From the NCBI GenBank assembly GCA_025769875.1, contig JAGFNK010000186.1, forward strand, positions 1 to 64,000: a DNA stretch of 64,000 nucleotides, read 5' to 3'. Both the position numbers and the translations under genes were made by a program. Below, piece by piece: positions 1 to 64,000 of this stretch. Source of the DNA: Russula earlei. Taxonomy: Eukaryota > Basidiomycota > Agaricomycetes > Russulales > Russulaceae. The notes beneath the pieces are model-generated. The model was not told the DNA's origin. It saw only the letters and a list, made by a program, of their open reading frames with translations, and searched no databases. Positions within the stretch are counted from its first letter, which is position 1. Every line of letters begins with the position of its first letter.

Positions 1-1359
1 AAAGTCTATATCCCAAACAACGACACCCTACGAAAGAAAATTCTGAAATTACATCATGACTCCCTTGCCACCGGACATCCTGGCCAATGGAAAACTTACG
101 AACTAATCAGCCGAAACTATTGGTGGCCAGGAATGCTAACCTATGTCAAAGGTTATGTAGACGGTTGCGCAATTTGCCAAAGTACAAAAAACCGCCCAAA
201 GACAGAAACACCCCTCGTACCAATTACACCAGCTGGAGAAGTATGGAAGAGCATTACCATGGACTTTGTCATGGACCTACCAATTTCACAAGGCTTTGAC
301 AGCCTCCTAGTTGTGGTAGATCGGTTCAGCAAAGCAATAATCATTACCCCCTGCCACAAGACAATCACAGTGGATGAAACAGCAACACTAATCATGAACA
401 ATGTCTGGAGAAGAGTAGGCCTCCCAACACAAATAATATCAGACAGAGGCCCTCAATTTGCAGCAAAAGTCACTCAGGAACTATGGAAGAAATTAAATGT
501 CAAAGTATCATTGAGCACGGCATATCACCCTCAAACAGATGGAGAAACAGAACGAGTTAACCAAGAACTAGAACAATACCTACGAATATTTTGCAACTAC
601 CAAGCGGACAATTGGGCAGAACTAATTCCCTTTATGGAGTTTGCACATAATGCCAGACAACACAGTGCTACAAACAAACCCCCTTTCGAGGTCTGGTATG
701 GCTTTAACCCAACATTTGCTCTGCCCCTTGCTTTTGCATCAAAATTCCCTTCAATCCAAGAAAGACTAACAAGGCTAGACCAACTCAGAGAAGAAGTAGC
801 TGCCTCCCTGAACCGTGCAGCCGAGATCATGAAGCAATCAGGACCCCAAACCTCCACATTTCATTTTAAAGAAGGGGATCAAGTATGGTTGGAAGCCACA
901 AATCTACGAACCACTCACCCAAAAGCAAAACTAGCCCCTCGATGCTAGGGACCATTCAAAGTCATCACTGCCTATCCAGTAAATGTTCGCCTTGAGCTAC
1001 CAAAGTCCTGGAAGATACACCCAGTCTTTCACCATTCCCTGATTAAACCTTACAAAGAAACCACTGCCCACGGTCCTAACTTCTCAAACCCGCCACCGAT
1101 ACTAGTTGAAGGAGAAGAACAATATGAAGTAGAACAGATCTTAAACTCTCGGCTCTCCCCAAACTGCAAAGGGATCCAATACCTAGTTAAATGGAAAGGT
1201 TACACTGCTGCAGAAAACACTTGGGAACTAGCATCTAACCTATCAAAAGCGCCGTTACTTGTTAAAGACTTCCATCGGAAATATCCAAAGGCGCTTAAAA
1301 CAATTCCCACCAGAGTGACCCCTAAAAACAACAACTCTCATCATGACCTCTGTCAATGA
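1..1359 (+). pseudogene. Pol C-terminus: integrase plus chromodomain (family M)
   Basis: Integrase inserts retrotransposon cDNA into chromatin, and the chromodomain is thought to bind histone marks and guide insertion. Reading from base 1, an HHCC zinc finger ends with CAICQ near 170-180. The DDE core follows: MDFVMDL near 260, SDRGPQF near 450, and the glutamate in DGETERVN near 540. A GPF-type segment comes next (HPVFHHSLIKPY), then a chromodomain at about 1120-1300 (YLVKWKGY, ENTWE). The frame runs on to a TGA at 1357-1359 but has one TAG at 946-948 between integrase core and GPF segment. That single nonsense codon makes this copy probably inactive. The N-terminal part is cut by the window edge. 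Confidence 0.9.
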
Positions 1360-1559
1360 CTATCTTTATCCTTGTTACCAACGAACTTTTCAGAGAACCC
1401 CTGCGATCACATGCACTCAATCGACTACAGCTATCCCCAAAGCAATCCATAGAACAAGAAAGAATTCCCCACAAACAAACAGACTTTGACTTCTCATATG
1501 CAAACTACTCCACCTTCCAAAGAAACAAGTTCCTACCATTGCAGGAGCAACAAGTCTAT

Positions 1560-1573
1560 AAAGAGGGGATGAA
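1560..1573 (+). promoter_or_regulatory. Polypurine tract of family M element
   Basis: AAAGAGGGGATGAA sits directly against the LTR start TGTTACG at 1574, the expected position of the plus-strand primer for reverse transcription. The 200 bases between the Pol stop and this tract show no convincing gene. Confidence 0.75.
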
Positions 1574-2406
1574 TGTTACGAACCAAGGCCAGGCCCTGGC
1601 CGTAGATTGTCCTATTTCACTCAAGAAGAGACCTCTCTCACCTTGCATTACCAACTCCCTTCCATTTTCTGGGCTACTATCCCTCCTACGGTACAAGATA
1701 TCGCTATTGCAAAGGCACTATAACACGACCAGGCATCCATTTCCTAATCGGGTAATCATTGCGTGGCAGCCACATGGCCACCCAGCCACCAAGGACCCGA
1801 AACAGCAGCACAAACTCTTAGAAACTGTTGCATAAATCATCTGACGTCATCAAGGCTCCAATGACATCACGGCTGACTGAGCAACTCCACAGTGACCTCA
1901 TAGGCTCACTAAGCGCTCCACAGTGACATCATAATGATGTCATCGCTCCACAATGATCAGTAATGTGCTCAGTAAGCCTGAAACCTGACACAAGCAAGTT
2001 TATGCCTCTGTAGTTCTATTGGATGGTACCAAAGAGTCTAGAATAGTCCCAGTTCTTTGTAATCGACCCTGTACACTGTATATAAGTCCCAATGAAGCAT
2101 GGCAGTCGTCAGACTGTCCATTTGTGATACTCTCATCTTCCTGGGTACTCCCCTGCGACCGCTCAGTCTAAAGATTCCCCTCGCTCCCAAGGTACTCTTC
2201 AACGACTGCCTTGTTTAAAGTCCCCTCGCTACACTGGCCTCCAGCCTTCACCTTTGTCTCTTGCAACACCTACCAGTCCCCACCTGGTACCTCCTCGTCA
2301 TTTGGCTCGTCCTCTTGTTCAACGCCGCCTTCGCTGCGTATCATCTGTTCCGACCCTTGCCCACCTGCTCCTGAGTCCTTAGTGATCAGCAGTACGTGTC
2401 TTGACA
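1574..2406 (+). repeat. 3' LTR, family M (833 bp)
   Basis: Begins TGTTACGAACC and ends GTCTTGACA. A near-full sibling lies at 53734-54562 and partial copies at 3274 and 36890, which fixes the ends. A TATATAAG box at 2079-2086 precedes a leader containing CAGACTGTCCATTTGT, which is shared with LTR family N. Confidence 0.9.
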
Positions 2407-3273
2407 GTTGAGAGCTGGCTGGGCAGCAGAGGTGGAACTGGTATGCGATGAAAGAGAGTTGAAAGCAATGATGCAGGGCTGGAATGGGATGCTGCCTCAC
2501 AGTGGAACACTGTGTGATGATGTTGTTGCACAGCATAGAGCACAGCTAACAGGCCAAGCAACCCACCTTAGAGGTTGTGCTAATGCTCAAGTGATATTGG
2601 GGTGTAGAGCGATGTGTATACTCGTCTACATCTATGGTATTTATACCTCTATGACCCAGGGCTGTTCCTAAGTCCAAAAGAGGTGACTACAGGTGTCCAC
2701 TATATCGCGCATTCAGTGATGCATGATGTGGAAACGTTCTAGACGCAGCATAAGGCTGCATCTTGTGATAGATAGCGTAGTATGCATAACCCTATTGCCA
2801 TAACCGCATATACTAAAGTTCTGTCTAACACGTAACATCTATGAGCAGATCTTGAACCTTGTATGAAGGTCTTTGCCTTCTTTGATCCGTTCGGGTTCCG
2901 GTTCAACAGATGTACTAAAGAATTACCCTGGACAGCCTTGTGAGACAGCCAATGAGCTATACCTGGAAAGTGAAGATCTGTCTGGTGGATATTGTCCTCT
3001 ATGCCTTTTGTTGAATGGTTGACTTCCCCTCTTTGCTACACCACTACCTTTAGCCTTGTGCTTGCGGCAGTCCCTACTCCACATTGGATCATGGCCAAGG
3101 ATGTTCTTGGATAGGCTGCCATCATTGTTGGGCCAATTTTTGGATTCCAGGTTCTGTGTTATGAGATTCAAGACCCATTCAGAAGAACAAAGCTTCTTGT
3201 GAGCATCCTTGACTTCCATCTGGACATTCCTCTCCTCTTGAGGTTCAGGCATAATTAATTTTGGGTTAATACC
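2407..3273 (-). pseudogene. Duplicated fragment of FunK1-like kinase gene
   Basis: Read on the minus strand, 2914-3270 encodes a degenerate C-terminal piece matching the larger FunK1 fragment at 35651-36888 (shared stretches SEWVLNLIT and NILGHDP). The flanking 2407-2523 also matches 35552-35670. The block is therefore a segmental duplicate, now split by an R solo LTR at 2524-2908. Compared with the sibling it has lost CpG sites. FunK1 kinases are a fungal-specific protein-kinase-like family. No kinase core (HRD, DWD) remains in this copy, so it cannot be functional. The family assignment is inherited from the sibling. Confidence 0.6.
2524..2908 (+). repeat. Solo LTR, family R (385 bp)
   Basis: TGTTGCACAGC...GTTCAACA flanked by perfect 5-bp duplications GATGT (2519-2523 and 2909-2913). 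The empty site is visible in the sibling block near 35664-35675. A second copy of exactly 385 bp lies inverted at 47731-48115. No internal region is present. Confidence 0.93.
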
Positions 3274-3345
3274 TGTTGTGAACCAAGGCCAAATTCTGGC
3301 CATGTATCCTATTTCACTCAAAGAAACTTCTCTCACTTCATATTG
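3274..3345 (+). repeat. LTR M fragment, left part
   Basis: TGTTGTGAACC plus about 60 bases matching the start of LTR M. It is broken at TATTG (3341-3345) by a K LTR and resumes after the second TATTG at 20171-20175. The two parts are now 17 kb apart. Confidence 0.85.
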
Positions 3346-3394
3346 TGTTAAGATCTGCTTGATCTTAATACTAGCTCTAGTGAAAGAGTTGCTT
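3346..3394 (-). repeat. LTR K, minus strand, first piece
   Basis: Starts TGTTAAGATC, the reverse complement of the end of the solo LTR K at 31754-32299. It continues after the 15.4-kb insertion at 18754-19102 and again at 20053-20170. Outer duplications TATTG at 3341-3345 and 20171-20175 are perfect. Confidence 0.9.
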
Positions 3395-3982
3395 TGTTAT
3401 GGCATTGTGGCCGTAAGAGCGTTAGCTCAGGGTTCAGTGGGGCCAAGTCCCTGTGACTTGGTTCAAGGGTTCAGTGGGGGCTGGCTCAAAGAGACTGGTT
3501 CAAAAGGGTTTAGCATCTCAAGGCTGAGTCAGGCAATGACTCAGTCTGCAGACAGAGTTGATCTTCTGGTTTTCACAGAAGAGGAGGACGATGAGAGAGA
3601 GGCAGAGGAGGAAGAGGAACACAAAGGTTCCTTGAGGTGTGCTCAGGTCAAGCAAGATGTAAACCAGCACAAGCAAGTTATGATTGAGAGAGTATACAGG
3701 GCAAGGGATGTGACAGGAGATGGGACAAAGCTAAGCTTGGGGCATTCCCCAGCTTCTACAGGTGCTTAAATACTGTATCTAGTGAGGCTGTACAGTACCA
3801 TATGCGGAACAATAGATAATGCTAAACCAATAGCCAAAGGAGCTTGAACAATAGGTGAAACACAAGGATGAAACAATAGGGACCATCAACATCAAGGGAT
3901 GAAACAGTAATCAAGGGGGTGAAAGTAAAGAACAATAAGAAGTGTTTTCAGGGATGAACTGAAAGAGAGGTAGATCATAACA
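3395..3982 (-). repeat. 3' LTR of family A composite (588 bp)
   Basis: On the + strand it reads TGTTATGGC...GATCATAACA. The purine-rich tract on the internal side (3983-3995, minus strand) supports this as the 3' LTR. It resembles the LTR at 18165 more than that at 10987, for example in the shared GAAGTGTTTTCAGGGA near the end. Confidence 0.92.
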
Positions 3983-4012
3983 TCATGCCCCCTTCATGCT
4001 TAGTTCTCCAAA

Positions 4013-5501
4013 CTAATCAGTCTCAGGCCCCAACTCAGGGACATAGTCTCCATCACCCTCAGGCCAAGCGCCTTGAGGGCCCATCGCTTTGGGGCAGTAG
4101 CCTCTGTAACTCTTATGAGTCCTCCTAAGAATGCAGTCTGTCTGACCAACACAGTTAGTGTGAGGTTTGTTACAGTCCTTGTTCCAGTGACCCCTGGTAT
4201 TGCAATGTTTGCAGACATGCTGACACTTTTGTAACTGGTGACGCTGCACCTTGGTCATACATGCAGGGGTAAGAGGGGTATTGGGGGTACCAGCATTGTC
4301 AGAAAACATCTGTGGGAAGTGGGAAGGGGCTCCCATGGGAGCATCGTTTTGAGACTGGTCAACAGTTCGAGGAAGATATTCAAGAGGGGGGGGTCAAAGA
4401 AAGAGGAGGGCGAGTGGGTAGTGGAGGAGAAGAAGAGGTGGACGGTTCTTTTGACTCCTCAATTTTGTCGTAGCTCCCTGCGAGTGAGTAATATGGTCCA
4501 GTGTTGCGGGTGAGACCTCCATCAGTCATCAGGTTGTCGAGTCGGTGACAAACTCGGACAGAAGTGTTATTGGCCCGAAGGCGACTGCGGATGGTGGCGG
4601 TTTCTTTGATATGAGACTGGATCTCATGGAGTCAGTTGGCAAGTTGCCCTTGAAGGACATTCAGGGCCCCTTGGATAGAGACGCGCTTGCCCTCTAAGAC
4701 TTTTAGTTGAAAGGAACTGACATGGAGACGATAGACGTCAGAAAGAGCGCCAGGGTCGTGGAGGTTTTCAAGAGCCTGGGTGGCATCAAAGTGGAAAGGA
4801 TGGTCCTCAATTAGGAGGCGGAGGTCAGAGGCAGTCATGGAAGGGTGGGGTGCAGAGACAATGGGTTGGGCAATGAGCCTTTCTCTGTAAGTGGGCTCTC
4901 CTCGACCCATAGTTCCTAGAAGCATAGGTTCATCATTGTATAGAGCAACATGTAAGTATGGTAGAAGGTGTTTTCATCCATTGATGTGAATGTAGAAAGG
5001 GGGAACATGTGTGTAAGGTTTGTAAACAAACCAAGGGGGGCCAGGGTGAGTAGGGTCTGCCTCAGTTGGGGTAGGTGAAGGGGTTCCTTCGTGGATGGCA
5101 AGCGGGTTGAGGGTGGCAGTGAGGTCCTGGAGTTCGGTCTCTTCTGGGACGATGAAGGTGCATTGGTCAATGATGTGTTGGATGACTTCAGGTGAGAGGG
5201 GCTCTTGTTTGATGGTGGGGGAAGGGGTGAGAATAGGTAGAGGGGACAAGTTAGAAGCGGGGGACGACATGGGAGTATTGTAAGCAGAGGTAGCGTGTTC
5301 GTGGTGCCAAGCTGACCACTCGGAAGGAGTGAGGGTATTTATGGGTACTGACAGTATAATGTGATTCCATATTAAGTCTGTAAGTACTGCCCTTCGTATG
5401 GACAGATGAAACTCTGAAAAATGGGGGTCCATCATAAGAAGTTGAAAGCCGCGGAAGTCACCAGGGGAGAGAATTCTGGAAAAAAAGTTGTTCCCTGGCA
5501 A
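4013..5501 (-). pseudogene. Zinc-knuckle ORF downstream of integrase (family A, degenerate copy)
   Basis: This region lies 3' of the chromodomain, where some retroelements carry an extra or env-like gene. It is a degraded copy of 11607-13280 with at least one frameshift. Near its end a CX2CX4HX4C knuckle is clear (CKHCNTRGHWNKDC), followed by more Cys and His residues and an acidic tail. Upstream parts are Pro/Ser/Thr rich and acidic. There is no signal peptide or membrane segment, so it does not look like an envelope protein. A second nucleocapsid-like or nucleic-acid-binding role is inference. Confidence 0.65.
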
Positions 5502-7288
5502 CTATATTAAAAATGGTGTGCCCATGGTTGGGAATAGTGGGATCATTGACTGAGTAGGAAGGAGGGTTATGTGAATTAACTTGGGGGAGTAAGGTACGTT
5601 GTTGTATCGTAAGTCCTTGAAACTGATGTTCCAGGTTGTCTAGGCTTTCATCTGAGTAATGGGATTCTGTGGGATCAGAGTTAGTAGTAGACATAATGCA
5701 GAGTTTGGTGGGTTGTTGTAGGTGAAACATGGTGATAGCATCCTGAGCATTTTTGAGATTCAAAAGGGGTTCCCATGTGTCTTCTGCTGTGGAGTACCCT
5801 TTCCATCGGACCCTATACTGGAGGCAACCCCTATGGGCACATTGAGTGGTGATTTTTTCAACTTCGTATTCTCCCAAGAGAAGGTCAGGTGGTGGTTCGG
5901 GGAAATTCGGTCCATGTTCAGTTGTTTCTGTGACCGGAGATAAGAGGGAGGCGTGAAACACATTGTGGATGCTCCATTGGGGGGGAAGCTGTAGTTGATA
6001 GGTGACGTGGGAGATTCTTTTGGTGATGATAAAAGGTCCGAACTGTTTGGGGCGGAACTTATGAAATTGATGGGGAGTTTTTAAGTTAGTACCCTCCAAC
6101 CAGACCTTTTGTCCTTCTTCGAAACCCTTGAATTTGGTTTCTTTAACCCAGTTGTCTTGTGTCCTTTTCATTGCTTCTTGGGCCGATTCTCACATGTCCT
6201 TCAGGGCTTGGAGTCGTTCCTGAATTCCTGGGAATTTCGATTTCAGTTGGGTACCAAGTCCTTGTGGGTTGAAGCCAATGAGTAATTCGTAGGGGGTTTG
6301 TTTGGTGGTCATGGACTTATGGGCATTGAAATGGTACTGAGCTATGGGGAGCCAGTGTACCCATTCTTCTTGTTTTTCTCCAGTGTAGATGCAGAGATAC
6401 ATTTCTAGAGTTTGATTGGTTCTTTCAGATTGTCCATTGGTCTGAGGGTGATAGGCAGTGCTCAGGTTTTGGTTGATCCCCAGAATTCGAGAGATTTCTT
6501 TGAATAGGTCGGAGGTGAATCGAGGGTCACGATCGGAAATGATTTTGGAAGGGACTCCAGTCCAAGGGAAGGCATGTCGTAAGAATAATAATTTGGCCAT
6601 TGCCAGGGTTCCCATGTCCTTATGACATGGTATGAATATTGCTGCTTTGGTAGAATCATGGTCAGTGATGGTCATGATAGCGTTGTTTTCTTCTGATAGT
6701 GGAAGATCGACAATCCAGTCGATTGCTATGGTTTGAAACGGTTTCTGAAATTTGGGGGGAACCGGGTAAATTGGGGGATGAATTGGGTGTGTGGACGACT
6801 TGTTGGCTTGACAGGTGGCGCAGCCTCGAATGTAGTCCCTGATGAAGTAGGCCATTTTGGGCCACCAGAAGGATTCTCTTGAATCGAATACAGGGTTCGG
6901 GCATTTCCTGTATGTCCACCAAGGATGCTGTCATGGTAGGTATGTAAAATCTTTCATAAGAGGGGTTCTTGATATGGTACCACCAATTTCCCGTCTTTGA
7001 ATAGTGTGCCTTCTTCTTCCTGAAGACCATGTTTGACCTTCCACATGAGGAGATCCGATTTTTGGTCCTTTTGTTCAGTTAGGACTTGGGTGTAGAGGTC
7101 TTCGGTGTGGAGTGTGTGGATGAAAAGTTTATTGGGGAGTGCTGTGATGTTTTGGTTGTCTCCTGACCCATCATTGTGGTCTGGTCATTGTGACAGAGCA
7201 TCTGCGCGATTAGAAGTCCCGGGTTTGTGATGGATTTCAAACTGATAATCTGCTAGTGTGGAGATGTATCCTGCAATTTTTCGATTAT
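5458..7288 (-). pseudogene. Truncated Pol remnant: RNase H tail, integrase, chromodomain (family A)
   Basis: The minus strand encodes the integrase zinc-finger end (GCATCQ), the core with IDWIVDLP, SDRDPRF and NGQSERTN as DDE positions, a GPF-like segment, and a chromodomain (YRVRWKGY, EDTWEP) near 5790-5870. A TGA splits core from chromodomain near 6190. The 5' end stops abruptly at about 7288 inside RNase H. From there the sequence shares nothing with the sibling at 14870, and only a short GATT microhomology marks the join. It is a broken copy. Confidence 0.85.
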
Positions 7289-7859
7289 TGCCATTTTCAG
7301 TGCACTTGGCGGAGCTTGAATTCCACCCAAATCGGCACAGAAACCCCCTCAAACATGCAGGATAAATATCTCCTTCAAAACAGCTTCAATTCATAGGAAA
7401 TTTATTGTCCCTGAATTGCCTGAATGAGGGCTAGGCAGCCCCATTGTTTTCATGAGATTTGAGTGAGAATTGGTGGAGCTGGACTCAAGCCACCTCCACA
7501 TGTGTATTAGATGAATTACAACTCAAAATCACGGTCTATATCTATTATTTTTCCCTCATGTTGTACCCATGGGCTGTCTTGAGGCAGCCCTATAGTGTTT
7601 TTGACTCAAGTGTTGTGGTGTGCAACGTTGTTTCCAGTGCAATTGGAGTTGCGGCCAGCCACTCATCACCCCTCTCGCCCTCTCGATTCTGACCATCCTT
7701 CTTGTTTTTCACAGACAGAGAGGAGTGGGTTGCAAAGAGGGGTCCTATTCTGAACTCTTTCTACTACAGAGTAGCTAGGGTGTTTTTATACACAGGAGAG
7801 AGGTACTAGAGATGAATGGCATGAAAGTGAATCAAGACTGGTTGAGACAGTCGAGGCGG
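7289..7859. other. Non-coding sequence of unknown origin
   Basis: AT-richer sequence after the breakpoint in the family A element. I see no gene, LTR end, tRNA or inverted terminal repeat here. Confidence 0.4.
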
Positions 7860-9298
7860 TCATGAAAGGCTTGAGACATGAACGCGTCTAGTGTGCCAAG
7901 GCATGCATGCACGTGTGGTCGGTGGCAAAGGCTGGGTGATGCGATTGAGGTCTTGATGTTGCATGCAAGATGGCTTGTGGTGTGCAGTCGGTGGACTGCC
8001 TGGAACGAGAGAGAGGTGGCAAGGGATGAAAGGGAGCTGAGGTGTCAGTCTCATGTCGTGTTGTGTCGCGTTTTCGCATGTGATTTCAAGGCCAGCCATA
8101 ATCTTCCTTACACCTCCCGGGGGCTTGAAACTTTGACCGTCCTCGGTCAAAGCGTCTGAATGCGAGTGTTTTGAGCCTTTCACGTCTGAATTGAGGCGGT
8201 GGTCACGGCTGCTTGTGCTGCGGAAGACGCGAAGGCGGCGATCGGCGATGGTGATGATGGAAGAGGTGAGGGCGATGGGAAACGGAGGCGATGGAGACGA
8301 GGGCGGCGGTGACGAGATGGCGGCTGCATGGTGGTGGTGTTGTCTTGTGGTGGTGGTGGCATGGTCATCTCCATTGCAGGTGGTGGCAGCAGGCGTGGAC
8401 AAGGAGCGAAGGCATAGGCGGTGAGCATGAGTTTGTAGATAGAGACATAGGTGGCGAGGACTCGAGAAAGAGGATGCATGGGGTGGCTTGCGTGGGGGTG
8501 GGATCTGTCGTCTTGCAGCGGCAGTAGTGGGGTCGTCTCCACTGCAGGTGTTGGCAGCAGATGTGGGCGAGAGTGCGCAAATGGATGGGGAGGCAATGTG
8601 GGAGGCAGTGTGCGGTGTGCTGTTGGTGTCGGTGACTGCTTCTCCTGCGGCGGCTTCTGCTCCTGTTGTGGCTTGTTGTGGCTAAGTTCATGGCCGAGGC
8701 CTTCTTGGTCTTCTGGGGTGGTGCTGGTGGTGAGGGGTTGCGACAGTGCGGTGGTGCTGGTGTCACGCAAAACTACTAAGGTGGCAGCTGAGACTGAGAA
8801 GGACTGAGGCTGAGACTGAGAAGGTGGCAGTGGACTGAGCTGGTGCGATGGTGGAGGCGGATGAGGTGGAGGTGACGACTGAGGGCGACGCAGGGGCAAT
8901 GGCGGCTGTGGCTGACAAGGGCATGGCGGTGGTGGCTTGTGAGATGGTGGTGGAGACAGCGGCGTGTGGCACTAAGACATCAGTGGCTGAGGCTGAGGCT
9001 ATGGTGGTGGCTGATGAGACTAAGGTGGCTGGCAAGGCTAAGGGTGCAGTGGCAGTGGTTGACTGATCTGAAGCTGGGGTGACGGAGATGGCTGGCAAAA
9101 CTAGGGGCGTGGTGGCGGCGGCGGTGGCTGAGACTGAGAAGGCTGAGGCTGAGGGCAGGGTGGAGATGGCGGCAGCTGGCAATGCTGGTGCTATGATGGA
9201 CTGGGCTGAACTGATGAGTATGGGTGAGGCTAAGATGGAGACTGATGTGAAGTCGGCAGCTGGCCCAACTGAGGCTACTGTGGCGACAGATGAGGCGA
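7860..9298 (-). other. Low-complexity Pro/Ala/Ser/His-rich block (Gag-linker-like)
   Basis: The minus strand is mostly open in short overlapping frames with strong Pro, Ser, Ala, Thr and His bias. The + strand shows imperfect repeats of GCTGAGGC/GGTGGC type. It continues beyond the S solo LTR at 9299-10173 into 10174-10654 and then into a Gag-like sequence, so the whole probably formed the linker of one foreign Gag protein. A distantly similar GC-rich block lies at 24381-24890. No domain can be recognised. Confidence 0.45.
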
Positions 9299-10173
9299 TG
9301 TTACACCATTTTCCTTTTACGTTTACTTCTTACTGTTTGCTATGGACTGCTTGCTTGTGTACGTCCCTTTACCTACTGGTCTTGTGATCTCTTACGTCTT
9401 GTGATCCTTTCTGTGTTATCATGTGACCCATACACGTCCAGGTAACACTGGATTACTGTTACTTTCCCTTTGTTTGGTTCTCTTTCCATTTATGTTCACT
9501 TCTTAGTTTTGACTGTGCAATGCTGCGCATCTACTGTGCAGCACAGTTACTTGGTTCTGACTCATTCGTGGCCTCATTCCTATGACTCCTACTTATTATG
9601 ACTCCTACTATACTAGTAGCACAGTCAAAGCGCAGCTATTGCTGCGCTTCTCCTGTATATATAAGCTCAGTACTTTGTGACCAAAGCCCTAAGCTTGGTC
9701 TCTTGTAGAATCCAACCTACTCTTGTCCAAACATATCAACCCACTTCACTCTCACAAACTTAACCCACAACTACCTCTCCATTTCATCAACTCTCAACAC
9801 ACCATCTACCATCTACTCTTCGCCTTTCCCTTCCTTCCCTAAGAGTCTCTCTTCACTCACCTGAGAAGAGCTCTCCTCCTTTAAGACCTACCTTCCTCTA
9901 CTCTCTCTGCGTTGTTCAAGGTCCCGACGGACTTGAACGCATATAGCTAGTGGAACCAGCCATAGTCTATCCCATTACAAACTTACCCTAGCTTCTCAAC
10001 GGACCGAGTCGTACTAGGAAGGGTCTATTGGCCATAACCTGTTTAGCATAAAACACTTCGACCGCTGCAGGGATCCTTACTCATTATACACGGGAACCAG
10101 CCCGTTTCTTGAATACCTCTCTATTATCGACTTGCTTTCTGCTTGTGAACTGACACGGCTAGTTACCGTGACA
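9299..10173 (+). repeat. Solo LTR, family S (875 bp)
   Basis: TGTTACACC...TACCGTGACA with perfect duplications GGCGA at 9294-9298 and 10174-10178. A TATATATAAG box at 9656-9665 gives the + orientation. It interrupts the low-complexity block. It is the only member of this family in the window. Confidence 0.92.
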
Positions 10174-10986
10174 GGCGACGGACGAGACTGAGGGCGACGA
10201 GATGACTGAGGGCGTGGGAGTGGATGAGACGAAGGCGGGGGTGGCAGATGAGGCTGTGAGGGCTGAAGTGGTGGGCGGTGCTAAAACGTCGGTGGGTGAG
10301 GTTGAGATGGTGGTTGTGCATGGAGCTGAGACAGTGGCCATAGCAGGCGACACTGAGGGCACAGGAGCTGGTTGGGCAAAGATGGGGACAGTGGCGATAG
10401 GTGATGTCACAGCTGAGGCTATGGTGGCGGGGACAGATGAGGTGGCGACGATGGTGAATGTGGGCGATGCTGGGATGGCAAGGGCAGGTGGAGCTGAGGC
10501 AATGATGGCTGGCGAGTCGAGGATGGCGGTGGTGAACCAGGTGATGGGAATGGTGAACAAGGTGGGAACTGCAGGGACAATGGGCAAGGCAGGTGAGGCA
10601 GAGGCGATGGTGCACGATGTAGGGACGGAGGCTGGAGCAGGCATGGGCACAGGGTATGTGTAGTCATCTTCCTCTTCATCTGCAGAGCAGAGTTGGCATT
10701 CCCGCTGAATGTCACAGGAACACTGAGAGCATATCTTGACTAGTGTGTCGAATACTTCTCAGAAATGGACAAAGTGCCTCTGCTGTTTGTTTGGGTGCCA
10801 GGGGCTGAGATGTTGGGAGACCATCTGGCAGTCGTCCGGGTGGAGTCCGAGCCAGAATGACTCATTGCAATCTTTGTAGCACAGGCAGCACGCATGGACG
10901 AGGGGACCACAGATTGCCCTGAAACTCTGGTAGTATTCATCTATGTCTTCCCGGTCACACATGTGGAGTCTTGATGAGGAGGCGAT
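10174..10986 (-). pseudogene. Gag-like fragment with low-complexity tail
   Basis: From 10970 down, the minus strand encodes a segment with DEYYQSFRAICGPLV and FWLGLHPDDC, followed by HPNK. This composition resembles the capsid-type Gag region of large basidiomycete Ty3/Gypsy elements. After a frame break the sequence has a Cys-rich stretch and acidic residues and enters a Pro/Ala/Ser-rich linker that continues past the S LTR. The N-terminal side is cut at 10986 by the LTR at 10987. Family assignment rests on my recognition of the motif pattern only. Confidence 0.5.
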
Positions 10987-11576
10987 TGTTACGGCGTTGC
11001 GGCCATAAGAGCGTTAGCTCAAAGTTCAGTGGGGCCAAGTCCCTGTGACTTGGTTCAAGGGTTCAATGGGGGCTGGCTCAAAGAGACCGGATCAAGGGTT
11101 TAGCGTCTCAAGGCTGAGTCAGACAATGACTCAGTCCACAGACAGAGTCGATCTTCTGGTTTCACAGAAGAGGAGGACGATGAGAGAGAGGCAGAGGAGG
11201 AAGAGGAACACAAGGGTTCCTTGAGGTGTACTCAGGTCAAGCAAGATGTAAGCCAGCACAAGCAAGTTGTGATTGAGAGAGTATACAGGGCAAGGGATGT
11301 GACAGGAAATGGGACAAAGCTAAGCTTGGGGCATTCCTCAGCTTCTACAGGCGCTTAAATACTGTATCTAGTGAGGCTGTACAGTACCATATGCGGAACA
11401 ATAGATAATGCTAAACCAATAGCAAAAGGAACTCGAACAATAGGTGAAACACAAGGATGAAACAATAAGGACCATCAGTATCAAGGGATGAAACTGTAAC
11501 TAAGGGGACGGGGGTGAAAGTAAAGAACAATAAGGGAAGTTTTAGGGACGAACTGAAAGAGGGGTAGATCATGACA
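10987..11576 (-). repeat. Middle LTR of family A composite (590 bp)
   Basis: Reads TGTTACGGCG...ATCATGACA on the + strand. On the internal side the minus strand has the purine tract GAGGGGGGCATGA, so it is a 3' LTR for the region to its right. Its left flank GCGAT matches neither outer flank. Confidence 0.9.
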
Positions 11577-11606
11577 TCATGCCCCCCTCATGCTTAGTTC
11601 TCCGAA

Positions 11607-13280
11607 CTAATCGGTCTCAGGACCCGACTCACGGAGTTCATTGCCTTTGACTTCTGGCCACATGCTCTGGATTCCGGTTGCTCTGGGGCAGAAGCCTCTA
11701 TAGCTTTGATGAGTCCTCCTGAGGATGCAATCTACCTGTCCGCTGCAGTTGGTGTGGGGTTTGTTGCAGTCCTTGTTCCAGTGTCCTCTGGTGTTACAGT
11801 GTTTACAGACATGTTGTCGTTTTTGAAGTTGGTGACGCTGCGCCTTGGTCATGCGTGCAGGGGTAAGAGGGGTGTTAGGGGTGCTAGCGTCATCAGAGAA
11901 CATTTGAGGAAAGTGGGAGGGTGAGCCCATAGGGGCGTCGTTTTGAGACTGGTCAACGGCACGAGGGAGGTACTCGAGAGGAGGGGTTAAGGAAAGAGGA
12001 GGGTGAGTGGGTAATGAAGGAGAAGTGGGCAGTTCTTTTGACTCCTCAATTCTGTCGTAACTTCCTGCTAGTGAGTAATATGGCCCAGTGTTGCGGGTGA
12101 GACCTCCATCAGTCATCAAGTTGTTGAGTTGGTGACAAACTCGGACAGAAGTATTGTTGGCCCGAAGGCGACTACGGATGGCGGTGGTTTCTTTGGTGTG
12201 AGACTGAATCTCATGGAGTTGGTCAGCAAGTTGCCCTTGAAGGACATTCAGGGCCCCTTGAATAGAAACACGCTTGCCCTCCAAAACTTTTAGTTTGAAG
12301 GAACTGACACAGAGGCGGTAGACATTGGCAAGAGCACCAGGGTCATGGAGGTTTTCAAGAGCCTGGGTGGCATCAAAGTGGAAAGGGTGGTCCTCAATTA
12401 GGAGGCGGAGGTCAGAGGCAGTGATGGAAGGATGAGGGGCAGAGACAATGGGTCGGGCAATGAGTTTTTCTCTGTAAGTGGGCTCTCCTCAACCCATAGT
12501 TTCTAGAAGCATGGGTTCGTCGTTATACAAAGCGACGCGTAAGTATGGTAGTAGGCGTTTTCGCCCATTGACGTTAATATAAAAAGGGGTAACATGCATG
12601 TAAGGTTCGTAAACAAACCAAGGGGGGCCAGGGTGAGTGGGGTCTGCTTTGGTTGGGGTTGGCGAGGGTGTTCCTTCTCGGATGGTGAGTGGGTTGAGCG
12701 TAGCGGCAAGGTCTTGGATCTCAGTTTCGTCTGGGACGATGAAAGTGCGTTGGTTGATGATATGTTGTATGACTTTGGGCGAGAGGGGTTCTTGTTTAAT
12801 GGTGGGGAAAGGAGTGAGAATAGGTAAAGGGGATGAGTTAGAAGCAGGAGACGACATGGGGGTATTGTAAGTGGAGGTAGCGTGTTCGTGATGCCAGGCT
12901 GACCACTCAGAAGGAGTGGGGGTATTTATGGGTACTGACCGTATAATGTGATTCCATATTAAGCCTGTAAGTACTGCCCTTCGTATGGACAGATGAAACT
13001 CTGAAAAACGGGGGTCCATCATAAGAAGTTGAAAGCCACAGAAATCACCAGGGCAGAGAATTCCAGAAAAGAGTTGTTCCCTGGTGGCTATGTTAGAAAT
13101 GGTATGTCCTTGGTTGGGGATAGTGGGGTCATTAACTGAATAGGAGGGGGGGTTATGTGAATTGACTTGGGGGAGTAAAGTACGTTGTTGTATCATAAGT
13201 CCCTGGAACTGATGTTCCAGATCATCTAGACTTTTGTCTGGGTGATGGGATTCTATGGGGTCAGAGTCAGTGGTAGACAT
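11607..13280 (-). pseudogene. Pol C-terminal extension / ORF3 with terminal zinc knuckle (family A)
   Basis: In frame with and directly after the chromodomain, the sequence starts at an ATG (13280, MSTTDSDP) and runs about 557 codons to a stop at 11607. It is broken only by a TGA at 12489, where the copy near 4880 has an arginine codon. It contains a conserved middle (FSEFHLSIRRAVLTGL), a Pro/Ser-rich acidic region, a helical-looking region (ALENLHDPG) and a final CX2CX4HX4C knuckle with further Cys/His residues. It may be translated as a Pol extension or from its own ATG. The function is unknown. Related knuckle sequence occurs in family P at 55662-57386. Confidence 0.7.
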
Positions 13281-14500
13281 GATGCGGAGTTTGGTGGGTT
13301 GTTGTAGGTGAAAGGTAGTGATGGCATCTTGGGCATTTTTAAGGTTCGAGAGGGGTTCCCAGGTGTCTTCTGCCACGGAGTACCCTTTCCACCGGACTCT
13401 GTACTGGAGTCGGTTCCTATGGAGACATTGGGCAGTGACCTTCTCAACCTCGTATTCTCCCAAGAGGAGATCAGGGTGGGGGTTCAGGGAAGTTAGGACC
13501 ATGTTTGGCTGTTTCAGTGACAGGTGATAGAAGGGAGGCATGGAAGACATTATGGATGCTCCATTGGGGGGGAAGGTGGAGTTGGTAGACAACATGGGAA
13601 ATTCTTTTAGTGACGACAAAAGGTCCGAACCGTTTAGGACGGAACTTCTGAAACTGATGGGGGGTTTTCAGGTTAGTTCCTTCTAGCCAAACCTTCTGTC
13701 CTTCAAACCCTTTGAATTTGGTTTCCTTGACGCAGTGGCTTTGTGCCTTTTTCATTGCTTCTTGGGCCGATTCTTGCATATTTTTTAGAGCCTGGAGGCG
13801 TTCTTGAATCCCCAGGAACTTGGACTTTAGCTGGGTGCCAAGTGCCTGTGGGTTAAAGCTGATGAGCAACTCGTAAGGGGTTCGTTTGGTAGTTGTGGAT
13901 TTGTGAGCGTTGAAATGATAATGGGCTATAGGAAGCCAGCGTGCCCATTCTTCCTGTTTCTCTCCAGTGTAGATGCGGAGATACATTTCCAGGGTTTGGT
14001 TAGTTCTTTCTGATTGTCCATCAGTTTGAGGGTGGTAGGCAGTACTCAGATTTTGGTTGATTCCCAGAATTCGAGAAACTTCTTTGAACAGATCAGAGGT
14101 GAAGCGGGAGTTGCGATCGGAGATAATTTTTGAAGGAACCCCCGTCCAAGGGAAGGCATGTCGTAAAAATAATTTGGCCATTTCTAGGGTTCCCATATCT
14201 TTACAGCATGGTATGAATATTGCCGCCTTGGTAGAGTCATGGTTGGTGATGGTCATGATGGTGTTGCTTCCTTCCGATAGTGGGAGATCGACGATCCAGT
14301 CAATTGCTATGGTTTGGAATGGTTTTTGGAATTCAGGGGGAATTGGATGAACTGGGGGACAAGTGGGGTGTGTGGAGGTTTTGTTGGCCTGACAGGTGGT
14401 GCAACCTCAAATGTAATCTTGGATGAAATAGCCCATTTTGGGCCACCAGAAGAATTCTTGAATTGAGTACAAGGTTCGGGGCATTTCCTGTGTGTCCGCC
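13281..14500 (-). pseudogene. Integrase and chromodomain (family A, main copy)
   Basis: Minus-strand integrase core with SDRNSRF and DGQSERTN as the second aspartate and glutamate sites, and a GPF-like segment (FRPKRFGPFV). The chromodomain carries EYEVEKV, YRVRWKGY and EDTWEP at about 13310-13450. A one-base shift near 13490 separates the core frame from the chromodomain frame. The zinc-finger end is shifted too, near 14320-14460. The protein would integrate cDNA, with a chromodomain to target chromatin. At least two frameshifts make this copy defective. Confidence 0.85.
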
Positions 14501-15052
14501 AAGAATACTGTCGTGGTAGGTGTGTAAAATGTTTCGTAAGAGGGGTTCTTGATATGGTACCACCAATTTCCCATCTTTGAATAGTGCACCTTCTTCTTCC
14601 TGGAGGCCGTGTTTGACCTTCCACATGAGGAGGTCTGACTTTCGGTTCCTTTGTTTGGTCAGGACTTGGGTATAGAGGTTCTCTGTGTGAAGTGCACGAA
14701 TGAAGAGTTTATCAGGGAGTGCCGTGATGTTTTGGTTGTCTCCTGATCCATCATTATGGTCAGGTCGTCGTGAGAGAGCATCTGCATGATTGGAAGTTCC
14801 AGGTTTGTGGTGGATTTCGAAATGGTAGTCTGCTAGTGTGGAAATATAACCCGCAATTCTTCGATTGATTTTGTGGGGGAGTTGGTAGTGGGTGAGGTTG
14901 GCATGATCGGTAAAAATCTTGATGGGGTGTCTTGTTCTGACCAATAGGTATCGCCAATGTTGGAGTGCGAGGATCAAGGCTAGGAACTCTCTATCCCAAA
15001 CCGGGTAGTTTCTTTCTGCTTTGTTGAACGCGTGTGACATATCGCCAATCAT
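14501..15052 (-). pseudogene. RNase H region of Pol (family A)
   Basis: Recognised from AFNKAERNYPVWDREFLALI, then TDHANLTHYQLP and GTSNHADALSRRP, the typical end of a Ty3/Gypsy RNase H domain that degrades the RNA strand during cDNA synthesis. It is open for most of its length. It continues into the integrase zinc finger through a frame break. Confidence 0.85.
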
Positions 15053-16099
15053 TTTCCTTTTTCCTCTTGGGTCCTTTTGAAATAGAATTTCTCCAGTGGC
15101 GGATTGTGAGGCGTCGGTTTCTAATTTGTATGGGAGATCAGGGTTGGCGGTGTAAAGTTCAGGGTCATCACAGACTGCCGATATCAGAGTTTCTAGGGCT
15201 GAGGTCGCTTCTGGGGTCCAGAGGAAGGGGGTTCCTTTCTTGATTGTGGAAAAAATGGGGCGAGCTATTTTGTGAAGTCTCGGATAAATGGTCGTTGGTA
15301 ATTGAGGGTGCCCATGATTTGTTGTACCTGTTTCAAGTTATTGGGGGGTCTCGGCCAGTTTTTGAGGCTGTCCATTTTGACTGGGTTGATTTTGAGGGTT
15401 CCTTGATTGATTCGGAAACCCAAGAAGTCAATTTGTGTTGTTCAAAGGCGCATTTTGATGCTTTTAAGAAATAGGAGTCTCTTTCAAGTAGATCAAGGAA
15501 CTTGTCTGTGATTTGTTGGTGAAGGAGCTCTTCTCCCAACTCCTGTGGCTATCGCCACATCATCCAGGTAGTTGCAGGTGTTCTCTGGGTATTTTAGAAG
15601 CCAGGGTTGGAGGGTATGGTTCATCGCTCAGTTGGAAGGCTGCTGGGGCATTGGTAAAGCTGAAGCCCATTACCATGGGGTGAAGGTGCCAAATTGAGTT
15701 TTGAAGTCACCTTTGTGTCGGTCTTCAGGGTGGATCAGAATGTTGTTGTAGCCAGCTCAGACGTCAGATTTACTAAAGGTGGTTTTGCCCCTTAGTTGGT
15801 GCAATTGTTCTTCCATGTTAGGCAAGGTGTGGTAATCAGGGACTGTGGCATTATTGAGTTTTCAGTAGTTCGACTACCATTTGCAGGGCGGTGCCATCCT
15901 TCTTCTGAACAAAGAAGACAGGGGATACAAAATCTGATATGCCATCTTTGATGAAACCCTTGGCTAGGTCCTCTTGTATTTGTCTTGATAATTCTTGTTT
16001 CTCATTCTGGGGGAGTGGGTAAGTTTGACAATCAAGGAACTTGGGGGCGTCTGGTTTCAGGGTGATTCTGAAGTTGAGTTCTCCTCGACTGGGTGGGAG
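15053..16099 (-). pseudogene. Degenerate reverse transcriptase (family A)
   Basis: The minus strand retains scattered RT motifs: a fingers/palm stretch (QLRGKTTFSKSDV, AGYNNI) and the catalytic box as NYLDDVAIATG near 15550. Many stops and shifts break it into pieces shorter than 70 codons. It lies in the expected place between protease and RNase H. Confidence 0.8.
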
Positions 16100-16672
16100 T
16101 CATTTGGCTGCTTCTTCTGAGAAGACCTTTTGATGTCGTAAGCATTCAGGGGGGATGATGGTTGTTCTTATTTGTGCAATCTGTATTCTTGGTGGTTTAG
16201 CTAAGGGTATGGGGGTGAGAAGGACCCCTAGGTGGTTCCTTAGGCGACCAGTGCTCCAGTTGACCAGGGGATTTAACATTTTTAGGAAGGGGTACCCGAG
16301 GATCATTCTATCTTCTCCCAAATTCGTAATGTAAAAGGTGAGAAGTTGTGTGGTGGGACCATGGTGTACGGCCATATGAGCATAATGGGTTAGTGCTCCT
16401 CCTTGGTTACTGGTGCCATCTACATTGATGATGGGTCTAGGGGTCCTGAGAGTTCGAAGTGGAATTTGTAATTTTTCCACAATTCCTTGGCTAATGAAGT
16501 TTTCTGTTGCTCTGCTGTCTAGGAGTGCTTGGCCAGTCTTTCCATTTGTTGTGATCATAAAGGGAACTTTCATTGAGTTTTCCTTATGTTGGACAATGGT
16601 ATCTATTTGGGCCTTAGTACCAACTGTTGTACCTTGGCCTAGAGAAAATCCTCCTTGAGGATGAGGTCCCAA
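16100..16672 (-). pseudogene. Retropepsin-like protease (family A)
   Basis: An open frame of 190 codons contains the protease active-site region as ALLDSRATENFIS, then an ILGYPFL segment, the usual second conserved part of Ty3/Gypsy proteases. The canonical loop is DSGAT. Here glycine is replaced by arginine, which fits a G-to-A change in AGCGGA, a CpG site. Without that glycine the enzyme should be inactive. It cleaves Gag-Pol in active elements. Confidence 0.8.
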
Positions 16673-17715
16673 AGTTTGGCTCTATCCTCCGCTGGTAACA
16701 TTTTCATGCGGGCCACCATAGTGGTGGCTTCTTCCTCTTTGGGTGGTTCTGGGGTTGGTTTGGTAGTGCATGCCTTGGAAGTGGTAGGTGCAGTGTTTTT
16801 GGGGCACTCCCGGCTAAGGTAGGCCTTTCTCTCGGCAGCGGAAGCAACGCCCTTCTTTTGCCAATTGTTTCCTTTCCTCTTCAGTGAGTTTCTTGAAGTT
16901 GGACTTGGCGGCATCCACTTGCATTCGGTCAGGGTGATGAGATTTGTGTTCCAAGGGGGAGTGTGTAGTCTTCCCTTTAAGTCTCTCCCTGATGGTGATG
17001 AATCATTGGTGCTGTCTTCTGGCCTCCTCCTTCCATTCTTGAAGGGTGGTGGGCCAGACATCCCTGTTTAAGATCGCATGGTAGAGTCCGACTTTTAGGC
17101 CATTTTTGAAGCTTTCAATAGCAATAACGTCCATTTCTGGCCACCCTGTTTTGTTCAGAAGCTGTTCAAAGGTGGAGATGTAGTCGTCAAGGGAGTCCTT
17201 CATTACGTGTTTGACAAGAGCTGCTTGGGCATCCTCTTTCTCCGCAGTGTTGGTGAACTTGAACGTAAAGTCTGTGACAAAGTCATTCCATAATGCTTCA
17301 TTCATTCTGTTGATGGGGTTTTGGGCCCTGTTCACTTTTTCCCTGAGTGCAGTTGCTTGTGAGTTGACCCATTCTTCGACCTTTTCCCTTGAATATAGGA
17401 GAGGGCCAGCATTGTTCGTTTAAAAGGGGAAACCATCACTGCCTTGTCATCATTGAGGCCCCAGTACAAGTTAAATTCCATGATAAAATGTTTTGTTTTG
17501 TTCCTTTCCCCTGTGAAGGCCGTGGGTTCTTTACCACTGAGGGACCCATTAGTGCCTTGTGGACCTGGGGCAGCTGCTTGAGGGGGTGGGGTGATGACTG
17601 GGGGGGCCTGGGTGGCCATCTGAGGAGCCTGAACGGCGGCTTGGGGTGGTTGTACAGCGACTTGGGGTTGGGCTGCCATAATGGGTTCTGGGGGGTTCTG
17701 TGGTTCAAGTTCTAG
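16639..17715 (-). pseudogene. Gag: Pro/Ala/Gln linker, capsid and broken nucleocapsid (family A)
   Basis: The minus strand shows a Pro/Ala/Gln linker (17550-17700), then capsid-like sequence (KEPTAFTGERNKTKHF; LWNDFVTDFTFKFTN; DSLDDYISTFEQLL; GLKVGLYHAIL). This is the Ty3/Gypsy Gag pattern of family PF03732. It ends with a knuckle-like remnant near 16810-16850 (CFRC in one frame, YLSRECPKN in another), showing a frameshift through the zinc knuckle. There are also shifts near 17335 and 17060. Confidence 0.75.
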
Positions 17716-18164
17716 GGTTTCAATGGGTTCCTGGTTTCCAAGGGGGTCCTCTGGCTCTAATGCAGGGGATTCAAAGGGTGTCTGAGTTTCAACAGTGTTT
17801 TCTGGTTAGGGGGGTTGCCTTCTGTAGAAGAGGCTTCTGATTCTGACGGTGTTTCGTAGAGAGGATCGTTTTCCCTCCAGTAGCCTAGTCCAAGGCTGTT
17901 TCTGATGAGTTCTAGGTCTTGGTGAGTGTAGAGCTGTCCTCATGTGAGTTGTAGTTCAAACCAATGATTGTTGATGAATTCAATGGGTAGTTCTTCGTTG
18001 TTTTCAGTGGTGACATAACAGAGGAAGGTGTGAAAGCTGTCCCAAGTGGCGGTTCCTACAACGTGTTTGGGAAGATCTGGGAAGGGTCTGGGTTGGATGC
18101 GGATCCAACGATTTGGTGGTAGTTCAAGGTTGATCTCCAGAATGGAGTAAGGAAGCTTAGCTTG
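17716..18164 (-). pseudogene. N-terminal pre-capsid region (family A)
   Basis: Between the 5' LTR and the capsid, the minus strand encodes a stretch with PNRWIRIQPRPF, a WDSFHTFLCYV segment and PIEFINNHWFEL, followed by an acidic Ser/Pro-rich linker. It has several stops. Families P and Q have a comparable aromatic-rich module at the same place (FINDQWYF-like; LYGIWFE-like). Function unknown. Confidence 0.5.
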
Positions 18165-18753
18165 TGTTACGGCATCGCGGCCATAAGAGTGTTAGCTCAG
18201 GGTTCAGTGGGGCCTAAGTCCCTGTGACTTGGTTCAAGGGTTCAGTGGGGGCCGGCTCAAAGAGACCGGTTCAAAAGGGTTTAGCATCTCAAGGCTGAGT
18301 CAGGCAATGACTCAGTCCGCAGACAGAGTTGACCTTCTGGTTTTCACAGAAGTGGAGGACAATGAGAGAGAGGCAGAGGAGGAAGAGGAACACAAAGGTT
18401 CCTTGAGGTGTGCTCAGGTCAAGCAAGATGTAAGCCAGCACAAGCAAGTTGTGATTGAGAGAGTATACAGGGCAAGGGATGCGACAGGAGATGGGACAAA
18501 GCTAAGCTTGGGGCATTTCCCAGCTTCTACAGGCGCTTAAATACTGTATCTAGCAAGGCTGTACAGTACCATATGCGGAACAATAGATAATGCTAAACCA
18601 ATAGCCAAAGGAGCTCGAACAATAGGTGAAACACAAGGATGAAACAATAGGGACCATCAACATCAAGGGATGAAATGGTAACCAAGGGGGTGAAAGTAAA
18701 GAACAATAAGAAGTGTTTTCAGGGACGAACCAAAAGAGAGGTAGATCATAACA
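18165..18753 (-). repeat. 5' LTR of family A composite (589 bp)
   Basis: + strand reading TGTTACGGC...GATCATAACA. A minus-strand TATTTAAGC (near 18535-18545) is the likely TATA element. The flank TGCTT at 18754-18758 matches the flank of the LTR at 3395. Confidence 0.92.
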
Positions 18754-19102
18754 TGCTTGATATAGTTCAAGCACTAGACTTCGAATCCTTTGATATTATC
18801 TCAGGAAGAATGAATGTCAGAGATGAGAAGGGCCTCTTTCACTTAGAGCAGTGACTTAGTTTGAGAGAATGAGAACAGTGTGAATATTCAAAAGAGTAAG
18901 TCAAGCGTAAGGCTCAACTCTTGATACACCAGAGTATTTATACCATATCTCAACAATGGCTGATCCGATTTGTATGAAACTTGGGGAGCACATAGCTGAG
19001 GTCCAGTACTATCCAAAAACAAAATTGCAATTCAAAAGCATCAGAAATGACTCATGTGTGAGTCATACTTTCCTAGTATCTGTCATCAGTCCAGTAAGCA
19101 AT
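18754..19102 (-). repeat. LTR K, minus strand, middle piece
   Basis: Matches the reverse complement of the central part of LTR K (31754-32299), including a reversed TATAAATA box near 18940 and the paired TGACTCA/TGAGTCA motif near 19050-19066. It starts with the second TGCTT copy and ends with GCAAT, where the N1 solo LTR enters. Confidence 0.9.
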
Positions 19103-20052
19103 TGTCATGAACCATTTCCTGGAGAAGGCTCTTGAAGGACTCTTCCTTATGAGAAGAAACCCAGCATCTATGGTGTCACCCTGTTCACATGGACGAAAGG
19201 GGTGAGTAGAGGTGTTCACAATATTGCACACGCATTGTTGTGTGAGCGATTCTCAGCACAATTGACATACAGCAAGCCCCACTTAATGGCAACCCTTTTA
19301 GCAATAAAGGACAGTATTATAGCCTCCCTAAGGACCCTTTAGGACGACTCTAAGTGCTCTACAATAGGCACTAACACAATACTAAAGACCCTACAACGCG
19401 TTATTAGACCAACTCTAATAACTATAGAACAAACTATAAGGCAATACTAAGGACCTTAATAGAAGTATTAGGGTCGACTCTAAGGACCCTAATAGAACTA
19501 TATAAGGGCCTTATAGGATAACTCTATTCCCTAACCAAACTACAAAGTCCTCAAATGACCGGCCCTAAACTAACTAACAGAAAATGAATCAGGTGCTTGC
19601 ACATGTACTAAAGCAGTGAACACATGGACAGTGAAGGTTCTTACTCATCAAGAGAAGCCTTCTTACTCAGCAGCTTACTGAGCATGACTGAGCATGCTCA
19701 GTAAGCACACTCCAACTCCTTACTCATCACTCTATTGTGCTTGATAACAAGGTTATGACTTGTTCCCTATTTAGCAGTTCTCTTGTAGTATATAAGCACT
19801 CAATAAAGTAGCAGACAGTCTTCAGACTGTCCATTTGTTTATGGCACTCTCCAATCCTGGGATACTCCTTTAAGGACCATCCCCTTGTGACCATTCTGGC
19901 TTCTTCCCTGCATACCTGTTTGACTCTACCAGTAACTATATGCTACTGCTTTGGACTCTACTCCTCACCCATGCAGTCTTGGATGTCTACCAACTTGTCT
20001 TTGAGCTTACCCCTCGCTCTTAAACTGGATAGTTCAACAGTGAGTCCTGACA
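19103..20052 (+). repeat. Solo LTR, family N copy 1 (950 bp)
   Basis: TGTCATGAACC...GTCCTGACA with perfect duplications GCAAT at 19098-19102 and 20053-20057. It has a 13-bp hairpin at 19674-19705 and a TATA box near 19790. Compared with the three other copies it has lost most CpG sites (ATATTGCACACGCATTG where others read ATATCGCGCGCGCATTG). Confidence 0.95.
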
Positions 20053-20170
20053 GCAATCACTAAGCATCAGTCATCCTATCAGTCAGTGAATCAGTAAGCA
20101 GACAGTAAGCAGAAATGAGTAAGCAAACATAGGTAAACAAGCAAACATGAATGTGAGTTGAATCCTAACA
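20053..20170 (-). repeat. LTR K, minus strand, last piece
   Basis: Ends AATCCTAACA, the reverse complement of the LTR K start, followed by TATTG, the second copy of the outer duplication. Confidence 0.88.
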
Positions 20171-20436
20171 TATTGCCTATCCACCTCTATTTCCAATGAC
20201 TGCTCCTTTCTGCAAGCATACATCTTTGTCCCCCCAACCCCTGTGGCTTGCTTGAGCACCCTCTTCCCTATTTGGGTAATCCACCATGTGCTAGCCACAT
20301 GGCTGCTCAGCCACTAAGTCCTGAAACACTGGAAGGACTCCTAGACCTCCTAGAATGATCTGCATGATGTCATAAAGCACCACTGACATCATGGCTGACT
20401 GAGCAACTCCACTATGACCTCTATGCTCACTAAAAA
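20171..20436 (+). repeat. LTR M fragment, right part
   Basis: Resumes the M LTR after TATTG, with matching landmarks (CCACATGGC, TGACATCATGGCTGACTGAG). It is cut at 20436 by the LTR of P1, so only about 330 of 833 bp of this M copy remain in the window. Confidence 0.85.
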
Positions 20437-21057
20437 TGTTACTGAGTGGTTTGGGGTCCAGAAGATGCCAGAACACCTGAACTATGGACTACATTGTTTG
20501 CATCATGTGTGCGTCAGATCTTGATTGTTTATGTTCATTGATATCAGTGTTCGGAATGCATTGATTGTATCTTTCTGAAGATGTATTGAAGAAGCAATGA
20601 GTAGCATTGCTTCTGTCCCAGATGTTCCTGTACTGCCATGTACATCGCTTCCTTGATTAGGAAAGTACTTATGACACTGAGATTGCTACTAGGGAAGCAC
20701 TTAATGCTTCTAGCACCGAGATCGTTCACATAGAAGCAACCTCACTTCTATGAGCCACCTTTCACTTCTATAGCACTGACCAGTACTACAGTAGCACGAA
20801 CCTTATCCCTGTAGGGCTATATAAAGCCCCCAGTTGTAACAGTTGAGCCCTAAGCTCAACTTAGTTTGCCAATCCCAAACCGTTGACTCCTACCCTGTCT
20901 GCAGAGCCCCTCTCATCTTGTTGCCATACTCCAGAAGGATCTAACACTCCTTCCCCTCCACAAGTATTGCTTGCTTGACTCAAGCATATCTGCATTGGTA
21001 GGATGCGTTCATAGACGCGACCATTGATCTTATTTAAGGCACTTTGGAGCCTTAACA
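20437..21057 (+). repeat. 5' LTR of P1 (621 bp)
   Basis: TGTTACTGAG...GCCTTAACA; siblings at 40941-41528 and 55061-55661. TATATAAA at 20818-20825 inside GGGCTATATAAAGCCC. It inserts into an M LTR. The far target copy is lost with the 3' end of P1. Confidence 0.9.
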
Positions 21058-21134
21058 TAAGTTGAGCTTCTATCACAGACATCACTGTGAAAGCGAACCA
21101 GAAATAGGCAGGAAGCCTTAGGACTAGGATCTAG

Positions 21135-21301
21135 TCATCATATGGTCAGCAACCTACGCTGAAGTAGTCAAGGGAGAGAATCTATACAGACCTCTCCACG
21201 ACAAGAAGAAGGTGTACTACGTGACTCTTGACAAGCAGCACAGTTGGACACATGCATACTTCTGTAAAGACCCCTACTGTCATTGGCATAGACAGTGGTA
21301 A
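21135..21301 (+). pseudogene. N-terminal Gag segment of P1
   Basis: Open stretch encoding AEVVKGENLYRPLHDKKKVYY and CKDPYCHWHRQW, ending in TAA at 21299. The same peptide is present in P2 (about 40690-40860, minus), where the same TAA and a later in-frame TAG also occur. The two stops are thus ancestral to both copies. The frame then continues into the main Gag across the hAT-like insertion. Whether this is a short upstream ORF or part of Gag is unclear. Confidence 0.5.
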
Positions 21302-21322
21302 GTGGGCACACAAGTCCCGACT

Positions 21323-21560
21323 TAGTGCTGTCATGGCTTGGCTCGGCTCGGCTTGGTTCAGCTCAGCAACGGCTTGGCCAGATTGGGTGAGCCGGACCGA
21401 GCCAAGCCATGGCTTGTGGCTTGAGCCGATTCAAGCCGTCCCATTTAAGCCATTTCTACTTTTGGATCTACTTTCCATTTTGAGAATGCTCTCGATGCCT
21501 CTCATTGGCTGAGCTGATTCAAGCCATCCCATTTGGGCCATTTCTACTTTTGGATATACA
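21323..21560 (+). repeat. Left terminal and subterminal repeats of hAT-like element
   Basis: Ten-base terminus TAGTGCTGTC, then many GGCTTGG, GGCTCGG, GAGCCGA and TTCAAGCC units. A phrase with CCATTTCTACTTTTGGAT occurs twice (near 21445 and 21535), as does a CATTTTGAGAA.GCTCTCG phrase. Subterminal arrays of this kind serve as transposase binding sites in known hAT elements. Confidence 0.7.
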
Positions 21561-22613
21561 GACTACAGCTATCAACTTTCCATTTTGAGAACGCTCTCGT
21601 GACAACTGAGGCATCAATGCAAGCACACGTCCACTTGCCATCTGCACACCTGTAAGCCTGCCTGGGCCTGTGTTCTTGAAGGAAAAGAGGAAGATCTTGA
21701 GGGAGTCAAAGTGTTCTTTAGGCAGACGAGAGGGCCAACGCGAATACTAGAAAGCTGTTCATTTGATCCATTAGCTACTGTACAAAATGGTGGCTACTGA
21801 TCTTAAATACAAAAGTGCTACTCTAGTGCTACTCCAAGTTCCAGAGTGTGAGGCAGCAAGGTGATGACATCGGGGGCAAGATGCTATGGGCAGCGAGCCC
21901 TTGCATAGGGTGGTGATGATGTTGTGCATGCGTCATGGTGTCTGCGCGTAGACATGTGGCGGGCGAGTGAGGCATTGGCAGCGAGGCATTGAGGGCGAGG
22001 TGTTGAGGGCGAGGCGTGTGATGTCGAAGGTGATCGGACTGGGGTGTTGTCACAGTTCCCGGGCACAGAGTTGGAGATGACGTCAAAAGGCGAGTGCGCG
22101 AGAGAGAAGGAAAGGAAGGAGGATAGGAAGGAGGACGTGTGAGCGAGGGACAAATGAAGGAGACGTGTAGCATGCAAGGGGCCTGTTACAGGTCATGTGA
22201 GATTCCCAGCCAGATACCTTACAGTGGACATGGACAACATTGCTAGTTTTTACTTCTTTTCTTCTGAGGGGCAGAGATGAGCACCGACGCCAGGTCCTGT
22301 GTGCTCATGGGTGTCGTGACCTTGGAGCTTATGCTGTTATCCAGACACCATTTCACTACATGAAACAATGGGTCAGCAGCTAGTGTCATATGATAGGCAA
22401 TGTTACGTACAGTTCAAACAAGGAAGGTTTTGATGAAACTCGTCAGATCAGCACAGGGTAGACAGATATCACAGATTGTGGGGCGCACCCGTGCTAATAA
22501 GACGATGGGTATGTACCGCAAATGCTCATACTCATGGATCGTCTCGGTCTGCTGTACATTGTCCATAAAACACAATATTGAAACTTACCACATTGAGCGA
22601 ATCGATGACGATA
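21561..22613. other. Cargo without recognisable gene
   Basis: Mixed sequence within the hAT-like element. The minus strand at 21830-22175 is His/Pro/Ser-rich low complexity. The stretch 22380-22613 may belong to the histidine-kinase fragment on the other side of the MITE, but I cannot align it with confidence. Confidence 0.3.
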
Positions 22614-23132
22614 CTATCACCTATGGGGAACTCGCCATTCCACTACCATCTCGCCGATTTCATTTTCCCCTGTATCTGCTCAAACAACCCCATTTGAAAC
22701 TTTGTAGTTATACTATTGAGTGCCATTAATGTCATTCTAGCAAAGAAAAATGGAGGTCCATTGAGTGGTTTTCGAGTAGTATTTTGGCTGGGGGTCACGC
22801 CTGCATCACGCCTTCTGTCATGGCGGAGTGCGGAGTTTGATTCCAGCTGGGTGATCACCACTGCTGTTTCTTAATGCCATGTTACAGGTGGTCCAATTGG
22901 CCAGCACAAGACCATACGTATGAGCAGCGGCTACAGGCAGCTATAACAATGATATATATTGATCTTTTACTTTTACTCGTGCAGCACTGGCCCATGATGT
23001 GAGCACCGCGTTCCGTACATAGCAAGTCCTGGGGGCGGACTTTAATTTGGGATGTGTTACATGTCCGTTACTTTCGTGACATTTGTGACTGGCGAGATGG
23101 TAGTGGAATGGCGAGTTCCCCATAGGTGATAG
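22614..23132. mobile_element. Mariner-type MITE (519 bp)
   Basis: Perfect 42-bp terminal inverted repeats (22614-22655 and 23091-23132) starting CTATCACCTATGGGG, flanked by TA on both sides (22612-22613, 23133-23134). It has no coding capacity. A diverged relative with the same interior lies at 46112-48491. The TA duplication and size suggest a non-autonomous Tc1/mariner element, inserted inside the cargo of the hAT-like transposon. Confidence 0.8.
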
Positions 23133-24380
23133 TAGTATCAATGTGGGGGGGCATGTAGCCTCATCTGTGACTTTGAGTGGATCGTGAATCACATAAGGCC
23201 TGAGTCCGAGTTCCTGTATCCAATCCACCACTGCAATGTTGTCGTATAGCATATCAACGAATAAAATAGTTCCCAAATGGCACCATCTTGGCAAGCGTCG
23301 CGTCCATGGACATCTGGCCAATTTGGGACGTGATGGTGGAGAACTTACTACCCTTGCCAATCTTGCTTTCAACCTGCATACTTCCAGCCATAAGAGCAAC
23401 GAGGTGTTTCAAAATCGACAGCCCTATTCCGTTCCTCTGTATTCCTTCTGAGAGAAGCCGGTGTGTCAAGAAAAAAATGCAGAAAGGTAAAACAGCATGC
23501 ACCCTTGTCGTAGAACCGTCCGCCTGTGCAAAAGTGTCAAAGTTAAAATTCAGCTTGTCCTTGGCAATACCAATGCCGGTGTCCAAGATGCAGAACTTGA
23601 GGGACACACTAGAATCGTCAAGGGTGAGTAGATGGCAACTGAGTGCGACGTGACCCTTCTTGGAGGTTTAGATGGTGTGAGCTTGATCACGTTGCCCACT
23701 AGGTCTGCGATAACTTGCCGGAGGTGGAGGGAATCACCAATGAGCTGGTCTAAAATGTCAGGATCTAGTAAGTGAGGTCCAAGTTGTTCTGTGATGCACG
23801 GACGATTCCTAAAACAGTCTGCCAGAGTGAGAAGGAGACTTGCTCCATGGTCATCCAACCAGCTTTGACTGATTGTTATGTTATTAACGAACTTGTGCTC
23901 AATAATTAGTTCCGTGGCACTCACTTTTTGAGATATCCAATCCACCAGGCCAACCTTATCTTGTGGGACATGTTGGCCAGGAACTCGGATTTACTTTGGC
24001 AGCTTCCCTAGTGGCGGTGTTCTTCTGGATGCTGTCGCGCACTTGTCAAATTCATGACCATCAAGTTTACATTGACAATCAAAACCTGGATGCCCGATGA
24101 GCACACTGCTTGTGAGGTGGTGCACAATCATCTGACTGACCTTCCACATGCCCTGCACGTCTGATTCCGTCTCAGGGTGCATGCTCATCACGATGGCCCG
24201 CATAATCATCTCTTCCTCCGTCAGATCCTCTTCCCTTTCATGTTCCTCGGTCATCTCAACATCGGGCACAGTGCGACCTTTTGGAGAGTGTGAGCATCTG
24301 CAAATCCACCTCTTTGCCTTCATCAGTGGCAGCCACCAGGTGAGAAGGTTGCACAGGCACACCATTGAAGTGAAGCTCCA
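23133..24380 (-). pseudogene. Hybrid histidine kinase fragment (captured)
   Basis: The minus strand encodes, in three frames, pieces of a histidine-kinase catalytic domain. These are an N-box region (HLRQVIADLVGNVIKLTP) near 23700, the G1 box ILDTGIGIAKDKL near 23580, an AQADGSTTR segment, the G2-like NGIGLSILKHLVALMAG near 23400 and GKGSKFS near 23340. Upstream (24000-24380) is an acidic stretch (EEHEREEDLTEEEM). Fungal hybrid kinases signal stress to response regulators. A probable retained intron lies between DGSTTR and GIQRNGIG (about 23440-23510). The first kinase helices, receiver domain and start are not recognised, and frameshifts make it non-functional. Confidence 0.75.
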
Positions 24381-24890
24381 GTGTGCGGTGTGTCAAATGA
24401 GTTGTCGCATCTTGAGGTGTTGTCAAGCATTGGCCGCATTGTTGTTGCCATTGATGCGGTTGCTGCTGTCGTGGCAGAGGCTGAGGTGTGGTCGTTCGAG
24501 GCAATGGGGTGGCAAGAGGCAAGGGCATAGGCGATGGCGTTGTGGAATGGGTGGGCATGGGGGTGTGACTTGTGTGTTGCTCATGCTGTCGTCTTGCCAG
24601 CCTGGCAATGAGGTCTTTGCCACTGCGTGTTGTATCAGCACATGTGAACGAGGGTGTACATGTGGACGGGGATGCGATGGAAGAGGTGGTGTGGTGCAGC
24701 GTGGTGCTTGTGTCAGCAGCTTCTCCTGTGGCGACGTCGTGGTGGCGGGGTCTGATCTTTTGGCGGGGCGGCATTGCTGGGCTCAGGTCCGAGGCCTTGG
24801 TCTTCTTGGGCAATGGCGCTGGTGGCATGAGGTGATGACGGCGCATCGTGGCTGGTGAGGACGGCCTCATATGCATCGCAGATGAGAAGT
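24381..24890 (-). other. Low-complexity cargo (Pro/Thr/His/Gln-rich)
   Basis: Minus-strand frame rich in Pro, Thr, His and Gln, running without a stop into the upstream end of the histidine-kinase fragment. It resembles the GC-rich block at 8460-8760 in composition and in short shared phrases (GGCCGAGGCCTT-like). It may be a Gag-type or kinase linker. Confidence 0.35.
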
Positions 24891-24939
24891 AAGGGTGTGG
24901 CGATGTCCTGAGAGATTCAACACGGGGCGTGTCAGCATG

Positions 24940-25305
24940 CTACATGCATTTAGATGCAGAGGCAAAGACCCAGACCCAGAAAAGATACGATGCGAGACTG
25001 ATTGAGGCATATATAGGGACCATGAGGAGCAGGTGGATGATATCTGTGAACAAAATCAGGCAAACTGTTGACACATGATGCGTGGCCATAACAACAAACA
25101 GCACGTACAGTGCTGCTCTTATGATGATTACAAAGATCTTAACAGACTCTGGTTCGGAGGGATCGCGCAGATGCAAACGTACATTGGTGTGCCACTGAAG
25201 ATGCTTGTTGAGGAGCCAGGAGGAGGCCATGATGGCCACGATGGTGAAGAAACCGGATACATGCCAGCCAACATCGTGCGCTAATGGCACCACACACAGG
25301 GACAC
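24940..25305 (-). pseudogene. DUF300/Ost-alpha-like membrane protein fragment (captured)
   Basis: The minus strand encodes two hydrophobic helices: GFFTIVAIMASSWLLNKHLQW, then, after an apparent 139-bp intron (25044-25182, GTACGT..CACAG), IIHLLLMVPIYASISLASYLF. The HLQW motif before a break and LMVPIYA after it are characteristic of the DUF300 (organic solute transporter alpha/TMEM184) family. Only the first exons are present. Retention of the intron shows capture of genomic DNA. The family call is from recalled motif pattern. Confidence 0.65.
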
Positions 25306-25892
25306 GCTATCGATTAGACCAGGTCTGATGACACAAGACTATCGCACTGACTTTGAAATACCACGTTGCCAAGCTGAAAGAGAGAAGGTCCTTTCTGGGG
25401 TGCCCTGGGAGGCTGGGCAGAAAGCAGGTCGCGTTTTGCGACATGGCTTGGTGCAAAACCAGTGTGATATGAGAATCAAAGAGATCATGAGGCTGAGTTG
25501 TTAGGTGTTGTGATAGAAAAGATCATATGAACAGACAATACTAGGGTGTGCTCGTGGTGGCCAGCCGGAAAGGGAGGCCATAGGAGCTGTGATAGTTTAA
25601 ATTGGTTGCTTCACAGACATGCAATTTAGAGTCAACCATGAGTGTTCAAGAGTATTGAGACATACACAGATACACCACATCCTCCCTCTTAACGTATTTT
25701 TCTACCTTACCACTTCACTGGCATCTGATGTGCGTCCCAGCCAGCTTGCGCTCAAGTTCAGCACTGGGATCATCAATGACCAGGCTTTCAGGGCGATGAC
25801 CAACACCCTGCTGCGGTGTATGGCCACTGTAATAGCATGAAGTGGCACCATCTAATGGAGTGTCGTCACGAATCAGAGAGGCAACGATATTG

Positions 25893-27304
25893 TTATGAAA
25901 TGGGATCATCAACCTGCACAAAAGGGAACCACCTTAGTGAGCAGGAAAAGTAAAGAAAGTGAAAGACAATAGATACTGCACAGGGCAACCAGAAGAGAGA
26001 GAGAAACTGAAACTGCGACATGCACTGCCGATTCTGGTTTGAACATGCCGCGGTGTGGACCTCCGACCGAAAGAGGTTCACTTTCTCGACGATGAGCTTT
26101 CTTCATACCTTTGATCAAGTCTTCCTCCTCAAAGAAAAGGTCGAATTTCTAACCGAGTAGAATACACACATTGGTTTCTAACGTGATGCTGGCTATCATG
26201 TTGACACACAGCTGGGCAGATGGCCTCGTCCATCGGGTCGTGCCAGATGGTGAGATATGGGCGCTCCAACACCTGTTCACATGCAATGCATTTCGCAGGA
26301 TCAAAGTTGAGCATCTTGGTGAGAAGATCAAGGGCAAGTGGGTTCACATGCGGAAACATTTGCGCAAACGGCACATGTGGCCTGATGGGGAGCAAGGGGA
26401 TGTAATCTTGTGCCTGTTGGTTTGGGCAATCAGTTTTAGCACAGGTAACATCAGCGTGCATCGAGTTTTTAAAACAACATACCCTAGGTGTTCCAAGGTA
26501 ATGCAGGATCTGATTCAATTGATCAACATAGCTGTCCAAACCATTAGGCATCATAAGCAAAAGTTGAGGAGCACTGCCCTCACTCTTTCCCTTTAAAGAT
26601 GGGCTTGCCAGCCAAACGCTCGTCCAAAATACACCCAACAGACCATACGTTGATGGCAGAGGCCTACCAAAAAGAACACAGAAGAAAGAGGAGAAAATGA
26701 ACCTAACCTCACAAGAGGAGGGTGAAACTGGGTGCTGCCTGAGACGCATGTAATTTGCAAAGCTGAGCATGAGCTCCGGCATGCAGTACCACCGTGTCGC
26801 GACATACTCAGTCATGAAGCCCTGCTTCTGCGCCTGATTGAACCCGCGTGCGAGACCAAAGTCGCAAATCTTGAGCTCGCAGTCCGCATTCACGAGCAGA
26901 TTTCCCGGCTTGAGGTCATGGTGCAGCATGTCGGCCAAGTTTCAGGCTGCACAGCATCTGATAGATGAAGGATTGAAAGTGTGCATCCTACGGGGGTTGG
27001 CCAGAATGGATCTGTCCAGAGGGAAAGTTCAATTTCACCATGAAGGTGTGATCGGGTGATCAAAGCATGATGGCGTGGAGGTCGGCCTCCATGAGCTCTT
27101 CGTATAGATACACTTCATCAAAGTTCCCGTCCAGGCCAAAGATGATGTCCATGTCATACAGCCAAGTGATCTACACCAAACTGACAGGATGAGGTCGGCA
27201 CACCCATGAGGAAACCATTTAAGAAAAGAAAAGGCAGTTGAGCATCTCATCCAGTTACCATAGCACGAGCATAGTTGTGTCGACAGGGATAGAAAAGTCA
27301 TCAT
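25893..27304 (-). pseudogene. Slt2/Mpk1-type MAP kinase fragment (captured)
   Basis: Cell-wall-integrity MAP kinases phosphorylate targets after dual phosphorylation of a TEY loop. The minus strand shows, in order, a DMDIIF and [13 protein letters not shown] stretch (about 27170-27060), the catalytic loop as LHHDLKPGNLL (26935-26895), DFGLARGF (near 26860), TEY at 26804-26812 and VATRW. Then come an intron of about 55 bp ending at 26664, a DYVDQLNQILHYLGTP segment (near 26500) and LALDLLTKMLNFDPAKCI (near 26300). HRD is replaced by HHD, consistent with a CpG-to-CpA change. Several frameshifts and stops exist. N-lobe motifs were not found. It is a decayed gene copy, not a processed one. Confidence 0.82.
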
Positions 27305-28040
27305 TCCAAGGCATGGTGATCATGTCCAAGGTGAAGTCCATCAGTTCACCAGGTTGGCCTGCGACACCAAACATGAAAATTGGTGGTTGCTCCAGGACGT
27401 AGTTTGCTGGTCCTTCCGTCAAAACTGCATTCGTGAAATTGGATGGAGCCATCACCCCACTATTCTGTGGCATGGATGTTTCTCCGTTGTTGTCCAGACC
27501 TTTGCCCTTGCTGCATCAGCTGTCTTCTTCAGCCTGAGATGTGTACGACAAATGGCCCGCGTGTGATGGAGCAGGCACCAGGGAGCGCACTTTAGCCACA
27601 GGGCCATAACCAGGAAGCAGCGGGAGGTGATACATCTGGGAGAGGTGGTCAGCCCTGCATGCACTGTGCAAGGGGAAAGGTTGAAGGACAAGGGGTCAGC
27701 AAGGAATGTATGACATAGAGAGCCTCATCAAACGAACAAGGGATGACATTGTGCTCGTGCTTGAGAAAGTTGGCAAGCAGCTTCATGCAAAAGCCATCCG
27801 CAAGCCAGTAAGCGGTGAATGGCAGCACCCAGCTCGGCAGCGCTCTGCCTTGGTCTTGCGTTCCATGGTGCTCTTATGCTTGCGCATGTGCACGCCTGTG
27901 TCTGTCTCATAGCCATGGATCTCGTCATCTTTGCCTTGTTCTGCAGGGAGGGGGCGGGTCTGAGGGTCGGACGGGAACTCAATGAGCTCGTCTTTGATGA
28001 GTCTTTGAGGTACATTGGGTAGCGGTGGCTTTGAGAGCTC
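27255..28040 (-). pseudogene. Unidentified gene fragment(s) in hAT-like cargo
   Basis: Minus-strand pieces with non-random composition: a segment with KDELIEFPSDPQTRPLPAE and ETDTGVHMRKHKST (27850-28000), and one with PSNFTNAVLTEGPANYVLEQ (near 27400). Upstream of these, 28119-28220 carries a direct repeat of about 24 bp (GCAGACGACTCTCC..., at 28132 and 28184). I do not recognise the parent gene. Confidence 0.35.
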
Positions 28041-28239
28041 CAGTAGGGTTGGGGTGGGGGAGATGATTAATGGATCTTGGCAGGATGAAGGAAGGCTTGC
28101 AGCCTGTGAGAGCAAGGTGTGGTGGGGATTGGCAGACGACTCTCCAAATCGAGCTACATACCCAAATCTGGCGAAGCAGAGTGGCAGACGACTCTCCAAA
28201 TCGAGCAACCATATCCAAATGTGGCACTTCAAACATCCA

Positions 28240-28382
28240 AATGTGGCAATCAAAACGGCTCAAAATGGCTCAATGCTGTTTTGAGCGGCTCAAAGCCGTG
28301 AGCCATTGAACAGCTTGGCTCGGCTCAAATACAGCTCCGGCTTGGCTTGAAATGGTTTCAAGCCGAGCCGGCGACTGCACTA
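28240..28382 (-). repeat. Right terminal and subterminal repeats of hAT-like element
   Basis: Clustered GGCTCAAA, CTTGGCTCGGCTC and AAGCCGAGCC units ending GACTGCACTA at 28382, the inverted partner of the left terminus. Confidence 0.7.
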
Positions 28383-28396
28383 TCCTGACTCCCTAG

Positions 28397-30172
28397 GAAA
28401 GGCAGTGGCAAGCGGACAAACTGGAGATTGAAGGTGAACATAGCATACGCATAAAGTTCAACCAGAAATCAAAGCAAGGAACCAAGTTCGGTTGGTTCAA
28501 AGCTAGAGAGAGGGACGATCTACCCTCAGGAATCAAAGGGACTGCCATCTGGTGTTGGGCAGACCAGGAAGGACCTAACAGATATGAGGTCCGATACAAA
28601 GGAAGCTACCTTCCTTGTGAATACATCAATGATCAGTGGTACTTTGTTGATTACCACAAAGGATGTCCCTATGCAGAAGAGGATGAAGACATTGACAAAT
28701 ATAAGGTTCTAGGTCTAGGAATCAAGACAGATCCTTATACTACTCATTGGAAACCCAGAAGCCCAGTAGTAGACAACCCAGCTCCATTGATACAAAAGTC
28801 ATCAAGTGGAGAAACAGAGAAGTTGGACCCTCCAACTACAGATCAGAAAGCAGAAGCACCAGAAGTATTGGAGCTAGCTGAAAGACTAGAGCAGACAGTA
28901 CACGTCTTGCCCATTGAACCAACAATTGTTGAAGAACCAGAAGAATTGGTTGAAATGGCTACCATTGCAGCAACGCAGACAGCCACCATTGCCACCCAGA
29001 CAGCAGGTGGAAGAACAGGGCCCACCATTGTAATAAACCCTGAAGGTGGTCCACCTGGTGCAGGAGGACCACCTGGAGGTGGAGGAGTCCCCTTTGGACC
29101 TGCAGGTCCACCAGTACCAGGAGGAGGCCCACCCGGAGGAGGCCCTCCAGGAGGGGGACCACCAGCAGCACCTCCTGTAGGACCAGGGGCAAACCTGGCA
29201 CCTCAGCTGGCACCAGGCCCCCATGGAGGCAATGGATCTCTGAAAGGAGACCCTCCTGAAGTCTTCAAAGGAGACAGGAAGAAGATGAAGTACTTCATCC
29301 AGGATTTCAACCTATGGAATCTGCTTAACAGTGACAACCCAACCATGACTATTCCAATGAAGCGAGTAGCCCTAGCTCTCACCTACATCAAAGGAGAGAA
29401 AGTGCATGAATGGGTGGTCAACCAAACAAACCTGGTAGAAGCAAAAAGAAATGGGGACCTGCCATCTCCCTATGCACCTGTGCAACTGGATCAAACTGAC
29501 ATGCTCTTTTGGACCAAATTTGTGGATGACTTCTTCAGAAAATTCAAAGACACCACAGAGCCTGAAGATGCTTTCATGGAGCTACAACAATTGTCCATGT
29601 CTAAAGCAGCATTGCTGGATGATTATACCAGCAAATTTCTTGTTCTGCTCAGTAAAGCAGGATGGGACCAGAATTCACCAGGAGCAGTCGAAGCCTATAA
29701 GGCTGGACTGATCACCTGGCTGGTGCAACGAATCTACAATTGACCAGTCAGAGACATACCTGCCATCAATGATCTATGAGCATGGATCAATGCTGCTAGG
29801 GAAGAACAGGCCAGAGACCAACTTATGAAAGCTAATATTGGATCTGGAGGTGGATCGTTGACCACCAGGGAGAATTGCATGAAATGCCTACAGGTTGGGA
29901 AAAGGCGAAACCAAAGAGACCCAAATGCTATGGAAGTGGACTTGGTATCCACTGATGCAGCAAGGACCAAGCAACGTCCTTCTCTAACAGAGGAGAAGAA
30001 GAAAATGCTAGCAGAAGGGAAATGCTTCATCTGCAAGAAGGCAGGGCATATCAGCCGGAACTGTCCTGACAAGGACAGAGTCAAAAAGAAATCAAGTAAC
30101 CCAAGGGACAAAGGAAAAGCTCGAGCTCTGGAAACAGAAAAGGAGGATGACTCAGGGGACAGTGTAAAATGA
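28397..30172 (+). pseudogene. Gag of P1
   Basis: One frame from at least 28397, with TGA at 29741 and 29777 and a final TGA at 30170. The order is a pre-capsid domain (FGWFKARERDDLPSG, AIWCWAD, CEYINDQWYFVDY), an acidic linker, a Gly/Pro-rich collagen-like stretch (29045-29200), a capsid region (PEVFKGDRKKMKYF; LTYIKGEKVHEWV; LLDDYTSKFLVLLSKAGW) and a CX2CX4HX4C knuckle (CFICKKAGHISRNC) near 30022-30065. Both internal TGA codons replace arginine codons kept in P2. No convincing ATG is seen at the front. Gag packages RNA and forms the intracellular particle. Confidence 0.85.
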
Positions 30173-30316
30173 AAGCACTGTCTCTGGACGATCTGCATCT
30201 CCTCCTACCTATAACAAGAGCTCCTCCTCTGCATCCATAAAGAAGATGTCCACCAAACAGAAGGAGGACTTATTGGAAGAACTGATGGAACAGGGTTTTT
30301 AGGAACACCTAAGTCG

Positions 30317-31753
30317 ATGGCCTGGCTTAGGAAGAATAGTGTGTTGCAAGTGTACATTAGAAGACTGAATGCTATGAATATTCCATTCACTTTCATCACT
30401 GCACACATGATGGCTGAGGAGTCTGCTCTACTAGACAGTGGAGCAACAGAGAACTTCATCGATCACTCAGCTTGGAAAAGACTGAAGATTGGGAAACAAG
30501 AACTACATGAACCCATGGTAGTATGAAACGTTGACAGAACCCAGAATAAGCAAGGAGAACTCACCCATTACTCCTGGCTTCATGTCCAATATAAGGAGAA
30601 GGAGAGCTTGCAAAAGTTCTATCTCACAGATTTAGGAACAGATTGGGTCATCCTGGGATATCCCTTCCTATATGAGTTCGACCCCACCATCAACTGGAAG
30701 AAAGGACAGCTGATGGAAGGAGCAGTACAGATTGAGACTGCTCGATACAAGTACCTGGATCTCTATGTCACAAATATTCAAAAGTGAGCAAGAGATGAAA
30801 ACTGACAATTGAAGAAAGGGGAAGCCATTTACCTACAGAAGATGACTATCACTCAGAGATGGGCCCAGCAGTTGATTGAACCACAGGAAGGAGAGGACCC
30901 CCTTGCCAATGTTCCAAAGCGATTCCACTGCTTTGCAGATGTCTTCTCAGAAGAGAAGTCCCAGAGGTTCCCACCACCCAGGGAACCAGACATGCAGATA
31001 GAGCTGCTACCTGATGCACCAAAAGAGCTAAACTGCAAAGTGTACCCCCTAACATGAGATGAACAAGAATACCTCAAGAAATTCCTGGCTGATGAAGTAG
31101 AAAAGTGATACATCACAGGTCCATCCAGCTACATGTCTCCAGTATTCTTCATTGGCAAGAAGGACAGCAAGGAGAAGAGGGTCATTGTAGACTATCAACA
31201 ACTAAATCAGTGGACCAGACAAGACAATGAACCTTTACCACATCTGGAACAAGAGGTGGAAAGACTTCAAGGAAAGAAGGTGTTCTCCAAGTTCGATATA
31301 CAATGGGGATACAATAATGTGCAACTGGCAGAAGGAGATTGCTGGAAAGCAGCCTTCAAGACACCATATGGAACCTACCTGCCCAATGTCATGTATTTTG
31401 GGCTCAAGAATGCACCAGCCTTCTTTACTCGGCTGATGAGAAGAGACTTTGGTGACTGGCTGGACCAATGGGCAGAATACACTGTCAACTATCTGGATGA
31501 CTTTGGAATTGCCACGGGGGACAGTCCTGAACAACTAGAAATCCATGCGCAATGCATCAGCAAGCTACTCATGCTGATGCAGAAGAAGTCATACTTCCTG
31601 AAACCCAAGAAGTGCCAGTTCATGGTGCGAAAACTAACCATGCTGGGATGGGACATAGATGAAGGGAAGATGAAGATTGAGGCTTCCAAGGTCCAAGGAA
31701 TCATGGACTGGCCTAGAGAAATCAAGGATGTGCATGAAGTGCACAAGGTCATG
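30317..31753 (+). pseudogene. Protease and reverse transcriptase of P1
   Basis: A single frame holds the protease loop ALLDSGATENFI (intact DSGAT, near 30430) and VILGYPFLYEF. The RT follows with FIGKKDSKEKRVIVDYQQLN, FSKFDIQWGYNNV and the catalytic YLDD in VNYLDDFGIATG (near 31490). In-frame TGA codons occur at about 30524, 30785, 30806, 31055 and 31106. Where P2 can be aligned the position is mostly arginine. The frame is cut at 31753 by a K solo LTR and resumes at 32305 (GVLSYNRAF). It is decayed but very complete. Confidence 0.9.
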
Positions 31754-32299
31754 TGTTAGGATTCTTACGTCTCCTCGTTCTCATCTGCTTACCTATGCTC
31801 TTCTGACTCATTTCTGTTTACTCATATGCACTTATTCATCTGGCTTAGTGATCGCTTATTGATCCGCTTACTGATTGATCGGTAATGGCTTACTCACTAC
31901 TTACTGGTTGATGACAGATACTAGGAAAGAATGACTCACACGTGAGTCATTCATGACATTCTCGAATTGCACTTTACGTATTTAGATACTACTGGTTCTC
32001 AGCTATGTGCACCCCAAGTTTCGTACGAATTGGATCAGTAGTTGTTGAGATATCGTATAAATAGTCTGTACTACCAAGAAGTCAAGCCTTACACTCAACT
32101 TACTCTCTCAAACAAGAAACAACCATCTTGTCAAATACTCTATACAGTCTATTGAAGAACTCTAAGTGAAAGAGGCCCCTCTCTTCTCTTACACCTATTC
32201 TTCCTGAGATAATATCAAAGGAATCGAAGTCTAGTGCTTGAACTATATCAAGCAACTCTTTCACTAAGAGTCAGCGATAAGATCAATCCAATCTTAACA
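31754..32299 (+). repeat. Solo LTR, family K (546 bp)
   Basis: TGTTAGGATTC...AATCTTAACA with perfect duplications TCATG at 31749-31753 and 32300-32304. TATAAATA at 32056-32063 gives the sense strand. It splits the RT gene of P1, whose reading frame resumes after the LTR. It also provides the empty site for the family A composite. Confidence 0.95.
31930..31951. promoter_or_regulatory. Paired TGACTCA/TGAGTCA motif in LTR K
   Basis: Two 10-bp inverted arms separated by two bases, holding TGACTCA and TGAGTCA about 105 bp upstream of the TATA box. TGACTCA is the Gcn4/AP-1 (bZIP) core. The pair is kept in the other K copy near 19050-19066. Confidence 0.5.
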
Positions 32300-33408
32300 T
32301 CATGGGAGTCCTCAGCTATAACAGGGCTTTCATTCAAGGATTCAGCCAGATTGCTTGACACATTATTGCCTTGACAAAGAAAGGGGTACCATTTGAATGG
32401 ACCCAAGAATGCAAAGATGCTCTGGAATGACTTATCCAGATAGTATCTTCTGACCCCGTCCTGCTCCATCCTGATGAGGAGCAACCCTTTGAACTGGAAG
32501 TAGATGCGTCCAATTATGCTATTGGAGCAGTACTATTCCAGAAGGATGAACAAGGAAAGAGGAGGCCAATAGGTTACTTCTCCACAGCCTTGAAACAAGC
32601 AGAAAAGAACTACAACATATGGGACAAAGAGTTCTTAGCCATGGTGCGAGCCTTGAAGCACTGGAGACACCTGCTCATGGGAGCAAAGCATAAGGTGGTG
32701 GTCTATACAGACCATGCAAACCTGTTGCATTACCGACACCCTCAGCGAATAAACGGTCAAGTGGCAAGATATATTACCTTCTTGGCAGACTTCGACTTAG
32801 AACTGAAACACCAGGCAGGGGCAAGGAATAAAGCAGATGCCCTGTCTAGGAGACCTGACCTTGACAATGGACAAGGGGATAAAGAAGAAGTGGTCATGCT
32901 ACCTGACCACCTTTTTATTTGAGTAATGCATATCACTGCATTGGAAGAACGGATAAAGAACCAACAAGGGGAAGAAAGACACCAATTAAAGTTACTTGAT
33001 TGGGTGCAGAGACACCGACTGGAGAAGCGACATAGCTTATGGTGGAAGAATGAAGCCTTGGTGGTTACAGGTGACAAAGGGACCCACAGGACATTACTGG
33101 AACAGTACCATGACAGTCCTATAGCAGAACACCCAGGGAAAGCTAAAACATTACTGGGAATGATGCAATACTACTGGTGGCCTACCATGAGACACTTTGT
33201 TGACCAATATGTGGAAGGATGTGCAATTTGCCAAAGTAACAAGTCAAACACTCATCCAAGTCAACCTCCCCTGTATCCCATACCACCAGAAGAAGGGGCT
33301 ACCCCCTTCTCGACTGTCAGCATGGACTTTGTGGTCAAATTGCCGAAGTCAAAAGGATATGACAGTATATTGACTGTCACTGACCATGATTGTACTAAGG
33401 GCGTCATC
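32300..33408 (+). pseudogene. RNase H and truncated integrase of P1
   Basis: After the K LTR the frame gives an RNase H-type domain (LEVDASNYAIGAVL; KEFLAMVRALKHWRHLL; YTDHANLLHY; NKADALSRRP), then an integrase zinc finger (EQYHDSPIAEHPG ... CAICQ) and the first core aspartate region (VSMDFVVKLPKS). Similarity ends at 33408 before the second and third catalytic residues. TGA codons at about 32356, 32428 and 32920 interrupt it. The truncation removes most of integrase and the whole 3' end. Confidence 0.88.
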
Positions 33409-33620
33409 AGGAAAAACTGGTCCGGTCCATAGACACTGCTTAATTCTGTAGACACCATAGACACCATAGCACAACAACATACTATGTAGTGCTCTATAGC
33501 ATCATAGTAAGTCTATATTGCTCAATGTAGTTCCAGTAGTTTATGACTATATTTATGTAGGCACAGTAGATGAAACCAAGTCTACATATCACTATGTAGG
33601 ATGACTGAAATTATGGTTGT
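33409..33620. other. Unexplained AT-rich sequence at P1 breakpoint
   Basis: Begins right after the truncated integrase. It contains short repeats of the TAGACACCA and CTATGTAG type but no gene or recognisable transposon end. Confidence 0.35.
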
Positions 33621-33743
33621 CTATGGAGATGATCAGTTTACTACATTGCACTATGGAGACAATCAGTTGATTACATTGCACTATGGAGACAATTGTTCAT
33701 TACATTGCTCTATGGGACTATTGGTTATTATAATTATATTGCA
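33621..33743 (+). repeat. Tandem repeat, unit about 30 bp
   Basis: Four head-to-tail units beginning CTATGGAGA or CTATGGGA and ending TACATTGCA or a variant (33621-33650, 33651-33680, 33681-33709, 33710-33743). A partial fifth unit follows. Lengths are 30, 30, 29 and 34 bp. Confidence 0.7.
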
Positions 33744-35650
33744 CTATCGAGCCTTACTGATGGTGGCCATGCTACACTGCATATTGTCCTCTCCTCTCCT
33801 CCCCAACCCACTCTCCCCTTTCCCATCCTTCCTCTCTCCTTCTCCCCTGATGACACTGTTTTTCTTTCTCACCTCTCCTCTCCTGATGGGAGGCGGCCGC
33901 GCGTGCGAGTCAGTCAAAGTGGGGGTAAAAGGGTTTCTTGCTTGCTTGCTTTCTTTCTATTTCCTTCCTTTCTTGCCTTCGTCCTAGAGACGAAGGCTGG
34001 TTTTTATGTACATTGGGACTGGAGCTAGACTAAATGGTATCCTAGAATGAGGGTAGCTAAAGAGAGGTAAATGTATTCTGAGATAAATGGGTATGGACGC
34101 ATGTGATTGCGGCGTTGAGGCGACAGGTGTAACGAAGCTAGGCTTTGGAAGGGTATAGTAAAGGGGGCTGTAGCAACGAGTGGGCACTAGTTGGTGTGGC
34201 CAAAATGCCGTGAAGGGGTGGTTGGCCAGGTCTCGAGCATTGGGGACTTCTGCCTGATGAGGCAGTGGCAGGTGTGTGGGCGAGCATGCGCATGGGGGTG
34301 AGCGTGGGGGTATGCGTATGGCTGCGCGTGGGTGGTAGCGACATCGGAGGCAGAGGAGTGAGTGTGTGCATCGGAGGTGAGAGGCAGAGGGTGTGGTGTG
34401 CTTGCATGTGTGACGTGGTGGAGAGAGGGAGTTGTGGGGCACGTGTGTCAGGCGTTCAGCTGTTGACTTGTTGACTTGTTGACTTGTCTCTCGCGGTGGG
34501 TGTGGGTGATGCTTGGTCAGCATTGGCCAGTCCACCATGATCCACATCCAAGCCCACAACTCACCTTACAGTGCAAAGGAGAGGGGAGGGGAGAGAGCAC
34601 ATGGGGAACATGCAAGCGAGAGTGGTCATGCGTGAAAAATGCTGCTTGCTTGTTATGCAATGAGATGTTGTGATGGCAAGGCACACACGATGGACAGGAA
34701 TGGATAAGTCCAGTCCACTAAAACTCAACTCAGTGGTCAATAAAGGTGAAATATATATTGACCACTGAATTGACTCAGCTCAGATTACAAATTATTTTAA
34801 AACAATTGATTGATTTGTTGCCCTCTCCTCATGCATCGCATTATTGTAAATATGTCAACCCAAACAATTAGAACTTAGTCAAATGCTTAAGAGAGGGCAG
34901 CTCAGTTCCCAAGTTATGTAACCTAAGATGCAACATGAGTCGCCCCGAATCACCAGGGGGATCATATACACTTAATTTGCCCGATCAATTTAGCCTTAGC
35001 AGACTCGGATAAACTTAACACAATGGCGTATGTTAATACATGGATTTATATTGAATAAATTGAGACATAAAGTGCATCCACAAATATGACACCAAATTTT
35101 AAATAGGAACGGTCTACTCATTACATGGTGATAATCGGCCGATGGGGATCAATCGCACCTGATGGGGATCAATTGCCTTGATGACAGAGACTGACCACAC
35201 AGATTAAACTCAACGCGAAGATCTGGGCTTTACATTTTGTTACAATTTTACTCAAGCCAAATAATATAGTTAGCATTCTTATAATTGAATCTTGTTTGTA
35301 TTTTCCCACTAAGAACCAAGTCTGTGTTGAAGGCAGCGGGTGGCAGCTTGCTGAGTTTGCGAAAACACACACAAAAGAAGGGACAAAACAGGTCTCTTGT
35401 TCCGAGGCGTAACTAGAGTGTTTACATACGAGACGCGATCTATGAGAGAGGGGGATATTGGGGGATTGGGGAGACAGAAAGACGCGAGTTGGGAGTGCGA
35501 TACATGGATGTGGAACAAGACGAGCCAGAGCGATGAGCTGCAATGAAAGAGGGTCGAGAGCTGGCTGGGCAGTGGAGGTGGAACCGGTACGCAATGAAAG
35601 AGAGTCGAGAGCAATGGTGCAGGGCTGGAATGGGATGCCGCCTTACAGCG
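33744..35650. other. Non-coding region without recognisable gene
   Basis: 33980-34560 has a His/Pro/Ser-biased minus frame that looks like low complexity. 34730-34768 is a perfect 13-bp hairpin (TCAGTGGTCAATA and its complement, 13-base loop). 34800-35300 is AT-rich with no signals. 35552-35650 matches the flank of the FunK1 duplicate at 2407. Confidence 0.45.
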
Positions 35651-36888
35651 GGACACTGTGTGACGACGTACTAAAGAATTACCCTGGACAGCCTTGCGAG
35701 ACAGCCAACGAGCTATACCTGGAAAGTGAAGATCCTTTTGGTGGATATCATCCTCTACGCTTTTTGTTGAACGATAGACCCTTTGCTACAGAACTATCAT
35801 CATCTTTAGCCTTGTGCTTGCGGCAGCCCCTGCTGAACGTTGGATCATGACCAAGGATGTTCTTTGATAGGCTGCCATCATCGTCGGACCAATTTTTGGA
35901 TTCCAGGTTCCATGTTATGAGATTCAAGACCCATTCAGAAGAACAAAGCTTCTCGTGAGCATCCTTGACCTCCGTCCAGACATTCCTCTCTGCTTGAGGT
36001 TCGGGCATAATTGATTTTGGGTTAATATCATCATAGAAGGTTTTAAGAAGGGTGCGCAACTCTTCAATGATCTGGCGGCATGGTTCCGGGACAAAACCAA
36101 ATGAATCTGGGTGAAGTATTAGTTTGTGTAGGAAAGATAGCTTTCCATCACCGCCCCGGATAACACCATCTTCATCCACATCTCTGTATCCATCAAATAC
36201 GTGTTGCATATCTTGTGATTGGCCCTTGATCGCAGAATGTCGGCATTTCATGAGAATATAAATAAGAACCCAGTAAAAGGATTCGATATCATCTGAAATT
36301 TGATGAGATCAAGCGTGAGGGTGTAATAAAAGTCCTGTTGATATGAACTGCCATATACCCTGAACATGAAGTCAATTCGCCACGCATAGGGGATAAACAG
36401 ATCATACCGTGCGGGAGTGTTGTCTCTGCTGGGTCACATCCATCCTCTTGGACATGTCCCAGTCAATCAATAAACCTGATCGATCTGGGGCAATCAGAAT
36501 GTTTCCTGCACTCACATCCCGATGTAAAATTTTTGCTTTGTCATATGCGTCCATATAAGCTGTTCCAAATTGTCAAACAACAAACTTAAACGTAATGCCA
36601 ATCCTCACCGATCATAGCATCCCAAATGACCTGGCATAGCTCCCAAGTCGATCCGAACATACTCAGCGGCTGTCCAAGCGTGTTCAAGACAAGTCAGTAG
36701 TGGACATATCGTTTGACATGCAGTGTACCAGGACACCAAATACGTTTGCGTTCGCCATCTTTCACATAGTCTTGCATCCTTGTGCATTGTACGTCGAGTG
36801 AATGCTCCAGTGTTGACAGCACGTTGCCAGCTGGACCCAACTCCGGAATGAAACACACTTTTGCTTCTAGTAAATCACGATAAATATC
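35651..36888 (-). pseudogene. FunK1-like protein kinase fragment
   Basis: FunK1 is a fungal expansion of kinase-like proteins. On the minus strand, from 36888 downward, the order is a segment with DGERKRIWCPGTLH, then NTLGQPLSMFGS, and the catalytic loop ILHRDVSAGNILI with LLIDWDMSK (36530-36440, HRD and DWD intact). After probable introns comes a C-terminal part with SFGFVPEPCRQIIEELRTLL (near 36090) and EWVLNLIT (near 35930). Frames change at likely introns near 36600, 36410 and 36260. The N-terminal side is cut at 36888/36890 by an LTR M scrap, so it is probably not functional. A shorter copy lies at 2407-3273. Confidence 0.75.
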
Positions 36889-36889
36889 C

Positions 36890-36932
36890 CCTGCTCCTGA
36901 GTCCTTAGTGATCAGCAGTACGTGTCTTGACA
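36890..36932 (+). repeat. LTR M terminal scrap (43 bp)
   Basis: CCTGCTCCTGAGTCC...CTTGACA, identical to the last 43 bases of LTR M at 2364-2406. It joins the FunK1 fragment directly to the broken RNase H of P2, so it marks an insertion followed by a deletion or recombination. Confidence 0.85.
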
Positions 36933-38800
36933 GTAGGTGTCGCCAGTGTTTCAAGGCTCGCACCATGGCTAAGAACTCTTTGTCCCATATGTCGTAGTTC
37001 TTCTCTGCTTGTTTCAAGGCTGCTGAGAAGTAACCTATTGGCCTCCTCTTTCCTTGTTCGTCCTTCTGGAATAATACTGCTCCAATGGCATAATTGGACG
37101 CGTCTACTTCCAGTTCAAAGGGTCGCTCCTCATCAGGATGGAGCAGGACAGGGTCAGAAGATACTATCTGGATAAGTCATTCCAGAGCATCTTTGCATTC
37201 TTGGGTCCATTCAAATGGCACCCCTTTCTTTGTCAAGGCAATAATGGGTCAAGCAATCTGACTGAATCCTCGAATGAAAGCCCTATTGTAACTGAGGACT
37301 CCCATGACTTTGCGCACTTCGTGTATGTCCTTGATTTCCCGAGGCCAGTCCATGATTCCTCGGACTTTGGAGGCCTCAATCTTCATCTTCCCTTCATCTA
37401 TGTCCCATCCCAGCATGGTTAGTTTTCGCACCATGAACTGGCACTTCTGGGGTTTCAGGAAGTATGACTTCTTCTGCATCAGCGTGAGTAGTTTGTTGAC
37501 ACATTGCTCATGGATTTCTAGTTGTTCAGGACTGTCCCCCATGGCAATTCCAAAGTCATCCAGATAGTTGACCGTGTATTCTGCCCATCAGTCCAGCCAG
37601 TCACCAAAGTCTCTTCTCATCAGCCTAGTAAAGAAGGCTGGTGTGTTCTTGAGCCCAAAATACATGACGTTGGGCAGGTAGGTTCCATATGGCGTCTTGA
37701 AGGCTGCCTTCCAGCGATCTCCTTCTGCCAGTCACACATTATTGTATCCCCATCGTATATCGAATTTGGAGAAGACCTTTTTCCCTCGGAGTCTTTCCAC
37801 TTCTTGTTCCAGATGTGGTAAAGGTTCATTGTCTCGTCTGGTCCACTGATTTAGTTGTTGATAGTCTACAATGATCCTCTTCTCCTTGCTGTCCTTCTTG
37901 CCAATGAAGAACACTGGAGATGTGTAGCTGGATGGACCTGGAGTGATGTATCGCTTCTCTACTTCATCAGCTAGGAATTTCTTGAGGTATTCTCGCTCAT
38001 CTCATGTTAGGGGGTACACGTTTGCAGTTTAGTTCCTTTGGTGCATCAGGTAACAGCTCTATCTGCATGTCTGGTTCCCTTAATGGTGGGAACCTCTGGG
38101 ACTTCTCTTCTGAGAAGACATCTGCAAAGCGGTGGAATTGCTTTGGAACATTGGCAAGGGGATCCTCTCCTTCCTGTGGTTTAATCGACTGCTGGGCCCA
38201 CTTCTGAGCAATAGTCGTCTTTTGTAGGTAAATGGCTTCCCCTTTCTTCAATTGTCGGTTTTCATCTCTTGCTCGCTTTTGGAGTTTTGCGACATAGAGA
38301 TCCAGGTACTTGTATCGAGCAGTCTCAATCTGTACCATTCCTTCCATCAGCTGTCCTTTCTTCCAGTTGATGGTGGGGTCGAATTCATATAGGAAGGGAT
38401 ATCCCAGGATGACCCGATCCGTTCCTAAATCTGTGAGATAGAACCTTTGCAAGCTCTCCTTCTCCTTGTATCAGACGCGAAAGCCAGCAGTAATGGGTGA
38501 GTTCCCCTTGCTTATTCTGGGTTCCGTCGACATTTTCGTACTACCATGGGTTCATGTAGTTCTTGTTTCCCAATCTTCAGTCTTTTCCAAGCTGAGTGAT
38601 CGATGAAGTTCTCTGTTGCTCCACTGTCCAGTAGAGCAGATTCCTCGGCCGTTGTGTGTGCAGTGACGAAAGTGAACGGAATATTCATAGCATTCAGTCT
38701 TCTAATGTACACTTGCAACACACTATTCTTCCTAAGCCAGGCCGTCGACTTAGGTGTTCCTAAAAACCCTGTTCCATCAGTTCTTCCAACAAGTCCTCCT
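36933..38800 (-). pseudogene. Protease, RT and partial RNase H of P2
   Basis: Minus strand: protease loop ALLDSGATENFI (near 38620), VILGYPFLYEF (near 38400), RT with FIGKKDSKEKRIIVDYQQLN (near 37900), FSKFDIRWGYNNV and a YLDD region near 37560. The RNase H then stops after ALKHWRHLL at 36935. Frameshifts separate protease, linker and RT pieces, and isolated stops lie near 37990 and 37590. The arginine codons at positions that are TGA in P1 are visible here, for example in QKRARDENRQLKK. Confidence 0.88.
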
Positions 38801-38821
38801 TCTGTTTGGTGGACATCTTCT

Positions 38822-39292
38822 TTATGGACGCCGAGGAGGAGCTCTTGTTATAGGTAGGAGGAGGAGATGTAGATCGCCCGGAGACAGTGCTTTCATTTCC
38901 ACTGTCCCCTGAGTCGTCCTCCTTCTCTGTTTCCAGAGCTCGAGCTTTCCCTTTGTCCCTTGAGTTACTTGATTTCTTCTTGACTCTGTCCTTGTCAGGA
39001 CAGTTCCGGACTGATATGTCCTGCTTTCTTGCAGATGAAGCATTTCCCTTCTGCTAGCAGTTTCTTCTTTTCCTCTGTCAGAGGAGGACGTCGCTTGGTC
39101 CTTGCTGCATCAGTGGATACTGAGTCCACTTCCATTGCATTCGGATCTCTTTGGTTTCGCCTTTTCCCAACCTGTAGGGATTTCATGCGATTTTCCCTGG
39201 TGGTCAACGATCCACCTCCAGATCCAATATTGGCTTTCATGAGCTGGTCTCTGGCCTGTTCTTCCCTAGCAGCATTGATCCATGCTCGTAGA
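38822..39292 (-). pseudogene. Nucleocapsid part of P2 Gag
   Basis: Minus strand with a zinc-knuckle start (CFICKKAGHIS) near 39020-39050. A one-base insertion after HIS (GTCCGG against GCCGG in P1) throws the last cysteine out of frame. A frameshift near 39290 also separates it from the capsid part. Confidence 0.75.
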
Positions 39293-40654
39293 TCATTGAT
39301 GGCAGGTATAGTCTCTGACTGGTCGATTGTAGATTCGTCGCACCAGCCAGGTGATTAGGCCAGCCTTGTAGGCTTCTACTGCTCCTGGTGAATTCTGGTC
39401 CCATCCTGCTTTACTGAGCAGAACAAGGAACTTGCTGGTATAGTCATCCAGCGATGCTGCTTTAGACATGGACAATTGTTGTAGCTCCATGAAAGCATCT
39501 TCAGGCTCTGTGGTGTCTTTGAATTCTCTGAAGAAGTCATCCACAAATTCGGTCCAAAAGAGCATGTCAGTTGGATCTAGCTGCACTGGTGCATAAGGAG
39601 ACGGCGGGTCCCCATTTCTTTTTGCTTCTACCAGGTTCGTTTGATTGACCACCCATTCATGTACTTTCTCTCCTTTGATGTAGGTGAGAGCTAGGGCTAC
39701 TCGCTTCATTGGAATAGTCATGGTCGGGTTGTCGCTGTTGAGCAGATTCCATAGATTGAAATCCTGGACAAAGTACTTCGTCTTTTTCCTGTCTCCTTTG
39801 AAGACTTCAGGAGGGTCTCCTTTTAGAGATCCGTTGCCCCCATGGGGGCCTGGTGCCGGCTGAGGTGCCAGATTCGCCCCTGGTCCTACAGGAGGTGCTG
39901 CTGGTGGTCCCCCTGCTGGAGGGCCTCCTCCGGGTGGGCCTCCTCCTGGTACTGGTGGACCTCCAGGTCCGAAGGGGACTCCTCCACCTCCAGGTGGTCC
40001 TCCTGCTCCAGGTGGACCACCTCCAGGGTTTACTACGATGGTGGGCCCTGCTCTTCCACCTGCTGTCTGGGTGGCAATGGTGGCTGTCTGCGTTGCTGCA
40101 ATGGTAGCCATTTCGACTGATTCTTCTGGCTCTTCAACGATTGTTGGTTCAATGGGCGAGACGTGTACTGTCTGCTCTAGTCTTTCAGCTAGCTCCAATA
40201 CTTCTGGTGCTTCTGCTTTCTGATCTGTAGTCGGAGGGTCCGACTGTTCTGTTTCTCCACTTGATGACTTTTGTATCAATGGAGCTGGGTCGTCTACTAC
40301 TGGGCTTCTGGGTTCCCAATGAGTAGTATAAGGATCTGTCTTGGTTCCTAAACCTAGGACCTTATATTCGTCGATGTCTTCGTCCTCTCCTGCGTAGGGA
40401 CGTCCTTTGTGGTAATCAACAAAGTACCACTGATCGTTGATGTATTCACAAGGAAGGTAGCTTCCTTTGTATCGGACCTCGTATCTGTTAGGCCCTTCCT
40501 GGTCTGCCCAACACCAGATGGCAGTTCCTTTGATTCCTGAGGGTAGATCGTCCCTCTCTCTAGCTTTGAACCAACCAAATTTGGTTCCTTGCTTTGATTT
40601 CTGGTTGAACTTTACGCGTATGCTATGTTCTCCTTCGATTTCCAGTTTGTCCAC
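39293..40654 (-). CDS. Gag (pre-capsid and capsid) of P2
   Basis: Open frame of about 453 codons, the longest in the window. Residues 1-85 form the pre-capsid module (FGWFKARERDDLPSG, AIWCWAD, CEYINDQWYFVDY). Residues about 110-200 are an acidic linker. Residues about 205-270 form a Gly/Pro-rich collagen-like stretch. The rest is the Ty3/Gypsy capsid (PEVFKGDRKKTKYF, LTYIKGEKVHEWV, SLDDYTSKFLVLL). The frame opens at GTG with no clear ATG, and upstream two stops separate it from the short 40690-40860 peptide. The downstream nucleocapsid is frameshifted, so Gag would be truncated. Confidence 0.75.
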   Translation of the reverse strand: MDKLEIEGEHSIRVKFNQKSKQGTKFGWFKARERDDLPSGIKGTAIWCWADQEGPNRYEVRYKGSYLPCEYINDQWYFVDYHKGRPYAGEDEDIDEYKVLGLGTKTDPYTTHWEPRSPVVDDPAPLIQKSSSGETEQSDPPTTDQKAEAPEVLELAERLEQTVHVSPIEPTIVEEPEESVEMATIAATQTATIATQTAGGRAGPTIVVNPGGGPPGAGGPPGGGGVPFGPGGPPVPGGGPPGGGPPAGGPPAAPPVGPGANLAPQPAPGPHGGNGSLKGDPPEVFKGDRKKTKYFVQDFNLWNLLNSDNPTMTIPMKRVALALTYIKGEKVHEWVVNQTNLVEAKRNGDPPSPYAPVQLDPTDMLFWTEFVDDFFREFKDTTEPEDAFMELQQLSMSKAASLDDYTSKFLVLLSKAGWDQNSPGAVEAYKAGLITWLVRRIYNRPVRDYTCHQ

Positions 40655-40940
40655 TTGCCACTGCCTTTCCTAGGGAGTCGGGACTTGTCTGCCCTCTTAC
40701 CACTGTCTATGCCAATGACAGTAGGGGTCTTTACAGAAGTATGTGTGTGTCCAACCGTGCTGCTCGTCGAGAGTCACGTAGTACACCTTCTTCTTGTCAT
40801 GGAGAGGTCTGTATAGATTCTCCCCCTTGACTACTTCAGCGTAGGTTGCTGACCGTATGATGACTAGATCCTAGTCTTTAGGCTTCCTGCCTATTTCTGG
40901 TTCGCTTTCACAGTGATGTCTGTGATAGAAGCTCGACTTA
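40655..40940 (-). other. P2 leader with short upstream peptide
   Basis: Between LTR and Gag. The minus strand 40860-40690 encodes the same peptide as P1 21135-21301 (EVVKGENLYRPLHDKKKVYY, FCKDPYCHWHRQW) and ends at the same TAA. It contains the empty site TCCCGACT for the hAT-like insertion. Confidence 0.6.
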
Positions 40941-41528
40941 TGTTAAGGCTCCAAAGTGCCTTAAATAAGATCAATGGTCGCGTCTATAAACGCGTCCTAC
41001 CAATGCAGATATGCTTGAGTCAAGCAAGCAATACTCGTGGAGGGAAGGAGTGTTAGATCCTTCTAGAGTATGACAACAAGATGAGAGGGGCTCTGCAGAC
41101 GGGGTAGGAGTCAACTGTTTGGGATTGGCAAACTAAGTCGAGCTTAAGGCTCAACTGTTTCTACTGGAGGCTTTATATAGCCCTACAGGGATAAGGTTCA
41201 TACTACTGTAGTACTGGTTGGTGCTATAGAAGCTAAAAGGCAGCTCATAGAAGCAAGGTTGCTTCTATGTAAACGATCTTGGTGCTGGAAGCATTAAGTG
41301 CTTCCCCAATCAAGGAATCGACGTACGTGGCGATACAGGAACATCTGGGACAGAAGCAATGCTACTCATTGCCTTTTCAGCACATCTTCTGAAAGATACG
41401 ATCAACGCGCTCCGAATGTGCTATTAAGGAACATAAACGATCAAGATCTGACGCACGCATAATGCAAATGGTGCAGTCCATAGTTCAGGCGCTCCGGCAT
41501 CTTCTGGACCCCAAACCACTCGGTAACA
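40941..41528 (-). repeat. 5' LTR of P2 (588 bp)
   Basis: + strand TGTTAAGGC...CTCGGTAACA. It has a TATATAG-type box mirrored near 41170 and many intact CpGs. Flank GTAAG at 41529-41533. The other flank is lost. Confidence 0.9.
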
Positions 41529-42498
41529 GTAAGGTTCTTGTGGTCTGTCCTTATTCTAACTGGTTTGTTGGCTCCTAGGAAGAATGGTTGTCCACTTTTA
41601 ATCCGAAAATTACTGCTGCTAGTTCTTTGTCGTGTGCATCGTAGTTCCTTTCTGCATCTAATAACGTTCTGGAATAATATGCGATTGGGTGTAAACCATC
41701 TTCATGTTCTTGGGATATGACTGCTCCTATGGCGAATCCCGACGTGTCGGTGTCTAGAGTGAACTGTTTTGTCCATTCTGGAGTGCAGAGTACTGGATAG
41801 GATACGCAAGTTTCTTTTAGAATTTGAAAGGCTTGATCCTCCTTTGTCGTCCATTCCCATTGTTTATTTTTCTTTGTTAAGTCGTTCAGTGGTCTGGCTT
41901 TTATGGAAAAGTTGGGTATGAAGTTTTGATAAAAGTTACAGAATCCCAGGAAACTTCTGACTTCTTTTAGCATGGAGGGTGTTGGCCAGTCTTTAATTCC
42001 TTTGACTTTGATGGGGTCCATAGTTATTTTTCCTTCTCCTATGATTACTCCGAGGTATTCCACTTTTCTTTTGTGGAATTGACACTTTTCTGGCTTGAGA
42101 TAGAGATCATGCTGTTTCAATTTTGATAGTATGTGGTTGACTTTGAGTGTGTGTTCTGTTTCATCATTTTTTGTGGCAATGATGATGTCGTCCATATAGA
42201 TTTTCAACCATCCTTGTGCAAGCTCTTCTAGAAAAATGTTGTCCATCATGGTCTGAAAGGTAGCTGGGGAATTTGTTAGTCCAAAGAACATTACTGTGGG
42301 TTCGAACAGCCCATCACTGGTCTTGAAGGCTGCTTTCCATTCGTCTCCTTCTTTGATCCGAATGTTGTTGTAGCCCCATCTAATGTCGAATTTAGTAAAG
42401 AGTTCTTTTCCTGCTAAGGCGTGAATAAGTTCTGGGATTAGGGGCAGTGGATATACATTGGGTATTGTCCATTTGTTTAGATTCCTATAGTCTTGTAC
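41529..42498 (-). pseudogene. Reverse transcriptase and RNase H start of Q1
   Basis: The minus strand is open from just below the stop at 42499 to 41575. RT signatures are FTKFDIRWGYNNIRI, VMFFGLTNSPATFQ and the catalytic YMDD in LKIYMDDIIIAT (near 42190), followed by PEKCQFHKRKVEYLGV and SFLGFCNFYQNFI. The RNase H start is LDTDTSGFAIGAVIS and ERNYDAHDKELAAVI. This is one of the best-preserved RT domains here. It is separated from the protease frame by one TGA where Q3 has a tryptophan codon. Confidence 0.9.
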
Positions 42499-42501
42499 CG
42501 G

Positions 42502-43350
42502 TCAAAATTTGCCATATTTCTTTTTTATAAGGAAGAATCCACTGGCATATGGCGAGTTAGATCTTCTTATTCGTTTGAGTTGTAAGTTTTGTTTGAGGAA
42601 TTTCCCCTGTTCTTCCTTTTCTTTAGGTGAAAGGGGATATACTCTGCAGTTGATTGTTGTCGGAGTGTCTGATTTTAGGTCGATGGCATGATCCCATTTC
42701 CTTGGTCCAGGGAATCTTTCTGATTCTTGTTCCATAAATACTTGTCCATATTGGTGGTATTGAAGGGGGACTATTTCTTGCCAGGTTTTTGGTTTATCCT
42801 GTATCTGTGATTCTGCTAGTTGTTGCGCTATGGTGGTTTTACGTATTTGGGTCTGTAGCCATAGTTCATCGCCTTCTTCCCAGTCTATTAATACCTTGAT
42901 CCATGCTGGAGTTTCTTGGTCCCCTTTGAGGGTGACTCTCCCCATAATGGTTCCTTTGGACCAATTTATTCTTGGGTTAGTCGATTCCAAGAATGGATAT
43001 CCTAGGATGATATTGTCTTGTCCTATGTCTGCAACCAGAAATTGGTGTATGTGTTTTTGTCCCAGTAATTTTAGTTCTAGTTGGATGGTTTGGGTGATTT
43101 TCCCTAGGCGGTTAAGCCTTCCGTCGACATTTTTGACATTTCTGGTTGGGATTAATTTTCTGGTTTGTAGACGTAATTCCTTCGTTAATTTGGGAGATAT
43201 GAAGCATTCAGTAGCTCTGCTGTCTATCAGGGCTTTCTTTTCGTCTTTGTTTGATCCAATGTAAATAGTAGTCATCACTGATATTGACTTTCTTTGGGAC
43301 TTGTACATGGGATCGATACCTAAAGCTCGAGCAATCGCTGTTATGCTCAA
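42502..43350 (-). pseudogene. Protease and RT N-terminus of Q1
   Basis: A 282-codon open frame. The active-site loop reads ALIDSRATECFIS, with arginine in place of the glycine of DSGAT, again explainable by AGCGGA to AGCAGA. IILGYPFLEST follows. The RT N-terminal region includes YPLSPKEKEEQGKFL and SPYASGFFLIKKK. The frame ends at a TGA (42499-42501), where Q3 has tryptophan. The protease should be inactive. Confidence 0.85.
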
Positions 43351-45058
43351 GCGTCCAAAAAATCCTCCTCTTTATCCTTGTCATCTCCTGTCAGGGCCTT
43401 AATGAAGGCCTCTCTTTCCTCTACTGAAAGTGCCTTTGCTGCTTTTGCGAGTTTGTCGGCCGCATTTTCTTCGATTACCTCCACAACGGAGGATTCGGAT
43501 GTGGTGGCAGTCGTGTTGGCAGCGTGCACGCGAGTCGTCTCGCGTTTCTGCTTTGTGGGGCAGTTGTGAGCCAGGTGTCCTCGAAAGGAGCATTGAAAGC
43601 ATCTCCCTTCCTCTCGGTGTTTTTGTTTCTCGGCTTCAGTGTTTGCCTTTCGGGCCGCACCTGCGCTGGTGTCCATCGCGTTTGGGTCACACGGTGGGAG
43701 GCGTGGACATGTGGGTGTGGAGTTGCTTTGGTTGTTCACATGGTTGGCCCAAGCTGAGTTGACGAGTCGTCCCCAGGGTCTATTGTTCTGGGGTTGATTG
43801 AAGTTGCATCTGCGTGTGCTGGAGTGGCCCGACAGGATTGCGCGTTTGCGCATCCATACCCTATGATGCTTTTGTGCTGCTACAACCCAGTCTGCAAATG
43901 AGGTGGGGTCTTCAAGGTCGAGGCAAGACTCGACCAGGGATTGTGGGAGTCCCCACATGAACAGTCACATGACTGTTGGTTCGTCGACATCGAGTCCTGC
44001 ACGTCTTGCCAACAGTTGGAATTCAGACACGTAGTCGTCTAGAAGTCCATCCTTCATCTTCAGTTCTTTAAGTTTGTCTTGGGCTTTCTCGCGTTCTGTG
44101 TAGTCGGTGAATGCAGTGGCTGAAATTGTTGTCGAAGTGCCTCCCACTGCAGTAAGTCTGAGTGGGATATTGGTGGGGTCGTCCTGTGCATCTTCGAGCC
44201 ACTGGTCCATGGCTTCGAGCCATCCTTCGACTTTGGGCCCTTTCATCAGTGACAGAAAATATGCACACTTCTTGATGGGATCTCTGGCAATCTTACTATC
44301 ATGGTTCATGGACATGAACCTGTTGAACGGGACTAGAAAGGCATGTGTTCGTGCGCGGTTGCTGTTGAAAAACTCGGGAGGGATTCCCTTGAGTTTTCCA
44401 TTGTCAGGATCCGCATGTATCGCGTTCGCTGGTCGGTGCAGTCTGGCGAAGTCGTCGGGGTCGGGGTCGGGGCTCGGAGGTCAGGTTTCCACATCCTCTG
44501 AGTCCTGTGAATGAGGGACGGAAGGGCGCTCGCATCGTTCTGGATGACGTGGGTTGGGGTTTGGCTGACTCGGGTTCAGTGCTGGTGGCAAAGATGTTTG
44601 TTGTAGTCATGGGTTTGAGGTCTATTGGGGCGTCGGCAGGCGGGAGGGGTCCGGGCATCGGTGCGCGGCTCGGGGCTTTTGAGCTGGGAATGGGTTCTCC
44701 AGAGTTTATCAGTGTGGTGAGGTTAATACTACCTCTAAGAGGGCTTTGTGCAAGCCTGAAGGCCAGGGCGAGCGATGCGTGTCGCTTCCCAAGTGTCGCC
44801 GCGTCTAGTGATTTCGAACCACAATCCATAGATGTGGCTGAGGGCTACTTTGGCACCTTTCCATATGACATAGTAGCCGCTCCAGGGTACACCATCCGCG
44901 TGTATGGTGAAGAATTCGACGCCGTCGTCGAATAGGGTCACAGAGGGAACATTTTTTTCTTGATCTGGGAGCAGTTCAAATGGGCATTTGAGGGCTGCTA
45001 TTCCTTCTACAGTTGGTGTGGCAAGTCCTTTGTATCTCCAGTCTTGAACTGTGGTCAT
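43347..45058 (-). pseudogene. Gag of Q1
   Basis: Starts at ATG 45058 (MTTVQDWRYKG). The pre-capsid module (PWSGYYVIWKGAKVALSHIY, WFEI) is followed by a frameshift near 44770, a Pro/Ser/Ala-rich linker, a capsid region (DPIKKCAYFLSLMKGP; DYTEREKAQDKLKELKMKD; LLDDYVSEFQLLA) and a TGA near 43960 in place of arginine. After that come MWGLPQSLVE, the conserved DPNAMDTSAGAARKA and a knuckle CFQCSFRGHLAHNC near 43600. It ends acidic and Lys-rich. Two breaks make it non-functional. The order equals that of Q3. Confidence 0.85.
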
Positions 45059-45168
45059 GTTGAAAGAAATCGATATATTCTCTTGTGAGTGTGTGGTTTG
45101 GGGAATCAATATATTCTCTTGTGAGTGTGTGGTTTGGGGTCAAGGGTTCAGAGGTAAGCTTGTTCTAA

Positions 45169-45660
45169 TGTCACCGACTGGGGGCGGTGTCGCTGACAAA
45201 TCGTTTCATGCGCGAGATGTGCGCACTGAGTCGAGCGAGACAACGAGTTCTCGTGAGAATTGGGGATCTCGGTGACAACACAGCGAAGGCTAGTGTGTAC
45301 CGCGGAGTGGAAAGACAGCAGATAAGTCTTTGCGTCTGAAGACTTAGAGAGTGGAGGGAGTTTCTGAGTCAATTGCTTGATTCTCTGCAAGCCTACAGTC
45401 CCGAAGCTAGAATCCAGTGATATTCACAAGAGAACAAGCTTAGGGCTTGTTCTCTTCTACAGGCAGGTTTATATAGACAATGTATCCTATATCAAATAGT
45501 AGACACAAGGTAATGGCGAGGCAATCGAGACTGGAACATGCTGGAAGGTGGTGGTACATGCGAGGCTGAATGAGTCATGAAAACGCGCAGAAATCGTCAG
45601 GTCTGTCCAGGTAGGCTTGCCCGGTTGCCAGTCTGGTCCAAAGAGCCGGTACTTGTGACA
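45169..45660 (-). repeat. 5' LTR of Q1 (492 bp)
   Basis: + strand TGTCACCGACTGG...TACTTGTGACA. The minus strand right after it (TTAGAACAAGCTT) equals the leader of Q3 and Q4. CpG-rich, like Q2. Confidence 0.9.
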
Positions 45661-45684
45661 TCAAATTTAGTTATCGTTCGTTTC

Positions 45685-45787
45685 CTCAGTCTTTTACACA
45701 CAAGACTGAGGTCACTATCATCCCTATAGGTTAGATAACTAACCAATACAGTCTTTTACACACAAGACTGAGCTATCATCCCTATAG
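45685..45787. repeat. Direct repeat of hairpin unit
   Basis: CAGTCTT..AAGACTG hairpins with an 8-base loop at 45687-45708 and 45749-45770, each followed closely by CTATCATCCCTATAG. Spacing is 62 bp. It could be a short insertion footprint or a local duplication. Confidence 0.55.
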
Positions 45788-45940
45788 CTTCAACAAAGAT
45801 GACCTTATCGCACTCTCTGGTGTGCTTGGACTCAAGATGTTGGGCACCATCAATGAGCTGGTTTGCCAGCTCAAGTCCCACCTCAAAGTGCATGTAGGCC
45901 TTTGTGATCAGCCTCAATTTGCCAGGCTCTTCCTTCAAGG
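45780..45940 (-). pseudogene. Possible exon of unidentified gene
   Basis: The minus strand encodes KLRLITKAYMHFEVGLELAN and QLIDGAQHLESKHTRECDKV, which has the composition of a real helical protein. It breaks down toward the hairpin repeat. No start, stop or family could be assigned. Confidence 0.3.
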
Positions 45941-46590
45941 CAGGTGGAATCAGATCGAGGGTGTTTAGTTAATTCCTGTATGCACACAGTATTACATTGT
46001 CTTTTTTCCTTGCCCCCCCCCAAACCTCCAATTGCAGTGTTTTTACCTGTCTCATCAACAATGTAAGGTTCAAACAGTGCTTCAACGTTTTCATTACATG
46101 TCTGGTGACCACTGTGTGTGATTGGGAACTCAGCAGTTGATCACCATCTCAGGAATTTGATTTTTCCCTGTATCTGCTCAAATGACTCCATTCAAAACTT
46201 TGTAGTAATACTATTGAGTGCCATTACTGTCATTCTAGCAAAGAAAATTTGAGGTCCATCAAGTGGTTTTGAAGTAATATTTTGGCTGAGGGTCACACCT
46301 GCATCATGTTTGCATGATGCATTGGAGGGCAGAGTTTGATTCCAGCTGGGTGATCAACTATGCTGACTCAGGGGTCTGCATACTGTAGTTCTACTTCACA
46401 TCCATCAATGCCATGTTATAGGCAGTCCAGTTGGCCAGCACAAGACCATACATATGAGTAGCAAATACAGGCAGTGCTGAGTGATTATGACAATGGTACC
46501 TATTGCTCATTTACTCATGCAGCACTGGCCCACCATGTGAGTACATTCCATACATCGCCCAAGGTCTTATCTGATTATTTCCAAGGTCTC

Positions 46591-47169
46591 TTTTATGGCA
46601 TCATGGTCATTAGAGCATTAGCTCAGGGTTCAGTGGGGCCAAGTCCCTGTAACTTGGTTCAGGGGTTCAATGGGGGCTGGCTCAAAGAGACCAGTTCAAG
46701 GTTTAGCATCTCAAGATTAAGTCAAGGATGACCTAACCTGCAGACAGAGTCAATCTCCTGGTTACTTCACAGAAGAGGAGGACGATGACAGAGAGGCAGA
46801 GGAGGAAGAGGAACAAAAGGGTTCCTTGAGGTGTGCTCAAGTTCAAGCAGAGTATAGGCCAGCACAACAAGTTGTGATTGAGAGAGGATACAGGGCAAGG
46901 GATGTGACAGGTAATAGGACAAAGCTAAGCTTGAGGGATTCCCCAGCTTTTACAGGTGCTTAAATACTGTATCTAGTGAGGCTGTACAGTACCATATGTG
47001 GAACAATGGATAATAGTAAACCAATAGCAAAAGGAACTCAAACAATAGGTGAAACACAAGAAGTGAAACAATGAAAGATCTGTCACCATCAAGGGATGAA
47101 ATGGTAACTAGGGGATAGTGTGCAAAAATAGGAACAAGGGTTAGAGATGGACAAGTGGAGATCACAACA
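46591..47169 (-). repeat. Solo LTR, family A (579 bp)
   Basis: Flanked by perfect GTCTC duplications (46586-46590 and 47170-47174). The + strand start is TTTTATGGC rather than TGTTATGGC, so one terminal base pair has mutated. The other end, GATCACAACA, is normal. Confidence 0.92.
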
Positions 47170-47189
47170 GTCTCCCACTAGACACTACA

Positions 47190-47682
47190 TGTCACAAGTA
47201 CCTGTTCTTCAGACCGGACTGGCAACCGGACAAGCCTACCCGGACAGACCTGACGATTCCCGTGCGTTTTCATGACTCACTTAGCCTCGCATGTACCACC
47301 ACCTTCCAGCGTGTTCCAGTCTTGATTGCCTTGCCGTTACCTTGTGTCTACTATTTGATATAGGATACATTGTCTATATAAACCTGTCTGTAGAAGAGAA
47401 CAAGCCCTAAGCTTGTTCTCTTGTGAAATATCACTGGATTCAGCTTCAGAACTGTAGGCTTGCAGGGAATCAAGCAATCGTCTCAAAAGTCTCTCTCATC
47501 TCTCTAAGTCTTCGAACGCGAAGACTTATCTATTGTCTTTCCACTCTGCGGTACGCACTAGCCTCCGCTGTGTTGTCACCGAGATCCCTGAATCTCGTGA
47601 GAACTTGTCGTCTTGCTCGACTCAGTGCACACATCTCGCGCGTGAAACGATTTGTCAGCGACACTGCCCCCAGTCGGTGACA
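47190..47682 (+). repeat. Solo LTR, family Q (493 bp)
   Basis: TGTCACAAGTACC...GTCGGTGACA with perfect CTACA duplications (47185-47189, 47683-47687). TATATAAA at 47375-47382. Confidence 0.95.
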
Positions 47683-47730
47683 CTACAAGACAGAGCTTCT
47701 AGGAAGCATAGGTCATGCCAGGAAGCCCAC

Positions 47731-48115
47731 TGTTGAACTGGAACCCAAATGGATCAGAGAAGGTGAAGACCTTCATACAAGGTTCAAGATCCGCTCATAG
47801 ATGTTACATGTTAGACAGAACTTTAGTATATGCGCTTATGGGAATAGGGTTATGCATACTATGCTATCTATCACAAGATGCAGCCTTATGCTGCATCTAG
47901 AATGTTTCCACATCATGCATCACTCAGTGTGCGATATAGTGGACACCTGTAGTCACCTCTTTTGGACTTAGGAACAGCCCTGGGTCATAGAGGTATAAAT
48001 ACCATACATGTAGATGAGTATACATATTGCTCTACACCCAAATATTACTTGAGCATTAGCACAACCTCTAAGGTGGGTTGCTTGGCCTGTTAGCTGGGCT
48101 CTATGCTGCGCAACA
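47731..48115 (-). repeat. Solo LTR, family R copy 2 (385 bp)
   Basis: Inverted copy of 2524-2908, same length, with perfect CCCAC duplications (47726-47730, 48116-48120). Confidence 0.95.
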
Positions 48116-48384
48116 CCCACCAGGACAGCCAATTTGTGGGACTCTATAGCAGACAACATAGTAATAATCAGTATGCCTTATCATCACTGGCCTCATCATT
48201 AGGGCCCTCAGCACAACTGTTTGCACAATTGGGTTATTCTTACAGTACTGAAGCTTACAATCCTACTGTACCATCACTCCAGACTCAAGAATGGGATTTG
48301 GAACCAGATTTCACACAATCTATTACATTTGTTTCTCCCTTCCCCACCTAATCAACTTGCCATTGTAAATAATGCAGGGATGTT
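48116..48384 (+). other. Remnant of unidentified insert
   Basis: Open + frame to a TAA near 48349 encoding a Ser/Gln/Tyr-rich stretch (SSLASSLGPSAQLFAQLGY). It continues the sequence interrupted by the solo LTRs at 46591, 47190 and 47731. No domain recognised. Confidence 0.3.
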
Positions 48385-48577
48385 CCATCCTGGGTGGACT
48401 TTAATTTGGGATGTGTTACATGTCCATTACTTTCATGACATTTGTGACCACCAAGATGGTGATCAACTGCCAAGTTCCCAATCACACACAGTATGTGTGA
48501 CTGACCAAGTGCTAGGTACCTTAAGTAAGCTGCATGGTTGGTGGGTTGGAGACAGTATCAAGTCTGAATCTGAATAG

Positions 48578-49143
48578 TGTTACAGCATCGTGGCCGTAAG
48601 AGCATTAGCTCAAGGTTCAGTGGGGCCAAGTCCCTGTGACTTGGTTCAAGGGTTCAGTGGGGCTGGCTCAAAGAGACCGGATCAGGGGTTTAGCGTCTCA
48701 AGGCTGAGTCAGATAATGACTCAGTCCGCAGACAGAGTCAATCTTCTGGTTTCACAGAAGAGGAGGACAATGAGAGAGAAGTAGAGGAGGAAGAGGAACA
48801 CAAGGGTTCCCTGAAGTGTGCTCAGATCAAGCAAGATGTAAACCAGCACAAGCAAGTTGTGATTGAGAGAGTATACAGGGCAAGGGATGCGACAGGAGAT
48901 GGGACAAAGCTAAGCTTGGGGTATTCCCCAGCTTCTACAGGCGCTTAAATACTGTATGTAGCGAGGCTGTACAGTACTATATGCAGAACAATAGATAAAA
49001 GTGAGCCAATAGCAGAGGAGGCTCAACAATAGATAAAATAGATGAAACACAATGAGTGAAAAAATAAGGGCCATCAGCATCAAGGGATGAAACCATAACC
49101 AAGGGGATGAGGGTGAAAGTAAAGAACAATAAGGAATGTCTTA
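48578..49143 (-). repeat. Truncated LTR, family A
   Basis: TGTTACAGC... matches LTR A up to GTCTTA at 49143, about 35 bp short of the normal end, where the Harbinger terminus begins. The missing tail is not found on the other side of the Harbinger element. Confidence 0.88.
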
Positions 49144-49340
49144 GGCCCATGATACCAACCGAGAATTCTTGAACTTTGAACTTGAACTTGAATTTCAGGA
49201 TTTTCCAGGAGTGACTGGTGTGACCAGTGTGATATAAGTGACATTGCATATATGATAAACTAATAGGTTTTTTTTTAATATGAGTTTTTATTCGCTTGTG
49301 ATTTGCATATTCATGTATTCGCATATTTGTGTGTGATTGC
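49144..49340 (+). repeat. Left terminal inverted repeat of Harbinger element
   Basis: About 190 bp, roughly 93-95% identical by eye to the right repeat. Includes a T-run (49266-49275) and GAACTT repeats. Confidence 0.9.
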
Positions 49341-49504
49341 ACATGTGTAAGCCATTTGTCAGTACCTTCTTTTTCACCTTCACTTCAGCGTCGCCCCACA
49401 CTTTATTTTCCTGATCCTGATCATCACCTCCCATGCAGACCTGCTCATCAAGAAGCTCTGATTCCTCTGCAGAAGAAACCTGAGCAGATATCAAGGCAAG
49501 ATGG

Positions 49505-50859
49505 ATGACTGAGGAGGAAGCCGAGTTCTTAAACTTCCTCTTGGAGCACAAGGACCAAATGACGTCCAACGCTATGTTCAAGGATCAAGTCTTCAATGAG
49601 GCGGCCAGTCAAATTAGGTCCTGTTGTAAGAAGGGTGGCTTCAAAACTCTGAGCTCATGCAAGACGAAGTGACAAAGGGTACATGTTTCCTCTTTTCACT
49701 ACACCTCAACACTGACATCGTTCAACTAGATGAAGACCGACTGGGACACCATTTCAGTGATCAAAAATAAGTCTGGCATGGCTTGGGATGATGTGACAGG
49801 AATGGACATATCAGCAGAAAATCAAAATCAGGCAGTGTATGATGAGCTGGTTGCAGTGCATCTGTAACTCCTGATTTGTCGACAATATCTTACTTTAGTA
49901 GGACAAACCAGCGGTCAAGAAGTTCCACCACAAGGGCTGGCCACATTGTGAGGCCATGGAATCTCTTGTAGGAACAAAAACCAAAGGCAAACATGCATAC
50001 CAGGCTTTGCAGCCAACACCTTGTGCTGAGCATGCTCCATCCCAGCCACCTACTCCTGCTCACCTGACCCCCAATTTGTCTCAAGTCGGCGGCAGCAGGA
50101 GGGCATTGACTTCACCATCAAATACCTCATTCGACTTCGCAAATACCTCATTTGACTTCGTAACCAACAAGTGTAAATCACCTTGCATTGATGATATCCT
50201 GATGTACGAAACATCTTCAGCTAAAAAACAGAGGGGTGACACCGTGGCGTCTGCTGTCATGGGTGTTACAGCGGTCATGAACAGAGTTGTTGATGTCTTC
50301 GACTCAACTGTCCATTCTCTTGGTTTCTCTCCGCCCATGCCTGAATTTGCACCCGCACCCACACTCGCACTCACACTCGCACTCGCACTCGCACTCGCAC
50401 TCGCACCCACACCCGCACCCACACCCGCACCCGCACCCGCACCCGCACCCGCACCCGCACCCGCACCCGCACCCGCACCCGCACCCGCACCCGCACCCGC
50501 ACCCGCACCCGCACCCGCACCCGCACCCGCACCCCACACCCGCACCCACACCCGCACCTGCACCCGCACCTGCACCTGCACCTGCACCCGCACTCGCAGG
50601 TGATACTGTACCTGGATTTTTGGCACTTCCCGAGTATGCATGCTGGACACTGGCAGTCCAACACCTTGCCAGTGATATCAAGGATATCACAAATGGTTGT
50701 TGGTTGCCAACTGATGATATTGTCCCAGCATTATCCCTGTTTGCCAATTGCGGCATCGGAGAGGTGGATGGCTACCTTGCATTCATATCTGTGGAGTCAT
50801 CACGTGAGTTTGCACATGGATACATATGTAATCTGGTGGAGAAAGTGAAGCGAGCGTAA
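49505..50859 (+). pseudogene. Myb/SANT-like DNA-binding protein of Harbinger element
   Basis: This partner protein binds transposon ends and brings transposase to the nucleus in Harbinger systems. ATG at 49505 (MTEEEAEFLNFLLEHK). Probable exons are 49505-49678, 49730-49855 and 49902-50859, with GT..AG introns. The domain pattern SCCKKGGFKTL, MKTDWDTISVIKNKSGMAWD, then KKFHHKGWPHCEAMESLVG fits Myb/SANT-like PF12776. A TGA at 49670 replaces a conserved tryptophan. A hexamer repeat (50348-50592) encodes Ala-Pro runs. The reading frame shifts by one base within it, at the CCCC run near 50531, before resuming as AGDTVPGFLALPEYACW. The gene is disabled. Confidence 0.8.
50348..50592 (+). repeat. Hexanucleotide microsatellite (CCCGCA)n
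   Basis: About 40 units of CCCGCA with CTCGCA, CCCACA and CCTGCA variants at both edges, inside the Myb/SANT gene. In the gene frame it encodes alternating Ala-Pro. On either strand the other frames give His-Pro, Gly-Ala or Cys-Gly runs with no meaning. Confidence 0.95.
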
Positions 50860-51068
50860 GCGATGATTTGTGTTGTTGTGTCATGTATGTGTATCCAAAT
50901 AAATATTTCACATATTGTGAAATTACATGTGATGTGCCAAAAATATTTTCTGTCAAAAAGTTGCACACTTTGTCCCTGTTGTTGTCCCCTCCCTCGCTCA
51001 AGATGCCCGATAACCCTCATCAGCAATGGGTACAATGGTGATGCCAACGGCACCAACAGCTCTATGTC

Positions 51069-52364
51069 ATGTTAAATATGTCAACTGTTCTCCTACTTTG
51101 CTGCCAAGCATTACTTGAGCTCCTTGAACCCCTCTATCGTCCTCCTATCCCATATCACACATCTTCATACACTGGGGCTAAGTGGGTTGAGGACCTACTC
51201 ACTGGCCATCCAGAGCACATTTGGACTGAGCTTGGGGTGCATAAAAAAGTATTTATCATCCTCCAGCGGATCCTCCAATGACTTGGTATCTCATCATCAT
51301 GACACATCCAAGTCGAAGAACAAATTGCTATCTTCCTTTATACAGCTGTCACAGGGCTGCCATCGACACATGTCAGAGAGCATTTTCAGCGGTCACCCCA
51401 CACCATTTCAAAGTAAGTATCTCTCAGGTTTCTTTCAGATGTTGTCTGATGGATAGCTAGGTATTTTAAAAAAATTCTAGGCGTTCTCTTGAGCCCTCCC
51501 TTCTACACCACATTTGTGTGCCTTCCTGATGCCGATTCACCCCCTCACCCCTTCATCCAAAGCAACCCCAAATTCTTTCCATTTCTCAAGGACACACTGG
51601 GTGCTATCAACGGTACACATATCGACTGTTTTGCCACTGCTGCAGAGCATGATGTGGCAAGGAACCGCAAAGGAGGTCTCACGCAGAACTGCCTCGTGGG
51701 ATGCTCATTTGACCTCCACTTCACCTACCTGCTGACTGGTTGGGAGGGTTCCACTGCTGATGCGACACTTTTTCATGCAGCACATCATTCTGATCTTCAT
51801 GTCCCAAGGGGGAAGTATTATCTTGGTGATGTGGGTTTTGCCTCGTCAGATGTACTTCTCACCCCTTATCGAGGCGTGCGGTACCATCTAGCTGAATGGG
51901 GCCATGCTCGCACAAGGTGAGTCTTTGTTGTCTTACTTTCAAGTTGTCTTACTGATGTTTGTCCTAGGCCATGCACACCCAAGGAGCTGTTCAATTTGTG
52001 TCATGCCCAAGCTCGCAATGTCATTGAATGCATTTTTGGAATTCTCAAGTGGCATTTCAAGATTCTCTCACAACCCTGTGAGTATGACATGGGAGTTCAA
52101 GCACGCGTCCCATGTGCACTCGCAGCACTTCACAATCTTATTCGCGCATATGACTCTAGGGAGATTGGCACCTTTGATGACCAAGTGGCTGACCTCCAGA
52201 TGGATGCACAAGAAGAGGAAGCGCTGGCTGGTGAACTTGGAACAGGCCCTGTGATGCAGTGTGAGAGGGAGCGAGCAAATATCAGGCAAGATAAAATTGC
52301 TGATGACATGTGGGAGCAGTATCAGAGAATTCAGAGGGACTGCGCAGAACGTGTTATTGAATAG
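51069..52364 (+). pseudogene. HARBI1-like DDE transposase
   Basis: Harbinger transposase excises and inserts the element. The N-terminal part (51069-51412: WVEDLLTGHPEHIW, ELGVHKKVFIILQ) contains a stop and frame changes. The catalytic part is well kept: 51489-51916 with GAINGTHIDCF, GGLTQNCLVGCSFD and KYYLGDVGF, and TPYRGVRYHLAEW. After an intron (51917-51967) come ELFNLCHAQARNVIECIFGILKW and a C-terminal tail to the stop at 52362. The second aspartate (GDVGF) and the glutamate (NVIEC) are present. The first aspartate of GAIDGTH is asparagine here, which would abolish catalysis. Confidence 0.88.
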
Positions 52365-52497
52365 TATTTTTTTTGAAAAAAGACTTTCCATTTCCTCTTC
52401 AAAAATCTCTCGCTCTGCATGCATGGATCCTGGGCCCTACAGTATGCCTCGGCAACATTCAGTGGACACAAGTGGACTGAGTCAGTTCCCAGTCATG

Positions 52498-52683
52498 GCT
52501 GCAATCACAATACATGAATATGCAAATCACAAGCAAATAAAAACTCATATTAAAAAAAACCTATTAGTTTATCATATATGCGATGTCACTGATATCACAC
52601 TGGTCACACCAGTCACTCCTGGAAAATCCCGAAATTCAAGTTCAAGTTCGAAGTTCAAGAATTCTTGGTTGGTATCATGGGCC
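52498..52683 (-). repeat. Right terminal inverted repeat of Harbinger element
   Basis: Inverted partner of 49144-49340 and ends ATCATGGGCC at 52683. Confidence 0.9.
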
Positions 52684-52903
52684 TGAGACTGGACCGGCAA
52701 CTGGGCAAGCCTACCTGGATGAGACTCATGTTTATGTTGTGAAATGCAACAACAGATAGAGGGACCTCAGAGGATGTGCTTAGTCATTGCCACCCTCTTG
52801 GGTCCGACTTGTGGGTTCAACACTATGTGACCCAACCTGGGGACCTCAGAGGAGGGGGTTGACATGCGCTCACATGATTCCCTTATATCCTGGTGCAATT
52901 AAG

Positions 52904-52907
52904 AAAA
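52904..52907 (-). terminator. Pol III T4 terminator, copy a
   Basis: Four T residues on the minus strand immediately after the tRNA discriminator base. Confidence 0.6.
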
Positions 52908-52980
52908 TGGCCAGACTGGGGATTGAACCCAGGACCTCCCAGATATATACCAGGTGCTCTAACCACTGAGCTACCTAGCC
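52908..52980 (-). tRNA. tRNA-like gene inside LTR-like element, copy a
   Basis: Folds as a full 73-nt cloverleaf. The acceptor GGCTAGG pairs with TCTGGCC (two G-U), followed by discriminator A. The D arm is GCTC/GAGC, the anticodon arm CCTGG/CTGGG with loop TATATAT, the variable loop AGGTC, and the T arm CTGGG/CCCAG with loop TTCAATC. The A box (TAGCTCAGTGG) and B box (GGTTCAATCC) are strong. By position the anticodon would be TAT (Ile), but base 33 is A instead of the invariant T, so a translational role is doubtful. A tRNA-derived pol III promoter or structural module is likelier. Confidence 0.65.
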
Positions 52981-53297
52981 TTGGGTACAGTGAAGTGGAT
53001 TAATCTATATGACAGATTGTATATCCAACAGTTTATCATATGTACCACAACTTTCCAGCATGTTCCAGTTCAATCACCTTGCTCTTACCTTGAGGATACT
53101 ATTTGATATGGTATTCTACATGTATATAAACCTGTCTCTTGATGAGAACAAGCCCCAAGCTTGTTCTCCTGTGAAATATCACTGGTTTCAGCTTCACAAA
53201 CTTGTAGGCTTGCAAGACATCAAGCAAACAGTCTGAAACCCATCATATGTTGGATATACAATCTGTCATATAGATTAATCCACTTCACTGTACCCAA

Positions 53298-53370
53298 GGC
53301 TAGGTAGCTCAGTGGTTAGAGCACCTGGTATATATCCGGGAGGTCCTGGGTTCAATCCCCAGTCTGGCCA
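53298..53370 (+). tRNA. tRNA-like gene inside LTR-like element, copy b
   Basis: Same cloverleaf as copy a, with anticodon stem CCTGG/CCGGG and loop TATATAT. All stems are closed, counting G-U pairs, and the total is 73 nt. A and B boxes are intact. It is followed at once by TTTT. Copies a and b differ at only a few positions outside and one inside the tRNA, and none breaks a stem. Confidence 0.68.
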
Positions 53371-53374
53371 TTTT
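53371..53374 (+). terminator. Pol III T4 terminator, copy b
   Basis: TTTT directly after the discriminator base at 53370. Confidence 0.6.
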
Positions 53375-53733
53375 CTTAATTGCACCAGGATATAAGGGAA
53401 TCATGTGAGCACATGTCAACCCCCTCCTCTGAGGTCCCCAGGTTGGGTCACATAGTGTTGAACCCACAAGTTGGACCCAAGAGGGTGGCAATGACTAAGC
53501 ACATCCTCTGAGGTCCCTCTATCTGTGGTTGCATTTCACAACATCATACTCATGAGTCTTCCCTATGCAAAGACTTATTCACTAAATCCCCTCTCCATGG
53601 AATGTATCTGCCTTGGCAATATTGTCTCTGAGATCCCCCAAACTTGTGAAGACTTAGTGTCTCACTCAACTCTCTGTGCTCATCTTGCATGTGAACTGAT
53701 TTGTCAGTGACACTGCCCCCAGTTGGTGACATT

Positions 53734-54562
53734 TGTTACGAACCAAGGCCAAGTCCTGGCCGAGGATTGTCCTATTTTACTCAAGAAAGACCTCTCTCAC
53801 TTTACATTGCCGACTCCCTTCCATTTTCTGGGCTATCCCTCCTGTGGTACAAGATATTGTTATTGCAAAGGCACTATAACACGACCAGGCACCCGTTTCC
53901 TAATCGGGTAATCATCGCGTGGCAGCCACATGGCCACCCAGCCACCATGGACCCGAAACAGTGGCACAAACTCTTAGAAACTGTTGCATAAATCATCTGA
54001 CGTCATCAAGGCTCCAATGACATCATAGCTGACTGAGCGACTCCACAGTGACCTCATAGGCTCACTAAGCGCCCCACAGTGACATCATAATGATGTCATC
54101 GCTCCACAATGATCAGTAATGCACTCAGTAAGCCTGAAACTTGACATAAACAAGTTTATGCCTCTGTAGTCCTATTGGATGGTACCAAAGAGTCTAGAAT
54201 AGTCCCAGTGCTTTGTAATCGACCCTGTACACTGTATATAAGCCCCAATGAAGCATGGCAGTCGTCAGACTGTCCATTTGTGATACTCTCATACTCCTGG
54301 GTACTCCCCTGTGACCGCTCAGTTTAAAGACTTCCCTCGCCTCCAAGGTACTCTTCAACGACCGCCTTGTCTAAAGCCCCCTCGCTGCACTGGCCTCCAG
54401 TCTTCGCCTCTGCCTCTTGCAACACTTACCAGTCCCCATCTGGTACCTCCTCGTTGTTTGGCTCGTCCTCCTGTTCAATGCCGCCTTCGCCGCGTATCAT
54501 CTGTTCCGACCCTTGCCCACCTGCTCCTGAGTCCTTAGTGATCAGCAGTACATGTCTTGACA
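53734..54562 (+). repeat. Solo LTR, family M (829 bp)
   Basis: TGTTACGAACC...GTCTTGACA with perfect ACATT duplications (53729-53733, 54563-54567). It has inserted exactly across the LTR/leader boundary of Q4. The intact boundary is visible in Q3 (GGTGACATTAGAAC near 57877). TATATAAG lies near 54235. Confidence 0.96.
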
Positions 54563-54647
54563 ACATTAGAACAAGCTTACCTCTTTGAACCCTTGACCCC
54601 AAATGTGTACACACACATCCACCCCCAAATATATTGATTTGTCTCAA

Positions 54648-55049
54648 ATGACTTCCATGGCCAGAGACTGGAGGTTCAAAGGACATGGAAAACCCACTGA
54701 AGAAGGATTAAGCAAACTCAAATGCCCCTTCAAGTTGGATCCAGACCTCAATGATGCACTTGTCCCAGACTCTTTCAAAGAGAATGTCCATTTCTTCAGA
54801 CTAGGAGTTGACAGTGTACCCTGGACTGGGTACTACACCATCTACAGAAAGGCCAAGTTTGGCCTTGGGATGCTTTATGGCATCTGGTTTGGAATCCAAC
54901 ACTGCAAGGATTATTTTGAAGCACACTGCATCTCATGTCTGGCTTTTGGACTGATCAATGACCCCCTTAAAGGCTTGAACATGGAACAACTCATCAAGTC
55001 AGGTGAGCCCATTCCAAACTTGAAGAACCTGTCTTGCGCTGTAAGGTAG
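54648..55049 (+). pseudogene. Gag N-terminal (pre-capsid) domain of Q4
   Basis: ATG at 54648 (MTSMARDWRFKG), open to a TAG at 55047. The pre-capsid module is complete (SVPWTGYYTIYRKAKFGLG, LYGIWFGI, SCLAFGLINDPLKGLN, SGEPIPN). Homology to Q3 ends at about 55038 (LSCA), shortly before the P3 LTR. The capsid and nucleocapsid are lost from the window. In this copy the arginine that became TGA in Q3 (58217) is glutamine. Confidence 0.8.
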
Positions 55050-55060
55050 CCATATGGCTG

Positions 55061-55661
55061 TGTTAAGGCTCCAAAGTGCCTTAAATAAGATCAATGGTTG
55101 TGTCTATAAATGTGTCTTACCAATGCAGATATGCTTGAGCCAAGCAAGCAATACTCATGGAGGGGAAGGAGGGTTAGATCCTTCTGGAGTATGGCAACAA
55201 GATAAGAGGGGCTCTGCAGACAGGGTAGGAGTCAACTGTTTGGGATTGGCAAACTAAGTTGAGCTTAAGCTCAACTGCTATGAACTGGGGGCTTTATATA
55301 GCCCTCAGGGATAAGGTTCATGCTACTGTAGTACTGGTCAGTGCTATAGAAGCAAAAGGTGGCTCATAGAAGTGTAAATGATCTCAGTGCTGGAAGCATT
55401 AAGTGCTTCCCCAGTAGCAATCTTGGTGTCATAAGTACTTTCCCAATCAAGGAAGCAATGTACGTGGTGATACAGGAACATCTGGAACAGAAGCAATGCT
55501 ACTCATTGCTTCTTCCATCTTAGAGAAGATATGATCAACACATTCTGAACACAATATCAAGGAACATAAACCATCAAGATCTGATGCATGTGTGAAGCAA
55601 ATGGTGCAGTCCATAGTTCAGGTGTTCTGGCATCTTCTGGACCCCAAACCACTTGGTAACA
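55061..55661 (-). repeat. 3' LTR of P3 (601 bp)
   Basis: + strand TGTTAAGGC...CTTGGTAACA. The minus strand directly upstream is purine-rich (GAAGGAGGAGTGA, 55662-55674), as expected for a 3' LTR. Confidence 0.88.
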
Positions 55662-57386
55662 TCACTCCTCCTTCAGATTGGTGGTCCCATGCACCAATGA
55701 TCTAAAATTGAGTGGTGGGGTCAACACCATCATCATCAAGGGGAGGAGGCAATGTGGTGAAGGTGTATCAGCCTTCTTCTTCTGCCTCATAGGCAGCCAA
55801 TGCTGAGGCTACTATCACCTCCAACTCCTCAGTGACAGCTGAAGGAGACATGATCTGTGGGAGTCTATCAGAGTCCCTGGGTAACCTCCTGACTGGAGGT
55901 GTGTTGGAGCAGAGAGGGGATGTAGTGAAAAGCTCTTGAAGGGTCATGGTGTCATGAACCATTCTCCGGAGAGGGCCCTTGAAGGACCCTTCCTTATAGG
56001 AGGAAACCTGGTCTCTATGGTGTCACCCTGTTCACACGAGCAAAAGGGGTGAGTAGAGGTGTCCACAATATCGCGCGCGCATTGTTGCGCGAGCGATTCT
56101 CGGCACAATCGACATACAGCAAGCCCCACTTAAAGGCAACCCTTCTAGCAACAAAAGACAGTATTAGGGCCTTCCTAAGGACCCTTTGGAACGACCCTAG
56201 GAGCTCTACAATAGGCACTAACCTAGTATCAAAGGCCCTACAACACGTTATTAGACCAACTCTAATAACTATAGAACGACTATAAGGCAATACTAAGGAC
56301 CTTAATAGAAGTATTAGGGTCGACTCTAAGGACCCTAATAGAACTATATAAGGGCCTTATAAGATGACACTATTCCCTAACCAAACTACAAGTCCTCAAA
56401 TGACCGGCCCTAAACTAACTAACAAGAAATGAATCAGGTGCTTACACGTGCACTAAAAGTAGTAAACACGTGGACAGTGGATACTCTTACTCATCAAGAA
56501 GAGTCTTCTTACTCAGCAGCTTACTGAGCATGACCGAGCATGCTCAGTAAGCGTCCTCCGACTTCTTACTCATCACTCTATTGTGCTTGATAACAAGGTT
56601 ATGACTTGTTCCCTATTTAGCAGTTCTCTTGTAGTATATAAGTGCTCAATAAAGTAGCGGACAGTCCTCAGACTGTCCATTTGTTTACGGCACTCTCCAT
56701 CCCTGGGATACTCCTTTAAGGACCGTCCCCTTGTGACCACTCTGGCCTCTTCCCTGCGTGATTGTTCTACTCTCACAGTAACAATACCTCTCTGGTATTT
56801 GTTACTACTCTGGACTCTACTTCTTGCCCACGCCGTCTTGGACGTCTACCGACTCGTCTTCGAGCTTATCCCTCGCTCTTGAACTGGGTAGTTCAACAGT
56901 GAGTCTTGACACATGGACCCTTCTCCTTTCACTACCTGCAGGAGGCATGAGTTAGCAGTGTCCTCCCTGTCTTGGTTGGACTTCTTGCCTGGGTGTGCCA
57001 GTTCCCATCCTCGGTGGAAAGGGCACAATCTAATGGGTGTATAGGAATGATGATAGGGAGGCACCAGGCAATGTGAGGCAGCGTCTGCTGCCAGCTGGTC
57101 ATGGCAGTACTGGTGGGGCAGTGGACAATACTTGTTAAAGTGTCCTACCTCGCCATAATACTTGCATCAGTTCCTCTTCCTCCTCCCTTCTATCATGTCC
57201 AGTTGCTGAGGTTCTGGAATGAACTCAGCTGTTGCAGTGGACACTTCTCTGCTGCTGCCATAGGAGTGGTAGTAGATGGAGCTCCAGGGGGAAGGATTTG
57301 GCAATGCCTCAGATCCTACCCCTCCTTGAAGGTGCATGCTCAACATGGTCTGGAGGACATCAACCTCCTCCTCAGAATACCCTTGC
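55662..57386 (-). pseudogene. 3'-terminal ORF with degenerate zinc knuckle (family P)
   Basis: Read on the minus strand around the N2 LTR, the frame includes LRQQGYSEEEVDVLQTMLSM (near 57380-57320), SYGSSREVSTATAEFIPEP, then CKYYGEVGHFNKYC near 57130-57170. It ends with an acidic Ala/Glu-rich tail and a stop near 55768. The knuckle matches CX2CX4HX4C except that the second cysteine is tyrosine, and a stop lies just before it. Together with the family A ORF3 it shows that two families carry a zinc-knuckle protein at the 3' end. Role unknown. Confidence 0.6.
55950..56911 (+). repeat. Solo LTR, family N copy 2 (962 bp)
   Basis: TGTCATGAACC...GTCTTGACA with perfect CATGG duplications (55945-55949, 56912-56916). 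CpG-rich. Hairpin at 56520-56551. Confidence 0.95.
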
Positions 57387-57882
57387 TGTCTCAAGAACCG
57401 GTACATCGAACTGGACCGGCAACTGGATAAGCCCACCCGGACATGTCTCAAGTTTCCCACATGTTCTATGACTCATTGATCAAGCCTCATATATACCAGA
57501 CATTTCCTTCATGTTCTAGTACAATTGCCTCATTACTACCTCATGGATACTATTTGATATAGTATTCTGTACATATATAAGACTGCCATCTGATGAGAAT
57601 AAGCTCTAAGCTTGTTCTCCTGTGAAATATCACTGGATCTTGAACTTCAGGACTTGTAGGCTTGCAAGACATCAAGCAAATTGTCTGAAACTCCTTCTGC
57701 TCATAAGTCTTCGTAATGCAAAGACTCACTTGTGACTTCCCCTCTCCGCGGAACATATTTGCCTTGGCAATATTGTCTCCGAGATCCCCAAAATCCGTGA
57801 AGACTTAGTGTCTCGCTCGACTCACTGTGCTTGTCTCGCACGTGAACTGATTTTTCAGTGACACCGCCCCCAGTCGGTGACA
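57387..57882 (+). repeat. 5' LTR of Q3 (496 bp)
   Basis: Starts TGTCTCAAG (TGTCACAAG in siblings), ends CAGTCGGTGACA, and is followed by the leader TTAGAACAAGCTT. TATATAAG near 57573. Confidence 0.88.
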
Positions 57883-57967
57883 TTAGAACAAGCTTCCCCT
57901 TTGAACCCTTGACCCCGAATGTGTGTACACGCATACACCCCCCCCCGAATATATCAATTTTCAAGAG

Positions 57968-58595
57968 ATGACTTCCATGGCGAGAGACTGGAGGTTCAAA
58001 GGACAAGGAAAGCCCACAGAAGAGGGGCTAAAGAAACTCAAATGTCCCTTCAAGTTAAACCCAGACATCGACGATGCACTTGTCCGTGAAGCATTTAGGG
58101 AAAATGCTCAATTCTTCAGAGTAGGAATAAACAGTGTACCCTGGACCGGGTACTACACTATCTACAGGAAGGCCAAATTCGGCCTTGGCACTCTCTATGG
58201 CGTTTGGTTTGAAATATGATGCCATGAAGACTACTTCAAAGCCTACTGCGTCACGCATCCGGCTTTCAGATTAGTCAATGATCCCCTCAAAGGTCTTGAC
58301 ATGGAACAGCTCATCGCTTCAGGTGAGCCCATTCCAAACTCGAAAAATCCATCATGCGCCCCTACTCCCGGACCCGCACCTGCTGAACCCATGGAACAAG
58401 AACCCGAAGCCACAACACAACTATTTGTTGTGGCAGGTGAACCAGAAGAACCACCCGCACAGATACCTCAACAACTCGCGTCGTCTGGAATGGTGCAGGT
58501 GTATCCACGTCCCTCCTTGTTCCAAGGCTTCGGAGGACGCGGAAGAAGACCTCCCAGCCCAGACCCCGACAACTATGACAACCTCACTCGCTACG
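57968..58595 (+). pseudogene. Gag N-terminal part of Q3
   Basis: ATG at 57968 (MTSMARDWRFKG). The pre-capsid module is followed by a TGA at 58217, then by a Pro/Glu-rich linker in the same frame (SGEPIPNSKNPSCAPTPGP) and a Gly/Arg segment (FGGRGRRPPSPDPDN). The frame is interrupted after Thr-Arg-Tyr by the N3 LTR and resumes in phase at 59558 thanks to the duplicated CTACG. Confidence 0.85.
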
Positions 58596-59557
58596 TGTCA
58601 TGAACCGTTCCCCGGGGAGGACCCTTGAAGGACCCTCCCTTATAGGAGGAAACCCAGCCTCTATGATGCCACCCTGTTCACACGAGCAAAAGGGGTGAGT
58701 AGAGGTGTCCACAATATCGCGCGCGCATTGTTGCGCGAGCGATTCTCGGCACAATCGACATACAGCAAGCCCCACTTAAAGGCAACCCTTCTAGCAACTA
58801 AGGACAGTATTAGAGCCTTCCTAAGGACCATTTGGAACGACCCTAGGAACTCTACAATAGGTACTAACCTAGTATCAAAAGCCCTACAACGCGTTATTAG
58901 ACCAACTCTAATAACTATAGAACGAACTATAAGGCAACACTAAGGACCTTAATAGAAGTATTAGGGTCGACTCTAAGGACCCTAATAGAACTATATAAGG
59001 GCCTTATAAGATAACACTATTCCATAACCAAACTACAAGTCCTTAAATGACCGGCCCTAAACTAACTAACAGGAAATGAATCAGGTGCTTGCACGTGTAC
59101 TAAAGCAGTGAACACGTGGACAATGGAAGCTCTTACTCATCAAGAGAAGCTTCTTACTCAGCAGCTTACTGAGCATGACTGAGCATGCTCAGTAAGCGTC
59201 CTCCGACTTCTTACTCATCACTCTATTGTGCTTGATAACAAGGTTATGACTTGTTCCCTATTTAGCAACTCTCTTGTAGTATATAAGCGCTCAATAAAGT
59301 AGCGGACAGTCCTCAGACTGTCCATTTGTTTACGACACTCTCCATCCCTGGGATACTCCTTGAAAGGACCATCCCCTTGTGACCACTCTGGCCTCTTCCC
59401 TGCGCGATTGTTCTACTCTCACAGTAACAATACCCCTCTGGTATTTGTTACTACTCTGGATTCTACTTCTTGCCCACGCCGTCTTGGACGTCTATCGACT
59501 CGTCTTCGAGCTTATCCCTCGCTCTTGAACTGGATAGTTCAACAGTGAGTCTTGACA
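58596..59557 (+). repeat. Solo LTR, family N copy 3 (962 bp)
   Basis: Perfect CTACG duplications (58591-58595, 59558-59562). Hairpin at 59165-59196. TATATAA at 59280-59286. Nearly identical to copy 2, so recent. Confidence 0.96.
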
Positions 59558-60477
59558 CTACGACCCCGACACACACCCCTCGGATAACAGCAAACTTGAA
59601 GGAGTCCCCCTGAAGGCATTCAACGGCGATCGCGCATGCACCCATGTGTTCCTCACTGTGTTCCGATGCTTCATGCGGATGAACTTTGACATTAAAATTG
59701 CTCAAAACCCCATCAAGAAATGTGCCTATTTTCTATCATTGATGGAAGGACCTTGTGTTGACGGGTGGGTCGAAGCAATGGACAAATGGCTTGAAAAAGT
59801 CATGATTGACCTGGACAAAATTCCCTTTGGTCTCACTGCTTGGCAGGCCATGGAACAACAGTTCAAACAAGCGTTCACCAACTACACTGAACGCGAACGC
59901 GCACAAGACCAATTATGCAAACTTAAGATGAAGGACAACAATTTGGATGAGTATATAGCTAATTTCGAATTGTTAGCATGACGCGGATCCTTGCACACAG
60001 ACGATCCAATGGTCATGCGCCTATTTGCGTGTGGCCTTCCCAAACCATTGGTCGAGGCCATTATTAGCCAGGAAGACCCCACCACTTTTCAAGAATGGAT
60101 CTCCAGTGCACAGAAACAACACTGGATCTGGATGTGCAAACGTGCAGTTCTCACCAATTACACCAACATACACAATCACAATACAAATCCAAATTGCCCT
60201 TGGGCTCGCCTCTCTGCCTGGGGCGCATGTGGCAACACCACCAACAACGCCACCGCACCACGCATATGCCTTCCACCTCGTGACCCAAATGCCATGGACA
60301 CCAGCGCCGGTGCAGCACGTAAAGCGATCACCGAAGCTGAGAAAGAAAAACATTGTGCTGAAGGCAGGTGTTTCCACTGTTCAAAACAAGGACACCTCTC
60401 CAGAGACTGCCCCACCAAACTGAAATGCGAGATGACATGCGCATGCGCAGCAGAGGTGACCACCACCACACCCAAAT
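59558..60477 (+). pseudogene. Gag capsid and nucleocapsid of Q3
   Basis: Capsid region (VPLKAFNGDRACTHVFLTVF; NPIKKCAYFLSLMEGP; TNYTERERAQDQLCKLKMKD; LDEYIANFELLA), a TGA near 59979, then PMVMRLFACGLPKPLVEAI, DPNAMDTSAGAARKAITEAE and the knuckle CFHCSKQGHLSRDC (near 60371-60412). The frame is cut at 60477 by the N4 LTR and resumes at 61441. Confidence 0.87.
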
Positions 60478-61440
60478 TGTCAAGACTCACTGTTGAACTA
60501 TCCAGTTCAAGAGCGAGGGATAAGCTCGAAGACGAGTCGGTAGACGTCCAAGACGGCGTGGGCAAGGAGTAGAATCCAGAGTAGTAACAAATACCAAAGA
60601 GGGTACCGTTACTGTGAGAGTAGAACAATCACGCAGGGAAGAGGCCAGAGTGGTCACAAGGGGACGGTCCTTAAAGGAGTATCCCAGGGATGGAGAGTGC
60701 CGTAAACAAATGGACAGTCTGAGGACTGTCCGCTACTTTATTGAGCGCTTATATACTACAAGAGAACTGCTAAATAGGGAACAAGTCATAACCTTGTTAT
60801 CAAGCACAATAGAGTGATGAGTAAGAAGTCGGAGGATGCTTACTGAGCATGCTCGGTCATGCTCAGTAAGCTGCTGAGTAAGAAGACTCTTCTTGATGAG
60901 TAAGAGTTTCCACTGTCCACGTGTTTACTACTTTTAGTGCACGTGTAAGCATCTGATTCATTTCTTGTTAGTTAGTTTAGGGCCGGTCATTTGAAGACTT
61001 GTAGTTTAGCTAGGGAATAGTGTCGTCTTATAAGGCCCTTATATAGTTCTATTAGGGTCCTTAGAGTCGACCCTAATACTTCTATTAAGGTCCTTAGTAT
61101 TGCCTTATAGTCGTTCTATAGTTATTAGAGTTGGTCTAATAACGCGTTGTAGGGCCTTTGATACTAGGTTAGTGCCTCTTGTAGAGCTCCTAGGGTCGTT
61201 CCAAAGGGTCCTTAGGAAGGCCCTAATACTGTCTTTTGTTGCTAGAAGGGTTGCCTTTAAGTGGGGCTTGCTGTATGTCGATTGTGCCGAGAATCGCTCG
61301 CGCAACAATGCGCGCGCGATATTGTGGACACCTCTACTCACCCCTTTTGCTCATGTGAACAGGGTGACACCATAGAGACCAGGTTTCCTCCTATAAGGAA
61401 GGGTCCTTCAAGGGCCCTCTCCAGAGAATGGTTCATGACA
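60478..61440 (-). repeat. Solo LTR, family N copy 4 (963 bp)
   Basis: Inverted copy, perfect CAAAT duplications (60473-60477, 61441-61445). Hairpin at 60839-60870. CpG-rich, recent. Confidence 0.96.
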
Positions 61441-61594
61441 CAAATCCTCTGTTGTCAAAATCATCAAAGAAAGCGTGACAGCCAAAATTGTGAAGGCTGC
61501 CAAAGCCCTCTCTAAAGAAGAAAGGGAAGAATTTATCAGAATGCTGACTGAAGAAGTTGATAATGAAGAGGAGAAGGATTTTTCAGACGCCTGA
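61441..61594 (+). pseudogene. Gag C-terminal tail of Q3
   Basis: Continues Gag after N4 with AAKALSKEEREEFIRMLTEE and EEEKDFSDA, then TGA at 61592. The equivalent tail of Q1 is AAKALSVEEREAFIKALTGD. Confidence 0.8.
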
Positions 61595-62379
61595 GCATAT
61601 CGGCGATCGCTCGGGCCCTAGGTACCACCAATGTATATAACACTATAAAAAAGTCAATGCAGGTCAATTTGACAATATACATTGGAACCTCAAAAGCCAA
61701 AAAGAAAGTCGCATTGATCAACAGTGAAGCAACCGAATGTTTCATCTCCCCAAAACTGACCAAAGAACTCCAACTGAAGATGCAAAAACTACTAATACCA
61801 AGGATAGTAAAGAATGTTGATAACACCCCCAATCGTCTAGGAAAAATCACCCAAGCAGTAGACCTAGAACTGAAACTGCTAGGACGAAGAAACAAACACC
61901 AATTCTTCATAGCAGATATTGGGCAAGACGATCTAATCCTAGGATACCCTTTCCTCAAATCAACAAACCCCAAAATCAATTGGACCAAAGGAACATTGAT
62001 GGGAAGGATAGTCCTATCCAGAGATGAAAAAACACCAGAATGGATAAAAAATATTGCCAACTGGGAAGAAGGCGATGAGCTCTGGATGCAAACTAAACTA
62101 CGGAAAACCACCATTGCCCAACAATTAGCAGAATCCCAAATGGAATCAAAACAACTACCCTGGCAACAAATAGTTCCCCCTCAATATCACGCCTATGGCC
62201 AAGTCTTTATGGAACAAGAATCAGAAAGATTCCCTGGACCAAGGAAATGGGACCATGCAATTGACCTTAAACCTGATGCTCCCATGACAATCAACTGTAG
62301 AGTATATCCCCTCTCACCCAAAGAAAAAGAGGAACAGGGAAAATTCCTTGAACAAAATTTTACAATTAAAATGAATTAG
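61595..62379 (+). pseudogene. Protease and RT N-terminus of Q3
   Basis: Open to a stop at 62377. The active-site loop reads ALINSEATECFIS, so both the aspartate and the glycine of DSGAT are changed. LILGYPFLKST follows, then RFPGPRKWDHAIDLKP and YPLSPKEKEEQGKFL. A frameshift just after EQNF (near 62360) breaks the link to RT. The protease cannot be active. Confidence 0.85.
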
Positions 62380-63600
62380 AAGGTCCAACTCACCTTATGC
62401 AAGCGGCTTCTTTTTAATAAAAAAAAAGGATGGTAAATTCTGGCCAGTACAAGACTACAGGAACTGGAGCAAGTGGACAATACCCAACGTCTATCCACTC
62501 CCTTTAATCCCAGAATTAATACACGCCATAGCAGAAAAGAACTCTTTACTAAATTCGACATTAGATAGGGCTACAACAATATTAGGATTAAAGAGGGAGA
62601 CGAATGGAAAGCCACCTTCAAGACCAGCGATGGATTGTTCAAACCAACAGTAATGTTCTTCAGATTAACTAACTCCCCCGTGACCTTCCAAACCATGATG
62701 GATGATATCTTTCAAGAAGAACTTGCCCAAGGATGGCTCAAAATTTACATGGATGACATCATCATCACCACAAAGAATGACGAAGAAGAACACAAATCTA
62801 AAGTCAAACACATCAAAATTGAAACAACATGATTTATACCTCAAACCAGAAAAGTGTCAATTCCACAAAAAGAAAGTTGAATACCTAGGAGTAATCATTG
62901 GTGAAGGAAAAATCACCATGGACCCAATTAAAGTCAAAGGGATCAAAGACTGGCCCACACCAAAAATGCTAAAGGAAGTCTGAAGCTTCCTAGGATTCTG
63001 CAACTTCTATCACAACTTCATTCCAAACTTCTCGATAAAAGCAAGACCTCTCAACAACCTAACAAAAAAGAACAGGCAATGGGAATGGACATCCAAAGAA
63101 GAACAGGCGTTCCAAACACTAAAAGACACATGTGTATCTTATCCAGTCCTGCAAACTCCAGATTGGACTAAACAATTCATTCTCGATACTGACGCATCGG
63201 GATTCACTGTAGGAGCAGTCATTTCCCAAGAACATAAAGATGGACTTCATCCTATAGCATTTTACTCAAGAACATTATTAGATGCAGAAAGAAACTATGA
63301 TGCACATGACAAAGAATTGGCTGCCATCATTTTTGGTCTTAAAAATGGCCAACCATTCTTCCTAGGTGCAGACAAACCAATTTGGATAAGAACAGACCAC
63401 AAAAACCTTACATATTTCAAAGAACCACAGAAACTGACAGGATGACAAGCAAGATGGATGCAATACATGCAAGACTTCAATATAACTATGGAACACGTCC
63501 CTGGACACACCCATACCATTGCTGACACTCTCTCCCATTGCAAAGACCTTAACAAGGGGGTAGAAGAACAAAAAACCACCCTTCTCCCACCTGAAAGTTT
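62380..63600 (+). pseudogene. Reverse transcriptase and RNase H of Q3
   Basis: RT blocks in several frames: ELFTKFDIR (stop instead of tryptophan at about 62568), VMFFRLTNSPVTFQ, YMDD in LKIYMDDIIITT (near 62750), a frameshift near 62815, PEKCQFHKKKVEYLGV, a TGA at about 62983, and SFLGFCNFYHNFI. RNase H follows with FILDTDASGFTVGAVIS, ERNYDAHDKELAAII and RTDHKNLTYF. There is a TGA at about 63442, then VPGHTHTIADTLS. Confidence 0.88.
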
Positions 63601-64000
63601 TACACAAAAAATTTACTTACCTGACAAACTAGACAAACGACGAGAAATCCTACAACAATTCCACGATGCTCCACCTGCAGGACATCCTGGAATAGCCAAT
63701 ACATGGGATCTAGTCAAACAACACTATGAAGGACCTAGACTACGACAATTTGTAGAACAATACGTAAAAGGTTGCGCCAAATGTCAAGAATCCAAGACCA
63801 ACCTACCAAGGAAAAAGGCCATGACCTTTCCACTCAACACACACATTGAACAGGGCCCATTCCAATACGTATCAATGGACCTCATCACTGACCTACCAAA
63901 ATCAGAAGGATTCGACAGCATTCTTACCATCATCGATCAAGGATGTTCCAAAGCAACTAAGTTCATCCCGTGCAACAAAATGATCAACGGAACAGGTGTT
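63601..64000 (+). pseudogene. Integrase N-terminal part of Q3
   Basis: Open to the window edge. HHCC zinc finger: FHDAPPAGHPG and CAKCQ. The core begins with VSMDLITDLPKSEGFDS, with the first catalytic aspartate, and TKFIPCNK. The remaining catalytic residues and any chromodomain are outside the window. Confidence 0.88.

Follow-up and report, generated by a model that had tools for sequence, protein, structure and literature searches.

Transduplicating hAT transposons are already known in plants and in ascomycetes, where the cargo is histone H3. Plant Pack-MULEs hold composite fragments from several loci and are multi-copy, like the Russula earlei family described here, but belong to the Mutator superfamily and have other ends and another duplication length. 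Helitrons are rolling-circle elements without terminal inverted repeats (TIRs) or an 8-bp duplication, and differ in this from the Russula hAT. Gene-capturing Helitrons of Pleurotus ostreatus (known here from a title cited in PMC4905642) likewise place host genes on basidiomycete transposons. The Pack-TYPE elements of maize and rice, which include hATs, have hAT termini, a duplication and pieces of host coding sequence and no transposase, as at this locus, and some Pack-TYPE elements were misannotated as genes (PMC8903248); in contrast, the Russula family occurs in a basidiomycete and has modules common to transposase-less and transposase-bearing copies. The H3-like hAT of Pyrenophora tritici-repentis is likewise a fungal hAT with TIRs, a host gene and both long transposase-bearing and short non-autonomous forms, but its described cargo consists of a single identified host gene and an ORF without assigned function (PMC3538342), whereas the Russula cargo comprises several fragments from two loci. 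That H3 cargo is reported to derive from a captured transcript and to be coding-competent in most copies (PMC6710886), unlike the decayed MAP kinase (MAPK) piece found here. The H3 hAT of Pseudocercospora fijiensis and its relatives resembles the Russula element in its size (∼9.5 kb), 8-bp duplication, captured housekeeping gene and inactivated copies, but is described as having intronless cargo from a transcript and a CA-to-TA (RIP) bias (PMC6710886), while the Russula cargo keeps introns and decays mainly at CpG. Animal Pack-TIRs, including Pack-hAT-N8_XT, also carry filler DNA in TIR elements, for which gap filling and template switching were proposed; the reported cases are mostly single copy, whereas the Russula family is multi-copy with composite cargo (PMC8277862). 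Among the papers listed by searches of the open-access literature, no hAT transduplication from Russula or any other basidiomycete was apparent.

The locus studied here lies in a 64,000-nucleotide stretch of Russula earlei DNA (the window), and is very probably a Pack-TYPE (transduplicating) hAT transposon. Pieces of host genes make up most of its interior, and same-ended siblings likely supplied the transposase for its movement and multiplication. The hAT-type element has TAGTGC(A/T)GTC ends: TAGTGCTGTC starts at 21323 and GACTGCACTA ends at 28382, and these are the sole occurrences of the two terminal 10-mers in the window when the A/T choice is allowed and both strands are searched. Short TIRs of the TAGNG/CAGNG type are typical of hAT ends, and the termini TAGTGCTGTC/GACAGCACTA are of this type. 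The flanks, TCCCGACT on the left and TCCTGACT on the right, are identical at 7 of 8 bp. The insertion site is inside a retroelement, and a second copy of this retroelement (window 40376-40975, minus strand) represents the empty site: it is 95% identical to the joined 600-bp flanks and holds a single TCCCGACT, from which the right duplication copy differs by one C>T, a CpG transition. A further genomic retroelement copy, L032 (93%), has a single TCCCAACT at the insertion site, and both base differences among empty and filled sites (TCCTGACT and TCCCAACT versus TCCCGACT) fall at a CpG. Subterminal motifs of the GGCTYRGC type number five in the first 250 bp and three in the last 250 bp, with none in the interior, for a shuffled-sequence expectation of ∼0.03 per 250 bp. 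The initial annotation had described inverted TAGTGCWGTC ends, 8-bp flanks one base apart, dense subterminal repeats and an empty site in a sibling (P2), all of which stand, and had allowed that the flank might be no duplication, which the empty site contradicts. Scans of the window for tRNAs and Rfam families found nothing inside the element and two tRNAs outside it. The features of the element are collected in Table 1.

Table 1. Features of the hAT element and its cargo, in window coordinates
Feature	Position	Strand	Basis
Whole element, 7060 bp, type A interior	21323..28382	+	Termini, duplication, collinear copies elsewhere
Left 8-bp target-site duplication, TCCCGACT	21315..21322	.	Flank reading, empty site
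Right 8-bp target-site duplication, TCCTGACT, one C>T at CpG	28383..28390	.	Flank reading, empty site
Left terminal region, TAGTGCTGTC end and subterminal GGCTCGGC-type repeats	21323..21553	+	
Right terminal region, common to types A-D (C20: short piece only)	28168..28382	+	
Module, no donor identified; 89% to second locus L036, contig C897	21547..22319	.	
Histidine-kinase cargo: HATPase region and HAMP-side piece, internal deletions; donor contig C75	22269..24161	-	
Nested 519-bp element (22614-23132), 42-bp inverted repeats, plus TA duplication	22612..23134	.	
Module common to type B elements, includes common histidine-kinase breakpoint	24043..24363	.	
5' part of DUF300 (Solute_trans_a) gene, donor locus C167	24857..25305	-	
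MAP kinase fragment, within residues 79-432 of native 432; introns, in-frame stop	25727..27170	-	
Contiguous captured DUF300-MAPK segment (donor L030 2332-4790)	24857..27274	-	
Module, no donor identified; part also in type B	27272..27523	.	

The 200-bp left end of the element matched many loci (40 of 122 candidates scored), as did the 200-bp right end (40 of 86). Allowing at most one mismatch, the end patterns occurred genome-wide at 105 left and 60 right places, and a reversed-pattern control gave 0 matches. Pairing 100 of the 105 left places with the 60 right ones gave, among the matches listed, 19 same-strand combinations less than 25 kb apart, spanning 6.5-14.1 kb and using 18 distinct right ends. 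Perfect 8-bp duplications flank 13 of the 16 elements read at both ends, including C20 (L001-L008 and L028 were used for end and flank readings); the imperfect cases are the window element (7/8), C788 with a 7-bp repeat and C88 with none. The often-quoted hAT duplication preference nTnnnnAn is not general and is not required of all hATs; by reading, T at position 2 and A at position 7 occur together in none of the 13 perfect duplications.

The initial annotation had proposed a search for copies bounded by the same termini, and collinear type A cargo was found at no fewer than nine loci (40 of 1108 candidates scored): the window, C541, C205, C1032, C583, C609, C7, C389 and C88. It had also foreseen that cargo might run past the ends, which did not occur, as the five both-ended type A copies end at the same termini. 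Three of these five have perfect duplications in unrelated flanks, and the type A element has been mobilised as a unit. C205 and C541 lie in different flanks and are 99.85% identical to each other, while type A copies diverge from one another by up to 5.6%, so the family is not young. The same set of termini encloses at least four different interiors: histidine kinase (HK), DUF300 and MAPK in type A; the HAMP part of HK, DUF155 and possibly an Rpn10-like piece in type B; no clear gene in type C, with a weak Nup188-like match only; and HK, transposase and a MAPK piece in type D. The left terminal region is common to types A-D, with C20 and C22 having its first 165 bp. In type B the DUF155 and HAMP profile matches are above cut-off, and the VWA_2 and UIM matches are both below it, the Rpn10-like piece being suggestive only. 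Genome searches with the type B and type C interiors gave many further loci. Several modules, along with the DUF155, VWA and type C parts, have no assigned donor.

A genome search for PF05699, the hAT transposase profile, gave no match at C186:21323-28382 (150 of 260 candidates scored), and ten scanned ORFs of the C205 copy included no hAT match. PF05699 was found inside elements with the same ends, among them C19 and C20, which were read at both ends and have perfect duplications. The 8-bp duplication, the TIR type and a transposase between the same ends in relatives place the family in the hAT superfamily. The best two relatives of the transposase, both basidiomycete, show 41-42% identity across the full typed exon peptide, for which the hAT dimerisation domain is the sole Pfam match. 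Across 12 exon pieces totalling 594 codons, the C19 and C22 transposases gave a pN/pS of 0.20; these pieces were picked from C19 by eye with unplaced stretches omitted and may favour conserved parts. The neutral mean, with rates taken from type A copies, was 0.82 and none of 500 simulations was as low. The comparison of these two copies shows purifying selection on the transposase, and a nine-piece version of 484 codons, omitting the exon piece with the C19 stop, gave much the same value. C19 has one in-frame stop, C20 has one exon piece cut, another absent and part of a third absent, and the C1 copy is decayed. C22, whose right end was not reached, is the only copy stop-free in all 12 pieces. 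The siblings provide a candidate for the autonomous partner that the initial annotation had proposed to look for, although the both-ended copies C19 and C20 are damaged. Given a hAT transposase encoded in same-ended siblings, movement of type A in trans is plausible. The transposase-bearing elements carry cargo too, and hence a strict non-autonomous definition fits type A and not type D.

Type D, with its HK, transposase and MAPK piece, could be ancestral, with type A as its deletion derivative, instead of having arisen by recombination between an A-like element and a transposase element. Types A and D are indeed collinear at both ends (C19 1-2547 and 9148-10120, ∼95-96% to C205), and this order of events is possible but doubtful: type D keeps just 283 bp of the type A MAPK segment and the DUF300 part is unmatched, which fits a type D derived from an A-like element.

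Alignment traces the cargo, which contains introns, to two donor loci of the host. The first is a hybrid HK gene on contig C75, with HisKA, HATPase and HAMP above cut-off and a weak receiver match, and types A and B leave this gene at the same position. The second, at C167, is one contiguous 2.46-kb stretch comprising a MAPK gene and the adjoining DUF300 gene; the window element aligns to L030 2332-4790 apart from small indels and a single gap of 28 bp, and both cargo parts, DUF300 and MAPK, align to this single host locus, introns included. Twelve MAPK query matches covered at least residues 20-188 and only C167 was stop-free, some stops in the other 11 lying in intron sequence; exon by exon, the native C167 MAPK gene has no stops. 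The DUF300 Pfam match in C205 is weak (E 0.0043, below cut-off), so this assignment rests on the donor alignment. Host coding fragments from C75 and C167 lie between the ends, as in Pack-TYPE elements, and donor introns are kept in the MAPK segment, where transcript capture would give intronless cargo.

Host-gene cargo in a hAT-type element of a basidiomycete, as initially read, is borne out by these donors, and the minus-strand fragments named as HK, DUF300 and MAPK all align to host genes. The proposed comparison with intact parents found those parents, but showed DUF300 and MAPK to be one donor segment, and three independent captures were rejected. The claim that the element had joined parts of stress-signalling pathways fails, as DUF300 and MAPK were already neighbours in the donor and functional joining is without support. 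A bias in cargo orientation was also considered and dropped, with only two capture events of unbiased orientation and the type B scan covering the plus-strand ORFs of the locus.

The contiguous two-gene segment from C167 would suit capture by joint use of one end from each of two neighbouring elements, enclosing the DNA between, a mechanism reported for Arabidopsis Pack-CACTA (PMC8616336). This appears unlikely here, as the cargo is internal, between non-terminal modules, and no exact 10-mer termini occur in the 7.0 and 5.0 kb of DNA around the two donor loci. It is also improbable that the cargo came from another species or a diverged allele instead of the C75 and C167 genes as they stand today. 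The cargo is mostly 84-91% identical to these donors, one 114-bp HK stretch reaching 96% (C205), and the pN/pS between native and C205 MAPK is 0.23, below the simulated neutral 95% range of 0.26-0.91, as would be expected had much of the divergence accumulated between two working genes; however, selected divergence on the native branch yields the same pattern, and the differences among type A copies indicate a family of some age.

For a Pack-TYPE hAT, the sibling transposase would act in trans on the common ends, and host DNA may enter when a break or gap within the element is repaired by copying ectopic templates through template switching. The HK segment was probably captured first and the DUF300-MAPK segment then, in the type A lineage, and later deletions and segment exchange between copies would have led to the interior types. 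Decay of the window copy would have followed, with C-to-T changes at CpG predominating, the pattern that methylated DNA is expected to show. Of the private substitutions in this copy, scored at positions where four or more other copies are present and agree, 83 of 118 are CpG transitions (C609, C583, C541 and C7 entered this comparison as partial or flank-bearing copies). The window copy would also have taken in the small nested element, which the initial annotation does not mention and which interrupts the HK cargo and is absent at the same place in the other type A copies compared.

Native residues 1-78, among them the glycine loop and the lysine of AIKK, are missing from the MAPK cargo, and all nine copies have one in-frame stop in common. 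The pN/pS among copies is 0.44, within the neutral range of 0.36-0.65, and there is no clear selection, the seven copy comparisons all sharing C205 and hence not being independent. The cargo looks like a decayed passenger and is predicted to have no kinase function. The missing N-terminus, common stop and neutral-range substitutions led us to reject active kinase cargo, and a joined signalling function is likewise not supported. It is very improbable that the cargo is still useful to host or element, as truncated kinases or through antisense or small RNAs acting on the parental HK and MAPK genes. In favour of this, the HK and MAPK pieces are antisense to the transposase in C19, such that read-through would be antisense, gene predictors built models across stops, and the seven copies have one further stop relative to C205, where neutral simulation gave 4.3 (7% as low); the absent N-terminus, the common stop and the neutral pN/pS stand against it. 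A standing capture-and-shuffle platform, in which transposase-bearing and non-autonomous copies exchange host-gene modules and the parental HK and MAPK genes are tuned by antisense or small RNAs from transposase-side read-through, is a highly speculative extension.

A rearranged, immobile host segmental duplication beside chance TAGTGC-like ends would account for genic cargo with introns, for C88 without a duplication and for the imperfect one in the window, but can be dismissed given the perfect duplications and empty site, together with identical termini around different interiors and the matchless reversed-pattern control.

The two fungal accounts of hAT transduplication consulted here concern ascomycete histone H3 and transcript capture (PMC3538342, PMC6710886). 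In the Russula earlei family, from a basidiomycete, the cargo is genomic, retains introns and derives from two loci, and several cargo types occur within one set of termini. The HK breakpoint common to types A and B, combined with these several cargo types, makes the order of capture, deletion and exchange readable. Six Russula earlei entries occur among 120 public MAPK entries listed; five are on contigs equal in length to element-bearing contigs, and one matches the native locus. This suggests that apparent MAP kinase copies in the public gene set sit inside transposons, and several cargo fragments appear to be counted as real kinases in public gene lists.

The ends of the window element recur in many copies across the host genome (66.6 Mb in 1374 contigs, with the window on contig C186; copies are named here by contig). 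An end-pattern search gave 105 left and 60 right places, while the reversed-pattern control returned no matches in the same genome, and the listed matches include at least 19 same-strand left/right pairs 6.5-14.1 kb apart with 18 distinct right ends. The initial annotation had read the 8-bp flanks of the window element, which differ by one base, as a duplication and had pointed to other copies with the same termini as a check; both expectations were borne out. Sixteen elements were read at both ends and 13 of these have perfect 8-bp duplications, the exceptions being the window element (7/8 bp), C788 (a 7-bp repeat) and C88 (no duplication). The window element, flanked by TCCCGACT on one side and TCCTGACT on the other, lies inside a retroelement copy. 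Since a sister retroelement copy in the window and a second elsewhere in the genome (stretch L032) are uninterrupted at this point and each has a single 8-bp site, the flanks represent a duplication, and their mismatch arose by C-to-T substitution in a CpG. GGCTYRGC-type subterminal motifs occur in the window element at its ends only.

Features of the window, the element family and the MAPK/DUF300 donor
Feature	Location	Size	Description
Window element (type A)	window 21323-28382	7060 bp	whole hAT-type element; ends TAGTGCTGTC and GACTGCACTA
Nested element	window 22614-23132	519 bp	42-bp perfect inverted repeats; TA duplication
Sister retroelement copy	window 40376-40975, minus strand		empty site
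Tandem direct repeats	window 50349-50598		short unit; from self-comparison
Two tRNA-Ile (TAT) genes	window 52908-52980 and 53298-53370		divergent, ~300 bp between
MAPK/DUF300 donor segment	L030 2332-4790 (C167)		contiguous host DNA
Type A interior relative	L032 1725-5321 (C21)		
Type A	both ends: window, C205, C1032, C389, C88		HK, DUF300 and MAPK pieces
Type B	five fetched copies	7.3-7.4 kb	HAMP part of same HK gene; DUF155 piece
Type C	three fetched copies; related C788	~9.25 kb; 8.5 kb	
Type D	C19	10,120 bp	perfect duplication; type A left part, hAT transposase, MAPK piece, type A right part
C20 element	C20	8,182 bp	perfect duplication; hAT transposase
C22 element	C22		hAT transposase; left end; right end beyond fetched stretch

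Types A, B and C share ~230 bp on the left and 200-215 bp on the right, and their interiors share little; C20 has the first 165 bp in common with them and only short stretches on the right. Collinear type A cargo was found at nine loci in all. In type B, DUF155 scored above the profile cut-off and VWA and UIM below it, and no gene cargo was identified in the three fetched type C copies or C788. The type A relative in L032 shows many changes resembling CpG decay (not counted) and no exact termini in the fetched stretch, and lies near the retroelement copy whose site for the window element is unoccupied. Inverted pairs of left-end-like sequence (TTGTG or AAGTG variants, 0.8-3.1 kb spacing) on C138, C227, C16 and C912 are possibly a short fold-back derivative family. 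C289 has five right-end-like matches, all the same one-mismatch variant; with further ones on C841, C139 and C35, they may form a sister subfamily.

The cargo could be aligned to parental loci, as the initial annotation had suggested. On C75 lies the host gene that supplied the hybrid histidine kinase (HK) pieces; it matches HisKA, HATPase and HAMP, matches the receiver domain weakly, and is taken to be a group III (Nik1-like) kinase. The MAP kinase (MAPK) and DUF300 cargo together match one contiguous segment of C167, apart from small indels and 28 bp absent from the element. There the DUF300 gene adjoins, on the same strand, a native MAPK (P0003, 432 residues; presumably Slt2-like) with stop-free exons; the element carries residues 79-432, introns included, and lacks residues 1-78. 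Among 12 genome matches covering at least MAPK query residues 20-188, C167 alone is stop-free, the stops in the other 11 lying partly in intron sequence. In types A and B the cargo departs from the HK gene at one shared position and continues into the same next module, yet the two types retain different parts of the gene, a pattern explained by a single ancestral capture and differing deletions afterwards. A stretch on C457 (L035) holds a longer HK segment spanning both parts, then right-end-like sequence, and is perhaps a less deleted form of this capture. Public R. earlei MAPK/ERK entries P0001, P0002, P0016, P0029 and P0040 are apparently on element-bearing contigs, and P0029 appears to be a gene model across the window's element that starts in non-kinase cargo.

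The candidates for an autonomous hAT with these ends are C19, C20 and C22, which carry the transposase, but the fetched copies are damaged: a single in-frame stop interrupts C19, C20 has one exon piece cut, another missing and a third partly missing, and only C22 is stop-free across the 12 exon pieces. Selection tests covered the transposase and the MAPK cargo. For C19 versus C22, transposase pN/pS was 0.20 over 594 codons (neutral mean 0.82), below all 500 neutral simulations, showing that selection has acted on the transposase. For the MAPK cargo, pooled pN/pS was 0.44, within the range simulated from the copies' own mutation spectrum (0.49; 0.36-0.65), so selection was not detected. One in-frame stop is common to 9/9 copies, and new stops numbered 1 against 4.3 expected, as low in 7% of simulations. 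Native MAPK versus C205 gave 0.23, under the simulated 0.26-0.91; constraint on the native branch, or a source allele that had already diverged, would produce this.

Of the 118 private substitutions that set the window copy apart from other copies, 83 are CpG transitions. In the set of nine type A loci the window copy is the only one with the nested element at this position; the nested element looks like a Tc1/mariner-type MITE, and C50 and C24 hold matches to it of 98-99% identity. C205 and C541 lie in different flanks but share 99.85% identity, indicating comparatively recent movement of the family.

Helitron gene capture has reportedly been published for basidiomycetes; the open-access literature searched yielded no hAT gene-capture case from basidiomycetes or Russula. 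Pack-TYPE hAT elements are known from maize and rice (PMC8903248), and ascomycete hATs transduplicate histone H3, the cargo being described as a captured transcript (PMC3538342, PMC6710886). Capture by the alternative-end mechanism of Pack-CACTA is retained as a rival explanation; the likely route, after PMC8277862, would be gap repair with template switching. Unlike the histone H3 cargo, that of R. earlei comes from two loci as genomic DNA that still contains introns.
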